DNA of 64,000 nucleotides, taken from NCBI RefSeq assembly GCF_000311785.1, contig NZ_HE978540.1, forward strand, positions 1 through 64,000, in the 5' to 3' direction. The translations under genes and the position numbers were made by a program. Each line of letters opens with the position of its first letter. The stretch's first letter is position 1. This document shows positions 1 to 64,000 of this stretch, piece by piece. The notes beneath the pieces are model-generated. The model was not told the DNA's origin and did no database searches. It was given only the letters and a program-made list of their open reading frames with translations. Source of the DNA: Brevibacillus massiliensis (GTDB lineage: Bacteria; Bacillota; Bacilli; Brevibacillales; Brevibacillaceae).

Positions 1-4
1 ACAT

Positions 5-898
5 ATGATGAAAGTTGGCTTTATCGGACTTGGCATTATGGGCAAACCAATGGCAAGCAATCTATTAAAAAAAGGATATGCCGTCACAGTCTGCGACATC
101 AATGAAGACGCCGTTCACCAGCTGACCGGGCAAGGAGCAGCAAGCGCGGCCTCTCCGAAAGCGGTCGCAAATGTAAGCGATATCATCATCACCATGCTGC
201 CAAACAACGAAATCGTGAAAAGTGTCATCTTGGGCGATGACGGCATCATCCACGGCGCGAAACCGGGCGCGATCGTTGTCGATATGAGCTCCACTTCACC
301 GGTAGTCTCCAGGGAGATAGCCGCCCGGCTCAAGGAGCACGGCCTGCACATGCTGGACGCTCCTGTCAGCGGCGGCGAGCCGAAAGCGATCGACGGTACC
401 TTGGCGATCATGGCGGGCGGGGATGAAGACGTCTTTCAGCAGGCCGTACCCGTACTGGCCTGCATGGGCAGGGATATTACGCTGGTCGGGGGCAGCGGCA
501 GTGGGGCGACGGCCAAGCTTGCCAATCAAATTATCGTGAACGTCAATATCGCCGCCATGTCCGAGGCGTTCGTACTGGCCGCCAAAGCGGGAATCGACCT
601 CGAGAAAATGTACCAGGCAATCCGCGGCGGACTAGCCGGAAGCAGTGTCCTGGATGCCAAGGTACCGATGATTCTGGAGCGCAATTTTCAAGCCGGCGGC
701 CGTATCGACATCAACCTGAAGGATCTGACGAACGTCATGGAAACGGCAGAGGCGCTCGATGTCCCGCTGCCGCTGGCGAGCCGGGTGCTGGATATCTTCC
801 AGACGCTGAAGGCGGAAGGAAAACAGGCGCTCGACCATTGCGGAATCGTTCAATACTATGAAAAATTGGCGAACGTAACGGTAGCGAAGAGCAAGTAA
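5..898 (+). CDS. garR: 2-hydroxy-3-oxopropionate (tartronate semialdehyde) reductase, GarR-like
   Basis: A 297-aa beta-hydroxyacid dehydrogenase that should interconvert tartronate semialdehyde and D-glycerate with NAD(P)H in the cytosol. Visible are the Rossmann motif GFIGLGIMG (residues 5-13), the substrate loop DAPVSGGEPKAIDG (118-131) and the catalytic K171 in the KLANQ context. The sequence resembles enterobacterial GarR along its length, including the AIRGGLAGS segment. The next gene is a four-carbon acid-sugar kinase, so an L-threonate or related dehydrogenase (LtnD-type) role is the main alternative. Two adjacent ATGs (5 and 8) are possible starts; the ribosome site lies outside the window. 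Probably part of an operon that begins upstream. Confidence 0.85.
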   Translation: MMKVGFIGLGIMGKPMASNLLKKGYAVTVCDINEDAVHQLTGQGAASAASPKAVANVSDIIITMLPNNEIVKSVILGDDGIIHGAKPGAIVVDMSSTSPVVSREIAARLKEHGLHMLDAPVSGGEPKAIDGTLAIMAGGDEDVFQQAVPVLACMGRDITLVGGSGSGATAKLANQIIVNVNIAAMSEAFVLAAKAGIDLEKMYQAIRGGLAGSSVLDAKVPMILERNFQAGGRIDINLKDLTNVMETAEALDVPLPLASRVLDIFQTLKAEGKQALDHCGIVQYYEKLANVTVAKSK

Positions 899-911
899 GG
901 GGGGGGGGGGG
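899..911 (+). repeat. 13-bp poly-G tract at the ribosome site of the next gene
   Basis: Thirteen consecutive G residues follow the stop codon of the reductase gene and end 11 nt before the ATG of the kinase gene, so the tract doubles as its Shine-Dalgarno region. Homopolymers of this length are prone to slipped-strand length change, which would alter ribosome-site spacing. It could also be an assembly-length artefact. Confidence 0.9.
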
Positions 912-922
912 AACTGAATCCC

Positions 923-2371
923 ATGCTAATCAGGAAAAAACTTGCGAAAGAACTACTCGATCATCTGCCCGCCGTCGACAGCCAGCTTGCAGATGAATTA
1001 CTCGAGAAAGAACGGCAAGGTTTCGCAAAAAAATGGATCGTGCTCGACGATGATCCTACGGGCGTACAAACCGTTCACGGCTTGTCCGTCTATACAGACT
1101 GGTCCGTGGAAAGCATCGAGCAGGGCTTTCGCGAGGAACAGTCCATGTTTTTCATCTTGACCAACTCCAGAGCGATGATCGCCAGCGAGACCGAAGCCGT
1201 TCATCGGGAAATCGCCGCGAACGTTACGGCGGTGGCGAAGAAGCTGGATCAGCCGTTCATGATCATCAGCAGGAGCGATTCCACCCTCCGCGGGCACTAC
1301 CCGCTTGAGACGGAAACCTTGAAGGAAACGATTGAGGCCCATTCGGACCAGGTGCTGGACGGCGAGGTGATCATCCCCTTCTTTCAGGAAGGCGGGCGCT
1401 TTACCATTGACAATATCCACTATGTTCAGTACGAGGAGTATCTCGTACCGGCGGGTGAAACGGAATTCGCGCAGGACCGGACCTTCGGTTACACCAAATC
1501 CCATCTGGGCGAATGGGTCGAGGAAAAAACAGGCGGAAAATATAAAGCGGCGGATACCACCTACGTTTCGCTTGAGAGCATCCGGGCGCTCGCTATCGAC
1601 GCGATTACAGACCAGCTGCTGCAAGTGTCCGGCTTCAACAAAATCGTCGTCAATGCCGTCGATGATGTCGACGTAAAAATTTTTACGATCGCGCTCATAA
1701 GAGCGATCAAATCGGGAAAAAATTTCGCCCTCCGAAGCGCGGCTTCTTTTGCCAAAATCATCGGCGGCCTACGTGACAAGCCCTTGCTCACAAGAGAGCA
1801 ACTGATCACCGGCGAATCCGGGCGCGGCGGCCTGATCCTGGTCGGATCCCACGTAAAGAAAACGACGGAACAGCTGGAACATCTGAAGAGCTGCCCTGAG
1901 ATGGAGTTCATCGAATTGGATTGCCATCTCGTAACCCACCCGGACGCGTTCAAGGCCGAGGTAGACCGAGTGATTGCCGCGACCGAAGCGCTCCTCGCCG
2001 CGGGACGTACCGTGACGGTCTACACCCGCCGGGAGAGACTTGACCTTGGAGAAGGCAGACAAGAAGAGGAACTGCAGCTCTCCGTCAAAATATCGGAAGC
2101 CGTCACAAGCATTGTGCAGCGGCTGCAGGTCAGACCAGGTTATATCGTAGCCAAAGGCGGGATTACGTCGAGCGATATCGGAACCAAGGGCCTCCGGGTA
2201 CGAAGAGCCACGGTAGCAGGACAAATCAAACCGGGGATTCCAGTGTGGATCACGGGCGATGAAAGCAAGTTTCCGGGAATCCCTTACGTTATTTTCCCGG
2301 GAAATGTAGGCAAGACGACCACACTGAAGGAAACCGTTGAGCTGTTGGAAGGCAGGGAACAACAAGAGTAG
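923..2371 (+). CDS. Four-carbon acid-sugar kinase family protein (OtnK/DUF1537)
   Basis: A 482-aa protein of the four-carbon acid-sugar kinase family, known to phosphorylate 3-oxo-tetronates (from threonate or erythronate) with ATP. The N-terminal domain carries the conserved DDDPTG motif at about residues 42-47. The C-terminal nucleotide-binding domain includes VAKGGITSSD near residue 410 and a glycine-rich FPGNVG stretch near the end. It is somewhat longer than typical members (about 420 aa) because of an N-terminal helix. It sits 24 nt after the GarR-like reductase and is probably co-transcribed with it, which suggests a small acid-sugar catabolic operon cut by the window edge. The exact substrate cannot be read from the sequence. 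Confidence 0.82.
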   Translation: MLIRKKLAKELLDHLPAVDSQLADELLEKERQGFAKKWIVLDDDPTGVQTVHGLSVYTDWSVESIEQGFREEQSMFFILTNSRAMIASETEAVHREIAANVTAVAKKLDQPFMIISRSDSTLRGHYPLETETLKETIEAHSDQVLDGEVIIPFFQEGGRFTIDNIHYVQYEEYLVPAGETEFAQDRTFGYTKSHLGEWVEEKTGGKYKAADTTYVSLESIRALAIDAITDQLLQVSGFNKIVVNAVDDVDVKIFTIALIRAIKSGKNFALRSAASFAKIIGGLRDKPLLTREQLITGESGRGGLILVGSHVKKTTEQLEHLKSCPEMEFIELDCHLVTHPDAFKAEVDRVIAATEALLAAGRTVTVYTRRERLDLGEGRQEEELQLSVKISEAVTSIVQRLQVRPGYIVAKGGITSSDIGTKGLRVRRATVAGQIKPGIPVWITGDESKFPGIPYVIFPGNVGKTTTLKETVELLEGREQQE

Positions 2372-2449
2372 GTTCAGGAACCGGATCTGCCCGGCTCCCG
2401 GCACCACCGGCCGCCGCATAGGCGGTCGGCTTCAACGCTGGATCAAGAT

Positions 2450-2484
2450 AGACCGCCCCTTTTTTTCTGGAGCGGTCTGTTTTA
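2450..2484 (+). terminator. Rho-independent terminator after the kinase gene
   Basis: AGACCGC and GCGGTCT form a stem around a T-rich loop, followed by GTTTTAT. It closes the acid-sugar operon before the convergent MBL gene. Confidence 0.75.
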
Positions 2485-2530
2485 TGTGAAAGGCTGCAGC
2501 GATGCATGCAGTATGCGTTGAGGCAGGCCG

Positions 2531-3280
2531 TCATCCGTTTGCCAATTCGGCAATGCGCCGGTTGGCGTCCCCCCGGTACAGTCCGCCGTGATAACAGATC
2601 ACCGCTTCGATGTCGTAGTGTGTGAGCTTCTTGAGTGATTGCACGGCCTGGTTGGCATCGACGCAGTATTGCGGTTCCGGTCCGAGCAGCTGGCCGTCTG
2701 CCACAATCATCGCATCCGCAGCGATCAGCGTCTTGCTCGGCCGGTGATACAAGCTGATATGTCCAGGCGTGTGTCCGGGTGTGCTGATGACGGTGATTCC
2801 ACCGCAGTACGGCAGCTCCTCTGCATCCCCTACCGTTCGATCCACGTCAGCCTTGGGCGGGTTTTCCAGCGTCCTCTTGAAGGCGGCACGCCACTCCTCC
2901 GGCACTTCCGGCGGCAAAGAGTTAACGGCTTGGGCTATCGCCTCCGGAGTGATTTTCAGCAGCCTTTTTTCGCCTTGGATAAACGGCTTCTCCACAGCGT
3001 GCGCCAGGACCTCCAGCTTTTGCGCTGATTCATGCAGGATCGTCGGCAGATTTCCGATATGGTCCAGGTCTTGATGGGTTATGATGAGTTTGGTAAGCTT
3101 TTCAAAAGGCATCCCGGCTCTCTCCATTTCTGCACGCAAGAGCGGAAGTTGGCCCGGATAAGCTGTATCCACCAAAATCATCTGATCTTCATCCCAGATC
3201 AGGGCAGGATATACCGTTTCCTTCCTCCCCATCATCGCTGCGGAAACCTCCAGCATTGCTAAACCTTTTGCAACTAGCAT
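2531..3280 (-). CDS. MBL-fold metallo-hydrolase
   Basis: A metallo-beta-lactamase-fold hydrolase of about 249 aa. Metal-binding features are THQDLDH (an HxDxDH signature), the STPGHTPGH segment, the DAMIV aspartate and a late YHGG histidine. The substrate is unknown; the family includes glyoxalase II-like thioesterases, lactonases and others. The open frame continues upstream to 3322, but the ATG at 3280 has a G-rich ribosome site (GGGGGG) 5 nt upstream and starts the family-like MLVAKGLAML segment, so I prefer it. Monocistronic by position: it converges with the kinase gene and is followed upstream by an AT-rich gap. Confidence 0.8.
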   Translation of the reverse strand: MLVAKGLAMLEVSAAMMGRKETVYPALIWDEDQMILVDTAYPGQLPLLRAEMERAGMPFEKLTKLIITHQDLDHIGNLPTILHESAQKLEVLAHAVEKPFIQGEKRLLKITPEAIAQAVNSLPPEVPEEWRAAFKRTLENPPKADVDRTVGDAEELPYCGGITVISTPGHTPGHISLYHRPSKTLIAADAMIVADGQLLGPEPQYCVDANQAVQSLKKLTHYDIEAVICYHGGLYRGDANRRIAELANG

Positions 3281-3454
3281 CGTATCCCCCCATTGCCATT
3301 GTCGAGGAACAGCATCCCTCATTTCACCGAATATCGTATCAGATCGATAAACGATTGTAAACTAACAAAAATATTATCATAACACAAAAATAAATTTTTG
3401 TCAATGATTTTTTGGTCAAATGTTGTACGACTCCGTCTTTTTCACCATGAGTTC
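3281..3454. other. AT-rich intergenic gap
   Basis: The 174 bp between the MBL gene and the decayed TnpB element are AT-rich with short A and T runs. They probably hold the MBL promoter on the minus strand, but no box was clear enough to call. No gene is visible. Confidence 0.4.
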
Positions 3455-3462
3455 GATTGAAG

Positions 3463-3492
3463 ACTCCCGCCACCTTCGCTTAGAGGTGGGAG
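3463..3492 (-). ncRNA. Right-end / omega-RNA-like hairpin of the TnpB remnant
   Basis: An imperfect inverted repeat lies downstream of the tnpB remnant in its reading direction. In intact TnpB elements this position holds the 3' part of the guide RNA. The 20-nt core (TAAGCGAAGGTGGCGGGAGT in that direction) recurs alone at 17941-17960. Expression is not implied. Confidence 0.45.
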
Positions 3493-3599
3493 ATTCAAAT
3501 GTTTCCTGTCTTATACGACAAGAATACGTTTCGGATGCTTCAAACACCCATTATCCCTTGCCGATTGGACCAGCGCAGGACTACCTTTTCCGCCCAGGT

Positions 3600-4366
3600 A
3601 CTTTCAGGCTCCCGTTTACATCTGCATTGATCCTGAACCCTGAGTTGGACACAAAAAGGCCGCGGTGAATGCGTCGCTTGGATGCATATGCTTTTTTCGA
3701 AATCTTCTCCTCATCCAGCGCAGAACAACCGCTGGTGTACGCTTCATTCTGCTTGACAACGGTGATCCCGAGGAGTTTGGCCTTGTAGGTGATGAGATCC
3801 ACAAAACGGGCATGGGGAATCTGTGCAAACATCTTGCGGGGATTCTCTTGCTTGATGTCTTTCTGATCTGCTGAAGAGCGCTTGCGTCAATCGGCAGATT
3901 GTCAGGGTGGGTGACAATCGAAAAACAGTCAACCTGATGACGTTCCTGCATCTTCTTGGACAACGAGAGCTTGAGTACATTCTCCTGAACTCGGATGGCA
4001 AAGTTGGTGAAAATGATTTCGTTTTTGCGATAGGCAACATGCTTCTATCCGGGAGGTTGAGGTGTCCCTTTGTATTTCTGCGGATTCTTCTTGAAGTCTT
4101 TGGATGCGGCAATGTAGCTCTTCCAATTTTGTTCCACCATCTTGAGACAATGCTGATAGGTATGAGAGTGGAGGTACTCCCGGGGCCAATTGGACTTTAG
4201 TTCCTTTTCCAGCTTCACATAAGAGCGAAACCCCTCTTCTCGACACAGGTGATTGGCGATGTTGTAGAGTTTGGTCGTGTGAAACGCCAAATCCTCCAGA
4301 ATCGCAAGCTGCTGTGCCGACCAACGGGGAATCCACTTGTAGACCAGTTTGATTTCGATTCACCTC
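3600..4366 (-). pseudogene. tnpB remnant (RNA-guided nuclease, frameshifted and internally deleted)
   Basis: On the minus strand the TnpB N-terminus can be followed from about 4346 (EIKLVYKWIPRW, then FHTTKLYNIAN, then HSHTYQHCLKMVEQNWKSY) to about 4050. A frameshift and a large internal deletion follow. The conserved C-terminus returns in another frame at 3600-3832: IPHARFVDLITYKAKLLGI, then NEAYTSGCSALD and the RuvC-III-like INADVNGSL. The central RuvC-I and RuvC-II catalytic regions are missing, and zinc-ribbon spacing is disturbed. A GGAGG ribosome site remains before the original start but is now out of frame. Confidence 0.8.
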
Positions 4367-4562
4367 CTTCTCCTTAATTTACCGCAAAAAGGAAACATAT
4401 GTTCCTCAAAGTAGTTCAAATGCAAAAAAATCGCATTCATCTCAACACCTGTAGGGGCGGGAGTCTTCTGCGAAAAATAAGATAAACCCGGTAAAATTCG
4501 CAAACGGTTCGGGAATTCCCTGCATACAAATAACCATCATGGAAAGCGGGGGAACAAACATC

Positions 4563-5396
4563 ATGATCAAAATCTCTTCATCGCCTGTCGACCCGGCAGC
4601 GCTTCGCAGCGAACTGCGTTTGAACAAACTGCAGACAAGGATCTTGGACCGTATGGCGGCAAGCCAGACCGCATTCTCATACGATTCTCTCCATCAACTG
4701 CAATTTGAATTAACACTAAGAAATAACATTGTTGATTCTGCCGTTGCCCTAAATGACAGCGGGGCCGCATTTACTTCCTTTGCCAAATCGAGATGCAACC
4801 CGGTGTATTGGCGCCGTACCGAATACGGAGGATTCCAGCTGCGCGACGGAGCAAGGCCATCCGATGCGATCCGGGATATTTTCACCAATGGTTTTAAATA
4901 TGCTTTTGAATGCTCGACCGCCATGGTTATTCTATTATATCGAGCCGTTCTTTCTTCTATCGGCGCTGAATCGTTTAACCGGTTGTTCCCGGATATACTC
5001 CTATACGATTGGCAGTATGGGAACAGCTTGAGGTTAACGGTGCTGACAACGGCAGAAACGGAAGTCCTCCCAGGAGATATCTTGTACTTCGACAACCCTG
5101 ACTACGATCCGGAAACTCCGGAATGGCGAGGGGAAAACGCTGTGTTTTTCGGAAACGATACCTATTTTGGTCATGGGATCGGAATTACCAGCGCTGAAGA
5201 AATCATCCGTTCGCTCAATCACCAGCGAAAGCCGGGTGCGACACGCTCGGCTTATCTGCTCGACGAGGTCATTCGCCCTGATTTTGTCTTTTTGTCCCGG
5301 TACAGCAGCAGTCCGACGTTTCACCCCCGTCCTATTCGGCAGACCGTGCATGAGCGAATCGGCGTGCAGATTGGATCAACCTATATGGAATTGTGA
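4563..5396 (+). CDS. tgl: Protein-glutamine gamma-glutamyltransferase (spore coat transglutaminase)
   Basis: A 277-aa homologue of Bacillus Tgl, which cross-links glutamine and lysine side chains of spore coat proteins late in sporulation. The catalytic cysteine lies in YAFECSTAMVI, and LYDWQYG, PEWRGEN, FGHGIGI and AYLLDEVIRP match conserved family blocks. It is slightly longer than the B. subtilis protein (245 aa), mainly at the N-terminus and a C-terminal tail. The ATG at 4563 follows a GGGGG ribosome site at a normal distance; an in-frame ATG at 4539 has none. It stands alone between the TnpB remnant and an MBL gene. Confidence 0.92.
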   Translation: MIKISSSPVDPAALRSELRLNKLQTRILDRMAASQTAFSYDSLHQLQFELTLRNNIVDSAVALNDSGAAFTSFAKSRCNPVYWRRTEYGGFQLRDGARPSDAIRDIFTNGFKYAFECSTAMVILLYRAVLSSIGAESFNRLFPDILLYDWQYGNSLRLTVLTTAETEVLPGDILYFDNPDYDPETPEWRGENAVFFGNDTYFGHGIGITSAEEIIRSLNHQRKPGATRSAYLLDEVIRPDFVFLSRYSSSPTFHPRPIRQTVHERIGVQIGSTYMEL

Positions 5397-5511
5397 AACA
5401 ATGCTGTCCTTTCATCTACCCGGTTATTATATAATAAAATCACGACCAAGCCCGCGCCCTGTCACATCCAGGCAGAGGTGACGGAAAGCGAATACGAAGC
5501 GAGGGGCGTGA

Positions 5512-6495
5512 GTGCATTTGATGATGTCAAAAGAGGGCTGCACGGTTTATCCGATTATCGTTCCTGCACCCTACAGCCTGCAGTCCTTTAATTTTTATTT
5601 GATAGAAGAAGCCGGTTCCCTGACGCTGCTCGATGCCGGCATCGACACGGAACCGTGCTGGGAGCAATTCATCCAGACGTTGAATCAAAGCGGCTTTTCC
5701 GTACATGACTTGAAACAAATCATCCTCACCCATAACCACCAGGATCACATCGGTTTGATCAATCGCATTACTGCCGTGAAAGAAATGCCCGTCTATGCCC
5801 ATCCGGAATCGATCCACCGGCTGAAACGGGACAAAGCGTTTTTCTCGCTGCGGGTAGAATTTTTCCGCCAGTTGTACCGGGAGATGGGATGTGGTGAGGA
5901 CGGAGAACGGCAGGTGCGGAAATTGGAAAAGGCCGTACGGGACAACGAAAAAGATAAAATCCAGGCAGACATTATCCCGCTTGAAGGCATGATAGCGGGC
6001 TTGCAGGCCATCGAAACACCCGGCCATTCCCCCGATCATTTGGTGTTTCTCGATTCAAAGAGAAAGTGGCTGTTTTCCGGCGATCACCTGATCAGCCATA
6101 TTTCCAGCAACGCGCTTGTTGAACCGGACCGCGAAGGCAAGCGAATCCTCACTCTATGTCAATACGTCGATTCGCTTCGCAACTGCATGGCATTGGATGC
6201 GGATACACTGTTTCCCGGACACGGCGCGCTCATTCGCAACCATCAAGAGCTCATTGTCAAAAGATTGAGCCGAATCGAGGAAAAGTCGGCGAAAATCCGG
6301 CGTATGCTCGAATCCGGGATGACTACAGCAAGCCAGTTGGCTCAATCCTATTATCAGGATAAATACCGCAGCCAGTTTGCCCTGGTCATGTCGGAAATCA
6401 TCGGTCTGCTGGATTATATGGAAGTCCAAAATACAGTCCAAAAAGAGCGAAAACAAGGTGTCTGGCACTACTATGCCGCTGGGCCGACATCATGA
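5512..6495 (+). CDS. MBL-fold metallo-hydrolase
   Basis: A 327-aa metallo-beta-lactamase-fold protein with a canonical THNHQDHIG metal motif (about residues 75-83), TPGHSPDH, SGDHL and FPGHG blocks for the two-metal site. The C-terminal 80 residues are helical, with a winged-helix-like tail as in the MBL hydrolases that end in a BLACT-type wing. The substrate is unknown. The start is a GTG at 5512, 5 nt after GAGGGG; ATG codons at 5521 and 5524 are alternatives. The next gene is 95 nt downstream on the same strand, but a shared transcript is not evident. Confidence 0.8.
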   Translation: MHLMMSKEGCTVYPIIVPAPYSLQSFNFYLIEEAGSLTLLDAGIDTEPCWEQFIQTLNQSGFSVHDLKQIILTHNHQDHIGLINRITAVKEMPVYAHPESIHRLKRDKAFFSLRVEFFRQLYREMGCGEDGERQVRKLEKAVRDNEKDKIQADIIPLEGMIAGLQAIETPGHSPDHLVFLDSKRKWLFSGDHLISHISSNALVEPDREGKRILTLCQYVDSLRNCMALDADTLFPGHGALIRNHQELIVKRLSRIEEKSAKIRRMLESGMTTASQLAQSYYQDKYRSQFALVMSEIIGLLDYMEVQNTVQKERKQGVWHYYAAGPTS

Positions 6496-6590
6496 GCCGC
6501 AGCAACGAGATACTGCGTCACTGTCGAAGCCGCACAGGAAACTTTGCTATAATCATAAATAAAACAACAACTACAGGAGTATAGCGAGTT

Positions 6591-7910
6591 ATGTATAGAA
6601 TTGGAGTTGTCGGGCCGCCTCCCTCCATTGAGCGAATCCTTGACGTTGCTAATGAGTTTGAACACGACGAAATTGAGTTTGTCCCCTTTCCGTATGAAGA
6701 CGCGAAAGAAGTGAGCGGCATCATTCAAGAGCACAACCCGGAATTCAACGGCTGGTTTTTTTCCGGACCGATTCCGTTTACGATTGCTCGCAAGGTCCTG
6801 AGTACGGAAGCCAATTGTGTGTACTGTCCCCCTACAGGCTCCAACCTGTACAGGTGTTTTTTGCAAATGGCTTTCGAACACAACATCGTGGTGAGACGAG
6901 TCTCCGTCGACATGATTGAGTCAGAGGGAAAGTACCTGCGGGAGGCATTCGCCGAGTTGGAGATTCCGCCGGAAGAAACCTATGTGCGGACTTTTGACGA
7001 ACACTACGATCCCCAGTCGATCGCGCAGTTCCACCTTCAACTGTGGCGGGAGGGAAAAACACAGGGAGCTTTTACGACGCTGCTTTCCGTCTATCGAGCC
7101 TTAAAGCGGGAGGGCGTTCCCGTTTATCGGGTGCTGATGACCAAAATGGAAATCAGGCAGGCGATGAAAATTGTCGTAGAGAAGGCGCGCAGCTCTTACT
7201 TTAAGGATACGCAGATCGGCGTGGAAATCATTGAGATCGAACAATTTGACAAGATTGCCGAAAAATCAAACGCGCGCTATCATCTGCAGCATTTGGAGTT
7301 AAAGATCAAACAAACCTTGCTGCTTCTCTGCGAAAAACTGGACGGTTCTTTGATGGACAACGGAAATGGACGCTACCAGATATTCAGTTCCCGCGGCGCG
7401 ATTGAGCGGGAAATCGATGAGCTTCGCCAGACCGTTCAACAGCTGTCCCTTGACGCCGATGTCTCTGTTGCGGTAGGGATCGGATTCGGCGAGACTGCTT
7501 TCTCAGCGGAAAGCCATGCGCGAAAGGCGCTGCAGCACGCGAAGGACAAGCCTGATTCCGGGATTGTGATCGTGCAGGATGACGGCGTCATCATTGAATA
7601 CGCAGGCGGACTCGAACAGTTAACCTACTCCTATCGCTCCAGCGACAAAGGTTTGCTCGAAAAATTAAACAAGGCCAATGTCAGCATCAAAACATACAAA
7701 AGGATCGAAGCATTGGTACACCGGATGGGCTGGAACTCGTTTACTACCTCGGACATCGCCTCTCACCTCACCATGACTGTTCGAAATGCGCAGCGGATCA
7801 TGGGAAGCCTTTGCGAGTGCGGATTGGCCGAGTTAAAAGGGGAAGAACTCCAGTCGCTTCGCGGAAGGCCTAAAAAAATGTACCGATTAATCAAAAAGGA
7901 ACCCACGTGA
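6591..7910 (+). CDS. Putative ligand-responsive transcriptional regulator (degenerate GGDEF-like core, C-terminal winged helix)
   Basis: A 439-aa protein that I do not recognise as a named family. The first 150 residues look like an alpha/beta sensor domain (starting RIGVVGPPPS). Residues about 230-330 have the pattern of a nucleotide-cyclase or GGDEF-like fold (VSVAVGIGFGETAFSAE followed by ARKALQHAK) but without the catalytic GGDEF signature. The last 70 residues form a winged helix (FTTSDIASHLTMTVRNAQRIMGSL, then a GRPKKMYRL wing). The position just upstream of the AbgT transporter and two M20 hydrolases, on the same strand, suggests it controls them. Expression is closed by its own terminator. 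Confidence 0.6.
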   Translation: MYRIGVVGPPPSIERILDVANEFEHDEIEFVPFPYEDAKEVSGIIQEHNPEFNGWFFSGPIPFTIARKVLSTEANCVYCPPTGSNLYRCFLQMAFEHNIVVRRVSVDMIESEGKYLREAFAELEIPPEETYVRTFDEHYDPQSIAQFHLQLWREGKTQGAFTTLLSVYRALKREGVPVYRVLMTKMEIRQAMKIVVEKARSSYFKDTQIGVEIIEIEQFDKIAEKSNARYHLQHLELKIKQTLLLLCEKLDGSLMDNGNGRYQIFSSRGAIEREIDELRQTVQQLSLDADVSVAVGIGFGETAFSAESHARKALQHAKDKPDSGIVIVQDDGVIIEYAGGLEQLTYSYRSSDKGLLEKLNKANVSIKTYKRIEALVHRMGWNSFTTSDIASHLTMTVRNAQRIMGSLCECGLAELKGEELQSLRGRPKKMYRLIKKEPT

Positions 7911-7936
7911 ACACCCAAAGAGTTTTGGGTGTTTTT
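7910..7936 (+). terminator. Rho-independent terminator after the regulator gene
   Basis: AACACCCAAA and TTTTGGGTGTT form a hairpin that begins at the stop codon of the regulator and ends in a T run. It separates the regulator from the transporter operon. Confidence 0.85.
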
Positions 7937-7963
7937 CCCATTATTCTCAAAATAACAACTGTA

Positions 7964-7992
7964 TTGAATTTAGATTAGCATCACTATATAAT
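7964..7992 (+). promoter_or_regulatory. Sigma-A-type promoter of the abgT operon
   Basis: TTGAAT (7964-7969) and TATAAT (7987-7992) are 17 bp apart. The start of transcription would be near 8000, which gives the transporter a leader of about 230 nt. Confidence 0.65.
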
Positions 7993-7999
7993 TTATTTA

Positions 8000-8230
8000 A
8001 CGAAAATTTCTCTTTGTATTCGTTTAATCGGGTTATAAAGAGGACAAAATTCCCGAAAGAAAGGAGTTGGCAGAAAACACTGATTTTATTTAAAATTCTT
8101 TCGCTATCTAAGTAAGGGCTTACATCGAAACGCCGACCACGAAATCACTTTTTCCGCCGGAGCCCCAAAAGATGTACCGAAACGGAAAGAAGATGGTAAC
8201 GAACAATAGAATTGCCCAAGGGGGATTGCA
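8000..8230 (+). promoter_or_regulatory. Long untranslated leader of the abgT operon
   Basis: About 230 nt separate the predicted transcription start from the abgT ATG. The leader contains an 8-bp inverted repeat, CGAAAGAA (8054-8061) and TTCTTTCG (8096-8103), which could be an operator or RNA stem. No known riboswitch consensus or open reading frame with a good ribosome site was recognised in it. Confidence 0.4.
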
Positions 8231-9769
8231 ATGAGCGCGAAACAAATGGATACACACCTTCAAGAGCAGCGGATCCAGGCTACGGGAATTTTAAAATGGG
8301 TCGAAAGGATCGGAAACAAGCTTCCCAATCCCTTCATGCTCTTCATTTACTTAATTGTGATTCTGATGCCTTTGACAGCAATCTTATCTATTTTCAATGT
8401 TGCTGCGATCGATCCGATCAAAAACGAACAGGTCCACGTAAAAAACCTGCTCAGCCAGGAAGGTCTGCAATGGCTTTTGCCTAACATCATCAAAAACTTT
8501 TCCTCCTTCCTGCCGCTGGGGTCCATCTTGACCCTGATGCTCGGGGTAGGTTTGGCAGAGAAAGTGGGCCTGCTGGAGTCCGTCATCCGAAAAATGTCGT
8601 TACGCGTCAGTGCGAAGTATGCCAGTTATCTGGTAGCGTTCATCGCATTCTTCAGCCACGTTTCATCCGATGCGGCATTCGTCATTATGCCTCCCCTTGG
8701 CGCGCTGATCTTTCTTGCCGTGGGACGCCACCCCGTAGCTGGATTGCTTGCCGCCATTGCCGGTGTCGGTTCCGGTTTTACCGCGAATATCTTAATCGTC
8801 ACGACCGATGTTCTGCTCTCGGGAATCAGCTCGGAAATCTCCAAATCGGTTGATCCGAATGTGACGGTGAGCGTCTTGGACAACTGGTTCTTCATGGCGA
8901 CTTCCGTCTTCCTGCTTTCAGCGGTTATCGGTTTCATCACAGACAAGTTCATCGAACCGAAGCTGGGCAAGTATCAAGGCAGAACCGATAAAAAATTGGA
9001 AGACTTGACACCCGTGCAGAAGAAAGGCCTGCGGGCGGCAGGAATTGCAGCCATCGTGTTTATTGCAATCATGGCAGCTTTGGTTGTACCGGAAAACGGC
9101 CTGCTTCGCGATCCAAAAACCGGGACCATCGTTCCTTCTCCATTCATCTCGGGTATCGTCCCTGTTATCCTGCTCTTCTTTTTCACGGTTTCTATCGCAT
9201 ATGGAATCACCGTGGGAGCGATTAAGAAGCAGAACGACATCCCTGCGCTGTTAACCGATCCGATCAAAGGCATGGCCGGTTTTATCGTAATGGTCTTCCC
9301 GCTTTCCCAGTTCGTCGCGATGTTCAACTGGAGCAACATGGGAAGCTTCCTCGCCCTGTTTATTACCGATCTGTTAGAAAAATTAAACATGACAGGCGCG
9401 CCTGTATTTATCGGATTGATGTTCCTGTCTGCGTTTCTCTGTATGTTTATCGCCAGCGGTTCTGCGATCTGGTCCCTGTTGGCACCCGTATTTGTTCCGA
9501 TGTTCATGGCGCTTGGCTACCATCCCGCCTTTGCGCAAATCACGTTCCGGATTGCTGATTCTTCCGTGATCCCGTTCGCGATTATCTCACCGTTTATTCC
9601 GTTATTCTTGAACTTTTTGCAGGAGTACCAGAAGGATGCCAAATTAGGAACGTACTATTCCTTGATTTTCCCTTATCCAATCGCCATCTTCCTGGTTTGG
9701 ACGCTCCTGCTGGTTGTCTGGTATTTCCTGGGTCTGCCGATCGGTCCCGGTGTTTATCCCAGAATGTAG
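8231..9769 (+). CDS. abgT: AbgT-family transporter (p-aminobenzoyl-glutamate type)
   Basis: A 512-aa multi-pass membrane protein with about 11-13 hydrophobic segments. It begins with the AbgT-typical stretch VERIGNKLPNPFMLFIY. Family blocks include HVSSDAAFVIMPPLGALIF, GVGSGFTANILI and SGSAIWSLLAPVFVPMFM. Family members take up p-aminobenzoyl-glutamate or export antimetabolites such as sulfonamides. Here two M20 hydrolases follow directly, which favours uptake of an amidated substrate for intracellular cleavage. Start ATG at 8231 has GGGGG 6 nt upstream. First gene of an abgT-abgA-abgB-like operon. Confidence 0.88.
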   Translation: MSAKQMDTHLQEQRIQATGILKWVERIGNKLPNPFMLFIYLIVILMPLTAILSIFNVAAIDPIKNEQVHVKNLLSQEGLQWLLPNIIKNFSSFLPLGSILTLMLGVGLAEKVGLLESVIRKMSLRVSAKYASYLVAFIAFFSHVSSDAAFVIMPPLGALIFLAVGRHPVAGLLAAIAGVGSGFTANILIVTTDVLLSGISSEISKSVDPNVTVSVLDNWFFMATSVFLLSAVIGFITDKFIEPKLGKYQGRTDKKLEDLTPVQKKGLRAAGIAAIVFIAIMAALVVPENGLLRDPKTGTIVPSPFISGIVPVILLFFFTVSIAYGITVGAIKKQNDIPALLTDPIKGMAGFIVMVFPLSQFVAMFNWSNMGSFLALFITDLLEKLNMTGAPVFIGLMFLSAFLCMFIASGSAIWSLLAPVFVPMFMALGYHPAFAQITFRIADSSVIPFAIISPFIPLFLNFLQEYQKDAKLGTYYSLIFPYPIAIFLVWTLLLVVWYFLGLPIGPGVYPRM

Positions 9770-9817
9770 CACCTGGTGGACATCACCGAAAAAAACATCG
9801 TTGGGAGATGACGTAGT

Positions 9818-11074
9818 TTGGATATTATTTCGTTGCGCAGAGATTTTCACATGCATCCCGAGGTGGGGTTCACGGAATTTCGTACCGCCTCCAAAGTGGT
9901 GGAAATATTGACAGCTCTCGGGTACGAAGTCATCTATGGCAAAGACGCGATGGACGGTCCCTCCCGCCGCGGGCTGCCGACGGAGGAAGTGCTGGAGGCA
10001 GCTTACGCGCGAGCCCTGCGGGACGGGGCAAATCCTGCCGTCGTTGAACAGATGAGGGGTGGGTTCACTGCCGTCATCGGCATCCTGAAGGGAAAAGCAG
10101 CCGGCCCTACCGTCGCCTTCCGCTTTGACATGGATGCCCTGCCGGTTCTTGAGAGCACAGATGCTGACCACTTCCCGCAGTCGGCAGGGTTCCGCTCCGT
10201 GTATGAAGGCAATATGCATGCCTGCGCCCATGACGGACATACCGCCATCGGATTGGGGCTGGCGGCGGAACTGGCGGACGGAGATTTTGCCGGAACCGTG
10301 AAGCTGATTTTCCAGCCCGCCGAAGAAGGCGTGCGCGGAGCCTACTCCATCGTCCAAAAAGGAATGCTGGACGATGTCGATTACATTTTTTGCCATCACC
10401 TCGGAACCAACCTTCCCTTGGGCGAGATCCACGGCGGCTCTTCCGGATTCCTGGCTACGACGAAGCTGGCCGTTCATTTTCACGGCGTCTCTTCCCACGC
10501 CGGGGCCACTCCGGAAAAAGGGCGGAACGCCTTGCTGGGAGCCGCTACCGCCCTGTTGAACATTCATGCGATCCCGCGTTTCAGTTCGGGTTCCACCCGC
10601 GTCAACGTAGGGGTCCTGGAAGGAGGCACGGCGGCCAACATCATTCCCTCCTATGCCAAAATGATCGTGGAAACGCGTTCGGCGACCGAGGAAGTAAACC
10701 GGGAACTGGAGCAGCGGGTGCGCAACATCATCGCCCACAGTGCCGCCATGCACGAGCTGGAGCATGAAATCGAGGTCATCGGCGCCGCCATCCCGATCGA
10801 CTACGACGAGGACATGGCCGCATTGGTGATCGAGGAGGCCAAACAGGTCGAAGGGTTTACCGCCTTTAAAGTCGGGGCTGCCAATTCCATGGGAAGCGAG
10901 GATGCCAGCTTCCTGATCCGGCGGGTGCAGGAGCGCGGCGGAAAAGGAACGTATATGGCCATTGGCACGGATATCCCCGCCCCCCATCACCATCCCAAGT
11001 TTGATATTCAGGAGGAGATCCTGCCTCGGGCTGTCCGGCTGCTGCATCGCATTGCCAGACGTATGCTGAAGTGA
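9818..11074 (+). CDS. abgA: M20 family amidohydrolase, AbgA-like
   Basis: A 418-aa zinc peptidase/amidohydrolase resembling subunit A of p-aminobenzoyl-glutamate hydrolase. Metal and catalytic blocks are FHMHPEVGFTEFRT at the N-terminus, FRFDMDALPV, the HACAHDGHTA histidine cluster, PAEEGVRGA and the late HHHPKFDI. An insertion of about 30 residues (around GPSRRGLPTEEV) precedes the DMDAL block, as in AbgA. The start is TTG at 9818, about 11 nt after GGGAG; no earlier in-frame start fits. It lies 48 nt after abgT and 41 nt before abgB and would form a heterodimer with AbgB. Confidence 0.85.
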   Translation: MDIISLRRDFHMHPEVGFTEFRTASKVVEILTALGYEVIYGKDAMDGPSRRGLPTEEVLEAAYARALRDGANPAVVEQMRGGFTAVIGILKGKAAGPTVAFRFDMDALPVLESTDADHFPQSAGFRSVYEGNMHACAHDGHTAIGLGLAAELADGDFAGTVKLIFQPAEEGVRGAYSIVQKGMLDDVDYIFCHHLGTNLPLGEIHGGSSGFLATTKLAVHFHGVSSHAGATPEKGRNALLGAATALLNIHAIPRFSSGSTRVNVGVLEGGTAANIIPSYAKMIVETRSATEEVNRELEQRVRNIIAHSAAMHELEHEIEVIGAAIPIDYDEDMAALVIEEAKQVEGFTAFKVGAANSMGSEDASFLIRRVQERGGKGTYMAIGTDIPAPHHHPKFDIQEEILPRAVRLLHRIARRMLK

Positions 11075-11115
11075 TGCCTTCGGCCGGACTGTAAAAAGAA
11101 AGGAAGTAATCAAGC

Positions 11116-12519
11116 ATGCATGGAAAACGGATTTCGGAAATGATCGAAGAGAAACGTGACCTTTTTATCCAGGTGAGCGATCAGATCTGGGAGTATGCGG
11201 AAACCCGCTTTGAGGAATTTCGTTCCGCCGAGCTTCTCTGCAAAACGCTGGAGGACCAAGGATTTACGGTTGAGCGGGGAGTCGGCGGGATCGAGACGGC
11301 TTTTATCGGGAGCTATGGAAGCGGGGCTCCTGTCGTCGCCATCCTGGGCGAATACGACGCCTTGTCCGGAATGAGCCAAAAGAAGGGCTGCGCCAAGGAA
11401 GAGCCGCTGGTGCCGGGCGGAAACGGACACGGATGCGGTCACAATCTGCTCGGGACGGGGTCATTGGCCGCTGCGGTAGCCGTCAAGCAGTACATGGAGG
11501 AAAACAACATGTCCGGGACGGTCCGCTACTATGGCTGCCCCGGCGAAGAAGGCGGCTCCGGCAAAGCCTTCATGGCCAGAGAAGGGCTGTTCGATGACGT
11601 CGATTTTGCCCTCTGCTGGCATCCGATGGGATACAACGCGATCATGGCGGTGGACTCCCTCGCCAATTACCAGGTTTACTTCAGGTTTAAGGGAAAAAGC
11701 GCTCACGCGGCGGCCAGCCCGCACTTGGGACGAAGCGCCCTGGATGCGGTAGAGCTGATGAATATCGGCGTGAACTACCTGCGGGAACACATCATTTCCG
11801 ATGCGCGAATCCATTACGCCATCACCAATACGGGCGGTCTCTCCCCCAATGTGGTGCAGGCCAATGCGGAGGTGCTTTACCTGGTGCGTGCCCCCAAGGT
11901 TCCCCAGGTGCAGGAAATTTACGAGCGGGTGTGCAAGATTGCCCAAGGGGCCGCGCTCATGACGGAAACCGAGCTGGAAATCGTCTTCGACAAAGCCTGC
12001 TCCAACCTGGTGCAGAACAAAACCATCGAATCTGTCATGTACAGAAACTTCCAGAAATTGGGCGTCCCTGTGTTTGACGAAACGGAACTTCAGCTGGCCA
12101 AAGAAGTTCGCGCTACGCTGACCGAACAAGAAAGACGCACGTCGATAAAAGTGTCGCCGGACGCCCCCGACATGGATCTGGTCGATTGGCTGATTCCCTA
12201 CACAGGTGATCCGGTTCCGCTGAACGGGTCCACAGATGTAGGCGATGTCAGCTGGATTACTCCTACGGCTCAATGCAATACAGCCTGCTTTGTCAACGGC
12301 TCGACGCTTCACTCCTGGCAATGGGTCACCCTCGGGGCCACCTCCATCGGCCATAAAGGGATGCTGCACGCCGGAAAAGTCATGGCGGCTACAGCAATCG
12401 ACATGTTAAACCATCCGGAGCTGATCGAACAAGCCAAAAGCGAGCTGAAACAGCGGTTGGGCAGCGAAAAATACGTATCTCCCATCCCGGCCGGCGTCAA
12501 GCCATCCGTCAAAAAATAG
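11116..12519 (+). CDS. abgB: M20 family peptidase, AbgB-like
   Basis: A 467-aa M20D-type hydrolase resembling subunit B of p-aminobenzoyl-glutamate hydrolase. Visible are AILGEYDAL, GHGCGHNLLG with the metal histidines, YGCPGEEGGSG with the catalytic glutamates, the dimerisation block KGKSAHAAASPHLGRSALDA and STDVGDVSW near the C-terminus. Together with AbgA it should split p-aminobenzoyl-glutamate or a similar N-acyl amino acid after import by AbgT. The start ATG at 11116 has an AAAGGAAG ribosome site. The operon ends in a strong terminator 10 nt after the stop codon. Confidence 0.87.
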   Translation: MHGKRISEMIEEKRDLFIQVSDQIWEYAETRFEEFRSAELLCKTLEDQGFTVERGVGGIETAFIGSYGSGAPVVAILGEYDALSGMSQKKGCAKEEPLVPGGNGHGCGHNLLGTGSLAAAVAVKQYMEENNMSGTVRYYGCPGEEGGSGKAFMAREGLFDDVDFALCWHPMGYNAIMAVDSLANYQVYFRFKGKSAHAAASPHLGRSALDAVELMNIGVNYLREHIISDARIHYAITNTGGLSPNVVQANAEVLYLVRAPKVPQVQEIYERVCKIAQGAALMTETELEIVFDKACSNLVQNKTIESVMYRNFQKLGVPVFDETELQLAKEVRATLTEQERRTSIKVSPDAPDMDLVDWLIPYTGDPVPLNGSTDVGDVSWITPTAQCNTACFVNGSTLHSWQWVTLGATSIGHKGMLHAGKVMAATAIDMLNHPELIEQAKSELKQRLGSEKYVSPIPAGVKPSVKK

Positions 12520-12528
12520 CAAACGAGC

Positions 12529-12557
12529 AGGGGCTGCCCGAAAGCAGCCCCTGTTTT
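12529..12557 (+). terminator. Rho-independent terminator of the abg operon
   Basis: AGGGGCTGC and GCAGCCCCT form a perfect 9-bp stem with a CCGAAA loop, followed by GTTTTG. It lies between convergent abgB and efeU. Confidence 0.88.
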
Positions 12558-12566
12558 GTGTTCCTC

Positions 12567-14339
12567 TTACGGTTGCACCGTGCGCGTCCTCGCCTGTCTT
12601 TCCGTCCAGACCAGCTCGCCGATGACAAACAGCAGCAGCAAGGCTTGGGGAATCACCGTTTCCAGGGATGGATAAAAACCAATCCATTCGGCAAACGGCA
12701 GGCCGCCAATCTGGTGAGCAGGCAGCAGATTCGTCACCTGCAGGACGTGGATGCTGACTCCCAGGATTTTGAAGGCAATGGCGTAGATCAAAATTGTGGC
12801 GCACGTGAAGAAAAATCGGATCGGCAGCTTGACACTGCAGAGAATCAGGATAAAGCCGATGACGAATAAGGCGGCCAGCGCACAGGCAATCCCGGTCAAC
12901 AGTTGGTGCAGGCTGATGGCTGGGGCCATTCCGGCGTAAAAGACGATGGTTTCCGCGCCTTCGCGAAAAATCGCAAAAAAGCTGACGGCCGCCATCGACC
13001 AAAGTCCCCCTTTGGCCATAGCCGATCCAAGCTGCCGATTGATGTATTGGTTCCAGTTTTGAATATTGGCCTTGCGATGCAGCCACACGCCGACCGTAAA
13101 CATCATCACGACCGCAACAATCCCGGTCAGGCCTTCGATGTATTCGCGGCTGGTACTGGCGGCTGCCTTGGAAAAATACATCGTGATGAACACGGCCAGC
13201 AGTGCGCTGCAGACGATGCCCAATCCGATCCCTGCCCAGATCCACTTTTGCTTGTCGGCCTGATTCGCTTTTTTCAAAAATGACAGCAATGCTGACACGA
13301 TCAGCAGGGCTTCCAGTCCTTCGCGGAGCAGCACGAGTGCCGCATCCCACGCTGTGTAGCTCTGATCGCCCTCCAGAAAAGGCGTTAATTTTTCTTTGAC
13401 TTCCCGGATGATTTTTTCCGTTCGCTCAATGTCGGGCTGCTTGGAGCCAAGCAAGCTGATCGACAGCGGGATTTGACTCTCGATTTGCGTGTATAAGCCG
13501 GCCGAGCGGGTCTGCACCTGCCCTTCGACCAGCGGCCAAATCGTCACGAATTGGTTCAGCTTCGCGATCGCTGTTTGCAGATCCTGCGACTGAATCGCCG
13601 CGTCCGCAGCCTTCAGCAGATCGACCAGGTCCTGCAGCGAAGCGTCCGCCTGCTCGTTCGCCTGATTTGCCTGTTTGCCGCCGCCTTGGAGGAAATGGTC
13701 CAGCGCCTGTTTTAAGGCGGCAAGACTTTCCAGCGCCTTTTGTTGATCGACAGGCTCTTGATTCAAAGCGATGCGGATGTACATCAGATTTTTTTCAATT
13801 TCGCCGTAGTCCGCTATGCTTGCCTGTTGGACAGCGGATTCCGCCTTCAGCCACTGGCTGTTGAACGACTTATAGTACGCTTTGGCCTGCGCCTGGTTTT
13901 GATTTTTGACCTCGTCGATCATCCGGTCGGCCAGCGGCAGCAGCTGCTTGACTTTTTCTTTGCCGTCGTCCTTTTTGCCGCCCTGCAGCGCAGCTTCATA
14001 CGCATTGGTCGCATGGGACAGCTGCGCAAGCGCTTCGTAGACCGAATTTTTGTCCCGGGGATTTTCTCCCATGACGTCTTGCACGCGGGCGAGGGCATCG
14101 TCTACTTGTTTTGCCTCCGGATTGTCCTGCTTGATTTGTTTCCAGCTGTCCTGAAACTTCTGCAAATCATCGAGAATGGGCTGCCAATTTTCGTCTTTCG
14201 ATTTTACCAACGCATCTCCGACGTGAACAAACAACTCATCGGTAGAGGGTGCGGCGGCAGCGGGCAGCGCGACGACGGCAACCAACAGCAGGACGAGGGC
14301 AAACAGGCCTAGCGGGCAAATCTTCTTTTTCATCTCCAT
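12567..14339 (-). CDS. efeU: EfeU-like FTR1-family iron permease with N-terminal extracytoplasmic domain
   Basis: A 590-aa iron permease of the ferrous EfeUOB system. It has a signal sequence, then about 300 residues of helical extracytoplasmic domain, then the seven-helix FTR1 permease. The two RExxE iron motifs are REGLEALLIVSALL and REGAETIVFYAGM. The long N-terminal domain is usual for Bacillus YwbL-type EfeU but absent from the enterobacterial form. It is the last gene of efeO-efeB-efeU, with 43 nt after efeB. Expression should be iron-repressed through the Fur box upstream of efeO. Confidence 0.9.
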   Translation of the reverse strand: MEMKKKICPLGLFALVLLLVAVVALPAAAAPSTDELFVHVGDALVKSKDENWQPILDDLQKFQDSWKQIKQDNPEAKQVDDALARVQDVMGENPRDKNSVYEALAQLSHATNAYEAALQGGKKDDGKEKVKQLLPLADRMIDEVKNQNQAQAKAYYKSFNSQWLKAESAVQQASIADYGEIEKNLMYIRIALNQEPVDQQKALESLAALKQALDHFLQGGGKQANQANEQADASLQDLVDLLKAADAAIQSQDLQTAIAKLNQFVTIWPLVEGQVQTRSAGLYTQIESQIPLSISLLGSKQPDIERTEKIIREVKEKLTPFLEGDQSYTAWDAALVLLREGLEALLIVSALLSFLKKANQADKQKWIWAGIGLGIVCSALLAVFITMYFSKAAASTSREYIEGLTGIVAVVMMFTVGVWLHRKANIQNWNQYINRQLGSAMAKGGLWSMAAVSFFAIFREGAETIVFYAGMAPAISLHQLLTGIACALAALFVIGFILILCSVKLPIRFFFTCATILIYAIAFKILGVSIHVLQVTNLLPAHQIGGLPFAEWIGFYPSLETVIPQALLLLFVIGELVWTERQARTRTVQP

Positions 14340-14382
14340 GCGAAACGAACTCCTCTTTTCTCGGTGTAAAACGGGAGAAGCT

Positions 14383-15693
14383 CTATGAAAAGAGCGCCTC
14401 TCCCAAGTAACTGCCCTGTTTGACTCCGGGGAAGCAAGCGAATATGCCGCTGCCGCGATGGACGATGTACTCGTTTAGCTTGTCATTCTTCGCCAGGTTT
14501 TGCTGGATGGGAATAAATTGTCTTGCGGGATCGCGTTGAAAACAGATGAATAAGTGTCCGGCATTTAGGGCGCCTGTTTTTGGTTCAATCCCGTCCGCAT
14601 AGGAAAAAGAGCGGCGCAGAAGCTTCACCTGTCCATCTCCGTGGGCAATGCGGGCATGGGCCGTCGCCGGTATGACAAGCTGGCCGTTTTTGTCTTTTCG
14701 GTTGAGATCAAGCGGTTCAAACTCGTCTTGGCCGCCAAGCGGCGCTCCGCTGTCCCGATGACGCCCGAACGTATCCTCCTGATCGCGAAGCGTTGTCCGA
14801 TCCCATACTTCGATCCGCATTTGGATCCGCCTGACGACCAGGTATGTCCCTCCTGCCAGCCAGGCCGGGCCATCCTGCGGCTGCACCCAGACGTACTGAT
14901 TCATCAGCTTCGGATCGTTTACATCCGGATTGCCCGTGCCGTCCTTAAACCCGAATAAATTGCGCGGCGTCGCTTTCTTGGGGTCGGCCTGATGCGTGCG
15001 CTGAAACCCGGCTTGCGTCCAGCGCACCGCAGCGATTCCGCGGGCCCTGCGGGTGAGATTGCGCAAAGCGTGAAAGGCGACCTGCGGATCGTCGGCGCAA
15101 ACCTGTACGCACACGTCTCCGCCGCACCACTCCGGCTGCAAATCGTCCAGCGGAAACACCGGCAACTCGCTCAGCGCCTGCGGACGCTTGGCCCCCAGAC
15201 CGAAGCGATCGACACCGTCTTTCAGAAAGAAACTGGGGCCCACGCCAAACGTAATCGTCAGATTGGACGGCAGCAAACCTGCTGCTTCCCCCGTGTCTGC
15301 CGGAGGTACGTACTCGTTGGCGAGCTTCTCAGCCACATCTCTTCCCTGTGTCATGTTGGCAGCCGCCGCGGTCCAGTCCCGAAACAAGTCGATTACTTCC
15401 GGGCGTTTTTCTGCCGTGATGTCAAACGAGGCAAAGTACACGTGGTTTTGCACCTCGGTCAAAATCCCGGCCTGATGCTCGCCATAAAACGGCACGATTC
15501 CCCCTGCGGCACCCGCTTTGTTCATGCTGCCGGAGCCGGACGCTTGGGTCAACGCCAAGACGCCGCCCATGCCGCTCGCGCCGACAAGGGCGCCGATCCC
15601 GCCAATCCCGGCCAGCTTCAGCATGTTCCGCCGAGAAATCGGCTGAGTCAGAAAATCGGATGTCCCCGCCTTGTTTCGACTCTCGTCCGTCAT
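14383..15693 (-). CDS. efeB: EfeB deferrochelatase / Dyp-type peroxidase, Tat-exported
   Basis: A 436-aa haem-dependent Dyp-type peroxidase. The N-terminus has a twin-arginine signal (SRRNMLKLAGIGGIGALVG). The Dyp catalytic block GFKDGTGNP carries the distal aspartate, and the late HAR-IAHGD area supplies the proximal haem histidine region. EfeB-type proteins oxidise ferrous iron or release iron from haem outside the membrane for EfeU. Start ATG at 15693 lies 2 nt after the efeO stop, so translation is probably coupled. Confidence 0.92.
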   Translation of the reverse strand: MTDESRNKAGTSDFLTQPISRRNMLKLAGIGGIGALVGASGMGGVLALTQASGSGSMNKAGAAGGIVPFYGEHQAGILTEVQNHVYFASFDITAEKRPEVIDLFRDWTAAAANMTQGRDVAEKLANEYVPPADTGEAAGLLPSNLTITFGVGPSFFLKDGVDRFGLGAKRPQALSELPVFPLDDLQPEWCGGDVCVQVCADDPQVAFHALRNLTRRARGIAAVRWTQAGFQRTHQADPKKATPRNLFGFKDGTGNPDVNDPKLMNQYVWVQPQDGPAWLAGGTYLVVRRIQMRIEVWDRTTLRDQEDTFGRHRDSGAPLGGQDEFEPLDLNRKDKNGQLVIPATAHARIAHGDGQVKLLRRSFSYADGIEPKTGALNAGHLFICFQRDPARQFIPIQQNLAKNDKLNEYIVHRGSGIFACFPGVKQGSYLGEALFS

Positions 15694-15695
15694 AC

Positions 15696-16559
15696 CTATC
15701 CCTCCAGCACAATCCCCATATTGGACAGCGGCTCTGCCAAATTGTCGATCGCCTGGCTCAGTTTTTTGATTTGCTCCTCCCCCAGCTCGGTATACAGGAC
15801 ATACCCCTCGCCTTTTTTGCAGGAGGCCAGCAGCTTATCTACCTCTGCGAAGCGCTTTTCAATCTCTTGCGACAGGCCGCTGTCTTTTTTCTCGATGGCC
15901 GGCTTTAAGAGTTCATAGATTTTCTCCGCCCCTTCCACGTTGGCCGCAAAGTCGTACAGGTCTGTGTGCGAATAGCGCTCCTCCTCCCCTGTCACTTTCG
16001 ATGAAGAGACCTCGTTGAGTAATTCGACGGCACCTGTAACCAACATTTGTGGCGTAACTTCTACCGTCTCCACTTTTCCCCGCAGCAGTTTGGCATCGTT
16101 TATCAGCTGGTCGGCATACGTTTCGTATCCTTTGGTTGTCTTGTCGATCCACAAGCCTTTTTCAATGCGGTGAAACCCCCTCCATTCCTCGTCAGGCACG
16201 TCGTTTTCGCGGGCGTCGATATCGGGGTCGAGATCCCCGAGCGCTTCTGCAATCGGTTCGATGCGTTCGTAGAACATCCGGGTCGGCGCGTACAGTGCTT
16301 GTGCCTTCTCAAGGTCGCCGTTCTTCACGGCGTCCGTAAAGGACTCCGTCGCTTGGACGAACTGGTCGATCTGCTCAAGCGCGTACGCCCGGTAGCTGTC
16401 CGTTACGCTCTTCATTTCTTCGCTTACATCGGCTCCGCCGGCAGGTTTGCTCTCCTGCGGAGGCTGCGGTGCTGCTTTGTCGGCCGGTTGACTGCCGCAC
16501 CCGAACAGCACTGCACTGACGATCAGCAGCATGGATGTGAATGCAACGGTTTTTTTCAT
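15696..16559 (-). CDS. efeO: EfeO iron-binding lipoprotein (M75/imelysin-like)
   Basis: A 287-aa surface lipoprotein that delivers iron to EfeU. It has a signal peptide with the lipobox LFGCGS and an imelysin-like domain with the conserved GFHRIEKGLW motif and TPQMLVTGAVELLNEV. It lacks the cupredoxin domain of enterobacterial EfeO, as Bacillus YwbM does. Start ATG at 16559 follows an AGGAGAGG ribosome site; the frame is open to 16577 but without a better site. First gene of the operon. Confidence 0.9.
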   Translation of the reverse strand: MKKTVAFTSMLLIVSAVLFGCGSQPADKAAPQPPQESKPAGGADVSEEMKSVTDSYRAYALEQIDQFVQATESFTDAVKNGDLEKAQALYAPTRMFYERIEPIAEALGDLDPDIDARENDVPDEEWRGFHRIEKGLWIDKTTKGYETYADQLINDAKLLRGKVETVEVTPQMLVTGAVELLNEVSSSKVTGEEERYSHTDLYDFAANVEGAEKIYELLKPAIEKKDSGLSQEIEKRFAEVDKLLASCKKGEGYVLYTELGEEQIKKLSQAIDNLAEPLSNMGIVLEG

Positions 16560-16617
16560 AGACAATCCTCTCCTCATATGGGATCACGTTTGATTAGGGC
16601 AGTATTATTATAAGGGG

Positions 16618-16637
16618 AATGATAATCATTTTCAATT
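16618..16637 (-). promoter_or_regulatory. Fur box upstream of efeO
   Basis: The 15-mer TGATAATCATTTTCA (16620-16634) fits the Bacillus Fur 7-1-7 pattern TGATAATNATTATCA with one mismatch. It lies about 60 bp upstream of efeO, where a promoter would be expected. Confidence 0.75.
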
Positions 16638-16689
16638 GTTTTTTTCTGCTCATCCGCCCCCTCCGTCCCCATGTTCTGTTTTCCCTTAC

Positions 16690-16890
16690 ATGAAGGAATT
16701 CGATAAGACAAATATTCGTTTCATAACGGGTTTGACGTCGCCTTGTCCGAATCAGCCCTTTGCCAGCGTGTTTCCCGACGGCGACGGGATCGGTGTCTAC
16801 ACGGATGCGCAAAAGACGATTGAACAGTTTCACCGCCGGTCGCCAAAAGACGCCGAGTCCTGGCAGCAGCTGCTTTGTAACACTTCCTCC
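16690..16890 (+). pseudogene. CrtI/phytoene-desaturase-like oxidoreductase remnant
   Basis: A reading frame from ATG 16690 encodes a fragment that resembles the region after the FAD motif of CrtI-type amine oxidoreductases: FPDGDGIGVYTDAQKTIEQF followed by SPKDAESWQQL. Neither the N-terminal GxGxxG motif nor the C-terminal part is present, and the frame ends in unrelated residues by 16908. No ribosome site is visible. I read it as a leftover of a deleted gene; the family assignment rests on a short stretch. Confidence 0.45.
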
Positions 16891-16942
16891 CCTGCCGCGT
16901 CTTACTAAAGAAGAGGCAGAATAATCTAAAGGAGAACATAAA

Positions 16943-17281
16943 ATGAAAACGGGATGGCTAGGAATACCGCTTAGCATGGCGTTTGCAGCGGAGGCGCAAA
17001 AGCGCTGTTGGCAGTTTTCTGACGGGGGCTGGGGAATACAAGGACAGTGGTTGACCTTTACGCCAAAAGACGGGGAAGTGGTATACCGGTATTTGGGCCC
17101 GGACCTTGGCATGAAAGAAAAACTGGCGAAAGAGGCGGTCGAACAATTTCTTGCGGAAAACGGGCAGCTCATTGAGGATAACGGCCGACTGGCACAGCCG
17201 GATGCGGACAGCGGCAGCATGTTCATGTGGAAACATGCAATGATTATCTCGTCAAGCCAGCACGGGGGCAATGACCATTAA
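16943..17281 (+). CDS. Hypothetical protein
   Basis: A 112-aa protein that I do not recognise. It begins with a short hydrophobic stretch and carries a tryptophan-rich beta-like segment (CWQFSDGGWGIQGQW), a KLAKEAVEQFLAENGQ helix and a polar C-terminus. The ribosome site AAGGAG lies 9 nt before ATG 16943, which supports translation. Its 3' end overlaps the next gene by 11 nt, so the two are probably one transcript. Confidence 0.6.
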   Translation: MKTGWLGIPLSMAFAAEAQKRCWQFSDGGWGIQGQWLTFTPKDGEVVYRYLGPDLGMKEKLAKEAVEQFLAENGQLIEDNGRLAQPDADSGSMFMWKHAMIISSSQHGGNDH

Positions 17282-17783
17282 AAAAGGATTGCTGTATGCC
17301 GTATTATCTATCATATTGGCTGGTTGCCAAACGCAACCAGATGCGAGGCCAGTGTCAGAAAATCCGGTAAGCTCCGATGAGGAACCCCAGCAGGAGAATC
17401 AAGCAAATTCAAAAGACATCTGGCTGTATCTCTATCGTGAAAACCCCTTAAAATCCCAACCAGAGTTGATCGATTTGCGGTATTCACCTGAAGAAGTGGC
17501 GGCAGTTGAAAACTGGCTCAAAGCGGGGAAACCTGACAGCAAAATCGATCGAAGCAAGGTAGACAAAATCTACATGCTTCAATTTCAGTTTCTGAAAGAC
17601 AAGGCGGTAACGGATCAGGAGTATTACATGTACATAAAAACGAACGACGGCAGTTTTTATGCGAAAAAATTTCAATTCAATGTGGATTATACCTTTGAAG
17701 AATTCCATGCTGATCGTAAAAAGAAGCTGCTGGACCTCATTGGGATGGAGGATTGGCTAGAGGTAAGCGAACTCCCGAATTGA
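17271..17783 (+). CDS. Putative lipoprotein
   Basis: A 170-aa protein with a lipoprotein signal peptide (lipobox LAGC, cysteine at residue 19), then a disordered acidic linker and a small folded domain of about 110 residues. Motifs such as WLYLYRENPL and YMYIKTNDGSFYAKKF do not identify a family. It overlaps the preceding gene by 11 nt, so the start depends on translational coupling. Probably surface-anchored; function unknown. Confidence 0.65.
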   Translation: MTIKKGLLYAVLSIILAGCQTQPDARPVSENPVSSDEEPQQENQANSKDIWLYLYRENPLKSQPELIDLRYSPEEVAAVENWLKAGKPDSKIDRSKVDKIYMLQFQFLKDKAVTDQEYYMYIKTNDGSFYAKKFQFNVDYTFEEFHADRKKKLLDLIGMEDWLEVSELPN

Positions 17784-17801
17784 TCGAACCCGCCAACAAG
17801 T

Positions 17802-17942
17802 TTAGAAGCTCAAGATTTGACGATTTCGCCCGAATACATCACCTCTTCCCCGGTCTATGTACTGGAAGCGGAGGGAGAGGTGAGAGGCTTTTACGGCCTG
17901 AAGCCGAGCTGGGGCATCGGCACTCCCCGGGATCACAGATAA
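17802..17942 (+). pseudogene. GNAT acetyltransferase-like remnant
   Basis: An open stretch translates to LTISPEYITSSPVYVLE then GEVRGFYGL, the pattern of the early beta strands of GNAT N-acetyltransferases. It lacks a start codon and the acetyl-CoA-binding motif, and it stops where an IS-end-like sequence begins (17941). The insertion or a deletion at the IS end probably removed the rest. Confidence 0.45.
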
Positions 17943-17962
17943 GCGAAGGTGGCGGGAGTTTT
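17941..17962 (+). mobile_element. Orphan IS200/IS605-type end fragment
   Basis: TAAGCGAAGGTGGCGGGAGT is identical to the core of the right-end hairpin of the TnpB remnant at 3463-3482 (reverse strand). No transposase lies next to it. It marks an old insertion or excision scar that truncates the GNAT-like fragment. Confidence 0.6.
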
Positions 17963-18028
17963 CTACTTCTTAATAATTGACATTTTTGTGAACAAGATCG
18001 ATAATATTGACAAAGGAGATGAACGAAC

Positions 18029-18256
18029 ATGGACTTGAAAGGGAAAATGATAAACTCTGTGAACTATGTTGGCATCACGGTTCTCTCAATAGGTGTCATT
18101 CTTTTCTTACTAGGTTTTTTTGAAAACGGTTACGCTGTGTTCACTTCGATTGGCATCGGTACCGTCGTTGGAGCTGTTTTTATCTTTCTCATCGGCATGT
18201 TTTTTGTCGCGACGGAAGAGATGCTGGAAAAGACAAAAAAAGGAGCGCCATTGTAG
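18029..18256 (+). CDS. Small two-helix membrane protein
   Basis: A 75-aa protein with two hydrophobic segments (about residues 13-33 and 38-60) separated by a short loop, and a charged tail EEMLEKTKKGAP. Ribosome site AAAGGAG lies about 11 nt before ATG 18029. It converges with the qox operon and shares a bidirectional terminator with it. Function unknown. Confidence 0.65.
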   Translation: MDLKGKMINSVNYVGITVLSIGVILFLLGFFENGYAVFTSIGIGTVVGAVFIFLIGMFFVATEEMLEKTKKGAPL

Positions 18257-18270
18257 ACGCTCCTCTTTTT
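18242..18270. terminator. Bidirectional terminator between the small membrane gene and qoxD
   Basis: GGAGCG and CGCTCC form a stem flanked by A7 on the left and TCTTTTT on the right, so it can act for both convergent genes. Confidence 0.75.
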
Positions 18271-18277
18271 CATCGGA

Positions 18278-18562
18278 TTACACGTAGCCCCAAATCATGC
18301 ATAACAACGTTCCGAAAATCGTGACCAAAGCGATGAATACTCCGTAGTATACATTCGTGTAGATTGCCCCTTTGTCCTTCGTTTCACCTGCGTGCATAAA
18401 CACGACAAGCTGAAGGCCTGCCTGTACGAATGCTGTTACGAGAAGAATGGTCATGCCTGCCGCGTATGACATGTCAAAGAAGTAAACCGCAAGCGCCACT
18501 GCGGTAAGGAGCAGCGAAAACAGAAAGCCCATTACTTGTTTGCGCGGGAACAATTCGCTCAT
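18278..18562 (-). CDS. qoxD: Cytochrome aa3 quinol oxidase subunit IV
   Basis: A 94-aa subunit with three transmembrane helices (around FLFSLLLTAVALAVYF, MTILLVTAFVQAGLQLVVFMHA and GVFIALVTIFGTLLCMIWGY). It stabilises the haem-copper oxidase complex in the membrane. Start ATG at 18562 has an AAAGGA site; the open frame to 18610 overlaps qoxC without its own site. Last gene of qoxABCD, 2 nt after qoxC. Confidence 0.88.
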   Translation of the reverse strand: MSELFPRKQVMGFLFSLLLTAVALAVYFFDMSYAAGMTILLVTAFVQAGLQLVVFMHAGETKDKGAIYTNVYYGVFIALVTIFGTLLCMIWGYV

Positions 18563-18564
18563 CT

Positions 18565-19161
18565 TTACATCATTCCTTTCAGGTAGATGAAGCTGAAGAT
18601 GAAGATCCAAACGACGTCAAGGAAATGCCAATAAAGCGAGAAGATGAATGATTTATTGGCTGTTTCCGGGGTCAAGCCGCGTTGTTTCACCTGCAGCATG
18701 ATGAACAATCCCCAGAATATACCTAATGTAACATGCGCTCCATGCGTACCCAGCGTTGTCAACAGAATCGATGTGAATGCGCTGGTCTGCAGGCCTGCTC
18801 CAATGTGAACGTAGTGAACGAACTCAGAAATTTCAACAGCCAGGAATCCTGCGCCAAGCAGAAGGGTGACGGCAAAGAATGACAACATCGCTTTCTTGTT
18901 GCGAAGGCGCATGGCATGTACGCCAAGGCCGATGGTAAAGCTGCTTGTCAAAAGCACGATTGTTTCCATCAACACCGGTGTGATTTCGAAGATATCGGCG
19001 CCGGCAGGGCCGTTGCCGGTGCGATTCACCAGCGTGAAATAGGAAGCGAAAAGCGTGGCAAACAGCATAATCTCGGCACCCAGGAAAATCCAGAAACCCA
19101 ACACTTTTAAGCGATTTTCTTCCGTGCTGTATTCAAGCGGCAGCGAGTGATCTATTTTCAT
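18565..19161 (-). CDS. qoxC: Cytochrome aa3 quinol oxidase subunit III
   Basis: A 198-aa subunit with five transmembrane helices, typical of the short subunit III of quinol oxidases. It carries FWIFLGAEIMLFATLFASYF and GAHVTLGIFWGLF. The ATG overlaps the stop codon of qoxB by one base (TAATG), so translation is coupled. Confidence 0.92.
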   Translation of the reverse strand: MKIDHSLPLEYSTEENRLKVLGFWIFLGAEIMLFATLFASYFTLVNRTGNGPAGADIFEITPVLMETIVLLTSSFTIGLGVHAMRLRNKKAMLSFFAVTLLLGAGFLAVEISEFVHYVHIGAGLQTSAFTSILLTTLGTHGAHVTLGIFWGLFIMLQVKQRGLTPETANKSFIFSLYWHFLDVVWIFIFSFIYLKGMM

Positions 19162-21107
19162 TAGCTAACACCCCGCAATTTCGTTTCTGTTTCTTCAATT
19201 TTTTCGACGGAAATGTAGTGGCCGTGATCTTCTTCGAATGAACGGAGAGCCATACAAGCAAATATGCCGATTGTTGAAATGATTACAGGAATCCACATGC
19301 TGAACACAAATGAAAAGCCCCAGACGAAGAAAATACAGCTCATGATAAATGGGACACCGCTGTTATTTGGCATATGAATTTTCTCATATTCGCCTTTGAA
19401 CAAGATATGCCCCTTTTTCTTCGCATCCCAGAATGCTTCAATGGAATCAACCTGCGGTACAACGGCGAAGTTATATGCTGGTACCGGACTGTGGGTAGCC
19501 CACTCCAGCGTACGTGCATCCCATGGATCCGAACCGATATCTCTTGAAGCGTAGCGAATGCTGTGGTAGATGTTGTACACGATCAAGACAAATCCTGCCG
19601 CGAGTCCAAGCGCTCCGATAAATGAAATCATATTCCATACTCCGAATCCGGTTGATGCAGAGTACGTGTACATACGTCGTGCTTGCCCATCCAAACCGGA
19701 GAAAAACATGGGCATGAATGCCAGGAGTGTGCCGATTGCGATCGTCCAAGCCGTTATTTTCCCGATTCTTTCATTCAGCATGAACCCGAACATCTTTGGC
19801 CAGTAGTAAGTGAGACCGGCCAGCATCGCAAATACAACACCAGGAATAATGACCATGTGGAAGTGAGCCACCAGGAACATCGTATTATGGTATTGGTAGT
19901 CGGCAGCTGACATCCCAAGCATTACCCCGGTAACCCCGCCGATTGTGAAAAGCGGAATGAACAGCAATGCGTAAAGCATGGGAGTGGTGATCACAATCTT
20001 TCCCTTCCAAAGCGTAAACAACCAGTTGAAGATCTTCACCCCTGTTGGAATGGCAATCGCCATTGTTGTGATCGAGAAGATGCTGTTCGCTACGGCTCCC
20101 TGACCCATGGTAAAGAAATGGTGCGCCCACACCAGGAATGAAAATACAGAGATGACCACCATGGAGGCAACCATCGATTTGTAGCCATAGAGGTTGCGCC
20201 GTGCAAAGGTTGAGATCACTTCACTGTAAATACCGAATGCCGGCAAAATCAAGATATACACTTCGGGATGGCCCCATACCCAGAACAAGTTGGCCCACAG
20301 CATATCCATGCCGCCATTATCTGTTGTAAAGAAGTTCGTCCCAAACAGCCGGTCCAATGTTCCCATCGCAAGCGCCACTGTTAACACGGGAAACGCGAAC
20401 ACAATGATGACATTGGTAATGAGAGAAGACCATGTAAACATCGGCATTTTCATCAATGTCATACCCGGTGCTCTCATTTTCAGAATGGTGGTTATGAAGT
20501 TGATACCCGTCATCAATGTACCGATACCGGCTATCTGAATCGCAATCATATAGTAATTTGTTCCGACAGATTGACTGAATTCATTGCCTGCAAGCGGAAA
20601 ATAAGACGTCCAACCCGCATCGGGAGAACCGCCAATCACGAAAGAGATGTTGAACAGCATGGCGCCCATGAAGAATAACCAGAAACTTAACGCATTCAAA
20701 CGGGGGAACGCTACATCGCGAGCGCCAATCTGCAGCGGAACGACGAAGTTCATTAAGGCCATAATAAATGGCATGGCCATAAAGATGATCATCACGACCC
20801 CGTGTGTTGTGAAAATTTCATTGTAGTGTTGGGCATCCAGCAGCGTGTTGTCCGGCACGGCAAGTTGAGCACGCATCATAATCGCATCCGCCCCACCGCG
20901 GAACAGCATCAGCAAAGCAGATATCAGGTACATGATGCCGATGCGTTTATGGTCCACGGTTGTTAGCCATTCACGCCAGAGATAGCCCCATTTTTTAAAA
21001 TAAGTTAAGCCCGCGACGATTGCGATCACCGTTAAACCGATGGCAACCATCGACGCGTAAATCGCAGGATTTGGATGAGGTACGGCAAACCGATCAAAAA
21101 AACCCAT
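19161..21107 (-). CDS. qoxB: Cytochrome aa3 quinol oxidase subunit I
   Basis: A 648-aa haem-copper oxidase core subunit that reduces O2 to water and pumps protons. Key blocks are TTHGVVMIIFMAMPF (haem a histidine), WVWGHPEVYILILPAFGI (CuB histidine and cross-linked tyrosine), HHFFTMG (CuB pair) and FLVAHFHMVI (haem histidines). About 14-15 helices, including the extra helices of quinol oxidases. Second gene of qoxABCD. Confidence 0.95.
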   Translation of the reverse strand: MGFFDRFAVPHPNPAIYASMVAIGLTVIAIVAGLTYFKKWGYLWREWLTTVDHKRIGIMYLISALLMLFRGGADAIMMRAQLAVPDNTLLDAQHYNEIFTTHGVVMIIFMAMPFIMALMNFVVPLQIGARDVAFPRLNALSFWLFFMGAMLFNISFVIGGSPDAGWTSYFPLAGNEFSQSVGTNYYMIAIQIAGIGTLMTGINFITTILKMRAPGMTLMKMPMFTWSSLITNVIIVFAFPVLTVALAMGTLDRLFGTNFFTTDNGGMDMLWANLFWVWGHPEVYILILPAFGIYSEVISTFARRNLYGYKSMVASMVVISVFSFLVWAHHFFTMGQGAVANSIFSITTMAIAIPTGVKIFNWLFTLWKGKIVITTPMLYALLFIPLFTIGGVTGVMLGMSAADYQYHNTMFLVAHFHMVIIPGVVFAMLAGLTYYWPKMFGFMLNERIGKITAWTIAIGTLLAFMPMFFSGLDGQARRMYTYSASTGFGVWNMISFIGALGLAAGFVLIVYNIYHSIRYASRDIGSDPWDARTLEWATHSPVPAYNFAVVPQVDSIEAFWDAKKKGHILFKGEYEKIHMPNNSGVPFIMSCIFFVWGFSFVFSMWIPVIISTIGIFACMALRSFEEDHGHYISVEKIEETETKLRGVS

Positions 21108-21174
21108 CTTTTGCGTCTCCTTTCAGAAAACAGATTGCTTGCCGAGTAAACCGATGTCATGCATGCAATTCATG

Positions 21175-22077
21175 TTAATGATGATTGTGGTTTGATTCTC
21201 CATGCTCTGAATGTTCACCAGCATCGCTTGACCCATGATCATGTCCGCCATGTTCACCTTCCGGAGCCGGCATAAACGCTAAGTGGGTACCTGTGTACGT
21301 GGATTGTCCCACGTGACCTGGTTCCAACAGCTCCTTGAATTTTTCTTCCGTGAGAGGTGCGGCAGTCGCTTTCACTTCTTTCACCCATTTATCAAATTCA
21401 TCCTGCGTCACTGCTTTCACGTTGAACGTATTTTCAGCAAACCCTTTTCCGCTGAAATTTGCATTTCGTCCCATGTATTCCCCGGGGACGTCAGCTGCCA
21501 GGTATAAAGTGTTCACCATGTCGCTCATTGCGTACTTTTGTCCACCGAGTTGCGGAATCCAGAAGCTGGTGATTGGACCGTATGAATAAAGCTTGAACTC
21601 CAGCGGTCGATCTGTTGGAATGTACAGGTAGTTAACGGTCTCGATGTTTTCCTCCGGATAACTGAAATGCCACTTCCAATTGGAAGATGAAGCGTAAATC
21701 ACCAATGGCTTTTGATCCTCGTAGCCTTTTGGCATTGCCTCCACTTTATTGTTGCTTTGCACAGAAACAACTGAAAGGAAGGCGACGATAATAACTGGAA
21801 TCCCGATACAGATCGCTTCAACAACCTTGCTTCCTTCAATGTGCGGAGGTTCATAATCTGCAGGCAGTTTCGACGCGCGGTATTTGATTAACATATAGGC
21901 CAATAAAGCGAAAACGGCAATCACGATAAACGACATGATCCCAATAGACAGCATAATGTCTTTGGCTTGCGTTTGCGCTTGAGGACCTTTTGGGTCTAAT
22001 ACCAGTAATGGTTCACAACCGGTTAGCACCGCCATGACAGCTGGAACAATGCCTAATAAAGCCCATTTCCTTTTCAT
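21175..22077 (-). CDS. qoxA: Cytochrome aa3 quinol oxidase subunit II (lipoprotein)
   Basis: A 300-aa subunit II with a lipobox (LTGCEP), two transmembrane helices and an extracytoplasmic cupredoxin domain. The CuA ligand motif with two cysteines is absent, which marks a quinol rather than cytochrome c oxidase. The C-terminal tail is histidine-rich (GGHDHGSSDAGEHSEHGESN), which could bind metal. Start ATG at 22077 gives the signal peptide; the frame is open upstream to 22152 without signal character. First gene of the operon; its promoter lies in 22080-22250 but was not resolved. Confidence 0.92.
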   Translation of the reverse strand: MKRKWALLGIVPAVMAVLTGCEPLLVLDPKGPQAQTQAKDIMLSIGIMSFIVIAVFALLAYMLIKYRASKLPADYEPPHIEGSKVVEAICIGIPVIIVAFLSVVSVQSNNKVEAMPKGYEDQKPLVIYASSSNWKWHFSYPEENIETVNYLYIPTDRPLEFKLYSYGPITSFWIPQLGGQKYAMSDMVNTLYLAADVPGEYMGRNANFSGKGFAENTFNVKAVTQDEFDKWVKEVKATAAPLTEEKFKELLEPGHVGQSTYTGTHLAFMPAPEGEHGGHDHGSSDAGEHSEHGESNHNHH

Positions 22078-22328
22078 ACAGCTTCCCCTTTCAGTGACTC
22101 TTGGAAAGTGAAAATTTTCACAATCGATGTTGCTTGAAATCAGAGAATACATGTAACATGTGGGGGTAAATTTTTATTGCAGTGTTACTTACATGATAAC
22201 ATCGCCAAGCATGCGGTCACTGTCCATTTTGTTACGGATTGGCGGCTAAATCGTGTCAAAATTGAAAAGGCAACTTACGGTAATCTTGAATATTACGAGG
22301 CATAACCAAATCACAAGGAGGAACAAAC

Positions 22329-22493
22329 ATGAACATTCGCAGAGCCGGAAGGCCAGAAGCCGCATGCTTACCGACCTCTCGCTTCGGTCGAAGGCATATT
22401 GGGGCTGCAGCGCCGAGTTTATCGACGCCGGCCCTTGATAAAATGGACCCTCTCCTCGCGAACGCAAGGAGAGGGTCCGTCTCGTTTCATTAA
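22329..22493 (+). CDS. Possible small protein (54 aa)
   Basis: ATG 22329 follows a strong AAGGAGG site at 7 nt. The product is basic (NIRRAGRPEAACLP) and without a membrane helix. The 3' part runs through the terminator stem of lepB on the other strand, so the coding content there is constrained by the hairpin. No homology recognised; it may be chance. Confidence 0.3.
   Translation: MNIRRAGRPEAACLPTSRFGRRHIGAAAPSLSTPALDKMDPLLANARRGSVSFH
22445..22478 (-). terminator. Rho-independent terminator of lepB
   Basis: A perfect 12-bp stem, GGACCCTCTCCT and AGGAGAGGGTCC, followed on the minus strand by ATTTTAT. It begins 12 nt after the lepB stop codon. Confidence 0.88.
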
Positions 22494-23059
22494 AAAAAGT
22501 TGAAGTTGAACTCGAACACGCTCTTTCCCAACACGTGATCGAGCGGGATAAACCCGATGTCTCTGCTGTCCCGGCTGTTGTTGCGGTTGTCCCCCATGAC
22601 GAAAATGTGATTGGCCGGGACAACCCATTTCCCGTCGGCCACGAAATCCATCGTCTCTTTGATATAGGGTTCGTCAAGCGCCTGGCCGTTGCGGTACACT
22701 TTGTGGTCTTTAAACTCCAAAACATCCCCGGGTTTGCCGATCACCCTTTTTATATAAAGGAAGTGGTTGTCAGCCTTCTGGAACAGACCGAACAACGGAT
22801 TCTCCAATAAATCATCCTTGAAGGTACGCTCCCGATCCACGCGGCTGTCGATGATGACGATGTCGCCGTAGTCGGGCAGATAAGAAAAGGTATGCGGGAG
22901 TTTCGATACGATGACCCGCTGCTGATCATGCAGGGTAGGGTCCATCGAATGCCCTTCCACCTTAAAAGGTTGAATTACAAAGATGCCGATAAATAGGGCA
23001 AGTATGACGGCTATACCCAAAGAGCGGACCCAGCTCCACACCTCTTTTATTACATTCAC
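22490..23059 (-). CDS. lepB: Signal peptidase I
   Basis: A 189-aa type I signal peptidase that removes signal peptides at the outer face of the membrane. One N-terminal helix is followed by GHSMDPTL (catalytic serine), the LYIKRVIGKPGD block (catalytic lysine) and VMGDNRNNSRDSR. The frame is open to ATG 23080, but that codon has no ribosome site and lies just behind a TATAAT-like box near 23095. The GTG at 23059, 8 nt after AGAGGCAGG, gives the usual N-terminus, so I prefer it. Confidence 0.9.
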   Translation of the reverse strand: MNVIKEVWSWVRSLGIAVILALFIGIFVIQPFKVEGHSMDPTLHDQQRVIVSKLPHTFSYLPDYGDIVIIDSRVDRERTFKDDLLENPLFGLFQKADNHFLYIKRVIGKPGDVLEFKDHKVYRNGQALDEPYIKETMDFVADGKWVVPANHIFVMGDNRNNSRDSRDIGFIPLDHVLGKSVFEFNFNFF

Positions 23060-23188
23060 TAGGATTACCTGCCTCTCCATGTCAGATACGAACCATTATA
23101 CCACAGCCCGGATTGGCAGGGACAATGACAATGCCATGACGCTGTGAAGCCCGCGAACATGGCATTGGTGGAAGGCTGGTCCTGCAGC

Positions 23189-24343
23189 TTACGCATTCCA
23201 GCTGTATTTGTATTGTGTATCCTCGACCGCCTGCGCCTGTTTGACCACGCGCAGGGGACGGAAGGTATCGAGCATGACGGCCAGCTCCTGCGTCTCTTTT
23301 TTGCCGATGCTCGCTTCTACCTTGCCCGGGTGGGGCCCATGGGGAATTCCGCACGGATGAAGGGTAAGCGAGCCTTCGCTGATGCCCTTGCGGCTCATGA
23401 AATTCCCCTTCACATAGTAGAGCACCTCATCGCTGTCCACGTTGCTGTGGTAATAGGGAGTAGGGATCGCCTCCGGGTGGTAGTCGTACATACGCGGTAC
23501 GAACGAACAGATCACCAGATTGTTCGCCTCAAACGTCTGATGGATCGGCGGCGGCATGTGAATCCGTCCGGTAATCGGCTCAAAATCGCCAATATTAAAA
23601 ATCCACGGATAAAGGTAACCGTCCCAGCCCACGACGTCGAGCGGATGATGGTTGAACAAGTGGGAGTGCAGGAACCCTCTCGACTTGGTGCGAACCTCGT
23701 ACTCCCCTTGGTCCGTGTGGGTCTCCAGCACTTCCGGCCCGCGAATATCGCGTTCACAGAAAGGGCTGTGTTCCAGAAGCTGTCCGTGATGATTCCGGTA
23801 GCGCTTGGGAGTGGTAATCCAGCTCGTCGTTTCGATCACGAGAAACTTCGCTTCCCCCGGGTCCGGCACGATCCGGTAGATCGTCCCCACCGGCATGACG
23901 ATGTAATCCCCGGGCTGGTAGCGCAAGGTCCCGAACATCGTCTCCGCCCTGCCTGTTCCGGCATGGACAAACAACACCTCGTCACCGTCGCTGTTGCGGT
24001 AAAAATAGTCCATCTGCCGGACAGGCTGGGCCACGGCGATCTGCACGTCATCATTGCCGAGCAAATACTGCCTGCCTTCGACAGCATCCCCTGGCTCCGC
24101 ATATTGATGGGTAAAAAAGTGCCGGTGGCAAAGATCGGCCTGCTCTTCATAGGCTAACCGGCAGTCCTTGAGCAGCGCTGAGTGCACGATCCTGGTCGGC
24201 GGGTTGTGATGATACAGGATCGATTGGATGCCGGAAAAACCTTTCGTGCCCATGACTTGTTCCCGATACAAAGAGCCGTCCTGCTTGCGGAAAATCGTAT
24301 GCCGCTTCCGCGGGATTTCCCCCATCTGACGATAAAATGGCAT
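23189..24343 (-). CDS. hmgA: Homogentisate 1,2-dioxygenase
   Basis: A 384-aa non-haem iron dioxygenase that opens the homogentisate ring to maleylacetoacetate. Visible are the cupin blocks HHPLDVVGWDGYLYPW, YYHSNVDSDEVLYYVKGNF (iron His and Glu) and LHPCGIPHGPHPG (iron His). It is of the shorter Gram-positive type. Start ATG at 24343 follows GGAGGAGG at 7 nt; the open frame further upstream overlaps fahA and is not used. Last gene of the catabolic cluster, 20 nt after fahA. Confidence 0.93.
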   Translation of the reverse strand: MPFYRQMGEIPRKRHTIFRKQDGSLYREQVMGTKGFSGIQSILYHHNPPTRIVHSALLKDCRLAYEEQADLCHRHFFTHQYAEPGDAVEGRQYLLGNDDVQIAVAQPVRQMDYFYRNSDGDEVLFVHAGTGRAETMFGTLRYQPGDYIVMPVGTIYRIVPDPGEAKFLVIETTSWITTPKRYRNHHGQLLEHSPFCERDIRGPEVLETHTDQGEYEVRTKSRGFLHSHLFNHHPLDVVGWDGYLYPWIFNIGDFEPITGRIHMPPPIHQTFEANNLVICSFVPRMYDYHPEAIPTPYYHSNVDSDEVLYYVKGNFMSRKGISEGSLTLHPCGIPHGPHPGKVEASIGKKETQELAVMLDTFRPLRVVKQAQAVEDTQYKYSWNA

Positions 24344-24363
24344 GTTGAAGCCCTCCTCCGTGC

Positions 24364-25632
24364 TTAATTCTCGCTTCGCGCCGGCAGTACCCGGCCCGTT
24401 ACGCTGCCAAATCCAATGCGGTAGCCATCGCCCTGGCACCATCCGCTCATCGTCACCCTGTCGCCATCCTCCAGCCAGACGCGCTGCTGCCCATCTCCCA
24501 GCTGAAGCGGCTCGGCGCCGCGCCAGGTAAGCTCCAGCAGGCAGCCCCGCGATGTTTTTTCCGCGCCGCTGATCGTTCCCGAAGCCAAGAGGTCGCCCGG
24601 GCGCAGGTTGCACCCCCCGACGGTGTGGTGGGCGATCTGCTGTGCCATGCTCCAATAGAGGTAGCGGAAGTTGCTCGTGCAGATCTGCTGCGGTTCGGCC
24701 ATCTCGGCGCCCTGAAGCTCCACGGCCAGTTGGATGTCAAACGCGCCTGCCCCTGTTTGCCGCAAATAAGGCAGCGGCTCGGGATCCTGGTGCGGCCCTT
24801 GGACGCGAAACGGCTCCAATGCCTCGAGCGGCACCACCCAGGGGGAGATCGACGTCGCGAAGTTCTTGGCGAGAAACGGGCCGAGCGGCTGGTACTCCCA
24901 CGCCTGGATATCTCTTGCGCTCCAGTCATTGACGAGCACGAGCCCAAAGATGTGCTCCTCGGCACGATCGATCGGGATCGGTTCGCCCGGTTCATTGCCC
25001 GGGCCGATCAGCCAGCCGATCTCCAACTCAAAATCAAGCTGGCGGCACGGCCCGAAGATCGGGCGCGCTTCATCCGGCCGCTTCATCTGTCCCAGCGGCC
25101 GGCGCACATCCGTGCCGCTCACCACGACGGAACTGGCCCGGCCGTGGTAGCCGACAGGCAGATTCACCCAGTTTGGCATCAGCGCGTTCTCTTTGCCGCG
25201 AAACATGATGCCGACATTTGTCGCGTGGTCCTTGGAAGCATAGAAGTCCGTATAGTCGCCAATTTCCGCAGGCAGGAGCATCTCCACCTCGCTCTGCAGG
25301 CGGAAGGCTTCAGCCCGCAGCGTATCGTTGTCGCGCAAGGCGGGTTCCTGCTCGCTGAGCAGCCGCTGAATCTTCGCCCGTGCCTCCCGCCAGACAGAGC
25401 GCCCCAAAGCCATGAAGGCGTTGAGCGAAGATTGCGCGAACACCGCTCTGCCCCTGAGGGACGTGTCTTCAAAAAAACCGGCCCGCTCCAGTACGGAAAG
25501 ATCAAGCACGCAGTCGCCGATCGCGACGCCGACGCGGGGAGTGCCGCCGCTCTTCGGCCGAAACACCCCGTAAGGCAAGTTTTGAATGGGAAAGTGGGAA
25601 TCCGCCGCTACCTCGATAAATGAACGCTCCAC
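24364..25632 (-). CDS. fahA: Fumarylacetoacetase
   Basis: A 422-aa hydrolase that splits fumarylacetoacetate to fumarate and acetoacetate. Conserved are LPYGVFRP at the N-terminus, [16 protein letters not shown] (metal and catalytic His), [22 protein letters not shown] (metal glutamates), [17 protein letters not shown] and [12 protein letters not shown]. The start is GTG at 25632, 6 nt after GGAGGAGGAG; the frame upstream overlaps the next gene. It lies 16 nt after the unknown 320-aa protein gene and 20 nt before hmgA. Confidence 0.94.
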
Positions 25633-25648
25633 TGTTCTCCTCCTCCTT

Positions 25649-26611
25649 CTATAAGATATGCAAGGCTCGCAAATCGTCACGCGGCTCGTCAAAGCTGCAG
25701 GTGCCGTAGGAACGCAGCAGTGCGCCGCGCAGCCGGGCGATGGCGGGGGCGGAGAGCGATAGATCCCGCCAGGCCAATCCATCGGCGGTAAAGGAGAAGC
25801 TGGCGGAATCTTCGTCGGCGAGGATTTGCTCGATCAGCTCCTCCCCCGCATTCCGCTCATGGGCCAGCATCCCGGCCGTAAACACATTGACAAAGCCGTG
25901 CATGCGGGTCTCCACTTCAGACCGATACATCCGGATCGGATGGTGCAGCCCGGCGGTAAATTTCAACGGAATCCGGCGGTCGCGGCAGCCCGCAAGGACG
26001 AATGCCAGCTCAGCCGGCGAGGGAAAGGCAGCAGCGTGCAGGCCGCCGGTCCGAAACTTGAGGCCGATGGTCATGATTTTGCCCTCGCTGGCGTTGTACG
26101 CAGCGATCGCATCCAGGGCGACCGTCATCTGCCGCCTCCAGTCCGGAGAAAAAGGGTATGCGGCTTCGCAAAACAGCTCCATCCCCTGCCGCTGTACCTC
26201 TGCCGCAATCGCCTCCAACAGCCCGTTTGCGGGAGGGGCAGCCGAGGGAAGCGGCAGTTCCAGAACGCCGATGTCTGCGATATCCGCGTACCGCTCGCAA
26301 AAGTCTTGAATCTGCGTCAGGTCTGCACGCAGTCCCGCAAGGCATTCCGCCTCATCTTCACTCTTCCGCCCCAAGGCGGCACAGCTCAAAGGATGATCCT
26401 CCGAAAACAGCGACAGATGCGGTTCCAGCTCGTTCAACCGCGCAGCCGGGACGACAAAGCGCCCCAGCATCCAGGCGTCATCGCTCCTTTGGTAAGCGGC
26501 ATAACGGCGGACCGACTCCGCGAGCGGCAGGCTGGCGGGCGGAAACAGCCCCGCGTAATCGAACAGACCTTCCAAAAACGCGCCTACACTGCCTATATTC
26601 ACTTCTCTCAC
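25649..26611 (-). CDS. Protein of unknown function linked to homogentisate genes
   Basis: A 320-aa cytosolic protein that I cannot assign. It begins [19 protein letters not shown] and continues with a [18 protein letters not shown] block. Later blocks are [18 protein letters not shown] and [12 protein letters not shown]. Alternating strand and helix with a KFTAGLHHP motif suggest an alpha/beta barrel, which is an inference. The ATG overlaps the stop of the flavin reductase gene by 4 nt, and fahA follows at 16 nt, so it is within the operon. Since no GST-type maleylacetoacetate isomerase or HPPD is seen nearby, this protein is a candidate for a missing step. Confidence 0.75.
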
Positions 26612-27150
26612 TCCTTTCGCTTGAGTTCTTGTTGCATGTGTATGAGTTCGGCTGCCAAATTCTTCATGCGCTTCTCTACGTCCTCGTCGATGATTTTATT
26701 TTCCCTGTTGAAATGATCCGTGTGGGCGTACACATAGCTGGGAGCGACAAAGGCGCGGAAGTAACCGGCGATCGGCTTTGCCTGGTTTTCGATGACCAGA
26801 TAGTGCTGATAGGTTCCACCGTTGGCCGCAAAGCCCATCACTTTGTGGCGAAACACGGAAGGGGGAACCAGATCAAACACGTTTTTTAAAGGAGCCGGGA
26901 TGGACCCGTTAAAGACTGGAAAGCCGATCAGATAAAAATCCGCTTCCGTAATCTCGGCGATCACCCTCCTGGTGTCGTCGTTGTAGTGAGCGGGATCTCT
27001 GCCATCGCAAAACTGAAGCTCGCAGCCGCGCAGATCCAGCAGGCGCACTTCGACGTCAGGGGCGATTTGCCGAACCTCTTTCAGGATCTGCTCTACCAGG
27101 CTCGCGGTTTTTGCCCCCAGGATGGTGCCGGAAATCCCCAGCAGCTTCAT
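26608..27150 (-). CDS. NAD(P)H-dependent FMN reductase
   Basis: A 180-aa flavodoxin-like reductase of the NADPH-dependent FMN reductase family. The FMN phosphate loop is at the N-terminus (GISGTILGAKTASLV), followed by FPVFNGSIPAPLKN and GFAANGG. It would supply reduced flavin to the luciferase-like monooxygenase encoded 22 nt upstream in the same operon, a common two-component arrangement. Substrate specificity cannot be read directly. Confidence 0.85.
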   Translation of the reverse strand: MKLLGISGTILGAKTASLVEQILKEVRQIAPDVEVRLLDLRGCELQFCDGRDPAHYNDDTRRVIAEITEADFYLIGFPVFNGSIPAPLKNVFDLVPPSVFRHKVMGFAANGGTYQHYLVIENQAKPIAGYFRAFVAPSYVYAHTDHFNRENKIIDEDVEKRMKNLAAELIHMQQELKRKE

Positions 27151-27172
27151 ACTCCATCACTCCTTTTGCGGT

Positions 27173-28189
27173 TTAGCGGACCGATTCTTCCTTGGCCTGT
27201 TCCCGAAAAGCGGGCATCACTTCGCGGGCAACCAGTTCCATGGACTTCAGCACCTGTTCATGGGGCAGCCCGCCGAAGTTCATCAACATCATGATATGAT
27301 CGCAGCCGACTTCTTTATATTTTTTCAACCTGCCGATGACATCTTCGGGCGTGCCGATCAGCAGCTGCTCGCGGGCCTCCAGATCTTCATACTGAGCCCC
27401 TTTCCCGTATTGGCGGGTTTCCAGGTACAAATTTACATGGGGTTTGGCGATTCGCTCCGCCGCTTCTCTCGTCTCCGCTACAAACGTATGCAGGGCGAGC
27501 GGAGTATTTATCTTTCGCTCGTCATGTCCCGCCTCCAGATACGCCCTCCGGTAATCGCTGATGACCTGGCGCAACTCCTCGATGCTGTTGCCGGAAACGT
27601 AGGGCACACCCATGATGTTGTAGCCCATCTTCCCGACGTACTGGGCTCCCTGGGAACGCAGGGCGCCGATCCAGAGCGGGACCTGCTTCTGTTCGGGGAT
27701 GACTTGCAGCTTTATATCGGTAAACTGGTAGTACTCTCCGTGATGCGAGAATGTCTCCCCTGTCCAGGCTTTTTCGATCACGGCCAGGGCATCGTTGAAG
27801 CGGAAGGCCTTGTCTTTGCCGTCGACGTTAAATCCGGCGAATTCATGAGGCAGGTAGCCGCTTCCCAGCCCCAGATTCAAGCGCCCGCCACTCAGCACGT
27901 CCAACAAGGCGTAGTCCTCGGCCACCTGAATCGGATTGTGAAAAACCAGAGATACGATCGACACGCCCAGCCGGATCCTTTTTGTCCGCTCGGCTGCAGC
28001 CGTCAGCAGGATATGCGGCGAAGTCAGGATGCCATACTCGCTAAAATGGTGTTCCGCAAACCAGACGGATTCGTATCCGAGCCGGTCGGCCTCCACAGTC
28101 TGCTCCAGTACCTCCTGCAGCAGCTTGGCGGGCGTGCGGTCAAACTTCGCTTGGTAGTTGTCAAATACGGTAAACAGTCCAAATTTCAT
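27173..28189 (-). CDS. LLM-class flavin-dependent monooxygenase
   Basis: A 338-aa luciferase-like monooxygenase with the expected TIM-barrel blocks: WFAEHHFSEYG near the N-terminus, RIRLGVSIVSLVFHNPIQVAED, LDVLSGGRLNLGLGSGY and LWIGALRS. Such enzymes use FMNH2 from a partner reductase to oxygenate small molecules. Start ATG at 28189 follows GAGGAGG at 8 nt; the open frame to 28255 runs into attenuator A. Its expression should depend on read-through of that element. In this cluster it may prepare an aromatic substrate for ring cleavage, which is inference. Confidence 0.85.
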   Translation of the reverse strand: MKFGLFTVFDNYQAKFDRTPAKLLQEVLEQTVEADRLGYESVWFAEHHFSEYGILTSPHILLTAAAERTKRIRLGVSIVSLVFHNPIQVAEDYALLDVLSGGRLNLGLGSGYLPHEFAGFNVDGKDKAFRFNDALAVIEKAWTGETFSHHGEYYQFTDIKLQVIPEQKQVPLWIGALRSQGAQYVGKMGYNIMGVPYVSGNSIEELRQVISDYRRAYLEAGHDERKINTPLALHTFVAETREAAERIAKPHVNLYLETRQYGKGAQYEDLEAREQLLIGTPEDVIGRLKKYKEVGCDHIMMLMNFGGLPHEQVLKSMELVAREVMPAFREQAKEESVR

Positions 28190-28241
28190 CGCGTTGTCCT
28201 CCTCGTTTTCAAGAAAATGAATTTTATTTCCAAAAAGGAAA

Positions 28242-28338
28242 AACCAGCGCGCCAAATGGCCAAGCAGGCTCTTTGAGCGGCTGGTTGATACCTACTACCT
28301 GAGAAGAAGGAGCGCTTCTCCCCCGTAGATAACTCAGC
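28242..28338 (-). promoter_or_regulatory. Attenuator/riboswitch-like element A
   Basis: Read on the minus strand: GCTG (28338-28335) and GTT (28333-28331), then ATCTAC, a GGGG run, a GAGAAG/CTTCTC hairpin, AGGTA, GTAGGTATC, AACCAGC (28286-28280), a spacer, and GCTGGTT (28248-28242) ending in a T run. AACCAGC can pair with upstream GCTG-A-GTT as an extended closing stem, or with downstream GCTGGTT as a terminator. Element B has the same parts in the same order. It lies between the first DUF3870 gene and the monooxygenase gene. No known riboswitch consensus matched. Confidence 0.65.
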
Positions 28339-28344
28339 AGGGAA

Positions 28345-28656
28345 TTATTTCATTTCGCAATAGCGATCATAGGCTTGCTGCAGCGCATAGATGATCGCGC
28401 CCTGGCCGGGGACCAGCATGGTCGCTCTCAGTTTCTCTTTTGCTTCGCCAAGGCCATTCTTGATGCTCATCCCTCGCAGTTGATGACTGACAAACTCGTT
28501 CGTCTTGTCCATCACGAAGGAAAAGGATATATCCTCGATAATTTCTTCGTCGCGGTTAATTACCATGACACAGCCAACCAGTTTGTACACTTCGTACATC
28601 GTGGTCCCTTTCGACACCTCCGCAAAGCCGGCAACCAGTACGGTGTTTTTGCCCAA
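28345..28656 (-). CDS. DUF3870 domain protein (copy 1)
   Basis: A 103-aa protein of the DUF3870 family, function unknown. Shared with copy 2 (33598-33927): VLVAGFA, KGTTMYEV, VGCVMVINRD, a SFSFVMDKTNEFV block and a C-terminal RYCEM. Start is TTG at 28656 with GGGGG about 10 nt upstream. It lies 18 nt after the fused Liv ATPase gene and 7 nt before element A. The small size, two copies and their fixed position next to similar leader elements suggest a regulatory, perhaps RNA-binding role; that is inference. Confidence 0.8.
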   Translation of the reverse strand: MGKNTVLVAGFAEVSKGTTMYEVYKLVGCVMVINRDEEIIEDISFSFVMDKTNEFVSHQLRGMSIKNGLGEAKEKLRATMLVPGQGAIIYALQQAYDRYCEMK

Positions 28657-28674
28657 TGGAGCAGCCCCCTTTCG

Positions 28675-30195
28675 TTAGTGTCCGCTTAAATAGGCCGCCC
28701 GGATTCGATCGTCGTGCATCAGTTGATCAGGATTGCCTGCGATTTTGATCCTGCCGTTTTCCAAGACGTAAGCGAAGTCAGCGATTCTCATGGCCGCCCG
28801 CGCATTCTGTTCTACGAGAAGAATGTTCATTCCCATCTGTTTGAGCTGGTACAGCTTGTCGAAGATTTCCTCGACAATCATCGGAGCGAGACCTAAAGAC
28901 GGTTCATCGAGCATCAGTACTTCCGGATGCGACATCAGTCCCCGGGCGATCGCCAGCATCTGCTGTTCGCCTCCGCTCAGGGTGCCGGACAGCTGCTTGC
29001 GCCTTTCCTTCAGCACCGGGAACATCTGATACATCTTTTCCAGGTCTTCGAAAACCTGCTGCCGGCCATGCCTGCTGCAGTAGGCTCCAAGGCGCAAGCT
29101 TTCCTCCACGGTGAGCTCCGGGAACATCCCCCTGCGCTCGGGGACGAGGTTGATCCCCTGACGGGCCAGCTGCTCCGCCGGGATGCCGGTAATGTCCCGC
29201 TCCCGGAATGTGACTTTTCCCGCCCTGGCCGGATACAGCCCGGCGATCGTTCCGAGCAGCGTCGACTTCCCTGCCCCATTGGCCCCGATGATAACGGCAA
29301 GTTCTCCTTTGTACAGACGGAGCGAAACTCCCTTGAGGGCGTGAATGTCGCCGCGGCAGGCGTGCAGATCGGCTGCTTGCAGGACGGGCGGCTCCTGTTC
29401 GGTGCGGCTTTTTCTCGCGTATTCCCGCTGGACATCGCGGCCGAGGTAGGCCTCGATGACGCGTTCGTCCCGGCTGATTTCCTCCGGAGTTCCCTCTGCT
29501 ATTTTGCTGCCAAACTCAAGGACGATGATCTTGTCGGACACCTCCATGACGGTAGCGAGATCGTGTTCGATCAGGAAGATGCTGAGCCCTTCGGCCTTCA
29601 AACGCCTGATCAGCCGGGCCATCCCCGCCACTTCTTCGCGGCTCATCCCGGCCATCGGTTCATCGAGAAGCAGCAGCTTCGGCTCCAGAGCCAAGGCGCG
29701 GGCCACCTCCAGCAGGCGCTGTTCGCCAAAGGACAAATCCTTGGCAGGGTGATCTGCCAGATGAGCCAGGCCGACCAAAGCGAGTTTTTCCATGGCAGCC
29801 CTTTTTGCTTCCGTCTCCGCCTTTTGCACGGAAGCAAACCTGAGCATCGACGGGAGCAGGCTGGGGTTTCGCGTCTTGGGCAAAGCGACCATGACATTCT
29901 CAATGACTGTTAGATTATGGAAGATTTGCAGGTTTTGAAACGTCCTGGCAATCCCCAGCGCAGCGATCTGATGGGGCTTCATGTTGTCGATTTTCCGGCC
30001 GAGGAACCGCACCTCTCCCGCATCGGGCGTGTACATCCCGGTAATGCAGTTAAACGTGGAGGTTTTCCCTGCGCCATTCGGCCCGATGAGAGAAACGACC
30101 CGGCCGGGCTCTACCTGAAAAGAATTGTCGTTGACCGCCACCACGCCGCCAAAGCGCTTGGTTACCCGTTCAAATTCAAGCAGACAAGTGCTCAC
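28675..30195 (-). CDS. Fused LivG-LivF-type ABC transporter ATPase
   Basis: A 506-aa protein with two complete ABC ATPase domains in one chain. The first (residues about 1-240) is LivG-like: Walker A GPNGAGKTS, signature LSFGEQ, Walker B LLLLDEPMAG. The second (about 270-506) is LivF-like: GANGAGKST, signature LSGGEQQ, Walker B VLMLDEPSLGL. In most organisms these are separate genes. It energises the transporter with the two permeases upstream. The ATG overlaps the LivM stop by 4 nt. A linker of about 25 residues (RKSRTEQEPP) joins the halves. Confidence 0.92.
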   Translation of the reverse strand: MSTCLLEFERVTKRFGGVVAVNDNSFQVEPGRVVSLIGPNGAGKTSTFNCITGMYTPDAGEVRFLGRKIDNMKPHQIAALGIARTFQNLQIFHNLTVIENVMVALPKTRNPSLLPSMLRFASVQKAETEAKRAAMEKLALVGLAHLADHPAKDLSFGEQRLLEVARALALEPKLLLLDEPMAGMSREEVAGMARLIRRLKAEGLSIFLIEHDLATVMEVSDKIIVLEFGSKIAEGTPEEISRDERVIEAYLGRDVQREYARKSRTEQEPPVLQAADLHACRGDIHALKGVSLRLYKGELAVIIGANGAGKSTLLGTIAGLYPARAGKVTFRERDITGIPAEQLARQGINLVPERRGMFPELTVEESLRLGAYCSRHGRQQVFEDLEKMYQMFPVLKERRKQLSGTLSGGEQQMLAIARGLMSHPEVLMLDEPSLGLAPMIVEEIFDKLYQLKQMGMNILLVEQNARAAMRIADFAYVLENGRIKIAGNPDQLMHDDRIRAAYLSGH

Positions 30196-31217
30196 AGGGT
30201 TTCACCTCTCCGTCTGGCCTTTGCACTGCGGAAGATGCCGATGATCCCGTTCGGCATGTAAATCATCATCAGCACCAGCAGCAATCCAAAGAAGATGACT
30301 TCGATCGAGCCGCCGGAGGTGGCTTGGCCGATCAACAGTGGAACGTACTCTCTGAGCAGTTCGACCAACAGCGTGACGACCAGCACGCCCACCATCGCTC
30401 CCCAGACGGATACCAGCCCGCCCAAGACGGCCATCACCACAAACTTGATCGACATGTCGAAATTGAACACCGCCGGGCTGACAAACCCCATGTAACAGGC
30501 GTAAAGACCTCCGCTCAAACCGGCGAACATCCCGCTTATCACAAAAGCCTGCAGACGGTACCGGCCGGTATCAATCCCCATCGCTTCCGAAGCGGCCTGA
30601 CTGGCGTGCATCGAACGAAGGTTTCTGCCCCAACCGGACTTGACCAGGTTGCTGCACAAGATCAGACAGACGATGGCCACGATCCACACGAGGGCAAACC
30701 AGGCGGCATCACCCGAAACCTGGAGCGGACCTGCCTGCAGGGCGGGAATTCCGATCAATCCGGAAGATCCGCCCGTCCACTCCGTCTCCTCGATCAGGAC
30801 AATGTTGACGACGATGCCAAAGCCGAGAGTGGCCAGCGAAAAATAGTGTCCCCGCAAATTTCTTGTGATCAGCCCCAAGCCGAAAGCGATCAAGCCGGAT
30901 ACGATCACCGCCAGCGGAATGCCCAGCCAGGGGGAAATTCCCAGATGGACGGCTCCTGTGCCCGTGACGTAGGCGCCGATGCCCCAAAAGGCTGCTCCGG
31001 CCAGCGAAACCAGGCCGGCAAACCCCATCAACAGCGTAATCCCGACCGTCGTGATGCAGTACAATCCCATGATCACGAACACACTGGTCAGATAGCTGCC
31101 AAGCAGGAGCGGCCCTGCGAACAGGACCGGCAGCAGCAGGAGCAGCCAAAGCCACGCCCGGCTTCTGATGCGCATGGGATGGGTCGGTTTTGTCTGTTCC
31201 AGCATTTTTTCCATCAT
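30192..31217 (-). CDS. Branched-chain amino-acid-type ABC permease (LivM family)
   Basis: A 341-aa permease with about nine hydrophobic segments and LivM-family blocks such as LRGHYFSLATLGFGIVVN and GGLYACYMGF. It pairs with the LivH-type permease encoded 12 nt upstream. Liv-type systems carry branched-chain amino acids, but many also carry aromatic acids, amides or urea. The linkage to homogentisate genes favours an aromatic substrate here. Confidence 0.9.
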   Translation of the reverse strand: MMEKMLEQTKPTHPMRIRSRAWLWLLLLLPVLFAGPLLLGSYLTSVFVIMGLYCITTVGITLLMGFAGLVSLAGAAFWGIGAYVTGTGAVHLGISPWLGIPLAVIVSGLIAFGLGLITRNLRGHYFSLATLGFGIVVNIVLIEETEWTGGSSGLIGIPALQAGPLQVSGDAAWFALVWIVAIVCLILCSNLVKSGWGRNLRSMHASQAASEAMGIDTGRYRLQAFVISGMFAGLSGGLYACYMGFVSPAVFNFDMSIKFVVMAVLGGLVSVWGAMVGVLVVTLLVELLREYVPLLIGQATSGGSIEVIFFGLLLVLMMIYMPNGIIGIFRSAKARRRGETL

Positions 31218-31229
31218 GGCCCACCTCTC

Positions 31230-32105
31230 TTACACCCGTTTCCCGCTTCTTGCGCCAAGGATCCCCTGCGGTCTGAAGATGAGCACCAAGAGCAGGATCA
31301 GAAAGGCGATTGCATCCTTGTATCCGGATGAGACCAACCCTGCTCCGAGCGACTCCAGGACGCCGAGCAGCACGCCGCCCGCGACAGCCCCCGGAATGCT
31401 GACCAAGCCTCCCAGCACCGCCGCGACAAATCCCTTCAAACCAATCATCAGGCCCATGTCATAGGTAGCCAGCGAGACCGGGGCGACCGACACGCCGACT
31501 GCCCCGGCCAGTCCCGCCCCCAGGACAAAGGACAAGAGGGCCATCCGATTCGGAGAAATCCCCATCAGCCGGCTTACCTCCCGGTTCATCATGCAGGCCC
31601 TGAGCGCCGAACCCATCGCCGTCCGCTCGAAGAAAACAAACAGCGCCAGCATACAGATCAGGGCGATCCCTCCGATAAAGAAATCCTGCAGGGGAATGAC
31701 CGCCCCGAGGAAGCTGACCGGCTCTCCCGCCATGAACGGCGGAATGGTCAAGGGACTGCTTCCCCACAGCAGTTGTGCAAGTCCCCGCAGTGTCGTAGAC
31801 AGCCCGATCGTGATGATGATCAGTACGACATCGCTGCTGTACCTGGCAGGGTACAGGGCCAGCCGCCACGCGACGGCCCCGACCGCCGCCGAGACGAGAA
31901 TCGCGGCAATGCAGGCAATCCACAGCGGTGCTCCGGCGGAAGTCATGGCAGCCCCCGACATGGCGGCCACCATGACAAACTCTCCCTGGGCAAAGTTGAT
32001 CACGCCGTTGACGTTGTAGATCGTGACAAATCCCACGGCAATCAGCGCGTAGATTCCGCCTACGGTCAGGCCGGAAAACAACAATTGGACCAAATCTGAA
32101 CTCAT
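31230..32105 (-). CDS. Branched-chain amino-acid-type ABC permease (LivH family)
   Basis: A 291-aa permease with about eight helices. Family blocks: GGIYALIAVGFVTIYNVNGVINFAQGE is split here as GIYALIAVGFVTIYNV then NFAQGEFVM, and later GLKGFVAAVLGGLVSIPGA. It lies 15 nt after the substrate-binding protein gene and 12 nt before livM in one operon. Confidence 0.9.
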   Translation of the reverse strand: MSSDLVQLLFSGLTVGGIYALIAVGFVTIYNVNGVINFAQGEFVMVAAMSGAAMTSAGAPLWIACIAAILVSAAVGAVAWRLALYPARYSSDVVLIIITIGLSTTLRGLAQLLWGSSPLTIPPFMAGEPVSFLGAVIPLQDFFIGGIALICMLALFVFFERTAMGSALRACMMNREVSRLMGISPNRMALLSFVLGAGLAGAVGVSVAPVSLATYDMGLMIGLKGFVAAVLGGLVSIPGAVAGGVLLGVLESLGAGLVSSGYKDAIAFLILLLVLIFRPQGILGARSGKRV

Positions 32106-32120
32106 CCTACCTTCTCCTCG

Positions 32121-33368
32121 CTATTGCGCCTTTACCCAGCGGCCGCCTTTTACCTGCAGAATGATCACATCCTCCGGCTTCAGGCCCTGATGATCGTCCG
32201 GGCTGAGATTGAAGACGCCTGTCGTGCCGACCAGGTTTTGAATCTTCTCCATGTTTTCCCGGATCGTCTCCCGGTTTACCTGGTCTCCCGCCATCTCGAT
32301 CGCTTTGGCCAAGAGCAGCATCGTATCGTAGGCCATCCCGTCGATCGGGCTGACACCCGTCTTAAACTTCGATTCAAAATCCTTGACGTACTTCGTGATC
32401 AGCTCCTTTTGCGGATCGCTGTCTGCCAGCTGATCGGCCACCCACACTTTTCCGGAAGCGATGTACGTTCCTTCCGCTGCCTCGGGACCCGCCAGTTCCA
32501 CAAATGCGTTGGATCCGGCACCGGCACTGTAGATCAGCATGGAATCCAGCTTCAACTCCCAGAAATTGCGGTTTACGATCGAGGCGGAAGGCGGTATCGC
32601 CCAGACGACCACGGCGTCCGGATTTTTTGATTTGATCGTGGTAAGCTGCGGCTTCATATCCTTGTCTCCGCCGCCGAATTTCTCCGTCGCCACGATGTTG
32701 AGCCCGTATTCCTTCGCCACCGTTTCAAACGACTTTCTGCCGTCTTCCCCGTAGGCGTTGTTCATCGCCATAAAAGCGACATTGGTCTTCCCCTTCTCTT
32801 TCAAAAACGCGGCGATGCTGTTGGAGATGTCGTTGTTGTTGCTCGGCGTCTTAAAGATATACGGGCGCTCACTCGCCGGCTCCACGATCCCGTCCCCGGA
32901 ACCGACGGACACCAGCGTTACCTTCTGTTGATTCATGTACGGCACGATCGGCATCGTCGTCGGAGTCGTCCCTCCGCCGATCACGGCCAATACCTTGTCC
33001 TGCTCCACCAGCTTCTTCGTCACCACGAGAGATTGTGTTTCACTAGACTCATTGTCATAGACGACCAGCTCAATGGGGACGCCGTTAATGCCGCCTTTCT
33101 GGTTCAACTCCTCCACCAGCATTTCCACCGCATTCTTCTGCGGCACGCCCCATACCGAGGCACCTCCCGTCAGCTCCAGATTGATCCCGATCTTATAGCT
33201 GGCGGGCTTCTCTGTTTTTCCGGCAGCTCCGGAGCCGGAGCCGCTTTCCCCGGCTCCCCCGGCCGCCGCTCCGCCTGAGCCGGCCTGAGTGCCGGAGCAA
33301 GCCGCCAAGCTGAACGTCAGAAAAAATACCATGAGTACCGCCAAAGCAAAGCGCATTCTTTTCAACAC
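32121..33368 (-). CDS. ABC transporter substrate-binding lipoprotein (LivJ-like)
   Basis: A 415-aa periplasmic-binding-fold type I lipoprotein. It has a signal peptide with the lipobox LAACSG, a Gly/Ser/Ala-rich linker, then the receptor domain starting YKIGINLELTGGASVWG, with VIGGGTTPTTMPIVPYMNQ and GMAYDTMLLLAKAIE. GTG at 33368, TTG at 33365 and ATG at 33356 are candidate starts after a G6 site. The ligand is unknown; context suggests an aromatic compound. Its mRNA leader contains element B. Confidence 0.9.
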   Translation of the reverse strand: MLKRMRFALAVLMVFFLTFSLAACSGTQAGSGGAAAGGAGESGSGSGAAGKTEKPASYKIGINLELTGGASVWGVPQKNAVEMLVEELNQKGGINGVPIELVVYDNESSETQSLVVTKKLVEQDKVLAVIGGGTTPTTMPIVPYMNQQKVTLVSVGSGDGIVEPASERPYIFKTPSNNNDISNSIAAFLKEKGKTNVAFMAMNNAYGEDGRKSFETVAKEYGLNIVATEKFGGGDKDMKPQLTTIKSKNPDAVVVWAIPPSASIVNRNFWELKLDSMLIYSAGAGSNAFVELAGPEAAEGTYIASGKVWVADQLADSDPQKELITKYVKDFESKFKTGVSPIDGMAYDTMLLLAKAIEMAGDQVNRETIRENMEKIQNLVGTTGVFNLSPDDHQGLKPEDVIILQVKGGRWVKAQ

Positions 33369-33399
33369 AATCCCCCCATTTTTGTTTTGAAAATGAAAA

Positions 33400-33532
33400 A
33401 ACCAGCAGAACAGAAGAGAAGAAGCAAGAACATGCCAAAAAGGCCGTTCGCTTTCCTGTCTTCCATCCCGCTGGTTGTTTATCTACTTCACCCAGGTCGG
33501 GCTCATGTCCCTTCCTGCATAGATAATCCAGC
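33400..33532 (-). promoter_or_regulatory. Attenuator/riboswitch-like element B
   Basis: Minus strand: GCTGG (33532-33528), A, TTATCTA (33526-33520), then an inner domain with nested CAGG/CCTG and GGG/CCC pairing, TAGATAA (33485-33479), AACCAGC (33476-33470), a 63-nt spacer, and GCTGGTT (33406-33400) with TTTTC. TTATCTA pairs perfectly with TAGATAA. CCAGC can pair with the upstream GCTGG (antiterminator) or, as AACCAGC, with GCTGGTT (terminator). The element lies in the 5' leader of the substrate-binding protein gene, about 20 nt after the predicted transcription start. Confidence 0.7.
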
Positions 33533-33551
33533 CAAACTATTCACGCTTATG

Positions 33552-33581
33552 ATTATATTACAAAAAGTATGATTATTGCAA
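33552..33581 (-). promoter_or_regulatory. Sigma-A-type promoter of the transport-catabolic operon
   Basis: On the minus strand TTGCAA (33581-33576) and TATAAT (33557-33552) are 18 bp apart. Transcription would start near 33545, just ahead of element B. Confidence 0.7.
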
Positions 33582-33592
33582 GCGCTTTTACA
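33577..33592 (-). promoter_or_regulatory. Catabolite-responsive element (cre) for CcpA
   Basis: TGTAAAAGCGCTTGCA on the minus strand closely fits the cre consensus TGAAANCGNTTNCA-type pattern. It overlaps the -35 box, so CcpA binding should repress the operon when a preferred carbon source is present. Confidence 0.65.
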
Positions 33593-33597
33593 AGTGA

Positions 33598-33927
33598 TCA
33601 ATATTTGACCATCTCGCAATACCGTTCATGCGCGACCCGCAGGGACTGAATGATGGCACGCTGCGCCGGGGCCAGGAAGCGCTCCTCAATCTCCCGGACG
33701 ATCTCGTCCACCCCATGCCGCACCGATTTCCCCCTCACCAGCGAACAGATAAATTCATTCGTGACCTCCATGATAAAGGTAAAAGAAACATCCAGGATCA
33801 GATCGGTATCCCTGTCAATGATCAAGACACAGCCAACCGTTTTCTGCACTTCATAAAGTGTCGTGCCTTTTGGGAGTTGGGCAAATCCAGCCACGAGAAC
33901 ACAACGCGGGTTGTCTTTCCAGTCCAT
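33598..33927 (-). CDS. DUF3870 domain protein (copy 2)
   Basis: A 109-aa paralogue of the protein at 28345-28656, with VLVAGFAQLPKGTTLYEVQ, VGCVLIIDRD, FTFIMEVTNEF and a C-terminal RYCEMVKY. Start ATG at 33927 has an AAGGGA site about 9 nt upstream. It is the first gene of the cluster. Its stop codon lies 6 nt before the cre site, so it may be on a separate transcript from the genes behind the internal promoter. Function unknown; see element B. Confidence 0.8.
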   Translation of the reverse strand: MDWKDNPRCVLVAGFAQLPKGTTLYEVQKTVGCVLIIDRDTDLILDVSFTFIMEVTNEFICSLVRGKSVRHGVDEIVREIEERFLAPAQRAIIQSLRVAHERYCEMVKY

Positions 33928-34043
33928 ACTCTACCATCCCTTTGTCGATAATGCGTGCAAGATATTCAAGATAAGATTTTACACACGATTGGGACTTTTG
34001 TGAATATGGGCCCAAAAGAATTTCACACGGAATGCGGGAAGAG

Positions 34044-34691
34044 CTAGCCCCCCGCTTCCATGTACACGACGCGGTCACAGATCGCATCTACATCTTCATT
34101 GTCATGGGTGACGAAGATGCACGTCATCTTCGCCCTGTTCAGAATCTCTTTGAGCTCCTGCCTGATCTTTCCCTTCAAGTCGGCATCGAGATTGCTGAAC
34201 GGTTCGTCCATCAACAGGATGGCGGGCTTGGGGGCGAGCGCCCTGGCCAATGCCACACGCTGCTGCTGTCCTCCGCTCAACTCGTGAGGGTAGCGCCGCT
34301 CGTAGCCTCGCAGCTGCACCAGTTCCAGCATCTCGTCCAACCGCTTGGCTCGCTCCGCCCTGGACAATCTATGCAAGCCGAAAACGATGTTTTGCGATAC
34401 CGTTATATGGGGAAACAGCGCGTAGTCCTGAAACACCATGCCAACACCGCGTTCTTCCGGCTCCACAAATTTCTGCTGCCCAACCACGGCCACTCCGGCA
34501 ATCGTGATCGTCCCTCCTGCCGGTTCCTCCAATCCGGCAATCAGTCGAAGCAGGGTGCTTTTCCCGCTTCCACTCCGGCCCAGAACCCCGACGATCTGTC
34601 CTTGGCTGATGGACAGGTTGAAGTTTTGCATCGTCCACTCTTTCGCATTCTGATAGCGAAAGGAGAGATCTCGTATCTCAAAAAAGTTCAT
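34044..34691 (-). CDS. fbpC: Fbp-type ferric iron ABC transporter ATPase
   Basis: A 215-aa ABC ATPase with Walker A GRSGSGKST, signature LSGGQQQR, Walker B ILLMDEPFSNLD and the H-loop VTHDNED. It is shorter than classic FbpC (about 350 aa) because the C-terminal regulatory (TOBE) domain is missing, which is common in Bacillales versions. The ATG overlaps the permease stop by 4 nt. Third gene of fbpA-fbpB-fbpC. Putrescine, sulfate or thiamine transport are less likely given the Fur box and the SBP type. Confidence 0.85.
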   Translation of the reverse strand: MNFFEIRDLSFRYQNAKEWTMQNFNLSISQGQIVGVLGRSGSGKSTLLRLIAGLEEPAGGTITIAGVAVVGQQKFVEPEERGVGMVFQDYALFPHITVSQNIVFGLHRLSRAERAKRLDEMLELVQLRGYERRYPHELSGGQQQRVALARALAPKPAILLMDEPFSNLDADLKGKIRQELKEILNRAKMTCIFVTHDNEDVDAICDRVVYMEAGG

Positions 34692-36343
34692 CGCTCCTGC
34701 TTCTCCTCTCCAACTCGGTGAAAGAGCAATACGGAAATCATGCTGATCCCGATGATCAGCAAAGACGGTATCGATGCCTCGATAATCTGTTCGTCATTGG
34801 CGTACTGATACGTCTTTGTCGCCAGCGTCTCAAAGTTGAACGGCCGCAGCAGCAGGGTCAGCGGCAGTTCTTTGGTAATCTCCACAAAGGCCAGGATGGA
34901 GGCGCTTAAAACCGCGCCCCTGATCATCGGCAGATCCACGCGAAAAAACGTCCTGGTCATCCCCAATCCCAACATCCGCGACGCTTCGTAATACTGCTTG
35001 CCCACCTTTTCAAATCCAGCCTCGATCGGGTTGAATCCGACGGCCAGAAAGCGGATCACGTAGGCGAAGACCAGCATGACGAGCGATAAGCTGAGCACCA
35101 GTTTTTTTTCGCCCCAACCGAGCAAGCTGTATAACCCGCTCAGCTGTTGATCCAGCGAAATGAAGACGGAAAGCACTCCGATGGCAATGACCGCCCCCGG
35201 GATCGAATAGCCCATCGCGATCAGCTTGGCCGCCACCTCGGAAAAGAAGGACTCCCGAATCCGGCTTACGTTGGCCACGACGGCCGCCAGCACCACGATG
35301 ACCACTGTTGCGATGACTGCGACGGAAAGCGTATTAAACGTCAATTGGATAAAAGTGCGGTTGACGACATCTTGGTAGCTTAATTTGGCCCAGGCGACCA
35401 GTTGGACGAACGGGATTAAAAACGCACAGGAGAAGATCGCCAGACAGAACAAAAACGCTGCCGCAGCAGACAGCCCCCCAAGCTTTATCGGTTTGAGCGG
35501 CCTGGTTTTGCTGGTGGAGGAATGAAACTTCACCCGACTGCGCAAGAGCTTTTCCAGCAGAAATAATCCGATGATTCCTGTCATTAGCAGCGCCGCCAAC
35601 CGAACGGCCGAATCCAGGTCATACATGCCAAACCAGGTTTGAAAAATCGCCGTGGAAAAGGTCGGAATGCCAAAATAGCTCGTCACGCCGTAATCGCTCA
35701 AAACCTCAAAGACAACCAGGCTGACGCCCCCGATGATCGCTGAACGCGAGATGGGCAGGACCACCTGGAAGAAGATTTGCAGCGAATTTTTCCCAAGCAG
35801 TCTGGCGCTTTCAATATAGGCAGCGCTCTGCCGTTCCAGAAAGGCTTTGGTGATGAGGTACACGTACGGAAACAAAAACATCGTAAAAATAAAAACGGCG
35901 CCTTTCACCGACATCACGTCAAAGTATTTCTGATCGACTGTCATACCCAGCTGGTAGCGGAAAAACTTCTGAATGGCCCCGGTGTAGCTAAACATCGTAC
36001 TGTACGTGTAAGCTGCGATGTAGGGGGGAATCGCCAGCGGCAAAATCAAAGCCCAACGAAAAAACCGCTTGAGCGGAAAATCGTAGGCGGAGACGAGCCA
36101 GGCGAGCGTGACGCCGATCAGTACCGTACAGATTCCGGTACACAGAACAAGCCAAAGCGACTGGAGCACGTAATCTTTTAGCATATATTCCCTGATGTGC
36201 TGCCAGTTTTCGTTTGGCTGGTGAAACAGGTTCAACAAGATATAGAGGTTGGGCAGCAGGACCGCCGCTACCCCGAGCAGGCTTAGTGCCACCCAACCGT
36301 TTCGTATCCTCGCAAAGCTCCTCCGGAACGTTTGTCTGTACAT
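34688..36343 (-). CDS. fbpB: Fbp-type ferric iron ABC transporter permease (fused two-domain)
   Basis: A 551-aa permease with two fused six-helix halves, as in FbpB/SfuB. Each half carries an EAA-type loop: ESARLLGKNSLQIFFQVVLP in the first and EASRMLGLGMTRTFFRVDLP in the second. The ATG follows the fbpA stop directly (TAGATG). Confidence 0.9.
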   Translation of the reverse strand: MYRQTFRRSFARIRNGWVALSLLGVAAVLLPNLYILLNLFHQPNENWQHIREYMLKDYVLQSLWLVLCTGICTVLIGVTLAWLVSAYDFPLKRFFRWALILPLAIPPYIAAYTYSTMFSYTGAIQKFFRYQLGMTVDQKYFDVMSVKGAVFIFTMFLFPYVYLITKAFLERQSAAYIESARLLGKNSLQIFFQVVLPISRSAIIGGVSLVVFEVLSDYGVTSYFGIPTFSTAIFQTWFGMYDLDSAVRLAALLMTGIIGLFLLEKLLRSRVKFHSSTSKTRPLKPIKLGGLSAAAAFLFCLAIFSCAFLIPFVQLVAWAKLSYQDVVNRTFIQLTFNTLSVAVIATVVIVVLAAVVANVSRIRESFFSEVAAKLIAMGYSIPGAVIAIGVLSVFISLDQQLSGLYSLLGWGEKKLVLSLSLVMLVFAYVIRFLAVGFNPIEAGFEKVGKQYYEASRMLGLGMTRTFFRVDLPMIRGAVLSASILAFVEITKELPLTLLLRPFNFETLATKTYQYANDEQIIEASIPSLLIIGISMISVLLFHRVGEEKQER

Positions 36344-37420
36344 CTACTTCCAACCTACTTTATTGAAGATCTCCAGCGCTTTCTTGTTATGGGTTCCCAA
36401 TGCCGCGAAATCGATTTCCTGTGCTTTAAATTCTCCCCAGGACTTCAGCAGCTCCGGCATGTCAGCTTCGGCGTTGACAGGGAATTCGTAGTTGGCCTGG
36501 GTCAGCAAGGTCTGAGCCTCTTTATCCGTCAAAAATTCGATCAGCTTCACAGCGTTTTCCTTGTTTTTGCTGTGTTTGGTCAACCCGACGCCGCTGACAT
36601 TGATGTGAGTCCCGGTGGTCTGCTGGTTGGGGAAGAACACGCCAATGCTCTCTCCGACTTTTACCTCTTCCGGGTCTTTTGAATTCACCAACAGGCCTAC
36701 GTAATAGGTATTCATAATCGCGACGTCGCCGACTCCGGCCACGATCGCCTTCGCCTGGTCGCGGTCGGCCCCTTCCGGCTTGCGGGCCATGTTGCTGACG
36801 ATGCCTTTGGCCCATTCTTCCGCCTGCTGCTCGCCACCCAGTTCGATGAAAGAAGCGAGCAGGGACTGGTTGTACAAGCTCGTCGAAGAGCGAACCAAGA
36901 CTTTGCCCTTCCACTTGTCTGTGGCCAGATCTTCATAGGTGGACAACTGCTCCGGTTTTACCCGCTCTTTTGAGTAGACGATCACGCGCGCCCGTGTGGA
37001 AATCCCCACCCACTGATTGTCTTTATCCCGCAATTGCTTGGGTACACGCTGATCCACCGCTTCCGATTGGATCGGCTGCAGCACGCCTGCTTCTTTGGCC
37101 GTGTTGAGAACGCCCCCGTCAACCGTGATAAACAGGTCGGCTTCGGTACTTTCCCCTTCGCGTTTCAGGCGTTCGATCAGTTCTTCCGCCTTGCCCTTGA
37201 CCACGTTTACTTTGATGCCGGTTTTGGCGGTAAACATCTCGAACAGCTTGTCGTCCGATTCATAATGCCGAGCGGTATAAACATTTACTGCCTGTTCTTT
37301 GTTTGTTCCCTGGTCCTCTGCCGGAGCTGTACCTTCTCCCGCCTGGGAACCGCACCCGGCCAACAGACCTGCTGCCAGAACAGCGACAAGCCACCCGGAA
37401 ATCATCCTCTTCTTGCCCAT
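36344..37420 (-). CDS. fbpA: Ferric iron ABC transporter substrate-binding lipoprotein
   Basis: A 358-aa type II binding protein with lipobox LLAGCGS. The mature part starts VNVYTARHYESDDKLFEMF, typical of FbpA/FutA ferric-binding proteins, and includes NTYYVGLLVNS, which carries the paired tyrosines expected for Fe3+ ligands. Start ATG at 37420 follows AAGGAG at 9 nt; an upstream frame to 37441 has no better site. First gene of the operon behind a Fur box. Confidence 0.9.
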   Translation of the reverse strand: MGKKRMISGWLVAVLAAGLLAGCGSQAGEGTAPAEDQGTNKEQAVNVYTARHYESDDKLFEMFTAKTGIKVNVVKGKAEELIERLKREGESTEADLFITVDGGVLNTAKEAGVLQPIQSEAVDQRVPKQLRDKDNQWVGISTRARVIVYSKERVKPEQLSTYEDLATDKWKGKVLVRSSTSLYNQSLLASFIELGGEQQAEEWAKGIVSNMARKPEGADRDQAKAIVAGVGDVAIMNTYYVGLLVNSKDPEEVKVGESIGVFFPNQQTTGTHINVSGVGLTKHSKNKENAVKLIEFLTDKEAQTLLTQANYEFPVNAEADMPELLKSWGEFKAQEIDFAALGTHNKKALEIFNKVGWK

Positions 37421-37445
37421 CGTATGCACTCCTTTATCCACCGAT

Positions 37446-37464
37446 GATAATAAGAACCATTATC
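37446..37464 (-). promoter_or_regulatory. Fur box upstream of fbpA
   Basis: GATAATAAGAACCATTATC is a 19-bp near-palindrome with GATAAT and ATTATC half-sites, close to the Fur consensus. It lies about 25 bp upstream of the fbpA start. Confidence 0.8.
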
Positions 37465-37653
37465 AATTGCTTGCTTGATAATATCAAGACTTAATTATAT
37501 TGTCAATAAGTTATTTTATAAATGATGGGAGTAATTGCAACCGGAATAAAGCGAGCAGCTCCGACGGGGTTTTCGGATCATTGACACGTTACCCAGACAC
37601 TTTGACATATATTACAAACGGAATCATTATGCGCATCGAAAGGGAGCGGTTAG

Positions 37654-38166
37654 ATGAATGATCTGAGTGAGACGATGAAGCATCTGCAGCGCATTACCGA
37701 ATCGTTGAGCCAATTAAACAGCGCGGATCAATCGCCCTGGAAAACGGTCAGTCAGATGCAGTCGCTGTTTGATGAAAAATTTTGGCAGAATATAATGGGG
37801 CTGGCCAATTTCAGTGGCAATGCAAACCCGGCCGGGGCGGTGCAAGAGCAATTCAAGCACCTTGTCACCCCGAAAGCGGATGTGTTTCAAACAAATGAAA
37901 AAATCATCGTATGCTGCGAAATACCTGGCCTGGAGCTGCAAAGCTTGGATATCTCCATTTCCGACAGCCGCATTTTGACGATCAGAGGAAGAATCAAGAA
38001 ACGGCGGCACCCGGGGTTATCGGTGGAACGGGAGCGGTCTTACGGAAGCTTTTCCCGGCAGATCCAACTCCCCAGTCCGGCATCCACCAAGGGGATGAAA
38101 CGGCTGTACCAGGATGGGCTGCTGGAGCTTCATCTCTTCAAGCGGTCCGCAAATCCCGATTGGTGA
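37654..38166 (+). CDS. Hsp20/alpha-crystallin-like protein
   Basis: A 170-aa small heat-shock-type protein. The alpha-crystallin domain covers about residues 72-160 (PKADVFQTNEKIIVCCEIPG, then SDSRILTIRGRI, then SYGSFSRQIQLP). The terminal IXI motif is not evident. The 70-residue N-terminal helical region is longer than usual. A CATATATTA box at 37606-37614 resembles a sigma-K -10, and the gene sits beside gerP, so a spore role is possible. Its last 37 bp overlap the convergent GerPD-like gene. Confidence 0.75.
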   Translation: MNDLSETMKHLQRITESLSQLNSADQSPWKTVSQMQSLFDEKFWQNIMGLANFSGNANPAGAVQEQFKHLVTPKADVFQTNEKIIVCCEIPGLELQSLDISISDSRILTIRGRIKKRRHPGLSVERERSYGSFSRQIQLPSPASTKGMKRLYQDGLLELHLFKRSANPDW

Positions 38167-38351
38167 CCGGCTCGATTCGGCGGTACAAAGGGAATCGCCC
38201 GACTGAAGATGAGCGAGTCCGCCGGCGTGTCAAAAACGCTGGAGCAGGTGATCACCTCGGCATCCCCCAGCAAAACAAGGGAAGAGCGGATGACTTCGTC
38301 GATTTCGATGTTTTTGGCCGCCAGTTTCCGGTTGGTTACTTTCATGTTCAT
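38130..38351 (-). CDS. GerPD-like spore protein (divergent extra copy)
   Basis: A 73-aa protein that resembles GerPD: KVTNRKLAAKNIEIDEVI, then SSLVLLGDAEVITCSSVFDTP, matching the pattern of the operon copy at 39660. It lies on the opposite strand to gerPA. The ATG at 38351 is 10 nt after AAAGGAGG; ATG 38360 is too close to the site and a TTG at 38354 is possible. The C-terminus is basic rather than proline-rich. It has its own sigma-K-like promoter. Confidence 0.7.
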   Translation of the reverse strand: MNMKVTNRKLAAKNIEIDEVIRSSLVLLGDAEVITCSSVFDTPADSLIFSRAIPFVPPNRAGHQSGFADRLKR

Positions 38352-38396
38352 CAAAAACATGCCTCCTTTAAAGTCAGCTCTGACATTGTGCGTTGA

Positions 38397-38405
38397 TATC
38401 CTATG
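38397..38405 (-). promoter_or_regulatory. Sigma-K-like -10 of the divergent GerPD-like gene
   Basis: CATAGGATA on the minus strand fits CATANNNTA, and an AC pair lies about 15-16 bp upstream, as expected for a sigma-K promoter. It is 46 bp from the start codon. Confidence 0.5.
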
Positions 38406-38489
38406 CGGCGGCGCGGATAGGTGTCAGCCTGCAGGCAGCCAAACGTTCCAAACTTGCGAAACAGGGATGAACACCCAGAATTCCATTCA

Positions 38490-38498
38490 CATACTATA
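38490..38498 (+). promoter_or_regulatory. Sigma-K-like -10 of the gerP operon
   Basis: CATACTATA fits CATANNNTA, with ACAC about 16 bp upstream (38471-38474). gerP operons are known to be expressed in the mother cell under sigma-K. It lies 33 bp before the gerPA start. Confidence 0.65.
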
Positions 38499-38530
38499 CA
38501 ATCAAGGTTTCTGCAAAGGGTGCGGGTAAG

Positions 38531-38776
38531 ATGCCAGCCATCGTTGGAACAGTAAACATAAACAGCTTGAGCGGAGTTTTTAACATCGGCGACGTCAATG
38601 CCATCACCCCCAGCACTGTCGTCAAAACGTTCGCCGGCGGAGGTTCTTTCAACTCGGGAACCAATTTGACCGTCAACAACTCCCCGAGCGTGATTAACGT
38701 ATACGATACAGGGTCAGGCGACCAGGCCGTATTTATTCAGGAGCGAGACGGCTCCATCAGCAAGGAGCGGACATGA
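38531..38776 (+). CDS. gerPA: Spore germination protein GerPA
   Basis: An 81-aa GerPA/GerPF-family protein starting MPAIVGTVNINSLSGVFNIGD, with the serine- and glycine-rich FAGGGSFNSGTNLTVNN core. GerP proteins act in the inner coat and let germinants pass. The C-terminal tail GDQAVFIQERDGSIS is longer than that of GerPF. First gene of gerPABCDEF; the stop overlaps the gerPB start (ATGA). Confidence 0.9.
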   Translation: MPAIVGTVNINSLSGVFNIGDVNAITPSTVVKTFAGGGSFNSGTNLTVNNSPSVINVYDTGSGDQAVFIQERDGSISKERT

Positions 38777-38985
38777 CAATGAATTTTTACATCAATCAAA
38801 ACATCTCCATCCACACATTGAAAATTGACAGCATCTCCAACTCATCTGTCTGTCAGATCGGAAGTGCAGGCATCATCAAGCCGCTCTCCCAGTTGTTCAA
38901 CACGGGAGGATTTACCAAACCGGCTCCTCCTGTCATTCCGCCGCAAGCAATCCCTTACGTCCCCCTGGTGGAACCCACCCGCTAA
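38773..38985 (+). CDS. gerPB: Spore germination protein GerPB
   Basis: A 70-aa protein with the GerPB pattern NFYINQNISIHTLKIDSISNS, then VCQIGSAGIIKPLS, and a proline-rich tail. ATG 38773 overlaps the gerPA stop; a second ATG at 38779 is an alternative start. Part of the coat permeability operon. Confidence 0.9.
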   Translation: MTMNFYINQNISIHTLKIDSISNSSVCQIGSAGIIKPLSQLFNTGGFTKPAPPVIPPQAIPYVPLVEPTR

Positions 38986-39033
38986 CCCGCGGGCCATCTG
39001 TATTTTCGCAAGCTTGAAAGTAGGTTGATCTGC

Positions 39034-39657
39034 ATGTACACGGATCCTGACATGATGAATTACATTCATCAGCTTCATGCTTTTCTGCAGGCGCAGACCA
39101 GACAAATCGCCGAGATGAACAAGACGATGAAACAAATGGAGCAGGATATCAATCAGTTGAAGGGAAATTCGAACCCGCCTGTCATTCATAATGAGTATAA
39201 ATTCGACCTGCTAAAGATCGAGAGGCTGGAAGGAACGCTGAACATCGGCTTGAATCCCAAAGGTGCGGAAAAGGGCGGCAAATCGTCCATCGAAGAGCTT
39301 TCCGTCGATCAATCCGTGGATGTTCCTTCGCCAACCGGACAGGAACCCAACCTGTTCGAAAGAATCCGGCAGCAAATTCAGGGTTACATGAACACCGAGG
39401 CACGCGAAGTGCTCCGGTACATGGAAGACAGGTACGCCTGCCCCTTGGACGACGCCTACCGCCAATTTATTTTGGACGACGTGGCAAGACAGCTTGACCA
39501 GCGGATTCATTACTACCTGAATCAAAACAAACCGCTGCCGACTGAACCGGATCAGCTGGCTCGGCTGGAAGAGCAGACCGTACAGTGTATCAAAGAGGAC
39601 ATCCGCAACACGCTGAAAGCATTCGTGAAAAATCTGCCAAAGAAAAGTGAGGCCTGA
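39034..39657 (+). CDS. gerPC: Spore germination protein GerPC
   Basis: A 207-aa protein with an N-terminal coiled coil (about residues 5-45, QLHAFLQAQTRQIAEMNKTM), a short strand region with NEYKFDLLKIERLEGTLNIG, and a helical C-terminal half. This layout fits GerPC. The ATG at 39034 is about 9 nt after AAAGTAGG; the TTG at 39025 is too close. Confidence 0.9.
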   Translation: MYTDPDMMNYIHQLHAFLQAQTRQIAEMNKTMKQMEQDINQLKGNSNPPVIHNEYKFDLLKIERLEGTLNIGLNPKGAEKGGKSSIEELSVDQSVDVPSPTGQEPNLFERIRQQIQGYMNTEAREVLRYMEDRYACPLDDAYRQFILDDVARQLDQRIHYYLNQNKPLPTEPDQLARLEEQTVQCIKEDIRNTLKAFVKNLPKKSEA

Positions 39658-39659
39658 TC

Positions 39660-39866
39660 ATGAAGTATTCCGTCATCAACGGGGAGTTTTCCGTCAAAAA
39701 CGTGCGAATCATCGATGTGACAGGCTCGACAATATTCGTAGGCGATACCAAAACGATTAGCCTGTCATCCATTTTGGAAACGCCTCCCGAGTCACTGATC
39801 GTAGGGGTAACCACCGGCCCTCCTGTGCCAGTGCCGCCGGTTACTCCTCCCGTTCCAATACGATGA
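39660..39866 (+). CDS. gerPD: Spore germination protein GerPD
   Basis: A 68-aa protein with the GerPD pattern SVINGEFSVKNVRIIDVTGS, then FVGDTKTISLSSILETPPESL and a proline-rich tail. It starts 2 nt after the gerPC stop. Confidence 0.9.
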   Translation: MKYSVINGEFSVKNVRIIDVTGSTIFVGDTKTISLSSILETPPESLIVGVTTGPPVPVPPVTPPVPIR

Positions 39867-39888
39867 GAAATGATGAAGGAGCTTATCC

Positions 39889-40263
39889 GTGAACAGCAGA
39901 ATCTCATCTGTCCAGCATGTTGATATTCTCAACATCGACCCTAACGCCATTTTTGAGATTGGTGATTCCAATCGTATCACCGCCATTTCAAAGGGCATCT
40001 CCGTTCAGCGCGAACAGGCAATCTTTCTGGAAAGCGAGTTCCCCCTGAGCGACTACCCGATGTTTACCGAGAGGATCCCTCAACCATTTGTCGTCGAACC
40101 CCTTGAAGTGGAGACCATCAACGAATCTCCGTTACTGAATGTTGAGCATATCAAGATCAACAACATGACCGCATCCTCCGTCCTGCATCTGGGTTCAAGC
40201 AGGATGATTCATTCGGAAGCCCGTGTGAAAACGATTCGGCACCTCTTGCGAGAAAAAGAATAA
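39889..40263 (+). CDS. gerPE: Spore germination protein GerPE
   Basis: A 124-aa protein with two copies of the GerP strand pattern: SSVQHVDILNIDPNAIFEIGD at the N-terminus and LLNVEHIKINNMTASSVLHL near the C-terminus, as expected for GerPE. Start is GTG at 39889 with AAGGAG about 9 nt upstream. Confidence 0.88.
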   Translation: MNSRISSVQHVDILNIDPNAIFEIGDSNRITAISKGISVQREQAIFLESEFPLSDYPMFTERIPQPFVVEPLEVETINESPLLNVEHIKINNMTASSVLHLGSSRMIHSEARVKTIRHLLREKE

Positions 40264-40284
40264 GCACAAGGGGAGGTGTTCCTT

Positions 40285-40500
40285 TTGCCGTCCATTGTCG
40301 GAGCTGTCAATATTAACAGCAACTCGGGATCCGTCAACTTTGGGGATGCCTTGAATGTGACGCAAAAAAGCTTTACCAAATCATTCAACGGTTCTGGTGC
40401 GGGAAATATCGGGAACTTGATTAATGCGAATAGCGGAATTAGCTTTACCAATACGGCTGATACACACCTCAATGATCAGGTGCAGGCGGCGAATGCGTAA
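40285..40500 (+). CDS. gerPF: Spore germination protein GerPF
   Basis: A 71-aa GerPA/GerPF-type protein (PSIVGAVNINSNSGSVNFGD after the start). The start is probably TTG at 40285, 8 nt after GGGGAGG, because this gives the family N-terminus; a GTG at 40276 lies inside the ribosome site. Last gene of the operon, followed by a terminator. Confidence 0.9.
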   Translation: MPSIVGAVNINSNSGSVNFGDALNVTQKSFTKSFNGSGAGNIGNLINANSGISFTNTADTHLNDQVQAANA

Positions 40501-40508
40501 AGAGTGAA

Positions 40509-40540
40509 AAGAGCCAGCCCGAAAAGTCGAGTTGGCTCTT
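40509..40540 (+). terminator. Rho-independent terminator of gerP
   Basis: AAGAGCCA and TGGCTCTT form an 8-bp stem, followed by GCTTTTG. It separates gerP from the convergent redox genes. Confidence 0.8.
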
Positions 40541-40583
40541 GCTTTTGTTCCGGTCGGCCGGTTTGTCCAAGGCGGAAGACGCC

Positions 40584-40823
40584 TTACACCTCCAGACTGG
40601 CCAACGCTTTTTTGATCCGGTTGGGGTTGAAGCCGAGAATTTGCTTTTCGCCGATCAGCGTCAGCGGCACGGACATGATGCCCAGCCGGCTCAATTCTTC
40701 GTGGTAGGCAGGGTTTTCGTCGATGTTGCGCTCTTCAAACGAGATGTTTTGCTCCGTCAGATACGTTTTCAACTGCTTGCAAAAATTGCAATTGGTGCTA
40801 GAATATACGATTGCTTGTGCCAT
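40584..40823 (-). CDS. Glutaredoxin-like protein
   Basis: A 79-aa thioredoxin-fold protein with a CxxC active site (SSTNCNFCKQ, cysteines near residues 12 and 15), the cis-proline block SVPLTLIGEK and a final helix KKALASLEV. Such NrdH/glutaredoxin-like proteins reduce disulfides, often with a TrxR-like partner; the reductase gene lies 30 nt upstream in the same direction. ATG 40823 follows AAGGAG at 10 nt. Confidence 0.85.
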   Translation of the reverse strand: MAQAIVYSSTNCNFCKQLKTYLTEQNISFEERNIDENPAYHEELSRLGIMSVPLTLIGEKQILGFNPNRIKKALASLEV

Positions 40824-40853
40824 GTGTATCAATCTCCTTTTTCAGCTGATTCC

Positions 40854-41783
40854 TTACTTGTACTGCGGAACGATTTTGGACCGCTTGTTGATGTACTTGT
40901 CGACGGCCATTGCCGCGATCGCTCCGTCGGCTGCCGCTACAACCGCCTGTTTGACAGGCGACCGGCGGACTTCCCCGGCTCCGAATACGCCCGGAACCGC
41001 CGACTGCATGAATTCGTCAAGGACCATGTAGCCTTCGTCATCCAACGGCACCTGATCCTCCAGGAAGCTGGTGCCCGGCTTGCTCCCGGACAGGAAGATA
41101 AATACCCCGTCGACAGGCAGCATTTCTTCTTCCCCTGTCGCCTTGCGGATCTTGACCCCTTCGACGCTTTTCTCCCCGACGATCTCCACAGGACGGGTGC
41201 GGTAGTAAAAGTGCGTGTTGGGAAGCTCCGGCACCGACTCGACTCCCTGCAGCTCGGCCCGCGGCACGATGAAGAAAATCTCCCGGGCAAACTTGGTCAG
41301 GGTCGCGGCCTCTTCCAACGCTTCTTCCGATTCGCCGATGACGGCAACCACCTTGTCCTGGTAAAAGGCGCCGTCACACGTCGCACAGGTGCTGATGCCC
41401 CGACCGAGCAAACGCTCCTCGCCCGGCAGCATCCGGTTCCGCCCTTTTGAACCGGTCGCGACGATCACGGCCTTGGCCTCAAACGTGCCGTCCGCCGTGT
41501 AGATGCTCTTCACTTCATCTTCCACATCAACGGCGGTAATCGTCGTCTGTATAAACTCGGCGCCAAAGCTCTTCGCCTGGTTTCGCATTTTCTCCAGCAG
41601 TTCTTTTCCGCTCAATTCGCCTTCCACTCCGGGATAGTTGGCGATCTTGTGCGTCAGTGCCAGCGCTCCTGTGCCCGGCGCCTTGTCGATGACCAAGGTT
41701 TTCAAATTCCCGCGAGCCGTGTAGATCGCGGCTGTCGCCCCGGCCGGCCCGCCGCCAATCACAATCACATCGTACACGCCCAC
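40854..41783 (-). CDS. Thioredoxin reductase-like FAD/NAD(P)H oxidoreductase
   Basis: A 309-aa pyridine nucleotide-disulfide reductase of the TrxB type. It shows the FAD motif VIGGGPAGATAA, the redox CATCDGAFYQ, a second nucleotide-binding region around VVAVIGESEEALEEA, and GVFGAGEVR near the C-terminus. The second motif is GxSEEA rather than the usual GGGDSA, so the partner or cofactor may differ from classic TrxB. Start is GTG at 41783 or GTG 41777. It lies directly behind Fur-family boxes and should serve the glutaredoxin-like protein encoded downstream. Confidence 0.85.
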   Translation of the reverse strand: MGVYDVIVIGGGPAGATAAIYTARGNLKTLVIDKAPGTGALALTHKIANYPGVEGELSGKELLEKMRNQAKSFGAEFIQTTITAVDVEDEVKSIYTADGTFEAKAVIVATGSKGRNRMLPGEERLLGRGISTCATCDGAFYQDKVVAVIGESEEALEEAATLTKFAREIFFIVPRAELQGVESVPELPNTHFYYRTRPVEIVGEKSVEGVKIRKATGEEEMLPVDGVFIFLSGSKPGTSFLEDQVPLDDEGYMVLDEFMQSAVPGVFGAGEVRRSPVKQAVVAAADGAIAAMAVDKYINKRSKIVPQYK

Positions 41784-41805
41784 CCCTCACTTTCAAAATC
41801 AATAT

Positions 41806-41825
41806 TAGATAATAATGATTATTAA
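41806..41825 (-). promoter_or_regulatory. Fur-family box upstream of the TrxR-like gene
   Basis: AGATAATAATGATTATTAAC contains the palindromic TAATAATGATTATTA core, close to Fur, Zur and PerR patterns. It lies 25 bp before the gene. Which family member binds cannot be told from sequence. Confidence 0.6.
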
Positions 41826-41877
41826 CTTGGATATATTTAATTTAACGCGAGATATAGGCGAAAGTCAATACTTTTTG

Positions 41878-41895
41878 ATAATAATTCTAATTACG
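41878..41895 (-). promoter_or_regulatory. Second Fur/PerR-like box
   Basis: GATAATAATTCTAATTAC resembles the PerR/Fur half-site pair with mismatches, about 95 bp upstream of the TrxR-like gene. Lower similarity than the first box. Confidence 0.35.
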
Positions 41896-41940
41896 GTAGT
41901 TTTCCCGCCCTGGGATGCAAATTCCCGAAAATGAAGAAAA

Positions 41941-41964
41941 CGCCCGCTTTTGAGGTTTCGGGCG
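41941..41964 (-). terminator. Minus-strand terminator
   Basis: CGCCCG and CGGGCG form a stem, followed on the minus strand by TTTTCTTC. It would stop transcription that enters from the ybaK side, before the TrxR promoter. Confidence 0.55.
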
Positions 41965-41992
41965 CTGGTTCATGTACAATGACTATCCGTCA

Positions 41993-42159
41993 ACACTGAC
42001 TTGTTTTCGATACAAAGGTATTCCCTTGGGAGAGTTGCAGCTAAAGCCGGTAATACAAACGATACAGATAATGTTTCGGGTATACCAGCTGGAACTTATA
42101 AGGTTGAAGTGTATGGATATACAGCATCGACAGGTTATGTTGCTATCTACGAACATTAA
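41993..42159 (+). pseudogene. C-terminal remnant of a secreted protein
   Basis: One frame translates to RVAAKAGNTNDTDNV, then GIPAGTYKVEVYGYTASTGY and a stop at 42159. This looks like the end of a beta-rich, pre-peptidase C-terminal-type domain of an exported protein. No start or signal peptide remains, and the base composition is more AT-rich than nearby genes. Confidence 0.4.
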
Positions 42160-42582
42160 AAATTTAAAAAGGCATCCGACAGATCCGGATGTCTTTTCTA
42201 TTGTCAACATAGTTGAAGTGCATTGGAAATTTGATCATTAACACTTATTCGAATGCACGCCTTTGGCAATGCAAGGAAATGGAAGGGTTTTACTCTTTTG
42301 ATCCTCCAAATCAGCAATCCTATGATGATACTTGATTCAATTACTCTATCTCTCGCCGACCTATACGATCGGTTAAAATAAGAGTAATGATGAAGTACAG
42401 AACGACACCATTTCAGCTCATTTTCTCTGTTGATCAGCACCTTGCCGCTGGGATGGTCCAACACCTGGACATCCGTTGCATACATAGACACAAATTGGAC
42501 CTTCTAAAACCAGCCTCCTCGAAGCGCTCTGCATCAAAAAAGCCGACGTACATCTAACAGCAGGCTGCCTGTCCCTAACGGT
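42160..42582. other. Gap without a clear gene
   Basis: AT-rich stretch of 423 bp. A 95-aa frame on the minus strand (42204-42491) has no ribosome site and no recognisable domain. I see no RNA gene. It probably holds degenerate sequence related to the remnant before it. Confidence 0.4.
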
Positions 42583-43029
42583 TCAATGTATCGTAGCGAC
42601 GACGCGGTTTACTTCAAACAACCTAGCCGGATCCAGCTTCAACGTGCAGGTAGCCTGTCCGCTCCCGCCGTAGATGGCGGAATAGCCCAGCAGCCGCTTG
42701 TCGATCACACACGGCAGGTTGTGGCCGACAAGCGGAACGCTGCCAACGGAACACCCCGTCAGTTTCTTCACCTCTTCTTTGCTCGCCAGTTGTACGTCCT
42801 GACAGCCAAGAACGGCAGCCACCTCTGCAAAATCGATCCCTCCCTGCCTGGCCGACACGATCAGCGCGAAAAAGCCACGCTCCGTCTTGATGATCAACGT
42901 AGGCGCTGTCTGTCCCAGTTCACACCCGAAAAACTCCGCCCCTTCCTTCGCCGTGCGGATCGGTTTTTCATGTTTTATTAATTGGTAAGAAATGTTATTC
43001 TTTTCTAGAATACTCTTCATATCGATCAT
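42583..43029 (-). CDS. YbaK/EbsC-family aminoacyl-tRNA deacylase-like protein
   Basis: A 148-aa protein of the YbaK/ProX editing family, which clears mischarged tRNAs. Family blocks: TAPTLIIKTERGFFALIVSA, KKLTGCSVGSVPLVGH (substrate pocket GxxGSxxPxG-like) and CVIDKRLLGYSAIYGGSG. ATG 43029 has GGGAGG at 6 nt. Monocistronic by position. Confidence 0.85.
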   Translation of the reverse strand: MIDMKSILEKNNISYQLIKHEKPIRTAKEGAEFFGCELGQTAPTLIIKTERGFFALIVSARQGGIDFAEVAAVLGCQDVQLASKEEVKKLTGCSVGSVPLVGHNLPCVIDKRLLGYSAIYGGSGQATCTLKLDPARLFEVNRVVATIH

Positions 43030-43059
43030 AGAAATCCTCCCAGACTATTTTCGCCCCAA

Positions 43060-43360
43060 AAAACAAAGGAGACTTGAACGATGTACATGGCGTATTTGCA
43101 GCTTGCTTGATCGTCTACTATGCGGTTCCGCCAGTGTGCTTTCCTTTACGCTGTGGTATCTGGGGGTCAAAAAAGTTCCTGCAGCCATCGCGGGTTTATT
43201 TACGGGGGTTATGCCGATCAGCGCTGCCATCAGTTCTGCCCTTTTTTTAAACGAGGCATTCACCTGGCTGCATGCGCTGGGAATGGTGCTGGTGCTGTGT
43301 GCAATCGCGGCAGGGACGAGAAAAGAGAAAAAGCTGCTGACAATCGGGGGGAACGGCTGA
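43060..43360 (+). pseudogene. EamA-type transporter remnant (C-terminal half)
   Basis: The frame from about 43130 encodes the last helices of a DMT/EamA exporter: SFTLWYLGVKKVPAAIAGLF, then GVMPISAAISSALFLNEAFTWLHALGM. The stretch before it (FAACLIVYYAVPP) is in another frame, and the N-terminal half is missing. An intact family member lies at 46593-47513. Confidence 0.7.
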
Positions 43361-43370
43361 ACTGCCCTTG

Positions 43371-43880
43371 CTAATCCTTGGGCGAATAAATCAATTCCTT
43401 TAACGACTGCGCCCTTTGCTTGTCAACCTGGCTGATCAGTCCTTCGAATTCATAGATCATTGTGCCGTTATCCGATATCTTGATAAATGCGATCTTCATC
43501 TTGACGAAGGCGTCCAATATCCGCTGGGCTTCACTGAAGGAAACGCTCGTGTGCATGGCCAGCTCCGCTGCGGTCAAGCTGCCGCCAAGCTGCTGTGCCA
43601 GCTGCAGGATCCGGTTCTCCAGTTCATCTGCCTTTCGACGTTTCGTCCGTTTGCGGGCAGTGATGCACAGCCAGATGCCCAAAACCAGCGGCAGGATCGC
43701 CAGCACAAGGAGCGAGACCAATTCCCCGAACTGGGTAAAGTCCGAATCACTGGCAAGCGCTCCGATCAGCAGGAGCAGCCCGAACAGGCAAAGGACGATG
43801 CCAATGACCAACATAGTCCATTCTTTCGCCGCTTCACGGACGGAATGTTGACTTTCAGTTTGTTTGGGATTAGTGTTCAT
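43371..43880 (-). CDS. Membrane protein with C-terminal winged-helix-like domain
   Basis: A 169-aa protein with two transmembrane helices (about residues 22-44 and 52-74), a basic stretch (ARKRTKRRK), then a soluble domain of about 80 residues with a helix-turn-helix-like pattern (LTAAELAMHTSVSFSEAQRILDAF). Function unknown; a membrane-tethered regulator is possible. Monocistronic by position. Confidence 0.65.
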   Translation of the reverse strand: MNTNPKQTESQHSVREAAKEWTMLVIGIVLCLFGLLLLIGALASDSDFTQFGELVSLLVLAILPLVLGIWLCITARKRTKRRKADELENRILQLAQQLGGSLTAAELAMHTSVSFSEAQRILDAFVKMKIAFIKISDNGTMIYEFEGLISQVDKQRAQSLKELIYSPKD

Positions 43881-43951
43881 GACGCCTTTCCTTTCGCAAC
43901 CAATGTAATTCCATCTTAGAATTATTGCACTATTGTGTCAAACTTTCCCCA

Positions 43952-43981
43952 AAAGAAAAAAGAGCCACCCTGGATGGCTCC
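43952..43981 (-). terminator. Terminator of the MFS transporter gene
   Basis: GAGCCA and TGGCTC pair right at the stop codon, followed on the minus strand by TTTTTTCTTTT. Confidence 0.8.
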
Positions 43982-45352
43982 TTACCCTTGATTTGGCTGG
44001 ACTTCTTCTGCTTGGGACGGCAGGAAAAACGAGAGCACCAGGCCCACTGCTGTCGTCAGCATCATCCACTTGAAAATCCCCATCAATCCCTCTGCCTGGC
44101 TGGCCGGCAGATACAGGTTAAGCCAGGCGCCCAGCAGCGCTACGCCAACTGTTTGCCCCATCGTCCGGACGAACTGCAGCGAACCGGTGGCGATCCCGCG
44201 CTGCTGCCAGCCCACGCTGCTTTGTACGGCAATCGTCAGTGCCGTTGACACAAAGCCGAACCCGGCCCCGAGGAAAGTCTGCAGAATGGGAATAATCCAG
44301 AACGGGCTTTGCGGAGTCAACATGACCAGGCCGAGAGCGGCCACAATCAACAGGGTCATGCCGATCACGGTAACCCGCCGGTACCCGGTCTTCAGCAGCA
44401 TTCTCCCGCTAAGCGAAGCGGCTATCGGCCAGCCGATCGACGTCGGCAGCATCGCAAAACCGGCAAACATCGCCGAATGCCCCAGTACGTTTTGAATCCA
44501 GATCGGCATGTACGCGGAGGAACCGATCAAGACGACCGCCTGTAAAAAAGAGACCACTTGGGCGAAGGCGATCATTCGGTTTTTAAACAGCGGCAGCGGC
44601 AGCATCGGCTCCCGCACCTTTGCCTCCAGCCCGAGGAACAGGACAAACAGCAGGATGCTGAAGGCGAGCAGCAGATAGCTTCCCCCGCTCATGCTGACAT
44701 TCCCTTCTCCGCTGGCCAGCAGCGTGTACAGAAAGAGTCCGATGGAGAGGGAAAATAAAATAGCTCCCCCGTAGTCGATATACACCTTTTTTTTGGCAAT
44801 CTGCTCGTGGAAAAACCTCGAGACGAGCAGAATCGAGACCAGGCCGACAGGCAGGTTGATGTAAAAAATCCAGTGCCAGGAGACAAAATCGACGAAAAAT
44901 CCGCCGACCAGCGGACCGACCAGGCCCGCTACGCCCCAGATGACGGAGAAAAGCCCCATCAACTTGGCCCGCTCCTCTTTGGTAAAAATGTCCCCGATAA
45001 TCGTCAGCGTGATCGGCTGGACGGCTCCGGCCCCCAGACCCTGCAAGCCCCGGAACACCAGCAGTTGTGTCATCGACCCGGACAGCCCGCACAGTACCGA
45101 ACCGAGCAAAAAAAGGCTTGTCCCGAACAGGAAGACCGGTTTGCGGCCAAACAAATCGGCCAACTTGCCGTAGATCGGCGTCGTCACCGCCGTCGTCAGC
45201 AGATAGATGGAAAAAACCCAAGAGATAAGTTCGCTCCCCCCGAGATCACGCACGATCGTCGAGGTGGCTGTACTCATTACCGTGGTGTCAATTGCCGTCA
45301 GAAAAGTAGCTACCAAGAGGGCAATTAACGTGTTGCGCTTCGAACTGTTCAT
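43982..45352 (-). CDS. MFS drug:H+ antiporter (DHA2/EmrB-QacA type)
   Basis: A 456-aa efflux protein. It shows TAIDTTVMSTATSTIVRDLGG (DHA2 motif D1 in helix 1), motif A GKLADLFGRKPVF, and motif C VAGLVGPLVGG. About 14 helices. Members export toxic compounds; the substrate is unknown. Start ATG at 45352 with AAAGGGG upstream. Divergent or unlinked neighbours give no hint of regulation. Confidence 0.88.
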   Translation of the reverse strand: MNSSKRNTLIALLVATFLTAIDTTVMSTATSTIVRDLGGSELISWVFSIYLLTTAVTTPIYGKLADLFGRKPVFLFGTSLFLLGSVLCGLSGSMTQLLVFRGLQGLGAGAVQPITLTIIGDIFTKEERAKLMGLFSVIWGVAGLVGPLVGGFFVDFVSWHWIFYINLPVGLVSILLVSRFFHEQIAKKKVYIDYGGAILFSLSIGLFLYTLLASGEGNVSMSGGSYLLLAFSILLFVLFLGLEAKVREPMLPLPLFKNRMIAFAQVVSFLQAVVLIGSSAYMPIWIQNVLGHSAMFAGFAMLPTSIGWPIAASLSGRMLLKTGYRRVTVIGMTLLIVAALGLVMLTPQSPFWIIPILQTFLGAGFGFVSTALTIAVQSSVGWQQRGIATGSLQFVRTMGQTVGVALLGAWLNLYLPASQAEGLMGIFKWMMLTTAVGLVLSFFLPSQAEEVQPNQG

Positions 45353-45427
45353 TCCGGTGTAACCCCTTTATCCCTTTTGATTATTCCATCATCCACCAAC
45401 TTTATTCAACTTGTCAATCAAAAATGT

Positions 45428-45826
45428 TTAATTAGTCGCAAAGATGCGGGCGATCTCCTCCGGCATGTCTGCCGCTTTTCTCGCCTTGGCATCGATCATG
45501 ACCATCGTGGCGTCGGCATCGCAGACGATACGGCCCGCTTCATCGAAAAGCTCGTGGCGCAGGATGAAACTCTTGTTGCCGCGGGAGAGCGGCCTGGTCA
45601 CGACGCGGATCACTTCACCCAGTCGGACTTCCTTGCGAAAATTTACGTTGATGTTTACCATCACCGGCAATATTCCCCTGGTTTGAACCTCTTCCAGGGG
45701 CAGTCCCGCCACGCGGAGCCAATCTACTCTTCCCCATTCCATGTACTCGAGGTATTTGGCGTTGTTCAAATGGCCGATCATGTCTACCTCCGTGGAGCGA
45801 ACGACTGTCATTATCGCGTTTTCCAT
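45428..45826 (-). CDS. Acyl-CoA thioesterase (hotdog fold)
   Basis: A 132-aa hotdog-fold protein of the 4-hydroxybenzoyl-CoA thioesterase family: STEVDMIGHLNNAKYLEYME near the N-terminus, with the catalytic Asp position in the D-x-x-GH-xN motif. It should hydrolyse short or medium acyl-CoAs. Start ATG 45826 has AAAGGGG at 7 nt; the open frame to 45919 lacks a site. Confidence 0.83.
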   Translation of the reverse strand: MENAIMTVVRSTEVDMIGHLNNAKYLEYMEWGRVDWLRVAGLPLEEVQTRGILPVMVNINVNFRKEVRLGEVIRVVTRPLSRGNKSFILRHELFDEAGRIVCDADATMVMIDAKARKAADMPEEIARIFATN

Positions 45827-45976
45827 TGATTTAACCCCTTTCTCCTGATTAGGATTCACGAAATCTGTTGATCCATTCGCCAAATTCGTGCCTTTTTTCC
45901 TTTTCCCCGTTATAATCAATATAGCATCTTTTCAGACAATTCTATTCCATCATCAACTGTTGAAGGAGGATTCTTC

Positions 45977-46435
45977 ATGTCGTTTGCACCGCTGCAGCCG
46001 TTGTGGCTAAAAGCCCGTGAGCGCTATCTTGCAACCCTGTCTGACATGCAGCCGGAACAACTGTCGTGGAAGGTCGCGCCAGGGTCTAATTCACTCGGAT
46101 TTCTCGTTCGCCATATCGCCGAGGTAGAGTACCGCTTCGCTTCCATGTTCTTCGCCCGCCCGGTGCCGGAATCGGTGACCTTGGCGACGATCGGCCCGGT
46201 CAAGGACGAAGGCGTCTACACCGACTGGCCGCAGCTTCAGTTATTTATGGAGCAGTCCTTTGCCCATTTGCTGGATGCCATGCAGTCGCTGCCGGATGAG
46301 AGCTGGGATGTGCCTGTCGAAGCTCCGATCGGCGTCCTGACTCCCCGCGAGGCGCTGGGTCGCCTTACCTACCACATGGGGTATCACGCCGGTCAAATCG
46401 GGCTGATCAGAAAATACGGCGGAGAAATGAGATAG
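45977..46435 (+). CDS. DinB-family protein
   Basis: A 152-aa four-helix-bundle protein of the DinB/YfiT type. The metal histidines are in FLVRHIAEVEY and in YHMGYHAGQIGLI. In Firmicutes many relatives are bacillithiol-dependent transferases. ATG 45977 follows GAAGGAGG at 8 nt. Substrate unknown. Confidence 0.83.
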   Translation: MSFAPLQPLWLKARERYLATLSDMQPEQLSWKVAPGSNSLGFLVRHIAEVEYRFASMFFARPVPESVTLATIGPVKDEGVYTDWPQLQLFMEQSFAHLLDAMQSLPDESWDVPVEAPIGVLTPREALGRLTYHMGYHAGQIGLIRKYGGEMR

Positions 46436-46448
46436 GAGGTGTGAACAC

Positions 46449-46499
46449 ATGTACAAGACATTGTTCGAGTGTGATGTACCCGGCCCATTCCTCTCCTAG
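46449..46499 (+). CDS. Possible 16-aa leader peptide
   Basis: ATG 46449 follows TAGGAGGTG at 7 nt and encodes a 16-residue frame ending in TAG. It could be a leader peptide between the DinB gene and the EamA gene, or chance. No stem structure was resolved behind it. Confidence 0.2.
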   Translation: MYKTLFECDVPGPFLS

Positions 46500-46592
46500 C
46501 CGGACGGGAATGAAGGCGGATTGCTCACTGAATTCCCCCGGCTCACAAGAATAGCTTCTTATTTACATGAGAACCGGGAGGATGTATCTGTG

Positions 46593-47513
46593 ATGAATGA
46601 AAAGTGGAAAAAACAACTCTGGGGAAGCATTTGCCTGTCGCTGGCAGCGGCGATCTGGGGAGGCGTCTACGTCGTCAGCAAAGTGGTGCTGGACGTCATC
46701 CCGCCTTTTACTCTCTTGGAAATACGCTTTGCCATTGCCCTTGTCATCCTCGGCGGCATCGTCGCCATCCAAAAGCGTTACGTGGCGCGGGAAGACCTGC
46801 CGGCCATGATGGCGATCGGATTTGTCGGCGTCACGATCTCCATCGGCGCCCAGTTCCTTGGCACGAAGCTGTCCACGGCCCATATGGGCGCGTTGATTAC
46901 CTCAGCTTCGCCGGCCTTTATCGCGCTGTTCGCGGTTTGGATCCTGCGCGAAAGGCTGTCATTCTACCAGATAGCCGGGATTGTGCTGGCTACCATAGGC
47001 GTGCTGGTGGTGGTGGGAGTCCCCGACAGCAGCGATACCGGTGCCTCGCTTTCGGGAAACCTGATTCTGCTTGCCGCTGCAGTCAGCTGGGGGTTGTACA
47101 CGGTGATGAGCAAGCGGTTTACCGCTGTCTACTCGTCGCTGGTCGTGACTGCTTATGCCGCGCTGTTTGGCCTGGTGTTCAGCAGCCCACTGATGGTCTG
47201 GGAACTCGCCGTCACACCGGTAAACTGGTCGCTTGGCTGGCAGACCTTGCTCGGCATCCTGTACATCGGCGCCATCTCGACGGCAGTCGCTTTCTACCTG
47301 TGGAACAAGGGCTTTGAGCTGATGAGCGCGGGAAGCGCTGCCGGGTTCTTCTTCGTCCAGCCGGTCGTCGGCACGCTGTTCGGCTGGCTTTTGCTGGGCG
47401 AACATCTCAGCCTCGGATTCTTTCTCGGAGCTTGTTTCATCCTGCTTGGCGTGGCGCTGTCCAACGTCAGCAAAAAGGGCGCATCCAGCGAAGTGCCCGA
47501 AGGGACCATGTAA
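46593..47513 (+). CDS. EamA-family (DMT) transporter
   Basis: A 306-aa ten-helix exporter with two EamA repeats. Blocks include AAIWGGVYVVSKVVLDVIPPF in the first and AAVSWGLYTVMSKRF in the second, with GAISTAVAFYLWNKGFE near the end. The substrate is unknown. The start is ATG 46593 or GTG 46590 behind GGGAGG; the longer frame from 46521 lacks a site. Confidence 0.87.
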   Translation: MNEKWKKQLWGSICLSLAAAIWGGVYVVSKVVLDVIPPFTLLEIRFAIALVILGGIVAIQKRYVAREDLPAMMAIGFVGVTISIGAQFLGTKLSTAHMGALITSASPAFIALFAVWILRERLSFYQIAGIVLATIGVLVVVGVPDSSDTGASLSGNLILLAAAVSWGLYTVMSKRFTAVYSSLVVTAYAALFGLVFSSPLMVWELAVTPVNWSLGWQTLLGILYIGAISTAVAFYLWNKGFELMSAGSAAGFFFVQPVVGTLFGWLLLGEHLSLGFFLGACFILLGVALSNVSKKGASSEVPEGTM

Positions 47514-47524
47514 CGGCACGTGAA

Positions 47525-47566
47525 AACGCCCGAAGAAGCGCTGTTTCCGCTCTCCGGGCGTTTTTC
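47525..47566 (+). terminator. Rho-independent terminator of the EamA gene
   Basis: AACGCCCG and CGGGCGTT form a stem with a long loop, followed by TTTCC. Confidence 0.75.
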
Positions 47567-47716
47567 CTATGTCTGTGCTCCCTCTGCCGAGTCAGGAAGG
47601 CGATCACTTTGTGCATTTTACATTATTTTACATTGTATTTGTCCGGCTAAACGGTATAATACAACATAATGCGTCCCAGACGTCCAAGACTGGAAATCTA
47701 TTTCGGGGGGCTCGGA

Positions 47717-48760
47717 ATGTACACGGACAAGCGATTGTTTTCCTCGCTGTTTCTCTTGCAGCTTTTCTCGTCATTTCTTGTTCTGGCCGGCCATTACACC
47801 GCCGATGTCAGCGGATATATCCAATGGTCCTTTTGGGAAGATGCGCTAAATCAAATCAGTCGTTACGGCACGGTACTCTTGACCATGATTACCGGATTTT
47901 TTACTGCCCACAGTTTAACGGGGAAAAAGGCCAGCGGGAAGAAGTATTTCTCCGGGAAATTCACCTATGTGTACCTCCCGTTTCTGTTCAGCAGCATTCT
48001 GTACTTTTTCGTCATGCAAAAGGGAGTGCCTGCTACTCTGGAAGACGTAAAAAATATTTTCTTCGGCAATACCGCAGGACACCTCTACTTTATATTTATG
48101 ATCTGCCAGTATTACGTATTTGCCTTCGCATTCCGCCGGTTTATCACCAAGAATAACATTTTTCTCGTCTGTCTGCTGTTTTTTGTCCTGCAGTATCTGT
48201 TTATCAATGTCGTCGCCCACGGCTGGATGGGGCTTGGCATTCGCCATTTCCTGCCGACCTGGATCTTTACGTTGTACCTGGGTCACCTGTTGTACTGGTA
48301 TCGGCAGAATATTTTCCTCTACATGGAAAAACATCGTCTGGTTCTCTTTACGTTAGCGGGATTGGCGCTGCTTGGCGCGATTTACTTTGTGCTGTCGCCG
48401 AAGCTTTACACGGCGAATCACCTGGTATTCGTCATCGCATCGTTTCTATTACTCTTGTCCGGAGCAGCCATACTGAACCGTGTGGTGGATTACATTCACC
48501 CCCCGTTCAAAAAGGGGCTAACTTTTCACATCTATCTGCTCCATCCGCTGTTTATCATCATCGGTGACAAGGTCGTCCAATCCTTCTATCGTCTGGAGAC
48601 TGTCTTTTTCCACAGATCGCTTTCGGTTCTGTACATGTTCGCTATTTACATCGCGACTTACGTCGTTTCGCTGCTCTGCGTCAAGGCAATGGAAAAGGCG
48701 CTGGGTGCCCTTAGGGCCGGCAGAGAGCAAAGGCGCTTGCTCAAGCAGACTTCGCCATAA
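47717..48760 (+). CDS. Acyltransferase family 3 membrane protein
   Basis: A 347-aa integral membrane acyltransferase with about ten helices. The N-terminus has the family-like VLAGHYTADV histidine and RYGTVLLTMITGFFTA, then HLYFIFMICQYYVF. Such enzymes O-acetylate or O-succinylate surface glycans. ATG 47717 follows GGGGGG; the frame is open upstream without a better site. Confidence 0.75.
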   Translation: MYTDKRLFSSLFLLQLFSSFLVLAGHYTADVSGYIQWSFWEDALNQISRYGTVLLTMITGFFTAHSLTGKKASGKKYFSGKFTYVYLPFLFSSILYFFVMQKGVPATLEDVKNIFFGNTAGHLYFIFMICQYYVFAFAFRRFITKNNIFLVCLLFFVLQYLFINVVAHGWMGLGIRHFLPTWIFTLYLGHLLYWYRQNIFLYMEKHRLVLFTLAGLALLGAIYFVLSPKLYTANHLVFVIASFLLLLSGAAILNRVVDYIHPPFKKGLTFHIYLLHPLFIIIGDKVVQSFYRLETVFFHRSLSVLYMFAIYIATYVVSLLCVKAMEKALGALRAGREQRRLLKQTSP

Positions 48761-48780
48761 GAAAAAGCTTCGAATCGAAA

Positions 48781-48816
48781 AGAGACAGGCTGTCGATTCG
48801 CATACAGCCTGTCTCT
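48781..48816. terminator. Bidirectional terminator
   Basis: A perfect 13-bp stem, AGAGACAGGCTGT and ACAGCCTGTCTCT, lies between the convergent acyltransferase and proline dehydrogenase genes. Confidence 0.85.
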
Positions 48817-48822
48817 CGTCTT

Positions 48823-49743
48823 CTATTTGCTGACCATTCCCTTGAGCACGAACGCGACGTTGGCGGGACGCTCCGCCAACCGGCGCATGAAGTAGCCGTA
48901 CCAGTCGTTGCCGTAGGGCACGTAGACGCGCATGCGGTATCCTTCCCTGGCCAGTTCTACCTGTGACTGCGTCCGGATCCCGTACAGCATCTGAAACTCA
49001 AAGCGATCCCGGGGAATGTTGTGCTCCTCCACCAACCGCTTGACGAAATGGATGATCTGGTCGTCGTGCGTAGCCACAGCAGCGTAATTGCCGTTCAAGA
49101 TATGCTGCCTGATGATCTTCTTGTAGTTTTCATCGACATCTGCCTTCTCGGGGTAGGCTACCTCCTCGGGCTCTTTGTAAGCCCCCTTGACCAGCCGCAG
49201 ATTGACATGTTTGTCTTTTAATTTCTCGATGTCGTCTGCGGATTTGTACAGATACGCCTGGATCACCGTGCCTACGTTGTCGTAATCCTGCAGCAATTCA
49301 TCCAATATCTGCAGGGTTACTTCGTTGTGGGCGTAATCTTCCATGTCAATCCGCACAAATATATTCCCATTTTTCTTCGCCGCATCCAGTATCCGGCGCA
49401 TGTTGTGGAGGCACAAGTCGCGGCTGATATCCAGTCCCAGCTGGGTCAGCTTGAGCGAAAGATTGCAGTTTACTGCCGATGCGCTGATCGCTTCCAGCGT
49501 CATGATGCAGTAATCGGCTGATTCGTTTGCCTCTTCTTCGCGAAAGACAAATTCCCCCAGATGGTCCAGCGTGCAAAGCAAGCCTTTTTCATTCAGCTCC
49601 CGGACTTTCTGAATCGCTTCGGAAATCGTCTCCCCGGCGACAAATCGGGTGGCCCCAAAGCGCAGCCCCCACTTCTTAGCGGCTGCGTTCAACGACTTGT
49701 TTTTCGACAGGAACAGAAAAAAGTTTCTCATTGCTTGTTCCAC
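48823..49743 (-). CDS. Proline dehydrogenase
   Basis: A 306-aa monofunctional proline dehydrogenase (FAD-linked barrel) that oxidises proline to pyrroline-5-carboxylate at the membrane. Conserved blocks: LKLTQLGLD, IFVRIDMEDYAHNEVTLQI, GTVIQAYLYKS, NLRLVKGAYKEPEEVAYP and FEFQMLYGIR followed by RVYVPYG and YFMRRLAERPAN. Start is GTG 49743 with GGGGG at 8 nt. It is preceded by a sigma-54 promoter and a divergent enhancer-binding regulator, so it should be induced, probably by proline. Confidence 0.93.
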   Translation of the reverse strand: MEQAMRNFFLFLSKNKSLNAAAKKWGLRFGATRFVAGETISEAIQKVRELNEKGLLCTLDHLGEFVFREEEANESADYCIMTLEAISASAVNCNLSLKLTQLGLDISRDLCLHNMRRILDAAKKNGNIFVRIDMEDYAHNEVTLQILDELLQDYDNVGTVIQAYLYKSADDIEKLKDKHVNLRLVKGAYKEPEEVAYPEKADVDENYKKIIRQHILNGNYAAVATHDDQIIHFVKRLVEEHNIPRDRFEFQMLYGIRTQSQVELAREGYRMRVYVPYGNDWYGYFMRRLAERPANVAFVLKGMVSK

Positions 49744-49789
49744 CGCTTTATCCCCCTCTTGTTGGTCATTCCTTCTCTACGTGTTTATA

Positions 49790-49805
49790 GCAAGTACCAT
49801 GCCAA
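49790..49805 (-). promoter_or_regulatory. Sigma-54 (-24/-12) promoter of the proline dehydrogenase gene
   Basis: TTGGCATGGTACTTGC on the minus strand fits the YTGGCACG-N4-TTGC pattern with GG and GC 10 bp apart. It lies 47 bp upstream of the GTG start and faces the regulator gene. Confidence 0.85.
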
Positions 49806-49936
49806 CAGCAGAATAAAGAGAAAACAGACAAACTTTCGTCACTTTATGTTCATATTTTAACACTTATGTACAAGAAATGTCTAATGTTATACACTTGTGA
49901 TGAAACAAACCTTCTTCATGTAGAGGATGTGATCTT

Positions 49937-51640
49937 TTGAAGCCGCTCTTTTCACCGAATCGGCCCTTGAGCCTGTTTCTGAGGCCCTTTCCTCCCGATG
50001 CTGTTATTTTACGCGGCGATCCGCTTTGGCGTGTCAGCTTCCACCATACAGAGGCGCTCACTGCTCTGCCGATCGATTCCCAGCTTGTCCTGCGCGAGGC
50101 TTGCCGGCTTCTGATGAGCGACCTGGAAAACTGCCGGGCTGAACTTCCCGCCTGCCTCATCGGAACCGATGCCGATGAAACCCCCGTGGGATGGCTGCCG
50201 CTCAGCGAGCTGCTGATGCTGCTGACGGAGGCCCTGGACAACCAGACGGTCCTGTTGGAAACGCTGCTGGATACGATGAGCGAAGCGACCACGATTGTCG
50301 ACAAGACCAATACCGTACTCTACTGGAATTCGGCTGCCGAACACATCTATGAAATCTCCGGCGACAACGTGATCGGCACGCCGCTTGACCGCCACTTCGC
50401 CAGTGAGTCCATCCGCCTCAAGGATGCCCTTAGCGGTGGGATGGCCGTAAAGCGGCTGTACCACATTCCCCGGCCGGATCGGCACGTGTTGATCAACTCT
50501 TCGCCGATTCGCAGGGACGGGGAGATTATCGGAGCGCTCTCCATTGAACAGGATATTACCGAGCTCGTCCGGCTGCACGAACAATTGGCCCACACCACGG
50601 CCCATCTGCACACGCTGCAACAGGAAATGAACCGCTACCAGGCAACCGACGACCCGTTTTATTCGATCAAAGGGCATTCTATCGCTATCCAGCAGGCGAT
50701 TCAGACGGCAAAAAAGGTCGCCCAGACAGATGCCACCGTACTTTTGTACGGGGAAAGCGGCGTGGGCAAAGAACTGTTTGCCCGGGCGATTCACCAAGCC
50801 AGCCGCCGCAGCGACAAGCCGTTCATCGCCGTCAACTGCGGGGCGATTCCAGGGGCCTTGTTCGAGAGCGAGCTGTTCGGCTACCAAGGCGGAGCCTTTA
50901 CGGGTGCTGAAAAGAAGGGGAAACCGGGGAAAATGGAGCTGGCGCACGGCGGTACACTGCTGCTGGACGAAATCGGCGAGCTGCCGCTGGAGCTGCAGGT
51001 GAAATTGCTCCGGGCGCTGCAGGAGCGGCAGTTTTATCGCGTGGGCGGGACGGAGCCGATCACTGTCAACACGCGCATCATCGCTGCCACCAACCGCCAG
51101 CTGGAACAGATGGTGGCGGAAGGCCGGTTTCGCGAGGACCTCTACTATCGCCTTAACGTGTTCTCCCTGGAGATTCCCGCCCTGCGCGACCGGAAAGAAG
51201 ATCTGCCGGAGCTGGTGCAGATCTTTTTGCAAGAGTACTCCTCCGCTCACAACCAACCGGTGCCGCGGATTGCGCCGGAAGTCATGCAGGCGCTGCTCGA
51301 TTACGGCTGGCCGGGAAATATCCGCGAATTGCGCAACATGATCGAGCGCCTGATCATCCTGCAGGAAGACGGCATCGTGCAGCCGGAGCACCTTCCCGCT
51401 TCCTTCCGCAGCCAGAGTGTGCGGCAGCCTGTCAGCGGCTATCCCGCAGCTGTCCAATCGATGCCGCTCACAGCCCGGAGTGCCGCATTCGTCCCCGAAG
51501 ACGAGGAACGAAACCGCATTCTGGCCGCACTTACCAAGACCTACGGCAACAAAAAAGCCGCCGCCCAGCTGCTCGGCATCTCCCGCGGCACGCTTTACAA
51601 CAAACTGCGGAAATACGGCATCGTGGAAGAGCAAAGCTAA
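49937..51640 (+). CDS. Sigma-54-dependent enhancer-binding regulator (RocR/BkdR-like)
   Basis: A 567-aa activator. The N-terminal 100 residues are not recognised; a PAS domain follows (about 112-215: ATTIVDKTNTVLYWNSAAE). The AAA+ domain has Walker A GESGVGKE, the sigma-54 contact motif GAFTGA and Walker B GGTLLLDEIGELP. A Fis-type helix-turn-helix closes the protein (NKKAAAQLLGISRGTLYNKL). It lies divergently from proline dehydrogenase, whose sigma-54 promoter it should activate. An ACAAG/CTTGT inverted pair in the gap (about 49868-49896) could be its upstream site. Confidence 0.9.
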   Translation: MKPLFSPNRPLSLFLRPFPPDAVILRGDPLWRVSFHHTEALTALPIDSQLVLREACRLLMSDLENCRAELPACLIGTDADETPVGWLPLSELLMLLTEALDNQTVLLETLLDTMSEATTIVDKTNTVLYWNSAAEHIYEISGDNVIGTPLDRHFASESIRLKDALSGGMAVKRLYHIPRPDRHVLINSSPIRRDGEIIGALSIEQDITELVRLHEQLAHTTAHLHTLQQEMNRYQATDDPFYSIKGHSIAIQQAIQTAKKVAQTDATVLLYGESGVGKELFARAIHQASRRSDKPFIAVNCGAIPGALFESELFGYQGGAFTGAEKKGKPGKMELAHGGTLLLDEIGELPLELQVKLLRALQERQFYRVGGTEPITVNTRIIAATNRQLEQMVAEGRFREDLYYRLNVFSLEIPALRDRKEDLPELVQIFLQEYSSAHNQPVPRIAPEVMQALLDYGWPGNIRELRNMIERLIILQEDGIVQPEHLPASFRSQSVRQPVSGYPAAVQSMPLTARSAAFVPEDEERNRILAALTKTYGNKKAAAQLLGISRGTLYNKLRKYGIVEEQS

Positions 51641-51744
51641 AACGGCTCAGCCGTGCTCCCGGCACCATCTGGCTTGTATGTATGCACTTGTGTATAATGG
51701 AAGGAATATTTGGTTCATTTCGGCTGGCAAAGGAGGTTTGCGCT

Positions 51745-52227
51745 TTGAACATTTGGGAATCCGATTTACCAGGGATCGGCCGCAAATTCCAAATGGAAAC
51801 CCGCAACGGGGATAAGCTGGTCGTCGTCATTCACGACAACGGCCGGCGCGAGATCTATCATCTCGATCAAACCAACCCTGACGAATGCGTTTCCACCATC
51901 ACTCTCGACGATGAGGAGGCGATGAAAATCGCCGGAATCATCGGAGGGATGAACTACAAGCCCAAAGCTCTGGAAAATAGCGAGATCACCCTGAACGATT
52001 TGGTGATCGAATGGCATAAAGTCGAACCGCAGGCCGCGTGTGTCGGAAAAACGATCGGACAGTTAGCCGTTCGGCAAAAAACCGGGGCGACGATCATTGC
52101 GGTCATCGAGCCCGGACATTCTAAGAAGATAAATCCCGGCCCCGACCAAATTCTTGCCGGCGGTTCCACTCTCATCGTGGTCGGAGAAAGGCAGCATGTC
52201 AAAGCGTTCAAGCAGCTCTTGTCCTGA
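51745..52227 (+). CDS. KhtT-like TrkA-C domain protein (copy 1)
   Basis: A 160-aa cytosolic regulator of a K+/H+ antiporter. It has an N-terminal domain ([15 protein letters not shown]) and a C-terminal RCK_C/TrkA-C domain ([22 protein letters not shown]). KhtT is known to regulate KhtU in response to pH and c-di-AMP. Start is TTG 51745, 8 nt after AAAGGAGG. It converges with khtU from the other side, unlike copy 2 which is co-directional. Confidence 0.85.
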   Translation: MNIWESDLPGIGRKFQMETRNGDKLVVVIHDNGRREIYHLDQTNPDECVSTITLDDEEAMKIAGIIGGMNYKPKALENSEITLNDLVIEWHKVEPQAACVGKTIGQLAVRQKTGATIIAVIEPGHSKKINPGPDQILAGGSTLIVVGERQHVKAFKQLLS

Positions 52228-52243
52228 GGCGGTTGAAGCATGC

Positions 52244-52291
52244 AAGCTGGCAGCAGGCGACGGTCGATGCTCTGTCGCCTGCTGCCAGCTT
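52244..52291. terminator. Large hairpin between khtT copy 1 and khtU
   Basis: A perfect 18-bp inverted repeat (AAGCTGGCAGCAGGCGAC and its complement) with a 12-nt loop. It lies between convergent stop codons and probably terminates both, though no long T run follows. Confidence 0.75.
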
Positions 52292-52299
52292 CTCTTCTC

Positions 52300-53514
52300 T
52301 CACATCTTTCCTTGTTGCCTCTGGCCCTGCCCTTTGGCTGCCAGCTTTTGGACGAAGTTGTAGATGGTTTTCGATTCCTTCGTCAGCAGCGGGCCGAAAA
52401 CGGCCAGGATCAGCACGTACAAAACGGCGAACGATTGAACCGTCGTCAGCAGCCCTCCCGCCTTGCCGATATTGGCCATGATGATGGAAAATTCCCCCCG
52501 CGAAACCAGGGTAAAGCCGATGTTGACCGAGGCCCGATTGGAGATGCCGGAGATCCGCCCCGCGAGCATCCCGGCGACGAGGTTGCCGATGATTGTCAAG
52601 AGCACAGCGATCAACGCCATCCACACGGCCCCGCCAAGGGACAGCGGGTCGATCGTCAGGCCAAAGCTGAAGAAAAACAGGGCGCCGAAGAAATCCCTAA
52701 ACGGCAAGACCAGGTGTTCAATCCGCTTAACGTGCTTCGATTCGGCCAAGACCAGGCCGATCAACAGCGCGCCGATCGCTTCTGCCACGTGCAGGGTCTC
52801 CGAAAAACCGGCAACCAAAAAGAGGGACGTTACGACCAGCAGCAAAAACAATTCTGATGACTGAATGTTGAACAGCTTGTCGAGATACTTGATGATTTTT
52901 CTGCCGATGACCAGGAACAGCAGAATGAAGATGAGGGCCGACAGCGAAGTGAACAGCACGCCCATAAATGAAGTGGCCCCGCTTAACACCAACCCGGACA
53001 AGATGGACATGTGCACCGCGATAAACAAGTCGTCAAACATAATCATGCCCATGATGATCTCCGTCTCCGGATTGGCCGTTCGCTTCAGGTCCACCAGCAC
53101 CTTGGCGACGATCGCTGTGGAAGAACTCGTCATAATCCCGCAGACGACCAGCGTTTCCTTCAGCGGCAATCCCATCATCCAGCCGAGCAAAAGTCCCGCG
53201 ACGAAGTTGAGCGCCACGTAAAACAAGCCGCCGAAGAGGATCGACTTGCCCGATTTGATCAGCCGCCCTACCGAGAACTCCAGCCCCAGGTAAAACAAGA
53301 GAAACAGAACGCCGATCCGGCCCATGAAGTCAATAAACACGGAGCTTTCAATGAAGCGCAGGTCGATGATTCCAAAATGCGGAGCATGCGGCCCGACCGC
53401 CATGCCGACCAATATATAAAACGGAATCACGGAAAAACGAAGTTTGGTGGAAATCAAGCCGACAAGGGTAATTAACCCGAGGGCAAGCCCTATTTCGAAA
53501 ATAAGAGTATCCAT
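52300..53514 (-). CDS. khtU: KhtU-like K+/H+ antiporter (CPA2 family)
   Basis: A 404-aa membrane protein with about 12-13 helices. CPA2 blocks include MGRIGVLFLLFYLGLEFSV, CGIMTSSSTAIVAKVL and VSRGEFSIIMANIGKAGGL. It exports K+ (and perhaps NH4+) for H+ and should be gated by KhtT. The ATGs at 53517 and 53514 follow a G6 site; the second has better spacing. It lies 54 nt after khtT copy 2. Confidence 0.87.
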   Translation of the reverse strand: MDTLIFEIGLALGLITLVGLISTKLRFSVIPFYILVGMAVGPHAPHFGIIDLRFIESSVFIDFMGRIGVLFLLFYLGLEFSVGRLIKSGKSILFGGLFYVALNFVAGLLLGWMMGLPLKETLVVCGIMTSSSTAIVAKVLVDLKRTANPETEIIMGMIMFDDLFIAVHMSILSGLVLSGATSFMGVLFTSLSALIFILLFLVIGRKIIKYLDKLFNIQSSELFLLLVVTSLFLVAGFSETLHVAEAIGALLIGLVLAESKHVKRIEHLVLPFRDFFGALFFFSFGLTIDPLSLGGAVWMALIAVLLTIIGNLVAGMLAGRISGISNRASVNIGFTLVSRGEFSIIMANIGKAGGLLTTVQSFAVLYVLILAVFGPLLTKESKTIYNFVQKLAAKGQGQRQQGKM

Positions 53515-53567
53515 CATATCCCCCCTGTTTCCTGATGAATTCAGATAGTGCAAACAGCCGGGAGAGC

Positions 53568-54062
53568 CTAATCAAGCCCCTTTAGCAGGTATTCCTTTAA
53601 CATTTTCAGGTGCCGCCTTTCCCCGGCGACAATCAGGGTTGAATGGGCCGCAAACACGTAATCAGGCCCAGGGTTGATCTGTTTTTTGTGGTCTTTTTCC
53701 ACCACGGCAATGATCGTAGCCCCTGTTTTTTCCCGGACTTTCATTTCCCCGATTTTCTTCCCGATACACATGGCGTGAGGTTCAATCTTGTACCACTCAA
53801 TGACTAAATCTTCCAGTGTAACTTCAATCGTATCCATCGCTTTTGGTTTGTAAGTCATGCCGCCAAGGATCCCGGCAACCAGCCTGGCTTCATCGTCGTC
53901 CAGGGTCACCATGGACAAGCTTTCGTCTGGATCCTTGCTGTCAAAATGATAGATCTCCCTGCGCCCGTCATCGTGAATGATAATGACCAGCTTTTCTCCG
54001 CTGCGGGCCTCGAATTGAAATTTCCGGCCAATTCCCGGCAGATCAGACTCTCGAATCGTCAT
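53568..54062 (-). CDS. khtT: KhtT-like TrkA-C domain protein (copy 2)
   Basis: A 164-aa protein, closely similar to copy 1 ([18 protein letters not shown], then [20 protein letters not shown] and [20 protein letters not shown]). ATG 54062 follows GGAGG at 8 nt. It is co-directional with khtU, the usual khtTU arrangement. Confidence 0.87.
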
Positions 54063-54221
54063 AGCGATTACCTCCAATATGATATTTTGGATAAAAATTA
54101 CATACGCTGCAGCTATTTATCCAAGTTCTCAACCCGGATTACAGAGGATTAATCCCACATGACAATTATCCAGGCTGTCAACAAATAGATGGCTCGGTTA
54201 AGGTAAAAGGGCGTATTGAAT

Positions 54222-54572
54222 TTACACGAGGAAGGTGGTTGTGCACTTGATGGGCATGAGAAATAAACGTTTTAACGCAAGAGAGATAAAAGAAAACTGT
54301 CTGTGAATGGAATTTATGGAGGATATTGCCAAAAACAGCGGGAATAAAGCGATAAACGCCAAAACTTTTAGCAGCCAATGCCATTTGAGGGACATTTTTT
54401 GCCTGATGGCAGCTGCCTTATTGGTGGTTAGAGGCGAGAAATACTCTGCGGAGCTGCCTTGGGAGGATTGACTGTCCGCGGAAAACAAAGAGGCAGGTGC
54501 AAAGGAAAACAGAAGCAGCACGACACAAGCACATGTTTTCAGAAATCGGCAAATGTAGCGGGAAAACAGCAT
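54222..54572 (-). CDS. Hypothetical exported or membrane protein
   Basis: A 116-aa protein with an N-terminal signal-like helix (CACVVLLLFSFAPASLFSA), a polar serine-rich stretch and a second hydrophobic helix (WLLKVLAFIALFPLFLAI), then a basic tail. ATG 54572 has a perfect AAAGGAGG at 8 nt, which supports translation. No family recognised. Confidence 0.6.
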   Translation of the reverse strand: MLFSRYICRFLKTCACVVLLLFSFAPASLFSADSQSSQGSSAEYFSPLTTNKAAAIRQKMSLKWHWLLKVLAFIALFPLFLAISSINSIHRQFSFISLALKRLFLMPIKCTTTFLV

Positions 54573-54869
54573 ACGTGCACCTCCTTTGAAGCAATTGCAT
54601 TTTGCTTGCTGTCCGTTTGTCGCAAGCAAACTTTCCTCCTGTCCGCAAGCTTGTGAAAATTTACGATTATATCTTTTATTAAATCATGTCGGCATTTTCA
54701 AGTCAAATCACCGATCACACCGTTCAGGAAAGACACAGAGTCCGTTCCCTGCGGAAGGCCGGAATGCTGTATAATAAGAAAAGCTTCCATTTGAACCTGA
54801 GGGGAAGCTTTTATCCGGATTAAAAGGCTTTTATAGAAGCTTTTCATAGCAAACAGGAGGTCGTACGAA
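54573..54869. other. Intergenic region between divergent small genes
   Basis: About 297 bp. It holds a TATAAT-like box near 54771 on the plus strand and a hairpin, AAAAGCTTCC and GGGGAAGCTTTT (54779-54811), in what would be the leader of the DUF5325 gene. The weak T run argues against a full terminator. No gene seen. Confidence 0.4.
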
Positions 54870-55043
54870 ATGAATCGCTATCAAGCAGTTACCTTGGCAC
54901 TGGCTGTCGGGGTTGCTTTCAGCCTTGTCGGAATAGGCATCGCTATCGGGGAACAAAGTGTGATCGGGATCTTTGCCTGCCTGATCGCGGCAACCGCGCT
55001 CATGGGCGGCGGCTTTATGTACAAGCGCAAGCACAACCGCTAA
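54870..55043 (+). CDS. DUF5325 (YlaF-like) small membrane protein
   Basis: A 57-aa protein with two hydrophobic helices (VTLALAVGVAFSLVGIGIAI and VIGIFACLIAATALMGGGFM) and a basic tail YKRKHNR. The layout and sequence fit the DUF5325 family (B. subtilis YlaF). ATG 54870 follows AGGAGG at 8 nt. The stop overlaps the end of the convergent ytpB gene by a few bases. Function unknown. Confidence 0.75.
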   Translation: MNRYQAVTLALAVGVAFSLVGIGIAIGEQSVIGIFACLIAATALMGGGFMYKRKHNR

Positions 55044-56125
55044 CGCCGGACGAACAAACTGTTCACGTAAAAGAAAAGGGAGGTCAGACCGTTCGCCTGC
55101 CGCAGCAGCTGTTTGGCAATGGCGTAAATCTGCGGTTGGCTGGGGTTGACTTTGCGGTCGACGAGGTAGAAAGCGACCAATCCGTCTATAATCATGCGGT
55201 GAAAGGCGGCATCGGGCAGTTTTTCAGCGCTCCGTTTGGCCTGTTCGATGAAGTACCTCAGTCGGGTTAGCGCTTCTTCGTCCGACTGGTAGTAGCTGAC
55301 AAAATTGAGGTCCCCGCCCTGCCTGTCCTCCTCCAGGTCGATCAGGTAGTCAAGCAGGATGTGGAGTCCGCATATCCACGGGAAGTAAGCCGAATTAAGC
55401 GCTTCGATTTCCGCCTGCTCCACATGCTCTTTTGTCGCCAGGACAAGCAGGGCGAATATGCCAATCGTGGAGCCGGTCACAGCTGAGAATTCCTGCCAGT
55501 AGATGTGCGGATGGTCGGCGCGGTACCTTTCCCACCAGGAGAGAAGTTCGGCTTCCCTCTGCTCGCGGGCGATGTGTTTGTATACCTGCAAATCGCTGTA
55601 CAAAAGCGAGAGCTCCAGTACGCGCGACTGTACGATCGGATACGAAGGAAGCTTTTTTACCTGCTGTTGGCAAGCTTTGACCAGGTCATTCAGATACCCG
55701 CCATCGTCCTTCTCTGTCCGGTAGCGGTAGTAATCCCGAAGCGGCGCATCGGGCGTCAAGGCGTCCTGCATGGACAGGTGGAGCTGACGAAAGTCCTGCG
55801 GATCCAGGGATGTGCTGCGATCGCATAAATTGTCCAGATAATCGCTGATCGTCTGGTAAGCGACAATCAGCGGCACCAGCGTATCCACGTAGGGGATCGC
55901 TTGGGTGGCGTAGACCGTCCCCCCCTGACAGTGAAATTTTTTGCTCTCCATACTGGCTAAAGCTTGTTTCCTCAACTCGCGGTCAGGAATTTTCCCAGCT
56001 CGCCGATACCAAGCTGCAAATGTGTCATCAAGCTGTGGTTTGACGTAGCGATATACGCGATAAATCAATTGCCATGGGTATCGAATTGGTTTCCCGTCCA
56101 CGCTTTGTTCCTCCTTTTTCACCAA
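55040..56125 (-). CDS. ytpB: Tetraprenyl-beta-curcumene synthase (YtpB family)
   Basis: A 361-aa terpene synthase of the DUF2600/YtpB family, which cyclises tetraprenyl diphosphate to tetraprenyl-beta-curcumene, a precursor of sesquarterpenoids found in Bacillus spores. Metal motifs are the aspartate-rich SDYLDNLCDRS and LLDYLIDLEEDRQGGDLNF. ATG 56125; no signal peptide. Convergent to the YlaF-like gene. Confidence 0.9.
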   Translation of the reverse strand: MVKKEEQSVDGKPIRYPWQLIYRVYRYVKPQLDDTFAAWYRRAGKIPDRELRKQALASMESKKFHCQGGTVYATQAIPYVDTLVPLIVAYQTISDYLDNLCDRSTSLDPQDFRQLHLSMQDALTPDAPLRDYYRYRTEKDDGGYLNDLVKACQQQVKKLPSYPIVQSRVLELSLLYSDLQVYKHIAREQREAELLSWWERYRADHPHIYWQEFSAVTGSTIGIFALLVLATKEHVEQAEIEALNSAYFPWICGLHILLDYLIDLEEDRQGGDLNFVSYYQSDEEALTRLRYFIEQAKRSAEKLPDAAFHRMIIDGLVAFYLVDRKVNPSQPQIYAIAKQLLRQANGLTSLFFYVNSLFVRR

Positions 56126-56294
56126 TAGCTACATCTTATCATATAAATGCCCCTTGTCTCTCCTCTCTTCTCGTTTTTACCCATTCCGTCACTTTTCGTA
56201 GTATTCTGTAGGTTCGCATTAGACAGACTTAAAATAAGAGGGTAAATGGTCACAATTGTGTCCAAATATCTTATATAAAAAGGGGGCTTTCTCA

Positions 56295-57329
56295 TTGAAA
56301 AAAGCAAAAGTTTTACTCTCCTCGGTCCTATTGTCGAGCATGCTTTTGCTGGCAGCTTGCGGCGGCGGTGGCGGCAGCACCGGAGGCAGCACTCCTGCGG
56401 GCGGTGACAGCAGCAACAGCAGTCAAACCGGCGGCGGTGAAAGCAGCAGCGCCAGTTCGGCCCAGGATCTGATTATTGCTACAGGCGGCACCTCCGGAAC
56501 TTACTATCCGCTTGGCGGCGGAATGGCCGAACAGATCAAAGAAAAAGCTGGAATCCCGACGACAGCGCAAGTAACCGGAGCATCAGCTGAAAACATGCGC
56601 CTCATTCGCGACAAATCCGTTGACATCGCTTTCACGCAGAGTGATATTGCCGATTACGCGAGCAAGGGCGAAAAAATGTTTGAGCAGGACGGGAAGCTCG
56701 ACTTCAAAGCGCTTGGATCCCTGTACGATGAAACCATCCAAATCGTCGTCTCGCCTGACAGCGGCATCAACAGCGTAGCCGACCTGAAAGGCAAACGCGT
56801 CTCTGTCGGGGCGCCGGGAAGCGGTACGGAAGCCAACGCGGAACAAATCCTCGAAGTATACGGACTGAAGTTTGACGATATGACCGTACAGCGCCTCTCC
56901 TTCGGTGACTCGGCAAAAGCCATTCAGGACGGCCAGCTGGACGCCGCATTCCAGACAGCGGGCACGCCTACGGCAGCCATTACCGAATTGGCCGCGACCA
57001 AAGGGGTAAAGATCATCTCCATTGAGCCGGACAAAGTTGACGCGTTGATCGCCAAGTATCCTTACTATGTAAAAACGATAATCCCGGGAAATACCTATCA
57101 AACGGTAAAAGACGATGTCTCCACCGTTTCCGTTCGCGCGATGCTGGTCGTCCGCAGCGACCTGTCCGAAGACGATGTCTATAAAGTTACCAAAGCGATT
57201 TTCGAAAACACCGACAAACTGAATCACGTCAAATCGAAAGAGATCAGGGTAGAAAGCGCACTGTCCGGCGTAAACCTGGAAGTACATCCGGGCGCAAAGA
57301 AATACTTTGAAGAAAAAGGCGTTAAGTAA
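56295..57329 (+). CDS. TAXI-family TRAP transporter solute-binding lipoprotein
   Basis: A 344-aa TAXI receptor. It has lipobox LAACGG, a Gly/Ser-rich linker and the TAXI start IATGGTSGTYYPLGGGMAEQI, then KGKRVSVGAPGSGTEANAEQIL. Such receptors bind glutamate or related acids for TRAP permeases; the ligand here is unknown. Start is TTG 56295 after a GGGGG site. First gene of a three-gene TRAP operon. Confidence 0.9.
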   Translation: MKKAKVLLSSVLLSSMLLLAACGGGGGSTGGSTPAGGDSSNSSQTGGGESSSASSAQDLIIATGGTSGTYYPLGGGMAEQIKEKAGIPTTAQVTGASAENMRLIRDKSVDIAFTQSDIADYASKGEKMFEQDGKLDFKALGSLYDETIQIVVSPDSGINSVADLKGKRVSVGAPGSGTEANAEQILEVYGLKFDDMTVQRLSFGDSAKAIQDGQLDAAFQTAGTPTAAITELAATKGVKIISIEPDKVDALIAKYPYYVKTIIPGNTYQTVKDDVSTVSVRAMLVVRSDLSEDDVYKVTKAIFENTDKLNHVKSKEIRVESALSGVNLEVHPGAKKYFEEKGVK

Positions 57330-57331
57330 AC

Positions 57332-57865
57332 ATGCCTGGTTTGGCTCAAGCAAAAAAGAGCAAAGGGCGGATTCAACTCCGCCTTTTCTCCTTCCTTGCA
57401 GTGCTCCTCGCTGTCACCATCACCTTACTATTGTTTCCTTTCAGAACAGAATTGGTCATACGAGACACAAAAACCAACCGTTTACTGTGGCAAACTCCCG
57501 TAAAGGAAGGCTCGACATTCGGGATTCGCTGGACCCACTCGATACATCGAACTCCCGTCGAAGAATTTTACCGCATTCACCATACGGATATCGTCCTGTA
57601 TCGCATGTCGTTTGAAGACTACGGGATCGGCATGAACAGTGAACTGGCACCCGGCGAACAGCTGATTGAACAAGACGGGAAATTCTTTGTCGAACACATG
57701 AATCATTCCTTCTCCGCTCTTCCCATCTTCATCGGGCAGGTGCGAGCCAACCACACCTTGTTATTTGAGGGGCACGAGATACCGTTTCGCACACTGGACA
57801 AACCCGGCTCGTCCGTCACTGTCAAGGTTGAGAATCATTCACTTTTAGCTCAGATGGGAGGTTAA
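57332..57865 (+). CDS. DUF1850 domain protein of a TAXI-TRAP operon
   Basis: A 177-aa protein with one N-terminal helix (about residues 16-36) and an extracytoplasmic DUF1850 domain (FGIRWTHSIHRTPVEEFYRI). DUF1850 proteins occur with TAXI receptors and fused TRAP permeases; the precise job is unknown. The start lies 2 nt after the receptor stop, and the permease follows at 5 nt, so translation is coupled. Confidence 0.85.
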   Translation: MPGLAQAKKSKGRIQLRLFSFLAVLLAVTITLLLFPFRTELVIRDTKTNRLLWQTPVKEGSTFGIRWTHSIHRTPVEEFYRIHHTDIVLYRMSFEDYGIGMNSELAPGEQLIEQDGKFFVEHMNHSFSALPIFIGQVRANHTLLFEGHEIPFRTLDKPGSSVTVKVENHSLLAQMGG

Positions 57866-57870
57866 TCACC

Positions 57871-59817
57871 ATGAGTAATCCGACACCCCAGACTCAACAA
57901 GAAATAGATGAGCTGGTAGCTCAATACGATAAAGAGTCTTCCTATCGTGAACACTCCGGCGTCCTGAAGTGGGTTGTCTTTGCAGGACTGGTCCTATTCT
58001 CTCTTTATCAATTGGCGAGTTCGACAATCCTTCTGCTTCCGCCGCAAATTCACCGTCCGATCCACCTTGCGTTTGGACTGGGACTTATCTATCTGCTTTA
58101 CCCCGGCCGGGCAAAGAACAGGAAAAAGAAGTTGGGCATCCTCAACATCATCCTCTGCCTGGTAGCCGTTTTCGTCTCTTTATACTGGGTATACGATTAC
58201 GAGGGACTGGTCACGCGGACAGGGAATTACAACACGCTGGACCTGTTCGTCGGAGGAGCGGCGATTCTTTTGGTCCTCGAGGCGGCCAGACGCGTTGTCG
58301 GCCTGCCGATCGCCATCATCGCAACGCTCTTTTTGCTCTACTCCCGCTTTGGCGGTTACATCCCCGGCTTCCTGCATCACCGCGGGGTTGATGAAGCGCG
58401 GATTATCGGACACAGCTTCTTCACGCTGGAAGGGATCTTCGGGACTCCCCTTCAGGTCTCTTCCACCTTTATCTTTCTGTATGTGCTGTTCGGAGCGTTT
58501 TTGGAGCGGACGGGGATCGGCGAATACTTCAACGATTTGGCGCTGGTCGTAGCCGGACGCCGCATCGGGGGCCCGGCCAAGGTGGCGGTATTCTCCAGCG
58601 CCCTTCAGGGAACGATTAGCGGCAGTTCGGTCGCCAACGTCGTTACCTCCGGTGCTTTCACGATTCCAATGATGAAGCGGCTTGGTTACCGGCCGGAGTT
58701 TGCCGGTGCGGTAGAAGCATCCTCCTCCACCGGGGGGCAAATCATGCCGCCGATCATGGGGGCTGCCGCGTTCTTGATGGCGGAATTTCTCGGCGTGCCT
58801 TACTGGGATATCGTCAAGGCAGCTATACTGCCTGCCCTCTTGTACTTCACCGGGATCTGGATCATGGTGCACTTTGAGGCAAAGCGCCTGGGCCTGCGCG
58901 GCGTTAGCAAGGAAGAAATCCCGAATAAGAAAGAGATCCTGAAAAAGCTGTACATGCTGGCCCCTATTTTCGTCATCATCGGGGTATTGATGTCCGGCCG
59001 CTCGGCGGAATTCAGCGCCATCTGCGGGATTGTCTCCTCGATCGTCGTCGGGGCCTTCCGCAAAGAGACGCGGATGTCGTTCAAGGACATTCTGGAGGCA
59101 TTGGCGGCTGGTGCCCGCACGGCATTGGGAGTCGTCGCAGCTACAGCCTGCGCGGGGATCATCGTCGGTACGGTCACTTTGACCGGTATCGGCTTGAAGC
59201 TGGCCAACGGCCTTATCGGGATGTCCGGCGGCATCTTGCTCCTGACCCTGTTCTTCACGATGATCGCTTCTCTGATCCTGGGCATGGGCACGCCGACCAC
59301 CGCCAACTACATCATCACCTCGACGATTGCCGCTCCGGCGATCATCCAGTTGGGTGTTCCGGCCTTGTCGGCTCATATGTTTACGTTCTACTTCGGAATT
59401 GTCGCCGACATTACGCCTCCGGTCGCGCTTGCCGCCTTTGCCGCCTCCGGTCTGGCCAAGTCAAAGCCGATCAAGACCGGGGTGGAGTCGACACGCCTGG
59501 CGATAGCGGCTTTCCTGGCGCCGTATATCTTTGTTCTGTCGCCGCAGCTGCTCTTGATCGACACGACATTCATGGAGTCGCTATGGGTCATGTTTACTTC
59601 CGTCCTGGGAATGATCGGCGTCGGTGCCGGTTTGATCGGCTTCTGGATGTCCAGGTTAAATCCGGCTGAGCGGATCGCCTCGATCGCCGCAGGTTTGTGC
59701 GCGATCGTACCCGGCGTGTGGAGCGACGCCATCGGGATCGTGATTCTGGCAGCGGTCTTCTTCCTGTCGTATCGCCGGGCCAAATCGGCGCCCCAGCAGT
59801 TGCAAGTGAACGGGTAG
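57871..59817 (+). CDS. TRAP transporter fused permease (4TM/12TM)
   Basis: A 648-aa permease with the small (DctQ-like) and large (DctM-like) TRAP subunits fused, as is usual with TAXI receptors. About 18 hydrophobic segments. DctM blocks include GTISGSSVANVVTSGAFTIP, SSSTGGQIMPPIMGAAAFLM and GMGTPTTANYIITSTIAAP. It uses the Na+ or H+ gradient. ATG 57871 follows GGGAGG at 9 nt. Confidence 0.92.
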   Translation: MSNPTPQTQQEIDELVAQYDKESSYREHSGVLKWVVFAGLVLFSLYQLASSTILLLPPQIHRPIHLAFGLGLIYLLYPGRAKNRKKKLGILNIILCLVAVFVSLYWVYDYEGLVTRTGNYNTLDLFVGGAAILLVLEAARRVVGLPIAIIATLFLLYSRFGGYIPGFLHHRGVDEARIIGHSFFTLEGIFGTPLQVSSTFIFLYVLFGAFLERTGIGEYFNDLALVVAGRRIGGPAKVAVFSSALQGTISGSSVANVVTSGAFTIPMMKRLGYRPEFAGAVEASSSTGGQIMPPIMGAAAFLMAEFLGVPYWDIVKAAILPALLYFTGIWIMVHFEAKRLGLRGVSKEEIPNKKEILKKLYMLAPIFVIIGVLMSGRSAEFSAICGIVSSIVVGAFRKETRMSFKDILEALAAGARTALGVVAATACAGIIVGTVTLTGIGLKLANGLIGMSGGILLLTLFFTMIASLILGMGTPTTANYIITSTIAAPAIIQLGVPALSAHMFTFYFGIVADITPPVALAAFAASGLAKSKPIKTGVESTRLAIAAFLAPYIFVLSPQLLLIDTTFMESLWVMFTSVLGMIGVGAGLIGFWMSRLNPAERIASIAAGLCAIVPGVWSDAIGIVILAAVFFLSYRRAKSAPQQLQVNG

Positions 59818-59821
59818 ATTA

Positions 59822-59851
59822 AAACCGCGGGGAAGCACCCCGCGGTTTTTT
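59822..59851 (+). terminator. Rho-independent terminator of the TRAP operon
   Basis: AACCGCGGGG and CCCCGCGGTT form a perfect 10-bp stem with an AAGCA loop, followed by TTTTGC. Confidence 0.9.
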
Positions 59852-60044
59852 GCTTTGAAGAACAATGTCCATCACCCGCTCGACGCGCTCTTCCTGCCGG
59901 CCGATCTGACGATGGGTGCCACGAAAAAAATAAAGCGGGAATGGTGCCAATTCGCATTGGGGGATAGATTCTTACACGGTAGGTTGTTTTCATGTTAGCG
60001 CAGGCCGGGATGCGGTTTCCATCAGGCATCAGGGATGTGGCACG

Positions 60045-60075
60045 CAAAAAGAACCCGGCATCGCACCGGGCTCAG
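60045..60075 (-). terminator. Terminator of the OppA-like gene
   Basis: On the minus strand CCCGG and CCGGG pair around a short loop and are followed by TTCTTTTTG. Confidence 0.75.
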
Positions 60076-60088
60076 GTTGATTCAGTTT

Positions 60089-61714
60089 TTATTCAAGCGA
60101 TGCCCACTTGAAGTCGATATGGTTGAACGGGTCGGTCACGACGCCTTTCAGATTCGGATTGGCCACATAAGAACTGGTGTAGAAGTAGATCGGCACCACC
60201 GGCATTTCATCCATCAGGATTTGTTCAGCCTCTTTCATCAGCGCTTTGCGCTTCTCGATATCCACTTCCTTCAGCGCCTGATCCAGCAGTTCTTTGTACT
60301 TCGGATTTTCCCAGCGGGTATCGTTGTTTCCGCCGTTTTTCTCCTTGAACGCATCGAGGAAGGTCATCGGGTCGTTAAAGTCGGCGTTCCAGCCCATCCG
60401 GCCGATTTGATAGTTTCCTTGATGCAGCGAGTCGATGTATACTTTCCACTCCTGGTTTTCCAGTTTCACATCGACGCCGAGGTTTTTCTTCCACTGGTCC
60501 TGCACGGCTTGGGCAATTTGCTGATGCCCCTGGTTGGTGTTGTAGGACAGGGTGATCGGCGGCAGCTTGTCAATGCCCAACTCCTGCATGCCTTCCGCCA
60601 ACAGCTTCTTCGCAGTCTCGACATCGTTGTCTTTGAAGTAGCCCTGCGGGTTGAGCGACATCGACGTCGGTACGGCCCCAAGTGCCGGTTTTTGATCAGC
60701 CTGCAAGAGGTTGTCGATGATCGCTTGACGGTTGATCGCGTAGGCGAACGCCTTGCGGATCTTCGCGTTGTTGAACGGCGGTTTTTCCGTGTTGAACTTG
60801 TACCAGTACACGCTGGATACCGGGTAGATATGCAGTCTGCCTGCGTCTTTCAATGCCGGAATGGCATCGGTCGGCAGCGAGTTCAGCGGGGCGCCAGCCC
60901 AGTCCAGTTCACCGTTGTCAAACATGTTGAGGACCGTGTCATCGGCGTCAATCATGCTCATTTGGATCTTGTCCAATTTGACGACGTCTTTGTCCCAGTA
61001 ATTGTCGTTTTTGGACAGCGTGATTTTGCTTTTATGTTCCCAAGTGTCCATCTTGAACGGGCCGTTGGACACGATCGTGTCAGCTTCATTCGCCCACTTC
61101 GGATTTGCCTCTACCACTTTTTGGTCTACCGGCAGATAGGTGGTAAATGCTGTCAGCTCCAGGAAGAAGGGTGTGGGGTTTTCCAAAGTGACGACCAGCG
61201 TTTTGTCATCCTTGGCTTTGACCCCGACATCGTCGGCTTTGGCCTGTCCCTTGTTGAAAGCTTCGCCATTTTTCAGATAATAGAGTTGGTATGCGTAATT
61301 GGAAGCTGTTTTCGGGTCAAGTGCCCGCTTCCAGGCGAATTCAAAGTCTTTCGCCGTAACCGGGTCGCCGTTGCTCCACTTGGTGTCGCGCAGATGGAAG
61401 GTGTACGTGAGTCCGTCAGTCGATACGTCTACCCCCTCCGCTACGGATGGCTGCGGTTTGCCGTCTTGGTCCAGGCGGTACAATCCGTCGAAGATCGCCT
61501 TGATGACCGTGTTGGACGTAGAGTCCTCCGCCAAGCCTGGATCAATGGTGGGAGGTTCGGAAGGAATGTTGATGCGCAAATCTTTTCCACCGGTGCTGCC
61601 CGCTTGAGCCGAACTTTGTGCAGCGGAATCGCCTGCCGGAGCCGATCCGCATCCAGCTAGTGCAGCACCGAGAATCATAATAGAACTGGCTAACACTAAC
61701 ACGTTTTTCTTCAA
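60089..61714 (-). CDS. Peptide ABC transporter substrate-binding lipoprotein (OppA-like)
   Basis: A 541-aa type II (cluster C) binding protein with lipobox LAGCGS. The SBP_bac_5 pattern is clear: IPSEPPTIDPGLAEDSTSNTV near the start, GLTYTFHLRDTKWSNGDPVTA, then RKAFAYAINRQAIIDNLL. It should bind oligopeptides for an Opp-type system whose membrane genes are not in this window, so it is either an orphan receptor or serves a distant operon. Terminator follows. Confidence 0.9.
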   Translation of the reverse strand: MKKNVLVLASSIMILGAALAGCGSAPAGDSAAQSSAQAGSTGGKDLRINIPSEPPTIDPGLAEDSTSNTVIKAIFDGLYRLDQDGKPQPSVAEGVDVSTDGLTYTFHLRDTKWSNGDPVTAKDFEFAWKRALDPKTASNYAYQLYYLKNGEAFNKGQAKADDVGVKAKDDKTLVVTLENPTPFFLELTAFTTYLPVDQKVVEANPKWANEADTIVSNGPFKMDTWEHKSKITLSKNDNYWDKDVVKLDKIQMSMIDADDTVLNMFDNGELDWAGAPLNSLPTDAIPALKDAGRLHIYPVSSVYWYKFNTEKPPFNNAKIRKAFAYAINRQAIIDNLLQADQKPALGAVPTSMSLNPQGYFKDNDVETAKKLLAEGMQELGIDKLPPITLSYNTNQGHQQIAQAVQDQWKKNLGVDVKLENQEWKVYIDSLHQGNYQIGRMGWNADFNDPMTFLDAFKEKNGGNNDTRWENPKYKELLDQALKEVDIEKRKALMKEAEQILMDEMPVVPIYFYTSSYVANPNLKGVVTDPFNHIDFKWASLE

Positions 61715-61850
61715 GATAGTTCCCCCTTGATGTCGATCTTTTTTTTAAGCTTACTCCAGATCAAAATCATATGAAATAAAAACGATAATAGTTTAACCAC
61801 AATTTATTTTTGGTTCTATCTGATTAAATTCCCTAAATAAAAATAAAAGC

Positions 61851-62765
61851 TCACTCGGTGGTTTCCTCTTGCAGGCTCTTGTGCAGTACCTCCCGCTTGA
61901 GGTGAGTCCACCCCGGCTCCCGCTCTATCATTCGCTCTTTCAACAGCTTGCCCAGCGCCCGCTTGAAAGCAGCTTTGCTGATCCCGAATTTTTCCTTGAT
62001 AATCTCGGCAGGGGTATCATCTGTATACGGCATGGCGCCGCCGCGACTCGTCATATAACGCAGCAGCAGTGCGGCATCTTCGCTGTACCGCTGTTCCTTT
62101 CGCGCGCGCATCGAACCGTTGAGCCGACCATCCTCCCTCACGTAGCTGACCCGGCAGTTCACATCCTCGCCCAAGCGCAGCGGACTGGTCATCTCCTCGC
62201 GGTGAATGAACAGGATGTGCTCCCCTTCGGTAAAGACAAACGCGCCGCTGCCAATCACTTTGTACACCGTGCCATCCAACCACTTGTTCATCAGATCGGA
62301 AGCTGCCGGGACCGCGATCCTGCCGATCTCCTCCTCACCGGCCAGCTTTGCCGCAAGTCTCCCCCGTTTGTCCAGCTGCAGGGTGACGAGCAGTTTGTCA
62401 CCGACACGCGGCCACTCTTCGCGCCGCTTCGGCAAATCGTCCCTAAACAGCAAAAGGTCTTTGGCGATGCCGTTATGTAAATACACGCCCATCCGCGGAT
62501 TGACGTCAACTACCTCCAGCCAGCCGTACTCCCCCAGGCCTACAAAAGGCATTTTCATCGTGGCCGCAAGCCGATTCTGGTGATCGTGGTAGAGAAAGAC
62601 TTCCACGCGTTCTCCTTGGGTCAGCTGTCTGGTCGCTTCATTGTGATGCAGGAGAACCTCTGTCTGTCGGTCTGACAGAAAATAGCCAAACGCCGCCGTT
62701 CGCACAACCTCCATGGTTGCCACCGTTCCGGCCTGCAGCCGATTTTCGGGAGATGTTCGCTTCAC
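61851..62765 (-). CDS. cvfB: S1-domain RNA-binding protein CvfB
   Basis: A 304-aa protein with tandem S1-like domains (TVATMEVVRTAAFGYFLSDR, LGEYGWLEVVDVNPRMGVYL and VYKVIGSGAFVF) and a C-terminal winged helix (KEKFGISKAAFKRALGKLLK). CvfB/YitL proteins bind RNA. The start is GTG 62765, after GAGGAA at about 9 nt, which gives the family N-terminus; the longer frame to 63038 overlaps uppP. Confidence 0.87.
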   Translation of the reverse strand: MKRTSPENRLQAGTVATMEVVRTAAFGYFLSDRQTEVLLHHNEATRQLTQGERVEVFLYHDHQNRLAATMKMPFVGLGEYGWLEVVDVNPRMGVYLHNGIAKDLLLFRDDLPKRREEWPRVGDKLLVTLQLDKRGRLAAKLAGEEEIGRIAVPAASDLMNKWLDGTVYKVIGSGAFVFTEGEHILFIHREEMTSPLRLGEDVNCRVSYVREDGRLNGSMRARKEQRYSEDAALLLRYMTSRGGAMPYTDDTPAEIIKEKFGISKAAFKRALGKLLKERMIEREPGWTHLKREVLHKSLQEETTE

Positions 62766-62957
62766 AGTACCACTTCCTCGCCATTCATTAATGTAGAATT
62801 TACCTGTAACCTCCTGATTATACACAAACGGCTGACGCCATCCTACCGTAAAAACAGCGGCCGTGAAGAAATCAGGCATGTCCGGCCTGCGGCTGTCATA
62901 GAGATGAAACAGAGTGCCCTGTCCGTCCAGCCGCAAAATGTATCGGGAGAGATGAAC

Positions 62958-63740
62958 ATGCCTGACATGGTTGAATCGATTTTCCTTGGGATCATCCAAG
63001 GCTTGACCGAGTTCCTGCCGATCTCCAGCACTGGCCATCTGGTTTTGTTCGGCAAGCTGTTTGGGCTAAGAGAGGCTGGTCTCTTGTTTGACACGCTGCT
63101 TCACTTTGGGACGCTGCTTGCCGTCGTCATCGCCTTTTGGCCGGAGGTGAAGTACATCATCACCCATCCGTTCAGCCGTTTGACAAGGCTATTGATCGCC
63201 GGGACGATTCCGACCGCAGTGATCGGCCTGGTGTTTAAAGACTATTTTGAAGAAACTTCCCGCACCGGCCAGACGATCGGATTTGAATTCGTCGCGACGG
63301 GGCTGATTCTCTGGGCAGTCGAGTCACTGCCAAAGGGACGGCGCTCGTTTGAGCAAATCAGCTATCTCGACAGCTTGCTGATCGGGACCCTGCAGGGTGC
63401 CGCGATTCTTCCCGCGATTTCCCGCTCCGGACTCACCATCGCCGGCGCGCTGATGCGCGGGATCAATCGCGCAGATGCCGCCCGGTTTTCCTTTTTGCTG
63501 TCGCTGCCGGCGATCCTCGGGGCAACAGCCCTGTCAGCCAAAGATTTGCTGGACGACAAGCCACAATCCGTGTCACTCTTGCCGATGCTGGTCGGAACCG
63601 GGTTTGCCGCCTTGTTTGGCTATTTTGCGATCCGCTGGATGGTGCGGATCGTCAGCGGCGGGACGATGAGGGGCTTTGTCCTGTACGTCTGGCTGCTTGG
63701 GGCAGCAATTCTGTTGACACAGTGGTTGGGACGCTGGTGA
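62958..63740 (+). CDS. uppP: Undecaprenyl-diphosphatase
   Basis: A 260-aa membrane phosphatase (BacA family) that recycles undecaprenyl diphosphate to the monophosphate for cell-wall synthesis and gives bacitracin tolerance. Conserved are GIIQGLTEFLPISSTGHL near the N-terminus and PAISRSGLTIAGAL in the second half. ATG 62958 has GGGAGA at 7-8 nt; the frame is open upstream without a site. Confidence 0.93.
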   Translation: MPDMVESIFLGIIQGLTEFLPISSTGHLVLFGKLFGLREAGLLFDTLLHFGTLLAVVIAFWPEVKYIITHPFSRLTRLLIAGTIPTAVIGLVFKDYFEETSRTGQTIGFEFVATGLILWAVESLPKGRRSFEQISYLDSLLIGTLQGAAILPAISRSGLTIAGALMRGINRADAARFSFLLSLPAILGATALSAKDLLDDKPQSVSLLPMLVGTGFAALFGYFAIRWMVRIVSGGTMRGFVLYVWLLGAAILLTQWLGRW

Positions 63741-63822
63741 AGCCGCCGGTCAAAATCTGGATGGTTACGGCTTCTCCTCCAGTACCAAACTAGCATTACA
63801 TCCGGAAAAAGAGGTGACCAGC

Positions 63823-63969
63823 ATGAGCAAGCGAACGACGCCTGATCCGCTTAACGAAAAAGGGTTGGCGGTCACAGGGCTGACGAGCAGCACAGCCGCT
63901 GACGATCTTCACACCGGGGAAAATCAGGGTGAGAGCGGCCGTCGGCGCAAACAGCAGAAGCGACAATAA
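63823..63969 (+). CDS. Small hydrophilic protein (48 aa)
   Basis: ATG 63823 lies 6 nt after GAGGTGA and starts a 48-residue hydrophilic frame (SKRTTPDPLNEKGLAVTGL) with a basic tail (GRRRKQQKRQ). A strong terminator follows the stop by 1 nt, which supports a real gene. No family recognised. Confidence 0.55.
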   Translation: MSKRTTPDPLNEKGLAVTGLTSSTAADDLHTGENQGESGRRRKQQKRQ

Positions 63970-63970
63970 T

Positions 63971-63999
63971 ACGCGGGAAAAAAGCCCCCGCGTTTTTTT
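63971..63999 (+). terminator. Rho-independent terminator after the small gene
   Basis: ACGCGGG and CCCGCGT form a stem around an A-rich loop, followed by T7. Confidence 0.85.
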
Positions 64000-64000
64000 G

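Follow-up and report, generated by a model that had tools for sequence, protein, structure and literature searches.

DUF3870 genes and paired antiterminator/terminator elements in Bacillota: a proposed family of antitermination regulators

The window, by which we mean the whole analysed stretch of 64,000 nucleotides from Brevibacillus massiliensis, holds an operon with the order DUF3870 gene, element B, ABC transporter, second DUF3870 gene, element A, monooxygenase, FMN reductase, 320-aa protein, fumarylacetoacetase and homogentisate dioxygenase (Table 1). Both DUF3870 products belong to family PF12986, with scores of 58 and 81.4 bits against a curated cut-off of 22. The identification of the homogentisate dioxygenase rests on Pfam; its score for the NCBIfam equivalog TIGR01015 is below the cut-off. 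The fumarylacetoacetase matches its family from residue 54 onwards, and its true start probably lies near 25632. The 320-aa protein is kept in related clusters, beside monooxygenase or fumarylacetoacetase genes.

Table 1. Genes, RNA elements and candidate upstream sites of the operon, numbered by position in the window.
Feature	Position	Strand	Remarks
DUF3870 gene 1 (GFAQLPKGT type)	33598..33927	-	Pfam PF12986, E 5.9e-23
cre-like box TAAAAGCGCTTGCA	33590-33577	-	overlaps promoter-like site; consensus match only
Promoter-like site TTGCAA-18-TATAAT (33581-33552)	33552..33590	-	just upstream of element B; consensus match only
Element B antiterminator	33470..33532	-	ext5 GCTGG 33532-33528; ext3 CCAGC 33474-33470
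Element B P1	33526-33519 with 33486-33479	-	TTATCTAT paired with GTAGATAA
Element B intrinsic terminator	33396..33476	-	AACCAGC (33476) to GCTGGTT (33400); T run to 33396
ABC transporter, branched-chain-amino-acid type	28675..33368	-	led by element B
Transporter binding protein	32121-33368	-	
Transporter permeases	31230-32105, 30192-31217	-	
Transporter two-domain ATPase	28675-30195	-	
DUF3870 gene 2 (GFAEVSKGT)	28345..28656	-	Pfam PF12986, E 1.2e-15
Element A antiterminator	28280..28338	-	covariation-supported; competes with terminator for ext3
Element A ext5 GCTG	28338-28335	-	A bulged
Element A P1 5' TATCTAC	28331-28325	-	
Element A P2 hairpin	28323-28301	-	
Element A P1 3' GTAGGTA	28295-28289	-	
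Element A ext3 AACCAGC	28286-28280	-	
Element A intrinsic terminator	28239..28286	-	5' arm AACCAGC 28286-28280; 3' arm GCTGGTT 28248-28242; T run 28243-28239
Luciferase-like FMN monooxygenase	27173..28189	-	Pfam PF00296; first gene past element A
NADPH-dependent FMN reductase	26608..27150	-	Pfam PF03358
320-aa protein	25649..26611	-	no Pfam or NCBIfam match
Fumarylacetoacetase (ORF as listed)	24364..25782	-	TIGR01266, E 1e-194
Homogentisate 1,2-dioxygenase (HmgA-like)	23189..24343	-	PF20510, PF04209

Element A is intercistronic and begins 6 nt downstream of the stop codon of DUF3870 gene 2. It is a genuine paired antiterminator/terminator element, predicted to act as an attenuator. The segments that an earlier note on this DNA had picked out (GCTG-A-GTT 28338-28331, ATCTAC 28330-28325, GTAGGTA, AACCAGC, GCTGGTT and the T run) are all in place. 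AACCAGC has an upstream partner, GCTG-A-GTT, with which it prolongs the seven pairs of P1 (TATCTAC/GTAGGTA) around the P2 hairpin, and a downstream partner, GCTGGTT, followed by TTTTT; the latter pairing gives the hairpin and T run of an intrinsic terminator. Separate folding gives -19.4 kcal/mol for the antiterminator and -24.6 kcal/mol for the terminator, and when the whole stretch is folded the terminator prevails. None of 200 dinucleotide shuffles folds as well as the complete leader (z -3.5); of its halves, the terminator alone has z -4.0 and the antiterminator alone only z -1.6. The earlier note's mutually exclusive pairing of AACCAGC is thus borne out by folds and shuffles, as well as by conservation in relatives well above chance level. 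Its suggestion that the catabolic half of the operon could be tuned separately is plausible, as A sits between the transport and the catabolic genes.

Element B (33532-33400) has the same plan as A, with z -5.3 against shuffles and a much stronger terminator (-42.7 versus -21.8). It lies between DUF3870 gene 1 and the binding-protein gene and leads the transporter half of the operon. Exactly two covariance-model matches at E ≤ 0.1 are found in the window's own genome, and these are A and B. Since a promoter-like site and a cre-like box, the latter scored against the cre consensus, precede element B, it can act as a 5' leader. When the 150 nt upstream of 30 chosen elements were scored in the same way, boxes with at least 13/14 matches were found in 8 of the 30 (0.3% of shuffles), and with at least 12/14 in 21 of the 30 (9.5% of shuffles). 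Judging by these matches, element leaders may also be under catabolite control by CcpA.

Covarying homologues of the element occur in related operons. Alignment A4 comprises 26 GFAQ-type elements (L058, L130 and opp-type rows were excluded by hand). Both-side changes occur in 12 of its 13 antiterminator pairs (ext and P1 together), and 94% of the cells of these pairs hold standard pairs, compared to 28-47% with the partner slid, figures that have to be read with the knowledge that some rows were found by a pairing detector, which favours paired cells. P2 is also predicted in A4, again with both-side changes. The shared ext3 pairs with both ext5 and the arm adjoining the T run in 24 of the 26 elements; in L034b and L057 our script detected no T run that qualified. 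For a selection of eight elements out of a search across the phylum, P1 is 98% paired and both-side changes occur in five of its eight pairs. The antiterminator half is structured in P1 and P2; its internal loop is asymmetric, and the A adjoining P1 is invariant. The letters of P1 are often kept between the Bacilli and the phylum-search groups (TTATCTAC, TTATCTGC), which suggests recognition of its sequence as well as its shape. If the elements were plain terminators of fixed polarity, with an incidental upstream complement, the terminator would be the stable fold, as it is; the both-side changes in both sets of elements, the keeping of P1 sequence across types and the presence of elements in leaders far from DUF3870 genes make this highly improbable.

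At gathering score, Rfam gives no match in the window or in 18 phylum-search loci, in agreement with the earlier note, which had recognised no known riboswitch or T-box; among 20 further loci run, three matches were obtained, none at the position of an element. Low-threshold matches at A and B are far below gathering scores, mostly to microRNA families on the long hairpin of B, and T-boxes and known riboswitches were rejected. One Aneurinibacillus locus with an element (L065) also holds c-di-AMP and azaaromatic riboswitches by Rfam (4081-4207 and 9332-9451).

How general is the arrangement? The same layout recurs after DUF3870 genes in the window's family and in 30 named Bacilli loci that were read. 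For counting we used a detector that requires a terminator with a T run and, for its 5' arm, a second partner upstream, beside a P1 of at least six pairs; its score threshold, 28, is the score of element A. It was applied to 119 of 145 DUF3870 matches, those dropped having the same protein core or less than 250 nt downstream. Of the 119 distinct DUF3870 genes, 56 reach the threshold and 63 fall below it. The corresponding counts are 55 of 960 for other ORFs of these loci and 16 of 595 for shuffles. By type the counts are 25/43 for GFAQ-PKGT, 20/27 for the opp type, 4/9 for the CoA-transferase type, 5/34 for GHARLP and 2/6 for the rest. Ten of 20 DUF3870 genes in the phylum-search loci L190-L207, which are mostly from outside Bacilli, pass the same threshold (in L190 the detector picked arms other than those seen by eye), and such switches are also present in Clostridia-like genomes. 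The protein family itself occurs in 89 of the 299 Bacilli genomes sampled and, in a sample from the whole phylum, in 35 of 249; a set of 14 named control genomes, Bacillus subtilis among them, gave no DUF3870 match.

Does the element belong with the protein or with the pathway? Covariance model R1 was built only from Bacilli GFAQ-type elements and used with a cut-off of E ≤ 1e-3. We call a genome GFAQ-positive if it scores at least 100 bits with profile A3, a cut placed in the gap between 103.7 and 96.8 once this gap had been seen. In a scan of the 299 Bacilli genomes, which is partly circular because 14 of the 34 GFAQ-positive genomes (including 7 of the 9 outside the window's family) had contributed elements to R1, the model matched in 33 genomes, and 32 of these are among the 34. 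In the remaining two (G059 and G015) the element was found by local search, bringing the count to 34/34. The 33rd match, in the DUF3870-negative genome G179 (E 9e-4), lies by eye inside an aldolase-like reading frame and was counted as a false positive; weak matches above the cut-off occur in G193 (E 0.014) and G212 (E 0.057). The homogentisate dioxygenase gene hmgA is present in all 34 GFAQ-positive genomes and also in 49 genomes without this type of DUF3870, and none of the 49 has a match at E ≤ 1e-3 (G101 has one at E 0.03). Outside the window's family the counts are 8/9 and 0/49; the genomes are related, and P values for such counts would overstate their independence. The contrast is also seen between members of one genus: in g18, two genomes (G137, G157) have both the element and GFAQ-type DUF3870 and three (G049, G101, G187) have neither, while in g83 one (G197) has both and one (G177) neither. 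Nine hmg regions without the GFAQ type were read and by eye are built differently, mostly headed by an HPPD-like gene; hence the wiring of the pathway is not constant and the comparison is imperfectly matched. Attenuators of an unrelated kind may be present in these regions.

The circularity of R1 is removed in a held-out test with a second model, R2, trained on 14 elements from the window's family only. R2 matches nine of nine GFAQ-positive loci outside that family (L115, L116, L119-L123, L180, L184) and none of nine hmg loci without the GFAQ type (L239-L247); of six further Bacilli loci, five match and L080 does not. In the phylum-search loci (58 kb) R1 gives four matches at E ≤ 1, all directly 3' of a DUF3870 gene. 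Whether a genome has the element goes with the type of DUF3870 that it encodes, and not with its having the homogentisate pathway.

This bears on a simple alternative, that the RNA itself binds an aromatic metabolite as a riboswitch, with DUF3870 no more than a common neighbour or a protein of the pathway. The structured P1 and P2, the internal loop and the invariant A would suit a riboswitch, as would the genes led by those elements that were read in context, which serve transport or catabolism and mostly belong to one pathway. However, all 49 hmgA-containing genomes without GFAQ-type DUF3870 are without an R1 match at E ≤ 1e-3, Rfam gave no match at the elements, and the differing switches beside other DUF3870 types and unrelated operons would require many separate riboswitch classes. 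We find this alternative unlikely. Of the earlier note's reading as a riboswitch or attenuator, the paired antiterminator/terminator stands; as a lone riboswitch candidate it was too narrow. There DUF3870 was one reagent to try in an assay, and the present evidence makes it the prime suspect as a trans-acting regulator.

We therefore propose, with reasonable confidence, that DUF3870 proteins are antiterminators that control attenuators A and B, likely with a small-molecule ligand. As RNA polymerase leaves the DUF3870 gene (in the case of A) or the leader promoter (in the case of B), P1 would form. If nothing held P1, ext3 would pair with the downstream arm and transcription would stop at the T run, the thermodynamic default. 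DUF3870, probably together with a small molecule that the operon produces or takes up, would bind the P1 region directly; in the window this ligand might be an aromatic acid en route to homogentisate. Bound DUF3870 would lock ext5 to ext3, no terminator would form and the downstream genes would be expressed. That binding favours read-through and not termination we infer from the default fold and from the catabolic nature of the operons.

Not all elements are beside DUF3870 genes. Thirteen genomes have a single R1 element that is remote from every DUF3870 gene, and three more (G016, G017, G037) have an extra element of this kind. Downstream of all 16 unlinked elements, hmgA starts on the same strand at a distance of about 1.1-1.2 kb, and in those that were read a fumarylacetoacetate-hydrolase-like gene lies between. 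An unlinked element leading an hmgA operon implies that DUF3870 would act in trans. Such elements also bear on ribosome-mediated attenuation, in which a ribosome finishing DUF3870 would cover ext5 or P1 and so set the fold. The closeness of element A to a stop codon would fit, but across loci ext5 lies at anything from about 2 to 178 nt after the DUF3870 stop codon, and with the 13 genomes whose only element is remote from DUF3870 this makes the idea scarcely credible.

In several loci of related Brevibacillus (L055, L058-L064, L067-L071, L073, L081) no element was found after the GFAQ-type DUF3870 gene, and the next gene follows directly. In one of them, L058, the DUF3870 gene is flanked by a PAS histidine kinase gene upstream and a GAF-GGDEF gene downstream. 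Such surroundings might point to some other factor acting in trans, either a protein or a small RNA with a genetic link to DUF3870, that binds the element while DUF3870 serves as an upstream sensor or an accessory; the predicted fold of DUF3870, which is not obviously RNA-binding, could be cited for it too. Yet in the loci read no other regulator gene recurs by the elements, and DUF3870 adjoins most of them, so that we hold another factor to be very unlikely and keep DUF3870 itself as the binding protein. In Aneurinibacillus danicus (L056) one DUF3870 gene has four elements around it, among them a tandem of one B-like and one A-like element (3740-3802 and 3942-4000) ahead of a monooxygenase gene.

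Several known antitermination systems can be compared with the proposed switch. In the hut region of Bacillus subtilis a small regulator gene is followed by a terminator and then by the catabolic operon, and this order is also that of DUF3870 loci; in the HutP loci that we fetched, a hairpin and a T run follow hutP by eye. HutP with histidine and Mg2+ prevents terminator formation, according to the cited part of PMC7430163, and its target there and in the cited part of PMC8934654 is NAG repeats in the terminator sequence. DUF3870 loci, in contrast, have a covarying antiterminator stem that competes for the terminator arm. Homology of DUF3870 to HutP was rejected (hhalign probability 0.2%; no PF09021 match). 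BglG proteins carry CAT and PRD domains, whereas no CAT or PRD match was obtained in 29 DUF3870 members, and the element is without an Rfam match. For BglG, SacY and LicT, the relevant section of PMC8934654 describes a structured RAT antiterminator that precludes the terminator; the antiterminator hairpin linked to DUF3870 likewise overlaps the 5' arm of the terminator. ANTAR antiterminators such as EutV, in the same section, provide protein-dependent antitermination of a catabolic operon, as is proposed here, and their RNA has two hairpins with hexaloops. The DUF3870-linked element is instead one long stem, and no ANTAR family was matched. By analogy, the DUF3870 switch is best read as working like RAT/LicT, with a structured antiterminator, in a HutP-like gene order.

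What might the protein be? The AlphaFold model of DUF3870 has a pLDDT of 90, and among solved structures the closest folds are IscU/SufU-like (Z 8.7); Foldseek with the model gave no match at E ≤ 0.001, comparison with PDB sequences gave no convincing one, and HutP and TRAP are absent from the lists of fold matches. The predicted IscU-like fold gives no pointer to RNA binding, and we know of no antiterminator with such a fold. The conserved PKGTTLYE segment is the lowest-confidence part of the model; one may speculate that it is a loop which becomes ordered upon binding. The fold might suggest an iron-sulphur role, which is not favoured here; the GCVLIID cysteine is not conserved from one DUF3870 type to another. 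In Pfam, DUF3870 was matched in all 29 members and no other family convincingly; a weak RNase_PH_C match in five of the 29 (best E 1.1e-4), absent in six proteins run separately, was given no weight. A link between DUF3870 and such switches was not found in print in a search with subscription literature mostly outside it. Among the papers covered, DUF3870 and PF12986 are named in one; the cited part of this paper, PMC4387736, applies the name DUF3870/PF12986 to a beta-rich Bacteroides domain protein, and the profile used here does not match the structure described in that part; the PF12986 number may have been mixed up there, or the family may have changed since.

Other DUF3870 types and unrelated operons carry analogous switches. 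Opp-type genes are followed by a nearly invariant element and, in most loci read, by a gene for a binding-protein-dependent permease. A search pattern for this element hits 19 of 299 genomes, each time beside an opp-type DUF3870 gene, a weak test since the pattern was taken from these same elements; the near invariance of the opp-type P1 also leaves little covariation to count. In L114 a GHARLP-type gene is followed by a switch and then by a glutarate dioxygenase gene, with similar layouts in L135 and L136, and in L137 and L193 a CoA-transferase gene is downstream. GHARLP-type genes are mostly without a detectable switch in cis, and this type may work differently.

To our knowledge, few protein families control operons via nascent RNA at terminators. 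We think it fairly likely that DUF3870 founds a class of antitermination regulators that respond to substrates and are spread through the Bacillota, with a predicted IscU-like fold. Each paralogue would go with a P1-type antiterminator of its own and would control, in cis or in trans, a separate operon for catabolism or transport (homogentisate, glutarate, peptide and CoA-transferase pathways). If correct, this would give the DUF3870 family a function and define a new RNA family. Operons whose inducer is unknown, such as those for aromatic acids, glutarate and peptides, would gain a testable switch, and a small inducible RNA-protein pair would be ready for use as a tool.

A few minor observations can be added. 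DUF3870 genes occur as tandem pairs in L192 and L206, and one contig (G516:C35) has three successive matches. In L179 an identical element is present twice on one contig (272-331 and 2984-3043), with the same sequence just 3' of each. In L240, from a genome with no GFAQ-type DUF3870, a high-scoring switch-like structure lies in the gap before 3276 (reverse strand), ahead of an HPPD-type operon, and is possibly another attenuator.

Follow-up and report, generated by a model that had tools for sequence, protein, structure and literature searches.

A 64,000-nucleotide stretch of the Brevibacillus massiliensis genome (contig NZ_HE978540.1; hereafter the window) contains two similar leader elements, A and B, each just behind a gene of the DUF3870 family. 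This raises the question of what element B does in the leader of a Liv-type transporter operon and to which factor it responds.

Competing folds of elements A and B

Read on the minus strand from 33532 to 33400, element B has the layout GCTGG-a-TTATCTAT-[apical hairpins]-GTAGATAA-acaa-CCAGC-spacer-GCTGGTTTTTT. All parts that the initial annotation named were found where it had placed them, and their order is the same in A and B (Table 1). In the nascent B RNA, a two-part stem consisting of P1 (GCUGG/CCAGC) and P2 (UUAUCUAU/GUAGAUAA) encloses an apical hairpin, whereas the complete leader forms a strong terminator instead, into which the 3' strand of P1 is recruited. When the RNA is cut just past P1', the minimum free energy structure is the P1-P2-hairpin fold in A (-20.2 kcal/mol) as well as in B (-24.7 kcal/mol), while the complete leaders of both fold as terminators, and the terminator is computed to be the more stable of the two competing folds. 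The full B leader has a z value of -5.2 relative to shuffled sequences, mainly because of the terminator. According to these models, the antiterminator and terminator folds of the B leader are mutually exclusive. The attenuation switch proposed in the initial annotation, with GCTGG..CCAGC excluding AACCAGC..GCTGGTT, has the support of folding, covariation and dozens of homologues.

Table 1. Coordinates of the two elements and neighboring features in the window
Feature	Position	Strand	Remarks
Element B, antiterminator and terminator	33400-33532	-	Leader of Liv-type transporter operon; folding, covariation, covariance-model match
B P1 5' strand, GCTGG	33528-33532	-	Partner strand 33470-33474
B P2 5' strand, TTATCTAT	33519-33526	-	Partner strand 33479-33486
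B apical domain	33493-33517	-	CAGG/CCTG and GGG/CCC stems, loop ACATGAG
B P2 3' strand, GTAGATAA	33479-33486	-	
B switching strand, AACCAGC	33470-33476	-	P1 3' strand in antiterminator; 5' arm in terminator
B terminator 3' arm and U run	33396-33406	-	GCTGGTT 33406-33400; T run 33401-33396
Promoter of B	33552-33581	-	TTGCAA-18-TATAAT
cre-like palindrome, TGTAAAAGCGCTTGCA	33577-33592	-	Overlaps -35; seen by eye
DUF3870 gene just upstream of B	33598-33927	-	PF12986 E=5.9e-23; AF2 model pLDDT 94
Operon under B	28675-33368	-	Whole transporter operon, Liv-type
LivK-type binding protein, operon under B	32121-33368	-	
Two permeases, operon under B	30192-32105	-	
Fused double ABC ATPase, operon under B	28675-30195	-	
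Second DUF3870 gene, just upstream of A	28345-28656	-	PF12986 E=1.2e-15
Element A, antiterminator and terminator	28235-28338	-	R2 match 45.8 bits
A P1, GCTG/CAGC	28338-28335/28283-28280	-	
A P2, TATCTAC/GTAGGTA	28331-28325/28295-28289	-	
A terminator arms	28286-28280/28248-28242	-	
Operon under A	23189-28198	-	Luciferase-like monooxygenase, FMN reductase, unmatched ORF, fumarylacetoacetase, homogentisate-1,2-dioxygenase-like

The promoter proposed for B is borne out, but it places the transcription start about 13 nt before P1 rather than about 20 nt upstream. The TGTAAAAGCGCTTGCA palindrome is, judged by its sequence, a possible CcpA site. As annotated, a DUF3870 gene lies upstream of each element, and both window proteins fall in the family (PF12986) with 81.4 and 58.0 bits against a gathering score of 22.

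Covariance models R1 and R2 match B at 33469-33533 with 71.3 and 65.6 bits, and a model built from B and nine relatives recovers A in a search of the window (E = 9e-4). The only other match in the window, at 13852-13928, is weaker and lies within a coding ORF, and it was rejected. The differences between A and B had been read as compensatory. However, pair-by-pair comparison of P2 reveals one-sided changes only (U-A to U-G and U-G to C-G), and no compensatory change can be read from these two copies by themselves; double changes exist across relatives.

Two further DUF3870 genes are present in the genome beyond the window pair. A third copy of the element, on another contig, follows a DUF3870 gene, reads GCTG-c-TTTATTTAT-hairpin-GTAAATAAA-acc-CAGC plus a terminator, and precedes a BPD_transp_1 (oligopeptide-type) permease; it has the skeleton of B and a different P2 sequence. 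The DUF3870 copy L002 (G000:C12:99171-99452), of the GHARLPQGMAA subtype, closes an acyl-CoA-dehydrogenase-like operon, and a plain terminator with no element adjoins it. In the operon under A, the homogentisate-1,2-dioxygenase-like (HgmA-like) gene matches TIGR01266 (E = 1e-194). A 320-aa ORF between the FMN reductase and fumarylacetoacetase genes (25649-26611, minus strand) is without a Pfam or NCBIfam match, and genome G480 carries a homologue of it at the same position.

Conserved pairing and element types among relatives

DUF3870 loci were taken from 39 genomes of the family (39/39 positive), from 398 genomes of the phylum (55 positive) and from 80 named records (Brevibacillus, Aneurinibacillus, Siminovitchia, Neobacillus, Peribacillus, Sporosarcina, others and one Desulfarculales MAG), with some species doubled across two of the collections (e.g., L140 = G016 and L144 = G539). 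In these loci the skeleton P1-P2-apical-P2'-P1', with P1' within the terminator, recurs in several unrelated sequences: the B type (CTGG-TTATCTAC), the O type (GCTGC-TTTATTTAT) before peptide-type permease genes, the C type (GGTT-a-TAATAA) before CoA transferases, and the G type (GGCC-at-TTATCTGC). In a crude scan of the terminators that follow DUF3870 genes, 35 of 138 carried a nested antiterminator; the background was 1.9% for shuffled sequences and 2.9% for the remaining terminators of these loci. Because the regex/stem scanner overlooks true cases and admits some false ones (e.g., L026 and L061), no single locus is claimed on its evidence alone.

The alignment of 10 B-type relatives (MAFFT, RNAalifold) contains P1, P2 and two apical stems, with double changes in 10 of 19 pairs, including several apical pairs. 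Among 40 covariance-model matches (34 distinct), in an alignment fitted to the covariance model, 97% of the cells of 13 pairs are paired and 8 of the 13 pairs show double changes. The B-type covariation score is 0.325, compared with 0.189 for shuffled alignments and 0.05-0.17 for slid registers, and exceeds every one of the 500 shuffles and every slid register. The O type, which has different sequences (MAFFT alignment), is 100% paired, with double changes in 5 of 12 pairs and a score of 0.230 vs. 0.131. These alignments indicate that P1 and P2 are both kept among relatives via true double changes. The initial annotation held that a lack of conserved pairing in relatives would speak against the element; the pairing is conserved. 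No Rfam 15 covariance model matches the window or 20 homologous loci at gathering score, and a loose threshold yielded only chance miRNA matches, which were discarded. Element B is real and belongs to a family of antiterminator RNAs not described before.

Several relatives show other arrangements. In Aneurinibacillus danicus (L144:1739-2001, the same as G539:C132:14009-14271), a B-type and an A-type element stand in tandem before a luciferase-like monooxygenase, accompanied by promoter-like and cre-like sequence, whereas in the window the transporter operon lies between the two types, as does the second DUF3870 gene. Genome G480 has two 62-nt elements of identical sequence, separated by about 2.7 kb (L268:271-332 and 2983-3044), the second before a monooxygenase-hgmA operon, and a third, different element behind the DUF3870 gene at 13750. 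In the Desulfarculales MAG, a second B-type element in a non-Bacillota genome (L176:5144-5203) precedes an acyl-CoA-ligase-like gene, which suggests horizontal spread or a mis-binned contig. An element in a Sporosarcina MAG (L167:2920-2984) precedes a RibF-like flavin kinase gene, a placement consistent with flavin supply for a flavin monooxygenase under the same control.

Association of the elements with DUF3870

Model R2 under strict filters returned only its own genome from the 398 phylum genomes and is too insensitive alone, so a class survey was used instead. Of 300 genomes in the class, 89 carry DUF3870. The B-type element is present in 31 of the 300, all 31 with DUF3870, and is absent from all 211 class genomes without it (hypergeometric P = 6e-19; 5e-6 when the family is excluded; phylogeny not taken into account). 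In the eight B-type genomes outside the family, the element lies 0.1 to 13 kb from the DUF3870 gene on the same contig. The O-type element occurs in 20 of the 300 genomes, every time directly behind a DUF3870 gene. Element classes sort by DUF3870 subfamily, taking 21 changes on the DUF3870 tree vs. 59.5 when shuffled. By a crude classifier, 70 of 134 tree rows have a DUF3870 gene without a recognizable element alongside; elements acting in trans explain some of the element-less genes in Brevibacillus and leave others unexplained. Elements also stand apart from the gene: ahead of livK in operons where DUF3870 comes only at the far end, ahead of the monooxygenase in the Aneurinibacillus tandem, and ahead of the RibF-like gene in Sporosarcina. 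The first two cases indicate that the element is kept and not just the neighborhood. The genome-level tie could come from a shared pathway and not from binding.

Model R2 finds the element in 34 of the 39 family genomes. Most Brevibacillus carry a single orphan B-type element, far from DUF3870, in the leader of an FAA-hydrolase/hgmA/flavin-reductase operon, and their DUF3870 of the matching subtype ('GFAQ.PKGT'; assigned by sequence, bit-score range and tree) is located elsewhere with no element of its own. Two genomes overlooked by the whole-genome filter carry the element at the hgmA operon (29.6 and 27.4 bits). G032 and G033 have hgmA and lack the matching subtype; no element precedes the operon, and the upstream gene ends 47-57 nt ahead of it. 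G038 has neither hgmA nor the subtype nor the element. The element is therefore present in 36/36 genomes with the subtype and in 0/3 without it (Fisher 1e-4, relatedness uncorrected).

In the Brevibacillus homogentisate leaders (L237-L248), a AAGCGTTTTCG-like cre motif lies about 100 nt before each element, beside a TATGAT -10. By eye, the AAGCGTTTTCG motif before these orphan elements resembles the TGTAAAAGCGCTTGCA palindrome at B. On the strength of such motifs, catabolite repression is likely added to antitermination at the Brevibacillus homogentisate leader.

The B, O, C and G types have one skeleton with little else alike in sequence, and they sort with the DUF3870 subfamily and not with one metabolite. 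This is difficult to reconcile with a metabolite riboswitch, in which the apical domain and P2 bind an aromatic or acidic catabolite directly and DUF3870 is a pathway protein merely travelling along, even though the leaders are located ahead of transport and catabolic genes, the element is retained where DUF3870 is not adjacent, and the apical domain of the B subtype carries a conserved, GGRACATGARCC-like motif, conceivably a ligand pocket. The zero count in class genomes without DUF3870, the missing element before hgmA where the subtype is missing, and the lack of an Rfam match also argue against it. Subfamily-specific sequences on one skeleton, the restriction to DUF3870 genomes and the unlinked elements make protein binding the likelier reading, and the small-molecule riboswitch implied by the initial annotation, although the main rival, is unlikely.

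DUF3870 as a putative antiterminator

The best explanation, and a likely one from the sequence comparisons, is that element B is a DUF3870-dependent antiterminator; we infer RNA binding by DUF3870, a positive sign of control and a ligand. While RNA polymerase transcribes the leader, the P1-P2-apical hairpin would form first. Unaided, P1-P2 would be displaced by the longer terminator that reuses AACCAGC, and the operon would be off. DUF3870, responding to a compound linked to the operon substrate, would bind P1-P2, including its asymmetric internal loops on the 3' side, and stabilize it; the terminator could then not form and the transporter genes would be read. Each DUF3870 paralogue would recognize its own element class, usually from a gene directly upstream (cf. 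hutP before the hut terminator), and trans action would be possible. The genes downstream of DUF3870 and the elements belong mostly to acid and CoA-ester catabolism or uptake; a tally among 68 gives luciferase-like monooxygenase (12), CoA transferase (8), FAA hydrolase (4), permeases (4), 3-hydroxyacyl-CoA dehydrogenase (3) and others. The signal for the B subfamily is probably either an aromatic acid or an intermediate in homogentisate-type catabolism.

The AF2 model of DUF3870 (pLDDT 94.3) consists of three strands plus helices. Searches of the PDB by sequence profile and by fold gave nothing significant (best fold match IscU, E=0.015), so the PDB provides no RNA-binding precedent for DUF3870. 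A partial match to RSC8 in a single-sequence search (E=0.002) was judged spurious. When 46 DUF3870 proteins were compared with Pfam at E<=1, HutP, CAT_RBD and ANTAR were absent among the 25 families listed, and a HutP chain was absent among the top 50 fold matches listed. A literature search found no work on the function of DUF3870 (PF12986), the name of which occurs, incidentally, in one paper.

A DUF3870 antiterminator is best explained as analogous, but unrelated, to the HutP, BglG/LicT and ANTAR systems. The hutP gene lies just before the terminator under HutP control, and the HutP target comprises two clusters of three NAG triplets. In the B. subtilis hut operon, HutP is a small ligand-responsive protein that prevents a terminator, and its hexamer binds NAG-triplet clusters in the terminator sequence (PMC7430163; PMC8934654). 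The proposed DUF3870 antiterminator would likewise be small and ligand-responsive, with its gene just before the terminator. However, the conserved feature here is a structured two-helix antiterminator, and DUF3870 shows no HutP similarity among the Pfam families (E<=1) and fold matches listed. The RAT of the BglG-type systems is about 30 nt long with a consensus unlike the present element. In BglG, SacY, LicT and GlcT systems, the protein stabilizes the RAT, a hairpin that contains asymmetric internal loops and shares nucleotides with the 5' arm of the terminator (PMC8934654; PMC7430163). The B hairpin resembles it in logic only, also overlapping the terminator 5' arm, and the CAT RNA-binding and PRD domains of those regulators are both missing among the Pfam families listed for DUF3870. 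ANTAR antiterminators such as EutV stabilize an RNA that excludes the terminator, with one protein serving several leaders (PMC8934654), as proposed for DUF3870, but the ANTAR RNA is a dual hexaloop whereas the present one is a nested long stem, and DUF3870 has no ANTAR domain match among the families listed.

DUF3870 might also bind and repress, by promoting the terminator or blocking translation until a ligand relieves it, since the sign of control is not readable from sequence and the terminator is the more stable fold. Such repression is quite improbable, because covariation conserves the antiterminator P1-P2, the structure that a positive factor would bind, and because a regulator gene placed ahead of the terminator recalls the gene order at hutP. 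A passive attenuator, in which the folds compete without a trans-acting factor and give fixed read-through from the small upstream gene to the operon, would suit the thermodynamic competition of the two folds and the position of element A between co-directional genes, but it is very hard to credit, as B keeps the element despite its own promoter and as the double changes in P2 and the apical domain and the tight DUF3870 linkage would be unexpected.

If true, DUF3870-dependent antitermination would give a function to DUF3870, which is present in 89/300 class and 55/398 phylum genomes, enlarge the small set of known protein-controlled antiterminators by one family, and establish an RNA family that Rfam lacks. 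The same mechanism would also predict regulons for homogentisate/aromatic compounds, peptide-type uptake and CoA transferase, and provide paralogous protein-RNA pairs for the study of recognition specificity. DUF3870 may well represent a widespread and hitherto unrecognized class of antitermination proteins that bind RNA and have a fold and an RNA element family of their own. In that reading, the paralogues within one cell would each sense a different carboxylate or CoA-linked substrate and activate transporter genes and catabolic operons, in some cases in trans.
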